From positions 27,933 through 62,029 of the forward strand of contig JACPDX010000011.1 of the NCBI GenBank assembly GCA_016183805.1: DNA of 34,097 nt, in the 5' to 3' direction. Below the pieces are notes generated by a model that was not told the DNA's origin, did not search any database, and saw only the letters and a list, made by a program, of their open reading frames with translations. Numbering within the stretch: the stretch's first letter is position 1; each line of letters starts with the position of its first letter. Shown in pieces: positions 1 through 34,097 of this stretch. This DNA comes from Bacteroidota bacterium (GTDB lineage: Bacteria > Bacteroidota > Bacteroidia > Flavobacteriales_E > Vicingaceae). A program made the position numbers and the translations under genes.

Positions 1-48
1 AGATTTCAGGCATCATTCTTTCAACTTTCATTAATTCTAATAAAATAC

Positions 49-56
49 TACTTTTG
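49..56 (+). promoter_or_regulatory. Candidate -7 promoter element of queD
   Basis: TACTTTTG fits the Bacteroidota -7 consensus TAnnTTTG and lies about 60 bases before the queD start. No clear TTTG is visible at the -33 position, so the call rests on the -7 box and its position alone. Confidence 0.4.
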
Positions 57-114
57 CATGGTATTGATTGAAAGTGATTAAAAACTTTAAATCTTAAACA
101 TAGAACTTGTAAGC

Positions 115-555
115 ATGTCAGTAGTTAGAGTTACAAAACAGTTTCATTTCGAAATGGCTCATGCCTTGTTAGATTACGACGGTCCGTGTAAAAATATTCA
201 TGGGCACTCGTATCAGTTAAATGTTACGGTAAAAGGTAAAGTAAAAACCAATACTTCCGACTCTGACGAAGGTATGGTGGTAGATTTTGGTATCATCAAA
301 AAAATAGTAAAAGATTTGGTGGTAGATGTTTTCGACCACGCTTTGGTATTAAATGAAAAAGCTAAAATTGAGGCAAGCAATTTTGAATTTATGAATAAAT
401 TAATTCGTGTGCCTTACCAACCCACTTGCGAAAACATGTTAGTACATTTTGCTAAAACCATTCAAGATAATTTACCCAAGCATATTCAATTACACAGCTT
501 ATTTTTAAGGGAAACCAACACTTCTTTCGCTGAATGGTTTACAGAGGATAATTAA
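115..555 (+). CDS. queD: 6-carboxytetrahydropterin synthase (QueD)
   Basis: 146 aa, normal family length. QueD converts dihydroneopterin triphosphate to 6-carboxytetrahydropterin in the cytoplasm, the second step of queuosine and other 7-deazapurine synthesis. Visible features are the zinc histidines His16 (in EMAHAL) and His29/His31 (in NIHGH), the catalytic Cys25 in PCKNIHGH, the FDHALVLNE segment, and the C-terminal LRETNTSFAEW segment carrying the conserved glutamate. The ATG at 115 follows a plausible promoter and leaves a normal N-terminus. No other queuosine gene is next to it. The related 6-pyruvoyl-tetrahydropterin synthases share the fold; the CxxxHGH arrangement and the bacterial setting favour QueD. 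Confidence 0.93.
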   Translation: MSVVRVTKQFHFEMAHALLDYDGPCKNIHGHSYQLNVTVKGKVKTNTSDSDEGMVVDFGIIKKIVKDLVVDVFDHALVLNEKAKIEASNFEFMNKLIRVPYQPTCENMLVHFAKTIQDNLPKHIQLHSLFLRETNTSFAEWFTEDN

Positions 556-649
556 CCTCATTTAACATTTTTGCTACCGTTAGTTAAATCGGTTATTATT
601 TTCCATTTGCTTTACGTACATTAGTTTATTCTTTCTAAACCAAATCTGT

Positions 650-2503
650 ATGAAAAAACTTTCCCTTTTTCTTTCTGCATTAAGTATTTCCTTATGCAGT
701 TTTTCGCAAGTTATTGTAAGTTTAACTTCTGTTCCTTGTAATACAGGGTTAGAAGGTTCGTACCCTTTTACTTATGCAGGCGAATTAGACGGTACATCTC
801 CAGATTGGAATACGCCAAATATATTTTTAAGTACCAATGCAGTTGCCGGATCTTTAGAGTTTATTAACGATAGTACTTCTGGAATGGTAACTGGCGTTGG
901 AGTCCCTCCATTGGTAGGTGTACCAAAAGGTTATTTAGGATGCGATACATTGGGTAATCCAACACAAGATTTAACAGGAAAAATAGCTGTTATTTATCGT
1001 GGTGCTTGCGAGTACGGATTAAAAGCTTACAATGCTCAAAAACGTGGAGCAATTGGTGTTATTATCATCAACCATACTGGGGATGCTGTAAATATGGGTG
1101 GTGGTACTTATGGTATTCAAGTTAATATTCCTGTTGTTATGATTGGTCGTATTGCAGGTGATGATCTTCGACTCGCTATCGAATCTTGTCCACCCTATTC
1201 TGTAACTGGTTTTATTGGTACTAAAGTAGGTTTTTATGCTAATGATATGAGTTCGAGTATGGGCGATATTTTAATGCCAGAAAATTTAGCAACCCCACAA
1301 CATTTAGCACCAAACGGTACTGTTTTTCCAGTTGATTTGGGATTGTATGCCTACAACATAGGTACAAATTCTCAAACAGGTGTAACTGCAACGGTTACTG
1401 TGGTTCGTCAATCAAATGGTTCGACGGTTTACAGCCAAACTTCATTACCACTCAATTTTAATGGCTTGGATAGCACTTTTGTAGATACACAATACATTGA
1501 TTTAGGAACTTATGCACCAAGCTTTTGGGTTGTTGATACTTATACTGTTACTTATTCTTTGAATCCAACAATTGATGATGACATGTCAGACAATACTTTT
1601 GTGTTTGAATTTAAGATTACCGACATGAATAATGGTGGTTATTCAAAATCTAGAACCGATATAAATGAGAAACCTATTCATACAAAATCATTTTATATAC
1701 AATCATCTATTCCAGAACATGAATTTGAAATTTGTATTGTGTATAGATTTCCAAGTTCTAATAATTTTTGTATTGAAATAGATGGGTTAACATTCTCATG
1801 TGAACCAGTAGGACAAACAATGACTAATCAAGTTGTTGAAATTAGAAGGTATGAATGGAATGACATTTTTACTGATTTGAATACTCCACCAACATTTAAT
1901 AATGTACAGTTAGTTCAAAGCGGTAGTCATATTTTTGCAGATGAATCGGAAAATAATCAAAATATAGATGTACTCTTTAATCCTTCTCAATATGTAAATA
2001 TCCCACCAAATCAACGATATTTATTTTGTGTTTATTCAGCAGGTGATTCTTTAAAAATAGGATTTGATGATGGTATAAACTATAAAGCCACAGTTGAAAA
2101 TTACTTGCAGCCTATTGCTCCCGTATATTTTGCGGATTCGTGGAATTCAAATCTTCCTTCAGGTTGGTATGTGAATGGTTTCGGTAATGATGTAACTCCA
2201 GCAATTGCAGTTAATTTCTCATCATGTGTTGGCATTGAAGATAATCTTAATAATACTGAAACTATCCCCTACCCCAACCCAACCGCCAATTTGTTAACGA
2301 TTCCAATCCAAAAAAATGCAGTTGGTAATGTATTGGTTGAAGTGTTTGATTTAACCGGAAAATTAGTTTTATCAGAAAACAAAACAAATGGCAACGAACC
2401 ATTAAAAATAAATGTAGCAAGTATTAAAAACGGAGCTTATTTGTTTAACTTAACTTTTGCTGATGGTACAAAAGAGGTGTTTAAAATTTCTGTCAATCGG
2501 TAA
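650..2503 (+). CDS. Secreted PA-domain protein with T9SS type A sorting domain
   Basis: 617 aa. A signal peptide covers about residues 1-19 (hydrophobic stretch ending SFSQ). A protease-associated (PA) domain lies at about 95-180, with the typical KIAVIYRGAC..Y..K..NAQ..GAIGVIIIN pattern. The centre (about 200-520) is beta-rich and unassigned. The C-terminus (about 539-617) is a type A sorting domain: a YPNPT start, a VFDLTGKLV strand and a final FKISVNR. By family knowledge it is exported by Sec, crosses the outer membrane through T9SS, and is anchored or released after CTD cleavage. No peptidase motif is visible, so the PA domain may act in binding only. The gene stands alone. Confidence 0.85.
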   Translation: MKKLSLFLSALSISLCSFSQVIVSLTSVPCNTGLEGSYPFTYAGELDGTSPDWNTPNIFLSTNAVAGSLEFINDSTSGMVTGVGVPPLVGVPKGYLGCDTLGNPTQDLTGKIAVIYRGACEYGLKAYNAQKRGAIGVIIINHTGDAVNMGGGTYGIQVNIPVVMIGRIAGDDLRLAIESCPPYSVTGFIGTKVGFYANDMSSSMGDILMPENLATPQHLAPNGTVFPVDLGLYAYNIGTNSQTGVTATVTVVRQSNGSTVYSQTSLPLNFNGLDSTFVDTQYIDLGTYAPSFWVVDTYTVTYSLNPTIDDDMSDNTFVFEFKITDMNNGGYSKSRTDINEKPIHTKSFYIQSSIPEHEFEICIVYRFPSSNNFCIEIDGLTFSCEPVGQTMTNQVVEIRRYEWNDIFTDLNTPPTFNNVQLVQSGSHIFADESENNQNIDVLFNPSQYVNIPPNQRYLFCVYSAGDSLKIGFDDGINYKATVENYLQPIAPVYFADSWNSNLPSGWYVNGFGNDVTPAIAVNFSSCVGIEDNLNNTETIPYPNPTANLLTIPIQKNAVGNVLVEVFDLTGKLVLSENKTNGNEPLKINVASIKNGAYLFNLTFADGTKEVFKISVNR

Positions 2504-2561
2504 TTTAACTTATGATAATTAAATATACTCAAACATAGCAGTCCCTCAGATGAAGGATTGG

Positions 2562-2586
2562 TTAGTTGAAGTAATTCGGCAACTAA
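2562..2586. terminator. Possible hairpin between two convergent genes
   Basis: TTAGTTG (2562-2568) and CAACTAA (2580-2586) form a 7-bp stem with an 11-base loop, between the convergent PA-domain and cold-shock genes. There is no clear T-run on either side, so a terminator role is weak. Confidence 0.25.
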
Positions 2587-2640
2587 AATGCTAACTATTT
2601 TCCGATTCCAAGTACTCGGGAGGATTGTAGTATAAAAGTG

Positions 2641-3096
2641 TTATTTGTCAATTTTAACATCTACAGCAACCGGTCCTTTTTGACCCATTTCTAATGTAAA
2701 TGTTACTGTATTTCCTTCTTTAATCTCGTCAATATGTCTGTTGATGTGAGTAAAATAGCTGTCCTGGCTATCTTTTTGTTTGATAAAACCATATCCTTTT
2801 GAAGCATCAAAAAAGGTAACCGTTCCTCTTTTGGTTGGATCTTCATTTGCAGTATCTTCTCTTTTAGCCGCACCCAATTGAATAGATTCGACATCAATTA
2901 ATTTTTTCTTTTTAGTTGGATCTGGTGGAGTATCGGTAATGTTGCCAAATTCGTCAACATAAGCAATCATGCTATTAAGGTCTGAGCTTGAAGAAGTTGA
3001 TTTTCTGTCCTCTTTTTTGAGTGCTTTATCTTCTTTTTTCTTTAATCTTTTTTTTTCTTTTTCTTTTTTGTTCCAGGTTTGTTGCGATTTTGCCAT
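2641..3096 (-). CDS. Cold-shock-domain protein with lysine-rich N-terminal extension
   Basis: 151 aa. The C-terminal part (about 88-151) is a cold-shock domain: GTVTFFDASKGYGFI contains the RNP1-like KGYGFI (100-105), and SYFTHI (113-118) is the RNP2-like strand. It should bind single-stranded nucleic acid. The N-terminal 35 residues are very rich in lysine and glutamate (KKEKEKKRLKKKEDKALKK), probably disordered or helical and basic, followed by a Ser run. Such extended cold-shock proteins are common in Bacteroidota. It has its own promoter and a leader of roughly 45 bases. The ATG at 3096 is the only sensible start. Confidence 0.88.
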   Translation of the reverse strand: MAKSQQTWNKKEKEKKRLKKKEDKALKKEDRKSTSSSSDLNSMIAYVDEFGNITDTPPDPTKKKKLIDVESIQLGAAKREDTANEDPTKRGTVTFFDASKGYGFIKQKDSQDSYFTHINRHIDEIKEGNTVTFTLEMGQKGPVAVDVKIDK

Positions 3097-3148
3097 AAGT
3101 AGTTTTAGATATTAGTAGAATTGGCAAAGAAAACAAACCGGGTTGTTA

Positions 3149-3182
3149 CAAAACTAAAGGTTGAAAAATTTACCGGTGCAAA
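3149..3182 (-). promoter_or_regulatory. Promoter of the cold-shock gene
   Basis: On the minus strand TTTG (3182-3179) is followed after 22 bases by TAGTTTTG (3156-3149), matching the Bacteroidota pattern TTTG-N(17-23)-TAnnTTTG. It predicts transcription from about 3143 and a leader near 45 bases. A second box, TAAGTTTG (3186-3179), overlaps the -33 element. Confidence 0.5.
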
Positions 3183-3206
3183 CTTACGATTTAATAACCG
3201 TATTTA

Positions 3207-4478
3207 CTAGTGATTATTTTTAGTGCTTTCACCATCATCTGATGCTAAATCGAGATGACGTAGTTTAGGAGAAAACAATCCTGTTGAAATAACAATAAGT
3301 ATAGTCATACTCCCGCCAAAAACAACAGAACGAACGGTGCCAAATAATTTCTCCGCAACACCACTCTCAAAAGCACCTAATTCGTTCGACGAACCCACAA
3401 ACATTGAATTCACAGCTGCCACTCTACCCCTCATGTTATCGGGTGTTTTTAATTGTAATATGGTTTGACGAATAACTACCGAAACACCATCAAAAACTCC
3501 GCTTAAAAACAAAGCAATTAACGAAATCCAGAAAATGGTAGAAACGCCAAAAAGAATAATACATAAACCAAAACCAAAGATAGCAATCAATAATTTTAAG
3601 CCTGCTCTGCTAGTCAAGGGAAAATAAGCAACGGTTAAGATGGTTAAAAATGAACCAATTGCCGGTGCAGCCCTCAAAACTCCAAATCCTTTTGAGCCAA
3701 CGTGTAAAATATCTTGTGCATATATTGGCAACAAAGCAATGGCTCCGCCAAACAATACTGCAACCATATCTAAGGTAATAGCTCCTAAAATTTCTTTGGT
3801 ATGGTAAACAAACTTAATTCCTTCTTTAAGACTTTTCGCAATTGGCTCACCAATTTTGGTATTTAAAATCGGCTTCCTTTCAATACGTAATAAAGCAAAC
3901 GCAGCAATGAGAGCAAACATAAATACCACAAACATCGACCAATTTACTCCAAACCATAAAATAGCAAAACCTGCTATGGTTGGGCCAAGTACAGAACCAA
4001 TTTGCCACACCGAGCTGCTCCAAGTAGAGGCATTGGCATAAACACTTTTTGGTACAACTTGAGCAAACAATGAAAAAATGGTTGGTCCGATAAATGAACG
4101 CACAATACCTCCAATAAATACCAGAACATATATACTCGAAACAATAATGTAGTTAGAGAATATAGATTTAATGTATTCATTGGTAACGATAAACATACCT
4201 AAACATACCACCATAAAACCCAAAATACATTTCATCAACATTCCTCGTTTTTCTTTTTGGTCAACCACATGCCCTGCATATAAAGCAAACGAAAGAGCCG
4301 GAATTACTTCCATTAAACCAATTAGCCCTAGTGACAAAGGGTCTTTGGTTAAACTATACACCTCCCACTCTATTACAATAAATTGCATGCTCCACGCAAA
4401 AACCAAAGCAAATCGAACCAACAAAAAAATGTTGAATTCTTTAAACCGTAAAGCTTCGTATGGATCTTTTTTTGCCAT
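3207..4478 (-). CDS. MFS transporter (EntS-like, MFS_3 family)
   Basis: 423 aa, typical for a 12-helix major facilitator. The first cytoplasmic loop has a motif-A-like GHVVDQKEKR (69-78), as in drug/H+ antiporters. A second repeat begins near residue 225. The N-terminus RFKEFNIFLLVRFALVF and the RMRG-like loop (DNMRGRVAAVNSMF) match the enterobactin-exporter-like group common in Bacteroidota. It is likely an inner-membrane efflux pump; the substrate cannot be read from the sequence. It is divergent from the DUF2461 gene. A box TATTTTTG (4490-4483) sits so close to the ATG that transcription from it would be almost leaderless. Confidence 0.85.
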   Translation of the reverse strand: MAKKDPYEALRFKEFNIFLLVRFALVFAWSMQFIVIEWEVYSLTKDPLSLGLIGLMEVIPALSFALYAGHVVDQKEKRGMLMKCILGFMVVCLGMFIVTNEYIKSIFSNYIIVSSIYVLVFIGGIVRSFIGPTIFSLFAQVVPKSVYANASTWSSSVWQIGSVLGPTIAGFAILWFGVNWSMFVVFMFALIAAFALLRIERKPILNTKIGEPIAKSLKEGIKFVYHTKEILGAITLDMVAVLFGGAIALLPIYAQDILHVGSKGFGVLRAAPAIGSFLTILTVAYFPLTSRAGLKLLIAIFGFGLCIILFGVSTIFWISLIALFLSGVFDGVSVVIRQTILQLKTPDNMRGRVAAVNSMFVGSSNELGAFESGVAEKLFGTVRSVVFGGSMTILIVISTGLFSPKLRHLDLASDDGESTKNNH

Positions 4479-4564
4479 GTTTCAAAAATAACTATTCCAA
4501 ATACTATGTTCTGATATTTAAAATTATTTAGCTAACTTCGGTTTGTTAATTCAAATACAAAAAA

Positions 4565-5251
4565 ATGGCAACTCTTTCAAAATCAAACCTTGAGTTTTTA
4601 AAAGCTTTAAAGCAAAACAACAACAGAGATTGGTTTACTAATAATAAAGATGTTTATGAAAAACAACATGCAGAAACTATTTTATTTGCCGATGCAGTGT
4701 TGAATGAAATGCGTAAACATGACAACATCGAAACGCTTTCGGGCAAAAAAAGTTTAATGAGAATTTATCGGGATGTTCGTTTTTCGAAAGATAAATCGCC
4801 TTACAAAACAAATTGGGGCATTGGGTTTACACGTGCAACAAAATTATTGCGTGGAGGTTATTATGTTCATCTAGCTCCCGGAGAATCGTTTGTTGGTGGT
4901 GGTTTTTGGGCTCCAGAATCGGCTGATTTGACTAGAATGAGAAAAGAAATCTCATTAAATACTACTGAATTTAGAGCAATATTAAACGATAAAAATTTTA
5001 AAAATACTTTTGGACAATTACAAGGTGAAAAATTAAAAACCGTTCCAAAAGGATTTGAAAAAGACCATCCTGCGTTGGATTTATTGCAGTTTAAACAGTA
5101 TTTGATTTCCAGAAAATTTACTGATAAAGAAGTGACTGCTCCCGATTTTTATAAAAAAGTAAACGAAACATTTAAAGCCATGCGTCCATTTTTTGACTTT
5201 ATGAGTACAGCATTAACTACTAATGAAAATGGTGAACTACTAAATAATTAA
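4565..5251 (+). CDS. DUF2461 / TIGR02453 family protein
   Basis: 228 aa, full family length. Typical elements are LEFLKALKQNNNRDWFTNNKDVYE at the N-terminus, the central IYRDVRFSKDKSPYKTNWG block, and GGYYVHLAPGESFVGGGFWAPES. The family is widespread and uncharacterised; no catalytic role is claimed. It appears soluble and has no signal peptide. A variant -7 box, TAACTTCG (4533-4540), lies 24 bases before the ATG. The gene is divergent from the MFS transporter. Confidence 0.88.
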   Translation: MATLSKSNLEFLKALKQNNNRDWFTNNKDVYEKQHAETILFADAVLNEMRKHDNIETLSGKKSLMRIYRDVRFSKDKSPYKTNWGIGFTRATKLLRGGYYVHLAPGESFVGGGFWAPESADLTRMRKEISLNTTEFRAILNDKNFKNTFGQLQGEKLKTVPKGFEKDHPALDLLQFKQYLISRKFTDKEVTAPDFYKKVNETFKAMRPFFDFMSTALTTNENGELLNN

Positions 5252-5310
5252 ACATGTAACCACATAATCAGAAAAAACATATTGGTCAAATTATCTATTG
5301 AAACAAGACT

Positions 5311-6312
5311 ATGAAATCATTACTTTCCTCGCTGATATTTATCTTTCTAATCCTGGTAATTTCAACTCCAACTTTTGCTACCATGGTTACCTCCAATGGA
5401 ACAGGTGGTGGCGACTGGGATGATGCCTCTTCTTGGAGTCCTTCGGGAGTACCGGGTTGTGTAGATACTATTTCAATCTTAGCAGGAGATGTAATCGAAA
5501 TAACTACACAACAAGATTACGAATCTTGTGGACCAATAATAATTCTTGTTTACGGCACTATACTTTTTCCTGAAAATGGTTCAAAGCTTAAGTTGCCTTG
5601 TGGGTCTAGTGTTGAGGGATTAGGTGGATTAATTTCAGCACCTGGAGATGATAATTCAAACAAAATTTCTATCTGTACTGAATGGGTTTGGGAAAGCGAT
5701 GAAGCAGATATGTCAGGTTCGTTCTCGTTGAGATTAGGAGCACTTCCGATAACATTAGTAAGTTTTGAAGCTGAAATAGACAATACAACAGTGCTACTTA
5801 AATGGACCACAGCTGCTGAAATAAATAATGATTATTTTACTATCGAACGAAGTACGAATGGATTAAGTTTTGAAGAATTGGGCAAAATACAAGGCAGTGG
5901 CAATTCTAATGTATTAAAAAAATACGTTTATAGCGATAAAAAACCATTGAAAGGGATTTCATATTACCGGCTAAAACAAACAGATTTTGATGGAAAATTT
6001 GAGTACTTTAAACTTGTTACAGCTAACTTATCTGAAACTGAAGATGGTATCTGTTTATTAAACGTTTATCCGAACCCATGTACTGGAAATTGCACTATAA
6101 ATTTGGACGACTGCCCGTTATCTAGTAATGAAGTAGATGTTCAACTCTATGATGCTGCAGGAAATAAAATCACCAATAGAATCCAACCAAAAAATAGCGA
6201 TAGTGATGTATCATTTCACATTAACACCGCTAATAATCTTTCTCCGGGAGTTTACATTGTTCGTGCTAAAACAGGGAATAAACTTCAAACTCAAAAGGTA
6301 ATTATTAAATAA
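5311..6312 (+). CDS. Secreted T9SS type A sorting-domain protein
   Basis: 333 aa. A signal peptide covers about residues 1-23 (hydrophobic, ending PTFAT). Residues 25-130 read as a small beta-rich domain (GGGDWDDASSWSPSGVPG) of the kind seen before beta-helix or G8-like segments in Bacteroidota surface proteins. Residues about 145-240 hold the common linker LPITLVSFEAE..LLKWTTAAEINNDYFTIERS, a fibronectin-like module. The last 80 residues form a T9SS CTD starting VYPNPCTG and ending QKVIIK. It is probably exported and surface-attached; function unknown. The next gene follows 20 bases later on the same strand. Confidence 0.83.
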   Translation: MKSLLSSLIFIFLILVISTPTFATMVTSNGTGGGDWDDASSWSPSGVPGCVDTISILAGDVIEITTQQDYESCGPIIILVYGTILFPENGSKLKLPCGSSVEGLGGLISAPGDDNSNKISICTEWVWESDEADMSGSFSLRLGALPITLVSFEAEIDNTTVLLKWTTAAEINNDYFTIERSTNGLSFEELGKIQGSGNSNVLKKYVYSDKKPLKGISYYRLKQTDFDGKFEYFKLVTANLSETEDGICLLNVYPNPCTGNCTINLDDCPLSSNEVDVQLYDAAGNKITNRIQPKNSDSDVSFHINTANNLSPGVYIVRAKTGNKLQTQKVIIK

Positions 6313-6332
6313 AAAAAGTCCATCAAAATTTT

Positions 6333-7199
6333 ATGAAAAACATCTTACTTAATATCTGTCTATTACTTTTAACGTTGCTGTTCGCTTGTTCAGACGATAA
6401 AAAACAAGTAAATGATTCCGCTGATTTAGAATCTATCCCTCAGATAGAACTATCAGAACATTTAAAAATGGATAGCGGAGAAGTTCGTATGTTTACAATG
6501 CCCACTCCTCTTCAAATTGCAACTACTTTAAAATTATTGAATGTTGAATACAATGACCAATTACTCTTACCTAGGTATGATGGTTTTTATAAATCAAAGG
6601 TTGAATTAGCCTTAGGATTGGGTGCTTATGTAGTTGATATGGGTTATACCACTGTTTACAATAATTATCAAAAAAGTATTAATTATGGTCATGATATTCA
6701 ACAAATAATGGAAAAACTGAACATTTCACATTACATCAATAAATCACTTGTTGACCGATTTCAAAAAAACATTGATCATCAAGATTCTTTATGTCAAATC
6801 ATATTAAGTACTTATAGTGAAGCTCATTCTTATTTTAATCAAGACGAAGGTTTAGGATTGTTGATTTTAACCGGTGGATATATTGAGGGGATATTTTTAG
6901 CCACTCAAAATATTTCTAATCAAAAATCGCGAAATGAAAGTAATAATCTTATTATTCAACAAAAACTTTTTTTAGACAATTTTATTTTATTGTTAGACGG
7001 TTATTCGGAAAATTCCAAAATCAAATCAGTTGTTGAAGATTTAAAACTTCTAAAAGTACCCTTTGATAATATTAAAATATATTCTAATCCTGATAAACAA
7101 GGAGACTATTCCTTAGTTCAACCTATTAGTAAGGTTAATATGGAAGGTATAAAAAATCAGGTGGCTATAATTAGGAATAAACTGTTAAAAGAAAACTAA
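6333..7199 (+). CDS. Putative lipoprotein of unknown function
   Basis: 288 aa. The N-terminus has a hydrophobic stretch and a lipobox LFAC with Cys19, followed by acidic and polar residues (SDDKKQ). This predicts a lipid-anchored periplasmic or outer-membrane protein. The remainder looks largely alpha-helical, with LALGLGAYVVDMGYTTVYNNYQ near residues 90-110 and ILTGGYIEGIFLATQNI near 175-195. I do not recognise the family with certainty; similar helical lipoproteins are common in Bacteroidota. It probably shares a transcript with the upstream T9SS gene and ends 7 bases from the convergent DUF5777 gene. Confidence 0.75.
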   Translation: MKNILLNICLLLLTLLFACSDDKKQVNDSADLESIPQIELSEHLKMDSGEVRMFTMPTPLQIATTLKLLNVEYNDQLLLPRYDGFYKSKVELALGLGAYVVDMGYTTVYNNYQKSINYGHDIQQIMEKLNISHYINKSLVDRFQKNIDHQDSLCQIILSTYSEAHSYFNQDEGLGLLILTGGYIEGIFLATQNISNQKSRNESNNLIIQQKLFLDNFILLLDGYSENSKIKSVVEDLKLLKVPFDNIKIYSNPDKQGDYSLVQPISKVNMEGIKNQVAIIRNKLLKEN

Positions 7200-7206
7200 C
7201 TTAACA

Positions 7207-8112
7207 TTAAAAGTTAAAAACCCTTGAAATATTAAATCCTAACTTATATTCCCCTTTCTCCCATGATGAGTTAGTATAAGGAATAAAATCATTTTCGATA
7301 ATTCCAGCGGAATTGGTTACATTAACATGAAAGACATGTCCTCCGGTTTCAAACTCAAAACCAACGCCTAAAGCATCATAAAAATTATTTTTACTATCTC
7401 TGAATTTATCAAATGGTAAAAAGTAATCAACAACAAAAGCAGTACGTTTTGATATTTTAAAACGCCCGCCAACTCCAAGTGCAAAAATATCGTTTTCATC
7501 AGTCGAACCATTTTTAGGATGTTCTAAAGTTTTATCTACAAAATTTCGATGGACAAAAGTGGGTAATAACTCCAAAGAAATAGCATTGTTTATTTTACTG
7601 GCAATAATTAGTTGATGAGTATATGAAAGACGGTTTTCAAATTTGTCTTGAGGAATATCTGCAACTGCCGAAACAACTGCATTAGCGAAATAAGCCACCG
7701 AAATAGGTAACCCACCTTTTTTTTGTTCTAAAAATCGATATTTTAAATTTCCATCGATATTTTCTAATGTTTTGCTTCTACCCACACCAATACTTATTTT
7801 ATCGGTTAAACCATAATCGAACGAAAAGCGAATGTTTGAAGCGTTGTCCATACCATATAACGTATGATCTCCAATAGTATTTCCAATTTCCATATTCCCA
7901 AAACGGTGAGTAATTCTAAACTCTAAAGTTTTCTTTTTGGTTGTTTCAATGGTATTTGCATTAATTAATCTGATTCCTTTAAAAGTTGATGATATTTTAT
8001 TGGATTCAGTAGATGTTGATATTTCCGATTTTAATTCATTCAATAAATCATCTTGAGCTGAAACTGATAAGCATAATGCCAACGATAATGTTACTAATAA
8101 TAAGTATTTCAT
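7207..8112 (-). CDS. DUF5777 family outer-membrane beta-barrel protein
   Basis: 301 aa. A signal peptide covers about residues 1-19 (ending LSVSAQ). The rest alternates hydrophobic and polar residues as in a barrel, with the family-typical LEFRITHRFGNM near 65, IRFSFDYGLTDKISIGVGRS, and a C-terminal strand ending in Phe (GFNISRVFNF). Members of this family are usually found with YceI and cupredoxin or cytochrome genes, as here, which suggests a role in a periplasmic redox or lipid process; the actual function is unknown. It is the last gene of the operon that starts at 9634. Confidence 0.82.
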   Translation of the reverse strand: MKYLLLVTLSLALCLSVSAQDDLLNELKSEISTSTESNKISSTFKGIRLINANTIETTKKKTLEFRITHRFGNMEIGNTIGDHTLYGMDNASNIRFSFDYGLTDKISIGVGRSKTLENIDGNLKYRFLEQKKGGLPISVAYFANAVVSAVADIPQDKFENRLSYTHQLIIASKINNAISLELLPTFVHRNFVDKTLEHPKNGSTDENDIFALGVGGRFKISKRTAFVVDYFLPFDKFRDSKNNFYDALGVGFEFETGGHVFHVNVTNSAGIIENDFIPYTNSSWEKGEYKLGFNISRVFNF

Positions 8113-8114
8113 TG

Positions 8115-8660
8115 TTAATTAGTTTTTGGAATTAAAGATGATTTGACTGTTACTTTAACGGTTTCGGCAATATTTTTTATCACCATTTTTGGGATTTTAA
8201 TTTTATGGTCTTTTAATTGAACATCAAAACTTGAATTTAATTCGATAGTGCCATTTTTTACAGTTATAACTCCTGATATTTCTCGTTCCTGATCAACTCC
8301 GTGAATATTTAAAACACCCTTAGCTTTTACGTTATATTCCCCATCTTTTAAATAATCCACATCTCCAATTACTTGCCCTTTAAAATGAGCCGTTTTATAT
8401 TTGTCACTTTCCATGTAGTTTTCATTAAAATGCTCTTCCATTAAAGGTTTTTTAAACTTAAACCCAATAATGGTAACAACAAAAACCAACTCATTTGTTT
8501 TTGTATTTAATATTGACTTACCATCTTTATTTACAGCATCTATGTTTTCCATAGGGGCTTCCGAAAAAAAAGTAATTTCACATGAGTCCGATTTATAAAT
8601 TTGTGCCGATAAATTTATACCAACTGTTAATAACCACACAATGAATAATAGATTTTTCAT
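8115..8660 (-). CDS. YceI family periplasmic protein
   Basis: 181 aa, family length. A signal peptide covers about residues 1-19 (ending NLSAQIY). The mature part is a lipocalin-like barrel pattern: SCEITFFSEAPMENIDAVN, HFNENYMESDKYKTAHFKGQV and LNIHGVDQEREISGVITV are the recognisable YceI segments. YceI proteins bind isoprenoid or other amphiphilic molecules in the periplasm; the ligand cannot be told here. It lies 2 bases from the DUF5777 gene and 11 bases from the cupredoxin gene, all on the minus strand, so one transcript is likely. Confidence 0.88.
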   Translation of the reverse strand: MKNLLFIVWLLTVGINLSAQIYKSDSCEITFFSEAPMENIDAVNKDGKSILNTKTNELVFVVTIIGFKFKKPLMEEHFNENYMESDKYKTAHFKGQVIGDVDYLKDGEYNVKAKGVLNIHGVDQEREISGVITVKNGTIELNSSFDVQLKDHKIKIPKMVIKNIAETVKVTVKSSLIPKTN

Positions 8661-8671
8661 GATTGATTTTT

Positions 8672-9049
8672 TTATTGTACGGTAATCGTGCCGGACATAC
8701 TAATTCCATGCACATCACATAAATAAGAATAATTTCCAATGGTATTAAACACAAAAGTATAAGTCCAGGGTGCAGCAGCAGGACTATTGCCAAAACTTAC
8801 TGGATTAGAAGGGTATGTTGTTTGTGTGCCATTTACATTATGAAACCCTGAAACATTATCCCATTCAACAGTATCACCTTTATTAATGGTTAAACTGGAA
8901 GGTGTAAAAATCATTCCGGTTGCAGTAACTATGTATTTTTGATTGGCAACAGGAATCGTTGGCTGAGGAGCTATTTCAATATTTTCAATATTATTATAGG
9001 CACAACTACAAAGAAGCGACAAAAAAATCAAGTAAATAACTAATTTCAT
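8672..9049 (-). CDS. Plastocyanin/azurin-like cupredoxin lipoprotein
   Basis: 125 aa. A short signal peptide is followed by a cysteine pair in SLLCSC (Cys14/Cys16) that fits a lipobox. The rest is one cupredoxin domain with a complete type 1 copper set: His70 (GFHNVNG), then Cys111, His114 and Met118 in CDVHGISM. It should be a membrane-anchored periplasmic electron carrier. It is very similar in sequence to the cupredoxin domain of the next gene upstream, so the pair arose by tandem duplication. The spacing to that gene is 3 bases. The reaction partner is unknown. Confidence 0.85.
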   Translation of the reverse strand: MKLVIYLIFLSLLCSCAYNNIENIEIAPQPTIPVANQKYIVTATGMIFTPSSLTINKGDTVEWDNVSGFHNVNGTQTTYPSNPVSFGNSPAAAPWTYTFVFNTIGNYSYLCDVHGISMSGTITVQ

Positions 9050-9052
9050 TAT

Positions 9053-9634
9053 TTATTCTATTATTATTTTTTCCACCATATTACCATCTACTGTTTCAAT
9101 ATCTAAAATATAAATACCTTTTTGTAAATCTACTACGTCAATTTTAGTTGATTGATAGGATTTCTTAACTGACTTTCCAGTAATGTCATAGATAGAAACC
9201 GTTATTATAGATTGATTTGCGTCAATTATAAAACAATTAGTCGCTGGATTGGGAAAAATTTTAATATTCTTTTGAGCATCAACTTCTGTTATTTGGAGTG
9301 GTGTCTGAACAGAAACGGTTCCCGACATATTAATTCCATGAACATCACACATGTAAGCATAATTTCCAATGGTATTAAATACAAAAGTATAAGTCCAAGG
9401 TGCACTTGCTGGACCATTACCAAAACTTACAGGATTGGATGGAAAAGTTGCTTGTGTACCATTTACATTGTGAAAACCGGAAACATTATTCCATTCTACA
9501 GTATCTCCTTGATTAATTATTAAACTTGAAGGAGTAAAACTCATTCCTGATGCCACCACTGTATATTTAACCTGAGCTTTTAGCCCTGTAGTGATTAAAA
9601 CTAGAATGATTGTTAAAAAAGTAATTTGTTTCAT
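9053..9634 (-). CDS. Cupredoxin with T9SS type A sorting domain
   Basis: 193 aa. A signal peptide covers about residues 1-20 (ending GLKAQV). A cupredoxin domain at 22-110 has a full type 1 copper site: His55, Cys96, His99 and Met103 (CDVHGINM). Residues about 125-193 are a T9SS CTD (IFPNPATN, VSIYDITGKSV, final VEKIIIE). A copper electron-transfer domain sorted to the cell surface or medium, next to a lipoprotein paralogue kept inside, is unusual. It is the first gene of a four-gene minus-strand operon (9634 to 7207) behind the promoter at about 9676-9669. Confidence 0.87.
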   Translation of the reverse strand: MKQITFLTIILVLITTGLKAQVKYTVVASGMSFTPSSLIINQGDTVEWNNVSGFHNVNGTQATFPSNPVSFGNGPASAPWTYTFVFNTIGNYAYMCDVHGINMSGTVSVQTPLQITEVDAQKNIKIFPNPATNCFIIDANQSIITVSIYDITGKSVKKSYQSTKIDVVDLQKGIYILDIETVDGNMVEKIIIE

Positions 9635-9668
9635 GATGTTAAAGTTATTGGTTCATAATTTTTAACAT

Positions 9669-9676
9669 CAAATCTA
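9669..9676 (-). promoter_or_regulatory. -7 element of the cupredoxin-YceI operon
   Basis: TAGATTTG on the minus strand matches TAnnTTTG and lies 34 bases before the ATG at 9634. The -33 region (about 9696-9706) falls inside the palindrome at 9688-9713, so a regulator bound there would touch the polymerase site. Confidence 0.5.
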
Positions 9677-9687
9677 AACAAAAATAT

Positions 9688-9713
9688 TAAAACATGATAA
9701 TTATCATGTTTTA
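9688..9713. promoter_or_regulatory. Perfect 26-bp palindrome, Crp/Fnr-like operator candidate
   Basis: The left arm is TAAAACATGATAA (9688-9700) and the right arm (9701-9713) is its exact reverse complement. The centre reads TGATAATTATCA, i.e. TGAT-N4-ATCA, the core of Crp/Fnr-family sites. It is centred about 36-41 bases before the inferred transcription start of the cupredoxin operon, the place where class II activators bind. It overlaps the ttcA stop codon and is followed on the minus strand by TTTTAATATTTTTG, so it could also end ttcA transcription. A Fur-like site is an alternative because of GATAATTATC. Confidence 0.5.
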
Positions 9714-10493
9714 TTTATGATTATCATCATATAAAGAAACGTCCAACAAATGTGAAAGAGATACATTTTTTAGTGCTGTTAAAATAATAGAAGACCGATC
9801 CGGATACTTCTCTTCCCATTGTTTTAGCATGTTTTTAATCTCTTGTCGCTGTAATTTGGGCTGAGAACCACATAAGTTACACGGGATGATTGGAAACGCC
9901 TTATAATTGGAATAAACTTCAATATCTTCCTCTTTGCAATAAGCCAAAGGGCGAATCACTTCAAAACGACCGTCATCGGTAGTGTATTTTGGCGGCATGG
10001 CTTCCAATTTTCCACCAAAAAACAGGTTTAGCATAAAAGTTTCAATCACATCATCACGGTGGTGACCCAATGCTAATTTATTACACTTAAGTTCCTCTGC
10101 TGTAGCATATAATCGTCCTCTTCTTAAACGAGAACATAAACTACAAGTGGTTTTACCTTCTTCAATTTTTTCTTTTACAACCGAGTACGTATCTTGTTCC
10201 ACAATTTTAAAATCTACACCTAATTCAGTGAGGTATTTTGGCAAAACATCAACAGGAAATCCTGGTTGTTTTTGGTCGAGATTAACGGCTATTAATTCAA
10301 ATTTAATGCTGCTGGTTTTTTGGTAATGAAGTAAGATGTCTAAAAGCGTATAACTGTCTTTTCCGCCCGATAAACACACCATAATCCTATCTCCGTCTTG
10401 GAGTAATTTATAATCAACGATGGCATTCCAGGTTGCTGTACGAAGTTTTTTGGTGAGTTTTTGATAGTCCATTGTTTTTAAGTCTTGCATCAT
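9711..10493 (-). CDS. ttcA: tRNA 2-thiocytidine(32) synthetase TtcA
   Basis: 260 aa. The PP-loop SGGKDS (42-47) activates the tRNA base with ATP. Cys117 and Cys120 (CSLC) and Cys205 (in PCNLC) are the conserved cysteines that hold a [4Fe-4S] cluster, giving the TtcA signature. [22 protein letters not shown] is also typical. The enzyme thiolates cytidine 32 of some tRNAs in the cytoplasm. The start is ATG at 10493 or the adjacent ATG at 10490. It lies 6 bases behind the small multidrug-export gene, so the two are probably cotranscribed. Its stop codon is inside the palindrome at 9688-9713. Confidence 0.92.
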
Positions 10494-10499
10494 GCAAAA

Positions 10500-10964
10500 T
10501 TAAAACATTTCTATTCCTAACATACTAAAATGCGTACCTGTTGCAATCACAATTGATGAAATAATAACACCGATACTAACAGCAATAAATGCTTCCCGTC
10601 TTCTTATGTTAAAAATAGAAGCAGCAATGGTTCCCATATAAGCACCTGTTCCGGGTAAAGGAATCATTACAAAAACCATTAAACCCCAAATACCGTATTT
10701 ATCAATATTATTCCCCATCAATCTTTTCGACCGACGTGCCAATTTCACTACATATTTCCTGTAAAAATGGATGTTCCAAAGCTTTTTATTTGAATACTTG
10801 ATAAGTAGAAAAAGAATTGGAAAAACCAATAAATTTGCAACAGTACCAACTACAAAAGCTGTAATAGGATGTAAATCATTAATTATACCGTAGGGAATGC
10901 CTACCCTGCCCTCTCCTAAAGGAGAAATACTTAACAGGAAAGTAAATAAAATATCATAAATCAT
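10500..10964 (-). CDS. Small multidrug-export family membrane protein (COG2426)
   Basis: 154 aa with about four hydrophobic segments: 1-20, 34-55, 92-112 and 126-148. The family-typical segments are SPLGEGRVGIPYGI at the N-terminus and VFVMIPLPGTGAYMGTIAA near 97-115. The family name (putative small multidrug export) comes from weak evidence, and the substrate is unknown. It sits upstream of ttcA with a 6-base gap. No promoter is obvious in the 48 bases separating it from the nspC stop. Confidence 0.82.
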   Translation of the reverse strand: MIYDILFTFLLSISPLGEGRVGIPYGIINDLHPITAFVVGTVANLLVFPILFLLIKYSNKKLWNIHFYRKYVVKLARRSKRLMGNNIDKYGIWGLMVFVMIPLPGTGAYMGTIAASIFNIRRREAFIAVSIGVIISSIVIATGTHFSMLGIEMF

Positions 10965-11012
10965 ATTTTTTGATAAAATAAGGGAAGTAAATGTAACGAC
11001 TTTTCTTTAGGA

Positions 11013-12149
11013 TTAGGATAATCTCCTTTTATAATCGACGTATTCGAACTTTCGTACCAACTGATACTCATTTTCTTTCGTCCAAATAGCAATGGAAGGG
11101 TGAGAAACTCCATTAAACATGTTCGATTTTACCATCGTGTAATGAATCATGTCGTCGAAAACTACTCTATCACCTGTTTTCAATTCTCGCTCAAACGAAT
11201 ATTCGAACATGTAATCGCCCGATAAACAACTGGTGCCTCCCAATCGATACGTCGGTTTTCCTTTAATTGGGTCAGTCGCTCCCCATACCTTTGGTCGGTA
11301 AGGCATTTCTAAACAATCGGGCATGTGTGCAGTAAACGAAACATCTAACATAGCGGTTTTAACACCATTACTTTCTACAATATCTAAAACCTGTGCAACC
11401 AAATAACCCGTTTGCCAGGCAAAAGCAGAACCTGGCTCTAAGATTACATGAATATTATTGTATCGCGATTTAAAAGCTTTTAAAACACGAATTAAATGCT
11501 CCACATCATAGCCTTTTCTAGTCATTAAATGTCCGCCACCAAAGTTGACCCATTTGGCTTGTTTAATTAAATGTCCAAATTTAGATTCAAAAGCAACTAA
11601 GGTTTTTTCTAAGGTGTAAGAATCATTCTCGCACAAGGCATGAAAATGAATACCATCAATACCTTCAGGAAGTTGTGTTCCAAAATGTTCTGCTGTAACA
11701 CCTAAACGAGATTTTGGCGAGCAAGGATTGTATAATTCGGTAGTAACTTCAGAATATTCGGGATTAACACGAATACCAATACTTACTCCCTTTGCTTTGC
11801 ATTTTTCTTTGTAAAATTCAAATTGAGATAACGAATTGAATGTTAAAACTGAAGAATAATCCAACAGCTCATCAATTTCGTTTGGAGCAATAGCCACCAC
11901 ATAAGAATGAGCTTTGGTTTTCATTTCTTCAAAACAAAGCCTGGCTTCATACAACGAACTTGCCGTTGCCCCTTTAATATACTCCTTAACAATTGGGAAC
12001 GTGCTCCACATGGCAAAACTTTTAAAAGCCAAAATAATTTCTACATCAGCTCGTTCTGCAACACTTTTAACCAATGCTAAATTTCGTCGAAGCAATTCTT
12101 CTTCGATAATGTAACACGTTTCGGGTATTTTGGTTAAGTCAAGGTTCAC
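11013..12149 (-). CDS. nspC: Carboxynorspermidine/carboxyspermidine decarboxylase
   Basis: 378 aa, a PLP-dependent alanine-racemase-fold decarboxylase. Lys43 in ILAFKSFAMW is the expected Schiff-base lysine. Other family marks are GIRVNPEYSEV, NFGGGHLMTRKGYD, LEPGSAFAWQTGYLVAQVLDI and the CLSGDY active-site segment. It removes CO2 from carboxyspermidine to give spermidine, following the dehydrogenase gene upstream. The start is GTG at 12149; an in-frame stop lies six codons upstream and no other start is near. The GTG directly touches a 7-bp-period repeat array, so the original leader may have been altered. Confidence 0.92.
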   Translation of the reverse strand: MNLDLTKIPETCYIIEEELLRRNLALVKSVAERADVEIILAFKSFAMWSTFPIVKEYIKGATASSLYEARLCFEEMKTKAHSYVVAIAPNEIDELLDYSSVLTFNSLSQFEFYKEKCKAKGVSIGIRVNPEYSEVTTELYNPCSPKSRLGVTAEHFGTQLPEGIDGIHFHALCENDSYTLEKTLVAFESKFGHLIKQAKWVNFGGGHLMTRKGYDVEHLIRVLKAFKSRYNNIHVILEPGSAFAWQTGYLVAQVLDIVESNGVKTAMLDVSFTAHMPDCLEMPYRPKVWGATDPIKGKPTYRLGGTSCLSGDYMFEYSFERELKTGDRVVFDDMIHYTMVKSNMFNGVSHPSIAIWTKENEYQLVRKFEYVDYKRRLS

Positions 12150-12204
12150 AGTTTTCAGTTTTCAGTCCTCAATCTTCAAACTTCGGTCTTCCGACTTCCA
12201 TCTT
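12149..12204. repeat. Degenerate 7-bp tandem array, eight units
   Basis: Eight consecutive heptads can be laid out from 12149: CAGTTTT, CAGTTTT, CAGTCCT, CAATCTT, CAAACTT, CGGTCTT, CCGACTT, CCATCTT. Position 1 is C and position 7 is T in all of them. The array fills most of the gap between the two spermidine genes. A related array is at 16342-16403. Confidence 0.75.
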
Positions 12205-12214
12205 CTAACAAATC

Positions 12215-13417
12215 TTAAACCTCTAAATCAATATTATGCAACTCGTGCCAAGGTAAACCTTGAACATTTAATTCAGCCATAAATGGATCCGGGTTAAATT
12301 CTTCTACATTAAATACTCCTGCACCTCTCCATTCGCCTTTTAAAAACATCATTGCTCCAATCATGGCAGGAACTCCTGTAGTGTATGAAACTCCTTGAGT
12401 ACCTGTTTCTTTAAATGCCACTTCGTGGGAACAGTTGTTGTAAACGTAATATGTTTTTTCTTTTCCGTCTTTTATTCCTTTAATTCTACAGCCTATAGAA
12501 GTTTCGCCTGTATAATTCTCTCCTAAATCGCCCGGATTTGGCAACACTGCTTTTAAAAATTGGATAGGAACAATTTCTTTTCCTTCGTACATGATTGGAG
12601 TAATACCAGCCATTCCAATGTTTTGAATAACTCTCAAATGTGTTAGATATTCCTGTCCAAAAGTCATCCAAAAACGAGCTCTTTTTAGGGTTGGGAAATT
12701 TTTTACCAACGATTCCAGTTCTTCGTGATACAACACATACGATTCTTTAGGTCCGATGTTTGGATAATTGATGGGTTGATGAATTTCGTGTGGTTCAGTT
12801 TCTACCCATTTACCATTTTCCCAGTATTTACCTTTTTGAGTAACCTCTCTGATGTTGATTTCCGGATTAAAATTGGTAGCAAAAGCTTTACCGTGGTCGC
12901 CTGCATTACAGTCAACAATATCTAAATACTGAATTTCATCAAAATGATGTTTAGCCGCATAAGCGGTATAAATTGCCGATACTCCGGGGTCGAAACCACA
13001 ACCTAAAATAGCGGTTAATCCTGCTTTTTTAAATCTATCTTGATAAGCCCATTGCCAACTGTATTCAAATTTTGCTTCATCTAAAGGTTCGTAATTTGCT
13101 GTATCTAAGTAATTTACACCACATTCTAAACAAGCATCCATGATGGTTAAATCTTGATAAGGTAAGGCTAAATTTACACAAATTACCGGTTTATATTTTT
13201 TGAACAATTCAACCAATTCAGGAACATGATCTGCGTTTACTTGTGCAGTTTGAATCGTTACCCCTAAATCTCTTTTGATGGATGCCGCAATAACATCGCA
13301 TTTCGATTTGGTTCTACTGGCTAATACAATTTCAGTAAAAACACCAGTATTCATTGCACACTTGTATGTTGCAACCTGTCCTACTCCTCCTGCTCCAATG
13401 ATAAGTACTTTTGACAT
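12215..13417 (-). CDS. Carboxynorspermidine/carboxyspermidine dehydrogenase (saccharopine dehydrogenase family)
   Basis: 400 aa. The N-terminal Rossmann fold begins VLIIGAGGVG (8-13 is GAGGVG), followed by LASRTKSK, which fits NADPH use. The middle has YLDTANYEP and LGCGFDPGVSAIYTAYA, typical of the Lys1/CANSDH group. It condenses putrescine or diaminopropane with aspartate semialdehyde to carboxyspermidine or carboxynorspermidine; in Bacteroidota this route makes spermidine. The decarboxylase follows on the same strand after 65 bases that contain the heptad repeat. A TAATTTCG box (13460-13453) and a hairpin lie before the ATG. Confidence 0.9.
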   Translation of the reverse strand: MSKVLIIGAGGVGQVATYKCAMNTGVFTEIVLASRTKSKCDVIAASIKRDLGVTIQTAQVNADHVPELVELFKKYKPVICVNLALPYQDLTIMDACLECGVNYLDTANYEPLDEAKFEYSWQWAYQDRFKKAGLTAILGCGFDPGVSAIYTAYAAKHHFDEIQYLDIVDCNAGDHGKAFATNFNPEINIREVTQKGKYWENGKWVETEPHEIHQPINYPNIGPKESYVLYHEELESLVKNFPTLKRARFWMTFGQEYLTHLRVIQNIGMAGITPIMYEGKEIVPIQFLKAVLPNPGDLGENYTGETSIGCRIKGIKDGKEKTYYVYNNCSHEVAFKETGTQGVSYTTGVPAMIGAMMFLKGEWRGAGVFNVEEFNPDPFMAELNVQGLPWHELHNIDLEV

Positions 13418-13434
13418 AATTTTAAAATTTTTAT

Positions 13435-13450
13435 CCCGATTAATATCGGG
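13435..13450. repeat. Hairpin CCCGAT-TAAT-ATCGGG between ABC-F and dehydrogenase genes
   Basis: A perfect 6-bp stem with a 4-base loop. On the minus strand it lies directly after a TAATTTCG box (13460-13453) and 18 bases before the dehydrogenase ATG, so it would fall at the 5' end of that message. It also follows the ABC-F stop and may help end that transcript. Confidence 0.5.
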
Positions 13451-13474
13451 GACGAAATTAGTTGTTTTTATGAA

Positions 13475-15615
<2,141 letters not shown>

Positions 15616-15625
15616 ATTCAAATTT

Positions 15626-16171
15626 TTATTGTGCTATATTTACTATTAAACTAAAAAAAGAGAAGTTATTGTCAATGTTAACAAAACTATAATCTAATTT
15701 TTTACCAGATTTTCTTGCAATATCAATCATTCCTAAACCACCGCCACCTTTTGCCGACATTTCTCCGTTATTAAGAACTTCTTTATAATAATCTTTTAAT
15801 TCTTCTTTATCCATACTGTTAATCTTATCCAATCTGCTTTTTAAATGATTAACATTTTCATTTGCGATATAATTACCTGTCATTATCGAATAGTCTCCAT
15901 CATCGCTTTTTCTTATCATAAACAACGCAGATTTTTCATTTGCAGCTGTTAATGTATCATCTTCATCAATGTGATGATATAAATTTTGAAGGCATTCAAC
16001 AAGTATGTTATATACTTTTTTCTTGATTTTAGGCGATTCATCTAAAACTTCCATTTTAGATTCCATAATTTGGAGTATAGACGTAAGTAGATCGGATGTT
16101 ACTTCCCCTTTAAAAGAAAGCATAATATTTCCGTCTTCCATCATATTATAAAAATCGTGTATATTTTTCAT
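15626..16171 (-). CDS. siaB: SiaB-family protein kinase (DUF6272)
   Basis: 181 aa, a small GHKL-type kinase. ILVECLQNLYHH (about 53-64) reads as the N-box, and KGGGGLGMIDIARKSG (about 141-156) as the glycine-rich G-box/ATP lid. DYSFVNIDNNFSFFSL at the end fits the last strands of the fold. By family knowledge it phosphorylates the partner SiaC encoded next. A good promoter precedes it. No membrane or sensor domain is present, so the signal must come from elsewhere, probably from an unlinked phosphatase with a sensor domain. Confidence 0.84.
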   Translation of the reverse strand: MKNIHDFYNMMEDGNIMLSFKGEVTSDLLTSILQIMESKMEVLDESPKIKKKVYNILVECLQNLYHHIDEDDTLTAANEKSALFMIRKSDDGDYSIMTGNYIANENVNHLKSRLDKINSMDKEELKDYYKEVLNNGEMSAKGGGGLGMIDIARKSGKKLDYSFVNIDNNFSFFSLIVNIAQ

Positions 16172-16203
16172 CTACTATACTTCCACTTTTCCTATTTCGT
16201 TTT

Positions 16204-16233
16204 CAAAGATATTAATTTGATTGAATAATTCAA
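16204..16233 (-). promoter_or_regulatory. Promoter of siaB-siaC
   Basis: On the minus strand TTG (16233-16231) is followed after 19 bases by TATCTTTG (16211-16204), a full match to the Bacteroidota -33/-7 arrangement. The predicted leader to the ATG at 16171 is about 27 bases. Confidence 0.55.
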
Positions 16234-16341
16234 GTATTAGGTTATTTATTTTTAAAAATTTATTTCAACTAGGATGTAGATTAAAAAAAAAGGACATAAA
16301 AATTTGACTTTTTTAATGTCATTTATTATAAAAAAAGCAGG

Positions 16342-16403
16342 AAGTCCGAAGACATAAGACAGAGGTACTTCCAACTTCGGGCTTTGGGTTTCTGACTTCC
16401 GAC
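16342..16403. repeat. Second 7-bp-period array, with inverted halves
   Basis: Forward heptads AAGTCCG, AAGACAT, AAGACAG are followed, still in period 7, by reverse-orientation units CCAACTT, CGGGCTT, TGGGTTT, CTGACTT and CCGAC. AAGTCCGAAG (16342-16351) can pair with CTTCGGGCTT (16375-16384) over 10 bp with one G-T pair, so the RNA would fold. The reverse units use the same C....TT pattern as the array at 12149-12204. Confidence 0.7.
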
Positions 16404-16475
16404 AAAAAATAACACAGAAATTTACCCCATTTGTTGTATAATAACTTATTTTGCCACTTAAAACGCTAACTTAAC

Positions 16476-17131
16476 ATGCAAAACAACCAAAACAATATGA
16501 ACTGGTTTGAAGATTGGTTTAATTCTCCCTATTATCATTTGCTGTATAAAGAACGTGATTTTGTTGAAGCAGAATATTTTATTCGCAATATTTTAAATTA
16601 CCTGTCCCCAAAAAAAAATGCTAAAATACTTGATGTAGCATGTGGAAAAGGCAGACATGCCATCTTTATAAATAAACAAGGGTTTACTATTGATGCTTTC
16701 GATTTATCAGAAAATAGCATTGCTGAAGCAAAAAAAAGTGAAACAGCAACATTAAAATTTTACATCAACGATATTCGAAAACCTTTAAAAAAAGATTATT
16801 ACCAGTTCGCATTTAATATTTTTACCAGTTTCGGTTATTTTGTTGATGAAAATGACAACCAGAAATCAATGGATGCCATGGCTAAAAGTTTAACAACAGA
16901 TGGTTTTTTAGTCATTGATTTCTTAAATTCAAATTATACCGTATCTAATTTAAAACCCATTGAAACAAAAACAATTGAAAATATTACCTTTAACATAACC
17001 AAAGAAATTGAAGGTGGTTTTGTTGTAACGGTTTAACTATAGAGGCTACTTTTGGCGATTATTCATTAAATCCTTTTAATGAAAACTATTCTGAAAGATT
17101 GATTATTATTGCAAAAAATAATGGAAATTAA
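16476..17131 (+). pseudogene. Class I SAM-dependent methyltransferase, internal deletion and frameshift
   Basis: The first 186 codons (16476-17036) give an N-terminal methyltransferase: WFEDWFNSPYYHLLYKER is the family start, and ILDVACGKGRHA is the SAM-binding motif I. The frame then stops after GGFVVTV. The true C-terminus continues in another frame from about 17030: GLTIEATFGDYSLNPFNENY and SERLIIIAKNNGN, ending at 17131. Relatives as I recall them have roughly 35 residues between these two parts, so a deletion with frame change is inferred. The stop of the second part overlaps the ATG of the ZIP gene (17121), which shows the original operon layout. A sequencing or assembly error is possible. 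Confidence 0.72.
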
Positions 17132-17837
17132 ATACACCTATATTATTCTGTTTTTGACACCACTAATTACCGGATTAGTGGTCATGTTTTTAAAACCAAA
17201 ACTTACGGCAAATTTAAAGTTGTTGCTTTCTTATAGTGGTGCATTTTTATTAGCCATCTGCTTTTTACACCTTATTCCGGAACTGTATCACGATTATTCT
17301 TACTCTATAGGTATTTTTATTTTAGTAGGATTTTTATTGCAAATATTGTTGGAATTTTTCTCGAAAGGTATTGAGCATGGTCATTATCACCCTGATAAAG
17401 AAAAAAAAATATTCCCTTATGCCCTATTTTTAAGTTTGTGCTTACATTCTTTTGTAGAAGGCATGGCTTTGGTTGAACCAGACCTTCATTTAGGGCATGA
17501 ATATAATAACACCTCTTTATTAGTTGGTATTATTATTCATAAAGTACCCATTGCCATTATTTTAGCTACTCTAATGATAGTTAATAAAATGAGTTTAAGA
17601 ACACGACTTTTAAGTATATTCATATTTGCATTAACCGCTCCTGTCGGGCTTTATTTAGCTACAACTTACGGAAGAGTTTTATTAGATAATGTTGCTATCT
17701 TAAACGCATTAGCAGTTGGAATTTTATTACATGTTTCTACCACCATTTTGTTTGAAACCAGTGAAGGACATAAGTTTCACCTCAAAAAATTTGTTGTCAT
17801 AATTATTGGCTTACTAACTGCAATTTTAGTTCTTTAA
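17121..17837 (+). CDS. ZIP family metal transporter
   Basis: 238 aa from the ATG at 17121; a TTG four codons upstream lies inside the preceding gene and is less likely. About eight hydrophobic segments. The signature histidines are in LSLCLHSFVEGMAL (helix IV, HSFVEG) and IIIHKVPIAIILATLM (helix V, HKVP), which form the metal site. A histidine-rich loop, EHGHYHPDKE, precedes helix IV, as is common in ZIP proteins. It imports zinc, or possibly iron or manganese, across the inner membrane. It overlaps the methyltransferase remnant by 11 bases and the next gene by one base. Confidence 0.88.
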   Translation: MEIKYTYIILFLTPLITGLVVMFLKPKLTANLKLLLSYSGAFLLAICFLHLIPELYHDYSYSIGIFILVGFLLQILLEFFSKGIEHGHYHPDKEKKIFPYALFLSLCLHSFVEGMALVEPDLHLGHEYNNTSLLVGIIIHKVPIAIILATLMIVNKMSLRTRLLSIFIFALTAPVGLYLATTYGRVLLDNVAILNALAVGILLHVSTTILFETSEGHKFHLKKFVVIIIGLLTAILVL

Positions 17838-18406
17838 TGGAAATCAACCCCATAAAACTTACTGATGTAGATTTTATCAAGAAACTTGCAGATGAATCGT
17901 TTGGAGCCAATTATATTACTACCAGCGATATTTTAAGCCATTTGGATTCTTCCGATAAATTTGGATTTTGCTTATTTGATAAACAGGAATTTATTGGGTT
18001 TTTATTTTTAAAAACCTATTCTAACGATACTATTCAAAACTATTTCCTTACTCAAAAAGAATGGTCTAAGAATTATTTTAATTCGACAAAAACAATTGCC
18101 GTTATTACTCAAATTGCACTAACAAAAAAATACCGGCAACAAAAATTATCAACCTTGTTACTTCATTCAAGTATTGAATTTATAAAAACAACATGCGACA
18201 CTATAATTAGTATTTGCTGGATAAAGAAAGAATCCAACAACATGAAGTTTTTATTACTGAACAATGGTTTTAAAAATATTAAAACCCTCCCCAATTATTG
18301 GTTACACGATAGTATTGAGAAAGGCTATTGTTGTGAAATTTGCGGTACACCACCCTGCCAATGTGGTGCAGAGGTTTTTGAATTAAAAAGCCCATCAATC
18401 ATTTGA
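17837..18406 (+). CDS. GNAT family N-acetyltransferase with Cys-rich tail
   Basis: 189 aa. The centre fits the acetyl-CoA fold: IAVITQIALTKKYRQQKLSTLLLHSSIEFI, where YRQQKLS stands in for the usual Q/RxxGxG/A motif A, so the pyrophosphate loop is atypical. The C-terminal 25 residues carry CCEICGTPPCQCGAEVF, six cysteines that could bind zinc. It starts by a TAATG overlap with the ZIP stop, so translation is coupled. The substrate is unknown. The last codons and stop lie inside a terminator hairpin. Confidence 0.75.
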   Translation: MEINPIKLTDVDFIKKLADESFGANYITTSDILSHLDSSDKFGFCLFDKQEFIGFLFLKTYSNDTIQNYFLTQKEWSKNYFNSTKTIAVITQIALTKKYRQQKLSTLLLHSSIEFIKTTCDTIISICWIKKESNNMKFLLLNNGFKNIKTLPNYWLHDSIEKGYCCEICGTPPCQCGAEVFELKSPSII

Positions 18407-18416
18407 TTAATGGGCT
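18389..18416. terminator. Bidirectional terminator between GNAT and SPT genes
   Basis: AGCCCAT-C-AATCA (18389-18401) pairs with TGATT-A-ATGGGCT (18404-18416), one mismatch, 2-base loop. On the minus strand it is followed by TTTTTAATT, a good T-run, so it probably ends the SPT-like gene; it also covers the GNAT stop codon. Confidence 0.75.
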
Positions 18417-18510
18417 AATATTTTAATTGTGTTTTGATTTAAAACAGATTCTTCACTTCATTTTTTTGCAAGAAAATTGCTAAAAAATATTGTTCTGAAT
18501 GACACCAAAT

Positions 18511-19761
18511 TTACTTAGAAACAGCAGCAATTTGCTCTGAACGATATTCGCCTCTTTCTAATTTTTCTTTAACAGCTTTAAACGTATCAATAGTATATTT
18601 TACGTCTTCCATAGAGTGAACTGCTGTCGGAATAATTCTTAACATTATTACCCCTTTAGGAACAACCGGATAAACTACGATTGAACAGAATAAATTGTAG
18701 TTTTCTCTTAAATCTAAAATTAAGTTGGTGGCTTCAGGAATATCGCCTTTTAAAATAACCGGAGTAACTTGAGTATTGGTAGTACCTGTATCAAATCCGT
18801 TATCTCTAAATCCTTTTTGAACAGCATGAGCAATCGTCCAAAGTTTTTCTCTTAACTCAGGCATTGTTCTAAGCATTTCCAATCTTTTTAAATTTCCTAT
18901 AACCAATGGCATAGGCATCGATTTGGCGTAAATTTGCGAACGCATGTTATAACGTAAGTACTCAATAACATTTTCATCGGCTGCAATAAAACCGCCAATA
19001 CTTCCCATTGCTTTTGCAAATGTTCCAAAATAAATATCAACTCCTGCCTGGCAACCTTGAGCTTCACCAGTTCCCATTCCTGTTGGTCCCATTGTACCAA
19101 ATCCATGAGCATCGTCAACATACAATCTAAATTGATATTTTGATTTTAAAGCCACAATATCTTTTAATTTTCCTTGATTACCCGACATTCCAAAAACACC
19201 TTCGGTAATGACTAAAATACCGCCATTTGTTTTTTCAACAATACGGGTAGCTTTATCCAGCATACTGGCTAAACTCTCCATGTTGTTATGTTGGTAAACA
19301 AAACGTTTTCCCTGATGTAAACGAACACCATCTAAAATACAAGCATGAGATTCGGCATCATAAACAATTACATCATTTCTATCCACTAAACAATCAATAG
19401 CCGAAACCATTCCTTGGTAGCCATAATTTAATAAAATAGCATCTTGTTTTTGTTCAAAAGAAGCCAATTCAGCTTCAAGTTGTTCGTGTAGATTTGAGTT
19501 GCCTGACATCATTCTGGCACCCATTGGATAACCTAAGCCCCATTGTGCCGATGCTTCTGCATCTACTTTTCTAACTTCAGGATGGTTAGCTAAACCTAAA
19601 TAATTGTTTAAACTCCATTGTAAAACTTCTTTACCTCTAAAAATCATTCGACTGTTAAGCTCTCCTTCTAATTTTGGGAATGCAAAGTAACCATGAGCCT
19701 CTTTTGAGTATTTTCCTAGGGGGCCTCTGTTGTTTTTAATTTTTTCAAAAATATCTGTCAT
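18511..19761 (-). CDS. spt: Alpha-oxoamine synthase, probably serine palmitoyltransferase
   Basis: 416 aa from the ATG at 19761 (MTDIFEKIKNN); the frame is open nine codons further but only to a weaker start. A PLP fold-type I enzyme: WSLNNYLGLANHPEV, VYDAESHACILDGVRLHQG, LYVDDAHGFGTMGPTG (Asp and His binding PLP) and TFAKAMGSIGGF, where Lys forms the aldimine. The family joins an amino acid with an acyl-CoA. The long MGARMMSGNSNLHEQLE and the N-terminal GYFAFPKLEGEL resemble Bacteroidota serine palmitoyltransferases, which start sphingolipid synthesis. Glycine C-acetyltransferase (kbl) is the main alternative. No other sphingolipid gene is adjacent. Confidence 0.82.
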   Translation of the reverse strand: MTDIFEKIKNNRGPLGKYSKEAHGYFAFPKLEGELNSRMIFRGKEVLQWSLNNYLGLANHPEVRKVDAEASAQWGLGYPMGARMMSGNSNLHEQLEAELASFEQKQDAILLNYGYQGMVSAIDCLVDRNDVIVYDAESHACILDGVRLHQGKRFVYQHNNMESLASMLDKATRIVEKTNGGILVITEGVFGMSGNQGKLKDIVALKSKYQFRLYVDDAHGFGTMGPTGMGTGEAQGCQAGVDIYFGTFAKAMGSIGGFIAADENVIEYLRYNMRSQIYAKSMPMPLVIGNLKRLEMLRTMPELREKLWTIAHAVQKGFRDNGFDTGTTNTQVTPVILKGDIPEATNLILDLRENYNLFCSIVVYPVVPKGVIMLRIIPTAVHSMEDVKYTIDTFKAVKEKLERGEYRSEQIAAVSK

Positions 19762-19846
19762 AATTGGTTTTTTTAAAACAAGGGGCAAATGTAATATAAT
19801 TATAGTATTTTTTAAACTGTTAACCCATTTAGTTTTAAAGAAATAT

Positions 19847-19854
19847 TAACTTTG
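19847..19854 (+). promoter_or_regulatory. -7 element of the TauE/SafE gene
   Basis: TAACTTTG is a full TAnnTTTG match. It overlaps the farthest upstream possible start codon (TTG at 19852), which argues that translation starts later, near 19891. No clear -33 element is visible. Confidence 0.45.
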
Positions 19855-19890
19855 TTCACCGCGACAAAATGCTGTTTTTATCATTATAAT

Positions 19891-20655
19891 TTGATTATTC
19901 AAGACCTTCTAATCGTCCTCTCTTTAGCATTTATTGCCGGCTTTACTGATGCGGTTGTTGGTGGCGGTGGATTAATTCAATTACCTGCTTTAATTTTATT
20001 TATGCCCCAATATGCCATTCCAAGTTTATTGGGTACCAACAAATTTGCCGGATTTAGCGGAACCGTTATAGCCACCTTCAAATACATGAAGTTGGTAAAA
20101 ATTAATTACAAATTACTGTTGCCCGGAATTGTAAGTGCTGTTTTATCTTCTATGTTTGGGGCTTGGCTCATTACTTTTATGACCAACGATTTAATTAAAC
20201 CCATCATTTTCGTTTTATTAGTACTCGTATTTATTTATACCCTCGTAAAAAAAGAACTCGGTCAGTACGAAAAAGTAAAACCACTAAAAACAAACAGCTA
20301 TGTTTATTCCGCATTGGTTGGATTAATATTGGGCTTTTACGATGGTTTTTTTGGACCCGGAACGGGTAGTTTTCTGATATTGATTTTTATCAGCTTGTTC
20401 GGTATGGAATTTTTAATGGCTTCCGCTCACGCTAAAGTCATTAATGTTGCCACCAATATTTCGGCGTTATTGTTTTTTATTGTTTCCGGAAACATCGTAT
20501 ATAAAATTGCTATTCCCTTGGCACTTAGTAATATGTTTGGTTCGTATTTGGGTGCGAAGATTGCTTTTAAAAAAGGAAATAAATTTATCCGGAAATTTTA
20601 TTTGTTGATTGTTTTTTTACTGATTTTAAAATTTGTTTACGACTGGATGATGTAA
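19891..20655 (+). CDS. TauE/SafE family sulfite exporter-like permease
   Basis: 254 aa from a TTG at 19891; no ATG exists near the N-terminus in this frame, and an upstream TTG at 19852 lies in the promoter box. About eight membrane segments in two halves, with the family glycine-rich motif AGFTDAVVGGGGLIQLPAL near the N-terminus and its repeat GLILGFYDGFFGPGTGSFLI near 150-170. The family exports sulfite, sulfoacetate or other organic anions; the substrate is unknown here. It is divergent from the SPT-like gene. The start is uncertain. Confidence 0.83.
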   Translation: MIIQDLLIVLSLAFIAGFTDAVVGGGGLIQLPALILFMPQYAIPSLLGTNKFAGFSGTVIATFKYMKLVKINYKLLLPGIVSAVLSSMFGAWLITFMTNDLIKPIIFVLLVLVFIYTLVKKELGQYEKVKPLKTNSYVYSALVGLILGFYDGFFGPGTGSFLILIFISLFGMEFLMASAHAKVINVATNISALLFFIVSGNIVYKIAIPLALSNMFGSYLGAKIAFKKGNKFIRKFYLLIVFLLILKFVYDWMM

Positions 20656-20665
20656 AGTAATTGCC

Positions 20666-20673
20666 TAATTTTG
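20666..20673 (+). promoter_or_regulatory. -7 element before ywbE
   Basis: TAATTTTG matches TAnnTTTG and lies 19 bases before the ywbE ATG. It would start the ywbE-DUF1456-rlmF transcript. The -33 element is not clear. Confidence 0.4.
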
Positions 20674-20692
20674 AACCTTCAATAAATGAATT

Positions 20693-20890
20693 ATGCTCGA
20701 CGGCAATCTTCGAAAAAACATACAGATAGGGATAGAAGTTGAAGTGGTTCAAAAACAAGACCAATCTTCCGGAAAATTAACTAGCGGTGTGGTAAAAAAA
20801 ATATTAACCAATTCGCCCAATCACCCGCACGGCATTAAAGTAATGCTTGAAAGTGGAATTGTTGGTCGGGTGAAAACAATACTTGAATAA
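20693..20890 (+). CDS. YwbE family protein (DUF2196)
   Basis: 65 aa, full family length. IQIGIEVEVVQKQDQSSGKLTSGVVKKILTN followed by HPHGIKVMLESGIVGRVK is the whole-family pattern, a small KOW/SH3-like beta fold. Function is unknown; the fold suggests nucleic-acid or ribosome contact, but that is inference. The TAA stop overlaps the next ATG (TAATG), so the following gene is translationally coupled. Confidence 0.88.
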   Translation: MLDGNLRKNIQIGIEVEVVQKQDQSSGKLTSGVVKKILTNSPNHPHGIKVMLESGIVGRVKTILE

Positions 20891-21138
20891 TGGCTTTAAC
20901 CAACAACGATATTTTTAAAAAACTACGTGTTGCACACAAATTACGTGATGATGATATCGTTGCCATTTGCAAATTAGTAGATTTTAACATTACCACCAGT
21001 GAATTAGGTGCAATATTCAGAAGTGAAGACCACCCGAAATACATGGAATGTGGCGACCAATTGTTACGAAATTTCTTAAATGGTTTAATTATTCATTTAC
21101 GTGGACCAATGCCTCCTAAACAACCAACAACTAAATGA
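20890..21138 (+). CDS. DUF1456 (YehS-like) family protein, single-repeat form
   Basis: 82 aa. MALTNNDIFKKLRVAHKLRDDDIVAICKLVDFNITTSELGAIFRSEDHPKYMECGDQLLRNFLNGLI is one DUF1456 unit. As I recall, YehS proteins carry two such units in about 150 residues, so this protein has only one and ends with a Pro-rich tail. Function unknown; YehS-like proteins have been linked to stress or nucleic acid processes only loosely. The stop overlaps the rlmF start (ATGA), and the gene lies in a coupled trio with ywbE and rlmF. Confidence 0.82.
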   Translation: MALTNNDIFKKLRVAHKLRDDDIVAICKLVDFNITTSELGAIFRSEDHPKYMECGDQLLRNFLNGLIIHLRGPMPPKQPTTK

Positions 21139-22088
21139 TAGTTAAAAGAGTACACCCAAAAGAAAAGTTAATTCTTCATCCACGAAATAAACACCGTGAG
21201 CGTTACGACTTTAAACTCCTGATAAAAACTTGTCCGGAGTTAAAACCTTTTGTTCTCATCAACAAATTTGACGACGAATCGATTGATTTTTTTAATCCTG
21301 AAGCAGTAAAAATGCTGAACAAAGCCTTGTTAAAACAGTATTACAACATCGATTATTGGGATGTGCCCAAAGGATATTTATGTCCACCCATACCCGGCAG
21401 AGCAGATTACATCCACTACATTGCCGATTTATTGGGCGAAAGTAACAACGGCAAAATACCGACAGGCAAAAAAGTAAAAGTGCTTGACATTGGTGTTGGA
21501 GCTAATTGTGCCTATCCAATTATTGGAAACAGCGAATACGGGTGGTCGTTTGTTGGTTCTGAAATTGATGCTGTGGCAATATCTTCTGCAAATGCCATTA
21601 TTAAAAAAAATGCTTCTCTAAAAGAAAATGTGACCTTACGTTTACAACCTAATTCTCACGAAATATTTTATGGCATTATTCAAAAAGACGAACGTTTTGA
21701 GGTGAGCATTTGCAACCCTCCTTTCCATGCTTCGTTAGCCGAAGCACAAGCCGGAACGATGCGTAAATTAAAAAACCTTACCGGTGGAAAAGCGGTACAA
21801 CCTACCTTAAATTTTGGTGGTAAAAACACCGAATTGTGGGCAGAAGGCGGAGAAATTAAACTGGTACGAAACATGATTCGGGAAAGCAAAAAGTTTGCTG
21901 ATTCTTGCTGCTGGTTCACTACATTAATCTCTAAAGAATCGAACTTACCCAGTGTGAACCAAGCTTTAAAAAATGTTGGTGCAGCCGAAGTAAAAACCAT
22001 TGCCATGGGGCAGGGCAATAAAGTGAGCCGTATCGTAGCATGGACTTTTTTAAAACCTGAGCAACGGTTAAAATGGTTTAATCCTTAA
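21135..22088 (+). CDS. rlmF: 23S rRNA (adenine(1618)-N6)-methyltransferase RlmF
   Basis: 317 aa, normal length. The N-terminus HPKEKLILHPRNKHRERYDF is typical of RlmF. The SAM-binding motif is VKVLDIGVGANCAYPIIG (about 115-132), and NPPF (194-197) in CNPPFHAS is the catalytic motif for N6-adenine methylation. It methylates A1618 of 23S rRNA during ribosome assembly. The start overlaps the DUF1456 stop by four bases. The eamA gene follows 14 bases later, so the four genes from ywbE may form one operon. Confidence 0.94.
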   Translation: MIVKRVHPKEKLILHPRNKHRERYDFKLLIKTCPELKPFVLINKFDDESIDFFNPEAVKMLNKALLKQYYNIDYWDVPKGYLCPPIPGRADYIHYIADLLGESNNGKIPTGKKVKVLDIGVGANCAYPIIGNSEYGWSFVGSEIDAVAISSANAIIKKNASLKENVTLRLQPNSHEIFYGIIQKDERFEVSICNPPFHASLAEAQAGTMRKLKNLTGGKAVQPTLNFGGKNTELWAEGGEIKLVRNMIRESKKFADSCCWFTTLISKESNLPSVNQALKNVGAAEVKTIAMGQGNKVSRIVAWTFLKPEQRLKWFNP

Positions 22089-22102
22089 TTTTTTAATTAA
22101 CA

Positions 22103-23017
22103 TTGGACAAACCCATCAACAAGTATTTGCCTGTTTCAGCCATATTGCTGTGCTGTGTAATTTGGGGAACCACCTTTGTTGTGGTTAAAGACGTTTCTAC
22201 GCTCATCGACCCATTTTTATTGGCTGCATCTCGAAACGTATTGGCTTTGGCAGCTTTAGGACTTTACCTTATTACTGCAAAAAAAACAGCTGTTTTAAAA
22301 ATGGAGAAAGCCACAAAATATGGGGCTGTCTTAGGAATATTACTTGGTGCCATTTACATTCTTCAAACTGCCGGGTTGGTTTATACCAGTTCAAACCACA
22401 GTGCTTTTATTAGTTGTTCGGCTGTAATTATGGTTCCTATTATGATGTATTTTGTGGGTTGGCAAAAATTTACGGTACAACAAGTTATAGCTGTGGTAAT
22501 AGTTAGTGTAGGATTGCTACTACTCACCTACCAACCGGGAATAGCCAATTTTAATTTTGGCGATTTTTTAACCTTTATTGCCGCAATTATTTGTGCCGTT
22601 CACTTGATGTTATCCGGGCATTTTGTTCGAAAAGTTGATTTTTTAGCCTTAATTTTTTATCAATTTTTATTTGCTGCTTTGGCATCCGGTATAGGTTTGC
22701 TGATTAAATTTTCAGTATTCGATACCGAGCCTGTTTTGTTTAAAATGGAAGCTGTTCCCAATGTTTTGTATTTGGGTTTATTGGGTACGTTGTTTTGCTA
22801 TTTTGTTACCGTTTGGGGACAAAAACACGTAAGCACCGTTTATACCGTATTAATTTTTTCGTTAGAACCTATTTTTGCTTCGTTTACCGCCTATCTGGCT
22901 TTTGACGAGTTGTTTTCTAAAAATGAAGCCTTTGGTGCTTTTTTAATTTTTTGTGGAATTTTATTTTATAGTGTTCCGAAAAGTTATTTGAAATTGGGGC
23001 TGAAGGTTAAAGATTAA
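22103..23017 (+). CDS. EamA/DMT family transporter
   Basis: 304 aa with ten hydrophobic helices in two EamA repeats (about 8-140 and 150-295). ILLCCVIWGTTFVVVKDV is the typical first helix; the second repeat has VYTVLIFSLEPIFASFTAYLAFDE, the DMT hallmark. It is an inner-membrane metabolite or drug exporter, substrate unknown. The start is TTG at 22103; no ATG is near. The last 28 codons are duplicated, with changes, at 24367-24471, so this 3' end borders a rearranged region. Confidence 0.87.
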   Translation: MDKPINKYLPVSAILLCCVIWGTTFVVVKDVSTLIDPFLLAASRNVLALAALGLYLITAKKTAVLKMEKATKYGAVLGILLGAIYILQTAGLVYTSSNHSAFISCSAVIMVPIMMYFVGWQKFTVQQVIAVVIVSVGLLLLTYQPGIANFNFGDFLTFIAAIICAVHLMLSGHFVRKVDFLALIFYQFLFAALASGIGLLIKFSVFDTEPVLFKMEAVPNVLYLGLLGTLFCYFVTVWGQKHVSTVYTVLIFSLEPIFASFTAYLAFDELFSKNEAFGAFLIFCGILFYSVPKSYLKLGLKVKD

Positions 23018-23041
23018 TTTTTGGTTATATCACCCATCCGT
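22933..23041 (+). repeat. eamA 3'-end direct repeat, copy A
   Basis: The 3' end of eamA plus about 24 bases of flank. It matches copy B at 24367-24471 with about eight substitutions over the first 92 bases and a 4-base gap near TGGTTATATCACC. The similarity ends at CATCCGT, inside the left arm of the palindrome at 23036-23053. Confidence 0.85.
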
Positions 23042-23053
23042 CAGCTGACGGAT
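23036..23053. repeat. Perfect 18-bp palindrome ATCCGTCAGCTGACGGAT
   Basis: The two 9-base arms are exact complements. It follows the eamA stop by 18 bases and is the boundary where copies A and B stop being alike. The following bases GCGGAGCGTATCGAGGAG are GC-richer than their surroundings and look like an interspersed (REP-like) element. A terminator role is possible but there is no T-run. Confidence 0.6.
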
Positions 23054-23083
23054 TGCGGAGCGTATCGAGGAGTTGATGATTAA

Positions 23084-23182
23084 ATCTACAATAGCAGAAA
23101 TTTAAAAGGCTTTATAGCCATTGGAACGAGAAAGCCAAGAATTGTTATCTACAATAGTAGAAATTTAAAAGACTGAAACCTC
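23084..23182 (-). CRISPR. Two type V-A (Cas12a)-like CRISPR repeat units, no cas genes
   Basis: On the minus strand both units end in the Cas12a hairpin: the first in transcription order (repeat about 23182-23147) ends AATTTCTACTATTGTAGAT, the second (about 23119-23084) ends AATTTCTGCTATTGTAGAT. The change turns a stem A-T pair into a G-T pair, so the TCTAC/GTAGA-type hairpin can still form. They share the 26 bases from CTTTTAAATTTCT to GTAGAT. The 3' ends are 63 bases apart, exactly 36 (repeat) + 27 (spacer), the normal geometry. The first ten bases of the 36 differ between the units, so they are degenerate or independent. No cas1, cas2, cas4 or cas12a is in the window. Confidence 0.72.
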
Positions 23183-23302
23183 GTAATGGGTAAAAACGTT
23201 TCCATAATTAAGTATTTTTCAAAATGCCAAAGAACGGGTGTTAATAATTACTGTGCCTTACTGTTAATATCTTATGTTAACTCCAGTTAGAAAAGAAGCA
23301 AG

Positions 23303-24292
23303 TTATTTCTTTTTCTTAATGGATTTTTCGAGTTGTTTCAAGGTATCGAGGTATGATTTTTCTACTTCGCTAAGGGTTTTGTTGTGGTATTTTCTTAATT
23401 CAGTTTTTGCCTTTTCTTGGGCTTGTTGATGGCTTATTTTTCCAGCATTTTGCAAAATCTCTCGCCCTGTGGAAGACAATATCAAATCGAGCTGATTGAT
23501 GTAATCTTGCATTTTCATTGGTTTTTCTTCGATAGCACTGATTTCTGCTAAATCGAAATAAGCAGACACCAAATTATTAAGCACTTTTAGTTCTTCTATT
23601 TGCAAATAATTTTTAGCAATCAATGCCTCAGTTGATGTAGGTTGTGTTCCTTTAAAATGGGTTAACCCGGCAAAAGGCTTGTCGGAATCTACCCTAAAAT
23701 AAACCACTTCGGCTGCGGTATTTCCGTGTGCTGCAAAGTGTAGTTTGTTTTGTACAATTTTAAAAAACTGAGTGCTTTCGTCTGATTTCGGGTTGTAATC
23801 TATTGCTGTAGCGTACAAATCGAGCACTTGTCGATACATCACTTTTTCGCTGCTGCGAATATCCCGAATACGGTCTAACAGTTCTTTCCAATAATTACCT
23901 CCCCCTATTTCTTTCAGGCGTTCATCGTTCATCGTAAAACCTTTAATCAGGTATTCTTTTAAACGTTGGGTTGCCCAAATACGGAATTGTGTAGCAATAC
24001 TTGATTTGATGCGGTAACCAAGAGAAATAATCATATCCAGATTGTAATACTCAATTTCTCGCTCCACATTTCTGCTTCCTTCTTTTTGAACTGTTCGGAA
24101 ATTCCGAACAGTTGCTTCTTTTGTTAATTCTCCTTCTTCAAAAATGTGTTTTATATGCTCACTTACATTGGCTTTGCTGCTTTGATACAATTCCACCAAT
24201 TGTGCTTGTGAAAGCCAAACGGTTTCATTCTCCAATTGAACTTCAATTTGAATGTTATTGTCTTTGCCTTGATAAATTATTACTTCACTCAT
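23303..24292 (-). CDS. RhuM family protein
   Basis: 330 aa from the ATG at 24292 (MSEVIIYQGKDNNIQIEVQLENETVWLSQAQ); the frame is open 12 codons further without family similarity. The N-terminal ETVWLSQAQLVELYQSS..NVSEHIKHIFEEGEL is the RhuM DNA-binding-like region; YYNLDMIISLGYRIKSSIATQFRIWATQRLKEYLIKGFTMND is diagnostic. The C-terminal half carries the RhuM GN.AAEVVYFRVDSDKPFAGLTHFKG segment. Named a virulence protein after Salmonella, it is mostly found within type I restriction-modification loci and genomic islands; its biochemical role is unclear. A cut-off reading frame ends 5 bases before its ATG. Confidence 0.9.
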   Translation of the reverse strand: MSEVIIYQGKDNNIQIEVQLENETVWLSQAQLVELYQSSKANVSEHIKHIFEEGELTKEATVRNFRTVQKEGSRNVEREIEYYNLDMIISLGYRIKSSIATQFRIWATQRLKEYLIKGFTMNDERLKEIGGGNYWKELLDRIRDIRSSEKVMYRQVLDLYATAIDYNPKSDESTQFFKIVQNKLHFAAHGNTAAEVVYFRVDSDKPFAGLTHFKGTQPTSTEALIAKNYLQIEELKVLNNLVSAYFDLAEISAIEEKPMKMQDYINQLDLILSSTGREILQNAGKISHQQAQEKAKTELRKYHNKTLSEVEKSYLDTLKQLEKSIKKKK

Positions 24293-24297
24293 TCTCC

Positions 24298-24366
24298 TTA
24301 GTGTTTTGGTTGCACAAATTGCAGCCATTCTTTATTGCTGGTGGCTAATTTATTTTTTTTCAAATC
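24298..24366 (-). pseudogene. C-terminal tail of a lost gene upstream of rhuM
   Basis: The minus-strand frame reads KKNKLATSNKEWLQFVQPKH then TAA at 24300-24298, five bases before the rhuM ATG, the spacing of an operon. Upstream it runs straight into the eamA copy B at 24367, so the rest of the gene is missing. Family not identified. By the usual company of rhuM it could be a restriction-modification subunit, but this is inference. Confidence 0.45.
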
Positions 24367-24471
24367 TGGTGCTTTTTTAATTTTTTGTGGCATTTTATTT
24401 TATAGTGTTCCGAAAAGTTATTTAAAGTTGAGGTTGAAGTTTAAAACTTAATTTTTGGTTTATCCATCCGT
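24367..24471 (+). repeat. eamA 3'-end direct repeat, copy B (gene fragment)
   Basis: It encodes in frame GAFLIFCGILFYSVPKSYLK, then LRLKFKT and a stop at 24447-24449, matching the EamA C-terminus with mostly silent or mild changes. It is thus a diverged homologue, not a recent copy. It lies between two truncated minus-strand frames. Confidence 0.82.
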
Positions 24472-24519
24472 TTGGGTTTCTTCTAATAATAACTTGGTAT
24501 GTAATTCTGTTAACTTCAT
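24460..24519 (-). pseudogene. N-terminal head of a truncated gene
   Basis: ATG at 24519 opens MKLTELHTKLLLEETQ and then enters copy B, where it stops after three more codons. It begins 31 bases after the stop of the 24551-25579 gene on the same strand, so it looks like the next gene of that operon. Head and tail (24298-24366) might belong to one gene split and shortened by the rearrangement; the family is unknown. Confidence 0.4.
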
Positions 24520-24550
24520 TTTAAAAAACTAAAAGTCTTCGCACATTTCT

Positions 24551-25579
24551 TTATAATTTCTGAGCAATGCTTAATAAATCCATATTTTGCTTAGGTATTA
24601 GATATTTTGAAGCAGAATAATTCGGTATTTTTAAATAACCAACAGCACTTCCGTTCAAAGCAAAAACTTCATCTTTAATTTGAGCTAAACAATATGCTCC
24701 ATTATTGTAATTTATAACTTCAATCGAATCAATTAAAAAAGGCCAATTTGGATAATCGGACGAGCAAATAATTTTTGTCTTTGAATACGTTTTGATATTG
24801 ATAAATTGCAAATCAGTTTTATTTAAAGGGAGATAATCCTTTTGAGTGTCTATTTTTGGTGCTAAATATTTTAGTTTTCCTAAATCTTCATCCCTCATTA
24901 GAATAAATCCTCCAAAATCACCGTAATGTTTTTTCCCTTCATTACCTAAACCATGTGTAAAAAATCTGCTTATTGCTCTAACTCCTTTTTCCACCGTTAT
25001 AATTATAGATTTTAAAATATAACGTTCCTCTTCATCATAAGTCATTGTTGTAACATCAACATCTTTTGAATAGGAATAAATTAAGGTCTTAAATCTTATA
25101 AATGAGTTATTTTCTTGTTTTTCCTTTTTTACAATAGTATCAATGTAATAATAACGTTGTTGTTTTGAGAAATCAGTAATTATATCGAGAAATTCTCTGA
25201 AGCGATTATCCTTTTTGATAAACACTAAATCCTCTATAACCATTGGGATTTCATTCATCAATTGAACCGTTTCAGCATACAGAATTAGTTCATCAATCAT
25301 TTTATTAATTCCATGTCCATTATCAAACTGAAAAAAATAATTTTTTTTCTTTTCAATTATTGGATAATTACCAGTAGTGTGCTTTTCTTTTAATAGCAGC
25401 AAAATTTTAGCAAGTCTTTCAAAACCTGACGATAATAACTGCAAAGGGACATGGTTACTTAAAATGGCTGATTTTTGATTATTGAGCATTCTTATTCCTT
25501 CTTTAATAAAATTAAATGAGGCTTCAATTTCTTCGCCAATCGCATCGACTTTCTCTATTTCTAATGTGTTATTTTCCAT
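24551..25579 (-). CDS. Unknown protein, HEPN-like N-terminal region
   Basis: 342 aa from the ATG at 25579 (a GTG one codon earlier is possible). I do not recognise the full family. Residues about 25-105 are helical, with LLSSGFERLAKILLLLKE and FDNGHGINKMIDELI, a pattern like HEPN domains (E/R-x2-K helix, then GH). The second half is mixed, with a beta-rich C-terminus (IEVINYNNGAYCLAQIKDEVFALNGSAVGYL). The ATG overlaps the stop of a short upstream frame as TGATG, so it is translationally coupled to a restriction-methyltransferase-like remnant. The setting suggests an accessory defence gene. No signal peptide or membrane segment. Confidence 0.6.
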   Translation of the reverse strand: MENNTLEIEKVDAIGEEIEASFNFIKEGIRMLNNQKSAILSNHVPLQLLSSGFERLAKILLLLKEKHTTGNYPIIEKKKNYFFQFDNGHGINKMIDELILYAETVQLMNEIPMVIEDLVFIKKDNRFREFLDIITDFSKQQRYYYIDTIVKKEKQENNSFIRFKTLIYSYSKDVDVTTMTYDEEERYILKSIIITVEKGVRAISRFFTHGLGNEGKKHYGDFGGFILMRDEDLGKLKYLAPKIDTQKDYLPLNKTDLQFINIKTYSKTKIICSSDYPNWPFLIDSIEVINYNNGAYCLAQIKDEVFALNGSAVGYLKIPNYSASKYLIPKQNMDLLSIAQKL

Positions 25580-25674
25580 CACTCTCCCTCCACAATTTTA
25601 ATTTCCTCCTCACTTAACCCATAAATCTCATAAACCATTTGGTTTTTTAGTTTTGATTTTTGAAATAATGCCAT
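25579..25674 (-). pseudogene. 31-codon remnant resembling a restriction-modification methyltransferase C-terminus
   Basis: From the ATG at 25674 the frame reads MALFQKSKLKNQ then MVYEIYGLSEEEIKIVEGE and TGA (25581-25579). VYE(L/I)YGL(S/T)EEEIKIVEG is, as I recall, the standard ending of Eco57I/PglX-like N6-adenine methyltransferases and type IIG enzymes. Everything upstream of this end is gone: position 25675 onward is the AT-rich intergenic region before the LRR gene. The short frame may still be translated and pass ribosomes to the gene at 25579. Confidence 0.6.
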
Positions 25675-25794
25675 TTATAAATTTCTGTTTAAGAACTTTA
25701 AAATTAACATTTTTTAATACATAAATTTTCCACCTTTAAACAATAACATTTTTTAGCTTACGTTAATAACAACAAACAACGTAATTCATTGAAA

Positions 25795-28422
25795 ATGAAT
25801 AAAAAAACCATCTCTATTCTTTGTGTAACTGCCTTGTACACAACACTTTTTTATCAACAACACGTCGGCATCAACTTTTTACTTTTTACCATAGCAGCCA
25901 TTGCTTTTTTTTATTTTCAAGATAAAGAAGCTTTTAAAAGTAAGTCTGTATTGTTGTTAAGTGGGGCAGCCGTTTTTAGTGCTTCATTTGCAGCCGTGCA
26001 TGGCTCGTATTTATCCATGTGGGCAACCATTGTCAGTATGTTGGTTTTACCGGGTGTTATCATCAACCGTCGGTCGGCATTGTTAATCGATTTTTTTTCC
26101 TCGCTTTATACTACGTCGGTTTCTAGTGTGTACCTGTTTATCGATGCCATTGAGGCTCGAAAAAATGAAAAAGGAAAAGGCTTTTTGAGTTTACTCAAAT
26201 ACATTGTACCTACCGTATTTGTTATCGCTTTCTTTTTTATTTACCGTGCCATGAACCCTTTGTTTGAGAAATTTACTCAAGACATTGCAGAAATTATCAG
26301 TTTGGAGTTTGTGTTTTTTACCCTTGGTGGATTTCTTTTGGTGTACAGTTTTTACAAACAAAAACGAATTAAAGAATTAGACACTTGGGAAAACAATTGG
26401 TTGATTAACATTGACCAAGAAAAATCAATTTTTCCAAAATGGAACGAGTCGTTGAGTTTTATCATCCTCTTTGTTGTTTTAAACCTGATGTTGGTTGCCG
26501 TTAATTCAATGGACATTAACTACCTCTACATTGGCAACGGTTTGCCCGAAGGAATAGACCACAAACAATTTGTACATAAAGGTGTGGGTATGCTCATTTT
26601 ATCTATTGTTTTAGGAATTTCTATTCTGTTGTTCTTTTTTAGAGGTTCGCTAAATTTTACCAAAAATAAAAATGTAGTAAAAGCCCTTGCCTTTTTATGG
26701 GTAGTGCAAAATGTGTTTATGGTTTTTTCTACTGCCATCAGAAATACCATGTATGTTGATGCTTCGTTATTAACCTACAAACGGATAGGCGTTTATTTTT
26801 GGTTGTTTTTTGCCATCATTGGCTTAATTACCCTGTTTATTAAATTACAACGTAACAAAACAGTTTGGTTTTTAGCACGACACAATGTTAGTGCGTTGTT
26901 TGTAGTGTTATTACTTAGTTCTGCCGTAGATTGGGATGATTTAATTTCTTCTTTTAACTTAAACCGGGCTCACCAAATGAAAGAAATTTCTGCATTAGAT
27001 AAAAACTACATGCTAAGCCTCTCCGAAGGAAATATTGAAGGATTGTTTGCTATTAAAAAATTGTCTGGCTTTGAAGTCGATTCGGTATATTCCTATCAAG
27101 ACAAGTATTTATCCAACACCAATTGGTTAGATTGTAAGGTGTATAATTTTTTATTGGACGATGCTGAAGGAGATTGGAGGTCGTATTCAGTTCGTAGAAA
27201 TCGAGTACGAAACGAAATAAAACATCTCCACGACAATGGCTTGATTACAAAATTAGAATTACAAAATCGTTATTTAAAATCCTTAAGTCCCATTTACTCT
27301 TTAAACAAGTTGGAGGAACTCAATTTAAACAGCAATCACTTTAACACCAAAGAAAAGTTGGCAGAAATCAATCATTTACAACAATTAAAAAAACTGTATT
27401 TAAACAATAACTCTATTACCGATTTATCGGCATTAAAAGGCAGTATAAATTTAACCCATTTGTCGCTGGAAATTAATGAGATAGACAACTTAAACTTTCT
27501 AAAAAATTACCCCAATCTCGACTCATTAGAACTAAGTGGCAACAGTTTAATAACACTATCTTCACTTCCTGCTTTGCCCAACCTAACCAACCTTCGGTTA
27601 GATAATAATCCTTTGAATGATATCAGCACCTTGAATAAACTGCCCCGATTAACGCATTTATCCTTAAATACTATTGTAGAAAATTGTGGTAAATTTCCCG
27701 AATTGGCAAACTTAGAAAACTTAAGTGTTAGTGGTTCGCCAAATTTAGTGATGTATGGGTTAAATATCACCGCTTCTTTTCCTTCACTTACCTATTTAGA
27801 GATATCTAATAATGAGTTGACAGGACTTTACCCACTTCTAAAACCGGAAACTGGATTATCAAAAGCACCTGAATTAAAAACACTTGTAATAAGTTCGAAC
27901 AAACTTGGAAATCTTTATGGAATTGAACAATTCGAACAATTGGAGCATTTTGACGCACGTAATAATTCCATCTACAATTTATCGGGTTTAGAAAAACTCA
28001 CCAAACTTCAACGATTGTATTTAAGCAATAATCAACTTAATAACCTTTCACCTTTGGCAGGAATGGTTCATTTAAAAGAACTTGACCTTGGGTACAACTC
28101 AAGTATTCAGGATTTTAATGTATTATCAAACTTTAATCAATTGATATTTTTAGATTTATCAGGAACAGTTTTAAAGGATTTACAACATATTGAAGCAAAA
28201 AAATCGCTTAAAACGTTGAACTTAACAGGTTGTAGAATAAACAATTGGGAATCATTAAACTCCTTTAATCTCTTAGAGAATTTATCGGTTTCTTATTTGA
28301 AAAAAGAAGACGTTGCTTTATTTAAAAAGTTGACCAACCTAAAATTTCTTCGTATTACCAATACCGAAGAAGAAGTAGTACTATTAATGAAAGAGGCATT
28401 GAAAGACTTAGAAATATACTAA
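25795..28422 (+). CDS. DUF4173-like membrane protein fused to leucine-rich repeats
   Basis: 875 aa from the ATG at 25795 (a TTG two codons earlier is unlikely). Residues about 1-415 hold roughly eleven hydrophobic segments of a DUF4153/DUF4173 type protein: VLLLSGAAVFSASFAAVHGS, IVPTVFVIAFFFIYRAMNPLFEKF, NYLYIGNGLPEG, and FMVFSTAIRNTMYVDASLLTYKRIGVYFWL. After a linker, residues about 490-860 form a run of about 16 leucine-rich repeats of the internalin/SDS22 type (LKKLYLNNNSITDLSALKG, LQRLYLSNNQLNNLSPLAG). The repeats follow the last membrane helix, so their side of the membrane is set by its orientation. The role is unknown, perhaps protein binding. Confidence 0.82.
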   Translation: MNKKTISILCVTALYTTLFYQQHVGINFLLFTIAAIAFFYFQDKEAFKSKSVLLLSGAAVFSASFAAVHGSYLSMWATIVSMLVLPGVIINRRSALLIDFFSSLYTTSVSSVYLFIDAIEARKNEKGKGFLSLLKYIVPTVFVIAFFFIYRAMNPLFEKFTQDIAEIISLEFVFFTLGGFLLVYSFYKQKRIKELDTWENNWLINIDQEKSIFPKWNESLSFIILFVVLNLMLVAVNSMDINYLYIGNGLPEGIDHKQFVHKGVGMLILSIVLGISILLFFFRGSLNFTKNKNVVKALAFLWVVQNVFMVFSTAIRNTMYVDASLLTYKRIGVYFWLFFAIIGLITLFIKLQRNKTVWFLARHNVSALFVVLLLSSAVDWDDLISSFNLNRAHQMKEISALDKNYMLSLSEGNIEGLFAIKKLSGFEVDSVYSYQDKYLSNTNWLDCKVYNFLLDDAEGDWRSYSVRRNRVRNEIKHLHDNGLITKLELQNRYLKSLSPIYSLNKLEELNLNSNHFNTKEKLAEINHLQQLKKLYLNNNSITDLSALKGSINLTHLSLEINEIDNLNFLKNYPNLDSLELSGNSLITLSSLPALPNLTNLRLDNNPLNDISTLNKLPRLTHLSLNTIVENCGKFPELANLENLSVSGSPNLVMYGLNITASFPSLTYLEISNNELTGLYPLLKPETGLSKAPELKTLVISSNKLGNLYGIEQFEQLEHFDARNNSIYNLSGLEKLTKLQRLYLSNNQLNNLSPLAGMVHLKELDLGYNSSIQDFNVLSNFNQLIFLDLSGTVLKDLQHIEAKKSLKTLNLTGCRINNWESLNSFNLLENLSVSYLKKEDVALFKKLTNLKFLRITNTEEEVVLLMKEALKDLEIY

Positions 28423-28505
28423 AATAGTGATAAATAGTCTAATAGTTAAATAGAAAGACGGAATCACCTCTGTTTTCTGACCAAAAATTAATTCAAATGG
28501 ATAAT

Positions 28506-29300
28506 TTAATTATCACCATCAATTAAATCACCTAATCCTCCCAAAATACTTCCTTCACCTACTCTTTTGCCACCCATTTTAGGTGCGGAAGAAATAATTT
28601 TATCTGCTAAGCGGCTAAAAGGTAATGATTGTATCCAAACTTTACCCGGGCCGGTTAATGATGCAAAAAATACACCCTCACCACCAAACAAAGTATTTCT
28701 AACTCCGCCAATAAATTCAATATCGTAATTCACATCTTTGGTTAAAGCAACCAAACAACCCGTGTCCACATGTAGTTTTTCTCCCGATTGTAAAGTTCTT
28801 TCAATAATTGTTCCACCGGCATGAATAAATGCTAATCCATCACCTTCTAATTTTTGCATAATGAATCCTTCACCACCAAAAAAGCCGGTTCCCAGTTTCT
28901 TTTGAAATTCAATACCCACAGCAACACCTTTGGCTGCACACAAAAAAGCTTGTTTCTGGCAAATTATTTTTCCTTGATATACGGTTAAATCAAAAGGAAC
29001 TATTTTTCCGGGGAAAGGAGCAGCAAAAGTGACATGTTTTTTACCATTACCTTGATGAGTATAAGCTGTTAAAAACAAACTTTCGCCAGTTAACAATCTT
29101 TTACCGGCTGAAAACAATTTACCAAAAATTCCATCCTCTTGACCTGTACCATCACCAAATATGGTTTGCATCTGAATTTCTGAAGATTTCATCATTAAAC
29201 TTCCTGCCTCAGCAATTACAGTTTCTTGTGGGTCTAATTCTATTTCGACACATTGCATGTCGTCGCCAATAATTTTATAATCAATATCGTGTGCGCTCAT
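28506..29300 (-). CDS. TIGR00266 / AIM24 family protein
   Basis: 264 aa, full family length. The N-terminal DDMQCVEIELDPQETVIAEAGSLMMKS and the glycine-rich repeats GTGFFGGEGFIMQKLEGDGLAFIHAGGTIIER and RNTLFGGEGVFFASLTGPGKVWIQSLP are diagnostic. The fold is a beta-rich tubby-like/TNF-like barrel. In yeast AIM24 affects mitochondrial inner-membrane organisation; the bacterial role is unknown. Cytosolic, no signal peptide. It ends near the convergent LRR gene and has its own leader from 29301 on. Confidence 0.9.
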   Translation of the reverse strand: MSAHDIDYKIIGDDMQCVEIELDPQETVIAEAGSLMMKSSEIQMQTIFGDGTGQEDGIFGKLFSAGKRLLTGESLFLTAYTHQGNGKKHVTFAAPFPGKIVPFDLTVYQGKIICQKQAFLCAAKGVAVGIEFQKKLGTGFFGGEGFIMQKLEGDGLAFIHAGGTIIERTLQSGEKLHVDTGCLVALTKDVNYDIEFIGGVRNTLFGGEGVFFASLTGPGKVWIQSLPFSRLADKIISSAPKMGGKRVGEGSILGGLGDLIDGDN

Positions 29301-29351
29301 GGTTTTATTTTTTTTGTTATGAAAATTAATAAAATTCGAATTCCAAAGTAA

Positions 29352-31832
29352 TTACTTCTTCTTTTTTAATGATAAATAATCAATATAGTACAATACTTTT
29401 ATTGAAAAACTTTGTGCTCGAGGTTCTTCAAATGTTTTATTAAAGTTCTCAGCATAAGAAGCCGATATGTTGTTATTAAGAGCCAAAAGCGAAGTTTTAT
29501 ACACCATACTTATTTCACTTCCGGGTGCAAAAACCCATCGGTAAACCATGTCAACATTAAACGCATTAAAATTGGTGTTGTGCAACGATTCTCCGTTGAA
29601 ATCTAGTCCATCGTAATTAGATGGGGTTAAATGTCCGTTTTCATCCAATACATGAAAAGTATTGTATTTTACGTTCGACCAATAATGTCTTACCCTTAAA
29701 GTCAACCCCATTTTATTGGTGAAAATATAATTGGCTGACAACACATTTTCGTAGGTGGTTTGATTTCGCTTTCCAAAAATAATATCGTTGCCAATAAAAG
29801 TACCTCTACCATATAAATCAAGTGCTGCTCCCTCATCGTTTACAAACTCATATCTACCGAGAGTATAAACGATTGAGAATTTATTGGAAAATCTAAATCT
29901 TGGCCCGGCTGTTATATTAAATCGATACCTGTTTTCAGCACTAAATTTTCTATAATTTGTATTCAAATCCAATGCAATTCTTTTTCTATAATCAGAAGAA
30001 ATCCACCCACCAAAATTATTGCTGGTTTGCCAAGCATGGAATCTTCCCCACACTCGTGGCTCGTAAAAATCGTAAGTTTCTAAGGGTTCTGCTGTATAAA
30101 ATAATCCGGCTGAAATCCAATTTTTAAATGTTCCTCCTATTTCAGTGTTGATATTAAAATCTGCATACTTATCAGGATTATATATTCTGGCATTATACGT
30201 CCTAATGCTCGACCAAAACTCTAATAATTTCCAAAAAGGCTTGTATATGTTATACCCAATTCGTGCATAACCATCTCTAATGTTATTGTTGTATAAATAT
30301 CCTAAATCATTAGGGTCGTAGGTGTCATCAATTTCATTATAACCAATACCAAATTTAAAATTGCCTCCTTCTTTAACAAAATCAATATTTGCTCTATGTC
30401 CGAGAGAAACAGAGTCTGATGAAAAATATTTTTGAGAAACAATTCCTTTACCCGACAATGAAAACACATTCTTTTTAGTATTGAGTTTAAACATTCCTCC
30501 GGTAACATTAGCATCGTAAAAACTACCACTTCTGGTTACATTGGTATTGATTAAAGTTACATAGGAGTTGTTTTTTAAATTTTGATCTAAAACTAATATG
30601 TTGTAATTGGTTAGGGGATCTGTTAATACTTCTCTTGTTTGCCCTGTAACAGTGTCTTTTACAGTAGCAAACATCGATTTGGTAACTCCATTAAAAACAC
30701 CAATACCTAATCCACTTTTTGTTCTCCCCGATATTTTTGTGGCGTTCAATAACTGACTTTCTACAGGGTTATCAATAACTTCCTCATTATCATCTAATTG
30801 ATTGTATGGAGCATTGTAATTGATTGGTGTACCACCCAACCTCCTCGAATAAAACAAACTACCTTTGTTAAAGAGCTCTGTTCCCTCCATAAAAAAGGGT
30901 CGATTTTCATTAAATTGAACTTCAAATGGCGAGAGATTTAACACCTGATTATCAGATTGAACTTGTCCAAAATCTGGAATTAAAGTCATGTCTAAAGTAA
31001 AAGCATCGTTTATTCCGTACTTCACATCCATTCCACCATTAATTGATTTAGAGTAATTACTCTTTCCTGTAACATTGTAGGGATAATGTTCCACGTATCC
31101 TGCAACGTAGGGGGTAAACATTAAACGTACAGGTGCTTCAACATCAGAAATTCCCATTAATGTTCCCCACTGGTTTACAAAACCGTTTACTTCAGGGTTT
31201 ACCTCATTCCAAAAATTAAACTCTCTGATTCGTCGAATTTTTCTGGCAAAATTAATACCCCATTCTTGAATTGGTTTCTCCGGAAAACGAATGGCAGAAT
31301 AAGGAATTTTCATCTCTACATACCAATTATTTTCATCCATAGAAACTGCACTAATCCATACGGCATTCCACGAAACATCCTGACCCTGTGTAGCAGAATA
31401 TCGAGCATCCCATTGAACTCCAGTTGGATGCACTACAAAACCATACCCACTTTGCCCATCTTTGTAAGTATCTAAAAAAACAGCAAATAAATCAGTGTTT
31501 TCTTCTTCATCACGTTGGCTTAGTTGACGCATAATACTGTCTTTTGAAACGTCGTACATCGTTGCTCCAATATACATTGCAGTATTATCGTACAACACTT
31601 TTACCTCAGTTTTTTGTGAAGGTTTGTTTCCTGGATTAGGTGAATTTTGAATAAAATCGGTAGCAATTGGTACATTTTTCCATACTTCATCATCTAAAAT
31701 TCCATCAATTTTTGGAACATCCTGAATTCTGCTGGCATTAATTATTTTTTTTGAAACAACAACATCAATGTCCTTCTCAGCAAAAGAAAAACTAGAAACT
31801 AGCAAAAATACTATGATTAAAAAAAATCGCAT
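29352..31832 (-). CDS. DUF5916 outer-membrane protein with N-terminal CBM9-like domain
   Basis: 826 aa from the ATG at 31832 (a TTG three codons upstream is less likely). A signal peptide covers about residues 1-18 (ending SSFSFAEK). Residues about 30-220 are a carbohydrate-binding-module-9-like domain (PKIDGILDDEVWKNVPIATDFIQNSPNPG, VLYDNTAMYIGATMYD). The remainder is DUF5916, rich in alternating beta strands, including FEVQFNENRPFFMEGTELFNKGSLFYSRRLGG. The last segment ends IKVLYYIDYLSLKKKK, with a barrel-type final strand. It is probably an outer-membrane barrel; ligand unknown. A TAAATTTG box (31857-31850, minus) lies 17 bases before the ATG. Confidence 0.87.
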   Translation of the reverse strand: MRFFLIIVFLLVSSFSFAEKDIDVVVSKKIINASRIQDVPKIDGILDDEVWKNVPIATDFIQNSPNPGNKPSQKTEVKVLYDNTAMYIGATMYDVSKDSIMRQLSQRDEEENTDLFAVFLDTYKDGQSGYGFVVHPTGVQWDARYSATQGQDVSWNAVWISAVSMDENNWYVEMKIPYSAIRFPEKPIQEWGINFARKIRRIREFNFWNEVNPEVNGFVNQWGTLMGISDVEAPVRLMFTPYVAGYVEHYPYNVTGKSNYSKSINGGMDVKYGINDAFTLDMTLIPDFGQVQSDNQVLNLSPFEVQFNENRPFFMEGTELFNKGSLFYSRRLGGTPINYNAPYNQLDDNEEVIDNPVESQLLNATKISGRTKSGLGIGVFNGVTKSMFATVKDTVTGQTREVLTDPLTNYNILVLDQNLKNNSYVTLINTNVTRSGSFYDANVTGGMFKLNTKKNVFSLSGKGIVSQKYFSSDSVSLGHRANIDFVKEGGNFKFGIGYNEIDDTYDPNDLGYLYNNNIRDGYARIGYNIYKPFWKLLEFWSSIRTYNARIYNPDKYADFNINTEIGGTFKNWISAGLFYTAEPLETYDFYEPRVWGRFHAWQTSNNFGGWISSDYRKRIALDLNTNYRKFSAENRYRFNITAGPRFRFSNKFSIVYTLGRYEFVNDEGAALDLYGRGTFIGNDIIFGKRNQTTYENVLSANYIFTNKMGLTLRVRHYWSNVKYNTFHVLDENGHLTPSNYDGLDFNGESLHNTNFNAFNVDMVYRWVFAPGSEISMVYKTSLLALNNNISASYAENFNKTFEEPRAQSFSIKVLYYIDYLSLKKKK

Positions 31833-32008
31833 CGAAACCAATTTATAAACAAATTTAAATTTAAAAAGAAGTTCCTTTTATAAAAATGTGATAGACGGTT
31901 ATACTATCTATTTTAAGTATTTAAGGGCTTTATTTTTCTATTGAATAATTTTGTGTTTTAAAAAATTAAAAATTTGTATTTTGCAAGCTTGTAAAATAAA
32001 GGAATTAA

Positions 32009-32971
32009 ATGAAAGTCTGTATTGCCGAAAAACCAAGTGTTGCACGCGAAATTGCTACTGTATTAGGGGCAACCGCCAAACACGACGGTTATTTTGAAGG
32101 CAACGGTTATTTAGTAACTTACACTTTTGGACATCTTTGTACTTTATTTGAACCTCACGATTATCAAGCCTATTGGAAAAGCTGGAACATCAACAACTTG
32201 CCGATGTTACCCGAAAAATTTAAAACTAAAATTGTCGATAATCCGGGTATTCAAAAACAATTTAAGGTCATAGAAAGCTTGTTCGATAAAGCTACTCTAG
32301 TGATAAACTGTGGTGATGCCGGGCAAGAAGGAGAATTGATTCAGCGTTGGGTGATTGATCAAGCAGGATATAAAGGTGAAGTTCAACGTTTATGGATTTC
32401 ATCGTTAACCACCGAAGCCATTAAAGAAGGGTTTCAACACCTAAAACCTTCCAAACAATACGACAACTTGTATTATGCCGGATTTTCTCGTGCCATTGGC
32501 GACTGGTTATTGGGCATGAATGCCACCCGTTTATACACCTTAAAATATGGTGGACAAAAACAAATTTTATCGATTGGAAGAGTTCAAACTCCAACATTGG
32601 CCATGGTGGTAAATCGGTTTAAAGAAATAGAAAATTTTAAACCTACCCCCTTTTGGGAATTACAAACCATTTATAGAGAAACGGTTTTTAATTGTGAAGA
32701 AGGTCGTTTTACTACTAAAGAAGATGGTCAGAAATTGGCGGATAAAGTAAAAGAGGCTGATTTTGAAATTGTATCAACAAGCAAAAAAGCCGGAAACGAG
32801 TATGCTCCTAAACTATTTGATTTGACTGGTTTGCAGGTATATTGTAACACCAAGTTTGGCTACTCGGCTGATGAAACCTTAAAAACTGTTCAAAAATTAT
32901 ATGAGTTAAAAGTAGTTACTTATCCAAGAGTTGACACCACCTTTTTACCTAATGATGTTTACCCATTTTAA
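32009..32971 (+). CDS. topB: DNA topoisomerase III, N-terminal part (frameshifted gene)
   Basis: 320 aa before an early stop. The Toprim domain starts KVCIAEKPSVAREIATVLGA and has INCGDAGQEGELIQRWV (the DxxxE acid pair, with Gln where E. coli has Arg). The central type IA core follows (FSRAIGDWLLGMNATRLYT, SIGRVQTPTLAMVV). The active-site tyrosine is Tyr305 in VVTYPRVDTTFL. Translation then stops 15 codons later at 32969-32971. The enzyme decatenates and relaxes single-stranded-bearing DNA. An AAGGA lies 5 bases before the ATG. Downstream sequence in another frame completes the protein. Confidence 0.88.
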   Translation: MKVCIAEKPSVAREIATVLGATAKHDGYFEGNGYLVTYTFGHLCTLFEPHDYQAYWKSWNINNLPMLPEKFKTKIVDNPGIQKQFKVIESLFDKATLVINCGDAGQEGELIQRWVIDQAGYKGEVQRLWISSLTTEAIKEGFQHLKPSKQYDNLYYAGFSRAIGDWLLGMNATRLYTLKYGGQKQILSIGRVQTPTLAMVVNRFKEIENFKPTPFWELQTIYRETVFNCEEGRFTTKEDGQKLADKVKEADFEIVSTSKKAGNEYAPKLFDLTGLQVYCNTKFGYSADETLKTVQKLYELKVVTYPRVDTTFLPNDVYPF

Positions 32972-34097
32972 CACAGCCTTTGTTAGGTAAAAAAATTAGA
33001 AAATCGACTAAAATATTTAACGACAAAAAAGTTACCGACCACCACGCCATAATTCCTACAGGAGTTCAAACTCACTTAAATCAATACGAAGAAAAAGTGT
33101 ATGATATTATTGTAAAACGCTTTATTGCTGTTTTTTACGAGGATTGTTCGGTAAGCAACACCACAGTGATTGGTAAAGCCGATGAAGTTACTTTTAAAGC
33201 CACAGGAAAAGAAATTTTGGAAAAAGGTTGGCGAGTGGTTTTTGATGGCGTTGATAGTGCAGAAGAAGATAAAGAATTACAGTTACTTCCAAATTTTATA
33301 AAAGGAGAAAAAGGTCCACACGAGCCTTCGTTTTTAGAAAAAGAAACCAAACCACCAAACATGTTTACCGAAGCAACCTTGTTACGAGCTATGGAAACTG
33401 CAGGAAAACATGTAGATGATGAGGAATTGCGGGATTTAATGAAAGACAACGGGATTGGTCGCCCTTCGACTCGTGCAAACATTATTGAAACATTGTTTAA
33501 ACGAAAATACATTGAACGTAACAAAAAACAATTGGTACCAACCTCCACAGGAATTCAGTTGATTGATACCATTCAAAATAAATTATTGACCTCGGCAGAG
33601 CTCACCGGATCATGGGAAAAGAAATTGAAAGAAATTGAAAAAGGGACTTATAATGCCGGTTCTTTTATTAAACACATGAAACAGATGGTGGATCATTTGG
33701 TGTATGAAGTGCGTATGGAAGAAAATCGTACTCGTATAACTTCTATAGTTAGCAACAAGGGGATGAACCCCCTTGTCAATAAAGAAAAAGGAAAAGCAGC
33801 TTTTAGTACACAAAAATGCCCTAAATGTAAAACAGGGAATTTATTAAAAGGGAAAACGGCTTACGGTTGTAGTGAATATGCAACAGGCTGTAACTTTATT
33901 TTGCCTTTTAATTTTAAAGAGAAAAAACTTACTGAAAAGCAAGTTCTGCAATTGTTGCAGAAAGGAAAAACCTCAACCATTAAGGGTTTTAAAACCGAAT
34001 CAGGAAAAATTGATGGTGTAATCTGTTTTAACAATAACTTTGAATTGGTTCTCGAAGAAGTAAAAACGACTAAAAAATCAAAACAAAATAGTGATGA
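32968..34097 (+). pseudogene. topB: DNA topoisomerase III, C-terminal part in the -1 frame, runs off the window
   Basis: From about 32965 the -1 frame reads ILTQPLLGKKIRKSTKIF, then VTDHHAIIPTGVQ, MKDNGIGRPSTRANIIETL (conserved type IA segments) and GSWEKKLKEIEKGTY, and remains open to the window end (376 codons). It includes the zinc-finger-like CPKCKTGNLLKGKTAYGCSEY..GC and a TopB C-terminal NNNFELVLEE element. A natural reading would be YPK-ILTQ, so about four bases (AAAA) seem missing from a run at 32965. No canonical slippery heptamer is present. A sequencing error in the A/T run cannot be excluded. Confidence 0.8.

Follow-up and report, generated by a model that had tools for sequence, protein, structure and literature searches.

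The window analysed here, a stretch of 34,097 nucleotides from a Bacteroidota bacterium of the Vicingaceae (contig JACPDX010000011.1), carries on its minus strand a compact remnant made up of 29 codons of cas12a, an intact rhuM gene, the first eight codons of cas4, two CRISPR repeats and one spacer. The repeats contain Cas12a-type hairpins at 23084-23102 and 23147-23165, spaced 63 bases apart. When the hairpin pattern was searched with up to three mismatches, two matches were found in the window, compared with a mean of 0.15 over 100 shuffles, none of which reached two. The downstream, terminal repeat (unit 2, 23084-23119) is a full 36-base repeat with the 3' hairpin and is identical at 34 of 36 bases to the V-A array repeat shared by two relatives, G025 and G022, from which the repeat of the same-genus genome G001 differs by one base. 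The sole remaining spacer, 27 bases long (23120-23146), separates it from unit 1 (23147-23180), in which the 3' 25 bases are exact and the 5' part is altered. Arrays of relatives with the same repeat contain spacers of mostly 26-28 bases, the commonest length being 27 in G001 and G025 and 28 among the few spacers of G022. The original prediction, made from the letters of the DNA, described two minus-strand units with differing 5' parts and read the distance as 36 + 27; the positions, the shuffles and the spacer lengths of the relatives bear out this description.

Searching the bacterium's own genome for the repeat core, with two positions left free, showed that the two units are the sole copies with fewer than two mismatches; the original prediction had asked for such a genome search. 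Six more places match the core at two mismatches and look like background, because the pattern gave 8 matches in total against 5 for a reversed control. Beyond the array end lies an 18-base palindrome (23036-23053); its core of 14 bases was counted 12 times across the genome, marking it as a dispersed palindromic element outside the CRISPR unit. The sequence just past the terminal repeat agrees with that past the last repeat of contig C209 of G025 in 23 of 27 positions, more than in any other of the several hundred placements compared, and given the adjacent palindrome this match may likewise reflect a dispersed element.

On the other side of the repeats, unit 1 is joined to the first eight codons of cas4 (METFLPIT; 23182-23205, minus strand), which are cut at that point and were recognized by alignment with G025, G022, G001 and G035; the METFLPIT start is common to the stub and to the cas4 genes of G025, G022 and G001. 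A conserved region upstream of cas4 (23206-23270, minus strand) leads to rhuM (23303-24292, minus strand), which encodes 329 residues from the start MSEV, or 341 if the upstream ATG at 24328 is used, and which matches PF13310 with an E value of 3e-104 and fits the PADLOC candidate defence family PDC-S05. The remnant ends in a 3' stub of cas12a, 29 codons plus the stop (24298-24387, minus strand), corresponding to residues 1253-1281 of the 1282-residue Cas12a of G025 with 83% amino-acid identity (E 1e-8). The whole is bracketed by a 94-base direct repeat, the first copy of which is the 3' end of an eamA gene (22933-23026, plus strand; gene at 22103-23017, EamA by Pfam) and the second of which (24367-24460, plus strand), 91% identical to the first, is joined to the cas12a stub. 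The window also encodes a 343-residue protein beside the remnant (24551-25582, minus strand) with no match in Pfam, NCBIfam or PADLOC and, farther on, an 877-residue protein (25789-28422, plus strand) that combines a DUF4153 part with leucine-rich repeats.

Comparison with G025 provided the frame in which these fragments can be read. In that relative the genes follow the ancestral-type order cas12a, rhuM, cas4, cas1, cas2 and array, with the NCBIfam models TIGR04328 and TIGR04329 identifying the type V forms of cas4 and cas1 and TIGR01573 identifying cas2. The minus strand of the window is 89% identical to G025 over 1,210 aligned bases, and the match begins within the 3' end of cas12a, runs through rhuM and ends at codon 8 of cas4; the cas12a stub, the intergenic region and the cas4 start could be aligned base by base. 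Both stubs keep the order and strand seen in G025, whereas cas1 and cas2 have vanished from the locus entirely. A DNA search with positions 23018-24480 in 37 genomes further placed pieces of rhuM and of the region adjoining the repeats inside the V-A loci of G022 and G001. Thus, the statement of the original prediction that there are no cas genes holds for whole genes, whereas the 3' end of cas12a and the start of cas4 had been overlooked, and it is these stubs, lying beside the repeats in the right order and orientation, that favour the first of its two readings, namely the last trace of a lost array. Taken together, what the window carries is almost certainly a wrecked CRISPR-Cas locus of type V-A (Cas12a).

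The genome-wide check for cas12a proposed in the original prediction gave no match in the genome, which is 95.92% complete, and no Cas1 was detected there by a search whose control was positive in 9 of 14 genomes. These results and the joints described below are given as assembled, in 109 contigs, where some risk of misjoining remains. It is conceivable that the two repeats form a living minimal array whose Cas12a is missing from the assembly alone or arrives by transfer, considering that completeness falls short of 100% and that Cas12a is present in the same-genus G001 and in three more members of the family (G022, G025 and G035). Such an array is nevertheless highly unlikely, since a cas12a stub sits in the place of the gene, the leader is gone, and promoter-like sites are not above chance, with 4 in the interval 22900-24600 against a shuffle mean of 5.3. 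One of these sites, a 10/12 match on the minus strand at 24513-24486, lies upstream of rhuM. Terminator-like sites in the same interval number 3 compared with 1.3, and the stretch from rhuM to the repeats contains none of the three. Most likely the two repeats now do nothing, and rhuM alone remains an intact gene.

The deletions that would lead from a complete V-A locus to the present remnant may be reconstructed from the joints. Starting from the order cas12a, rhuM, cas4, cas1, cas2, leader and array as in G025, one deletion would have removed about 3.8 kb of cas12a (3,760 bases as measured on G025) and fused the 29 codons remaining of it with the 3' end of an eamA copy. A stretch of 16 bases (24368-24383) is common to the eamA 3' end and to G025 cas12a and is the likely deletion joint; these shared bases and the second eamA 3' end would be explained by a short-direct-repeat deletion running from cas12a into a former second eamA. 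The duplication of the eamA end is accounted for only by assuming that second ancestral gene. A relative sharing this chromosomal site did not turn up; G002 has an eamA with 60% identity, and 10 other proteins of the window that were compared all lack a match in the 15 kb surrounding that gene. Another deletion, of about 2 kb, would have extended from codon 8 of cas4 to near the end of the leader and taken cas1, cas2 and the leader with it (in G025, 1,963 bases separate the point of the cas4 cut from the first repeat), and the array would have shrunk to two repeats and one spacer. The number of these events and their order are inferred.

At the second joint, 10 bases separate the cas4 cut from the preserved portion of unit 1, and they match cas4 and the internal repeat poorly. 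An alignment of the 5' part of unit 1 with the end of the relatives' leader followed by their first repeat, which needs a 2-base gap, was equalled by 0.05% of 2,000 shuffles, compared with 9.3% for an internal repeat and 90.5% for cas4; the stretch aligned was chosen to include the last two bases of the leader, and the result is accordingly modest evidence. Unit 1 (23147-23180) is thus best read as a putative leader-proximal repeat that has decayed.

Both hairpins are predicted to fold as V-A repeats do, with folding z-scores of -1.0 for unit 1, -2.9 for unit 2 and -1.9 for the entire 99 bases. The stem of the terminal repeat carries a single A-to-G change, and the original prediction took the preserved pairing as a sign of selection on RNA structure. 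This suggestion was not sustained, because it rests on one transition in one unit, which cannot show selection, and because the terminal repeat of G022 is likewise degenerate. Degeneracy of the terminal repeat does not amount to a rule, as the last repeats of G001 and of G025 contig C209 are intact.

The second reading offered by the original prediction was a small RNA exploiting or blocking a Cas12a whose gene lies elsewhere. In its inhibitory form it corresponds to the RNA anti-CRISPRs (Racrs), solitary repeat units on mobile elements that occupy the Cas12a of the host. V-A Racrs exist, and the available text of PMC10651486 reports three that inhibit a V-A system; the hairpins of the window can fold, and a hairpin-core match in Methanosarcina virus MetMV suggests that such cores occur in viruses. 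The same source, in the part available, takes as the mark of a Racr a repeat unit without other repeats, even partial ones, nearby, whereas here a second unit stands 63 bases away, stubs of cas4 and cas12a lie alongside, and the remnant has no gene other than rhuM. With regard to carriage by mobile elements, IMG/VR contains no exact copy of the 25 bases of the repeat core, and the 99-base unit matched 46 plasmid records (best E value among the matches listed, 3) and 25 phage records without any covering 80% of its length. The best phage record was MetMV (MK170447.1, about 14855-14877; E 0.02), the one virus with a short match, unannotated and composed of two joined pieces, which may represent a repeat unit carried by this archaeal virus. 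Past mobility is not disproved by these searches, and yet a Racr origin of the two units is exceedingly improbable.

Searches for a target of the spacer, as called for by the original prediction, revealed none. Exact matching of 20 bases in IMG/VR gave 0 matches, and the 27-base spacer, with up to three mismatches allowed, retrieved only itself from 395 genomes of the class. A 31-base spacer query run with blastn against 50,697 phage records hit 25 of them, 3 with a coverage of at least 80%, at a best E value of 0.8, which is chance level. Elsewhere in the window the spacer has a seed match of 8 bases preceded by TTTG, at 13203 (13 of 27 bases overall), and one such match in 34 kb is roughly what chance would be expected to give, by an estimate made without a shuffle control. 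Outside the unit, no seed exceeded 8 bases in the scans of the window, of the rhuM start region and of the cas12a upstream regions of four relatives, a length that by the same kind of estimate is of chance size.

This seed bears on a further explanation, in which the two repeats and the spacer are a retained mini-array whose crRNA, together with Cas12a, represses rhuM or cas12a in the manner of CreTA, CrePA or CreR. A guide-length spacer between two repeats beside an intact candidate defence gene is what such a unit would look like, and guides of this kind are known for type V-A (CreR, according to the available text of PMC12737573). On the other hand, searches of the genome turned up no Cas12a, and the partial match between guide and toxin promoter that characterizes CreTA and CrePA was not seen, the longest seed in the rhuM start region (24250-24700, within which the real promoter is not mapped) being 5 bases. 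For repression of cas12a, whose own promoter is gone from the window, the scan was limited to the regions of up to 400 bases before cas12a in four relatives; seeds there reach 8 bases at most, the 8-base one is without a T-rich PAM, and the only seed with such a PAM (TTTT) measures 6 bases and derives from a pseudo-spacer after the last repeat. Regulation by a mini-array is therefore extremely unlikely, and the whole reading as an RNA acting with or on a Cas12a encoded elsewhere found no support in the genome, in IMG/VR, in the spacer searches or in the seeds near rhuM. The orphan Cas12a-type units of the window are best regarded as a deletion scar, most likely neither a decoy nor a regulatory RNA.

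RhuM was proposed as a toxin domain in defence islands in an analysis of 2013 (PMC3710099, available text). Between the window and G025 the gene shows a dN of 0.027 and a dS of 0.42 (NG86, 327 codons, with the stop and gapped codons dropped). With G038 as outgroup and the G025 stop kept, 6 nonsynonymous and 26 synonymous changes were assigned to the window branch and 12 and 20 to the G025 branch, with 21 changes unpolarised; a Flavobacterium outgroup gave 7/26 and 10/18 (24 unpolarised), and the short G022 piece of 93 codons gave 4/10 and 1/3 (1 unpolarised). Accordingly, rhuM was under purifying selection for most of the divergence, of which the period after the loss of cas12a is not separable. 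In the window rhuM is intact without Cas12a, and in G025, beside an intact cas12a, a stop and an indel of 1 base disrupt it, the opposite of what addiction would predict; the gene thus bears little resemblance to an addiction module that depends on Cas12a. Nor can RhuM be considered a general partner of V-A systems: RhuM occurs in 109 of the 395 genomes of the class, and among the best 80 RhuM loci of those listed only one, that of G025 itself, has V-A genes. A literature search combining RhuM, CRISPR and Cas12a returned only unrelated papers.

The position of rhuM was compared across the window and nine V-A loci (G025, G022, G001, G035, G374, G355, G074, G302 and G230). Ten genomes passed the family cut-off; of these, G191, with a contig that breaks off right behind cas12a, was set aside. 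In the slot between cas12a and cas4, both the window and G025 have rhuM, G022 has a 5' piece of that gene, and G001 has an IS200 transposase. In G035 it is occupied by Cas12a3, which matches PDB 9hlx (Ba1Cas12a3) over its full length, is called plain Cas12a by the PADLOC models and has no NCBIfam match; cas12a and cas12a3 stand there in tandem (locus L063, 316-7672). In G074 (L164) the slot contains a Cas12a3 relative with 55% identity, followed by a 315-residue frame. Cas12a3 has been described in PMC12851939, the available main text of which is without RhuM. In G374, G355, G302 and G230, cas12a and cas4 are less than 60 bases apart, and in G302 two RhuM matches lie upstream of cas12a, at a distance of about 4 to 6 kb. 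With cas12a3 in two relatives and three loci, the window among them, carrying rhuM whole or in part, the gap could be taken in this lineage as an accessory slot for additional anti-phage effectors and RhuM as a stand-alone defence protein kept by selection after the loss of CRISPR; this combined proposal is doubtful. What is mildly new is that rhuM, a candidate defence gene, occupies the cas12a-cas4 slot and stays intact without Cas12a, and the alternation of rhuM, cas12a3 or a transposase beside cas12a across relatives offers a small lead on V-A accessory defence genes.

Exchange within these loci is also apparent between G022 (L059) and G025 (L062), whose Cas4 and Cas1 are 93% and 95% identical and whose Cas12a proteins share only 31% identity; the effector seems to have been exchanged and the adaptation genes to have stayed, with the rhuM 5' piece retained in G022 beside the differing cas12a.

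In practice, the results suggest looking for cas gene stubs at the edges of a unit when a remnant is to be told from a functional unit. Literature searches on CRISPR remnants gave nothing useful among the matches listed. Judged against the available text of PMC10651486, the window resembles the solitary units of Racrs in its CRISPR-like hairpins without whole cas genes nearby and differs from them in having two repeats with a spacer and gene stubs. With CreTA, CreR and CrePA, as presented in the available text of PMC12737573, it has in common a short unit of repeats and spacer close to a gene that may encode a toxin, whereas no Cas effector was found in its genome and its guide has no match in the rhuM start region. 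G374 (L162) offers a parallel for the kind of loss proposed here and is alike in that its cas4 match ends after 57 codons with the array directly next and in that no cas1 or cas2 match appears in the 13 kb read, and unlike in its full-length cas12a, its 17 repeats and the lack of a rhuM match; judged from that 13 kb, it may be a V-A system whose effector is complete and whose locus is without adaptation genes. The V-A locus of G025 agrees with the window in the order of the surviving genes, in 89% DNA identity over 1.2 kb and in the repeat; in contrast, it retains complete cas12a, cas4, cas1 and cas2 genes and 13 repeats on that contig, and its rhuM is broken where that of the window is intact. 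Set beside these systems, the decayed V-A locus of the window is a new example of an ordinary fate.
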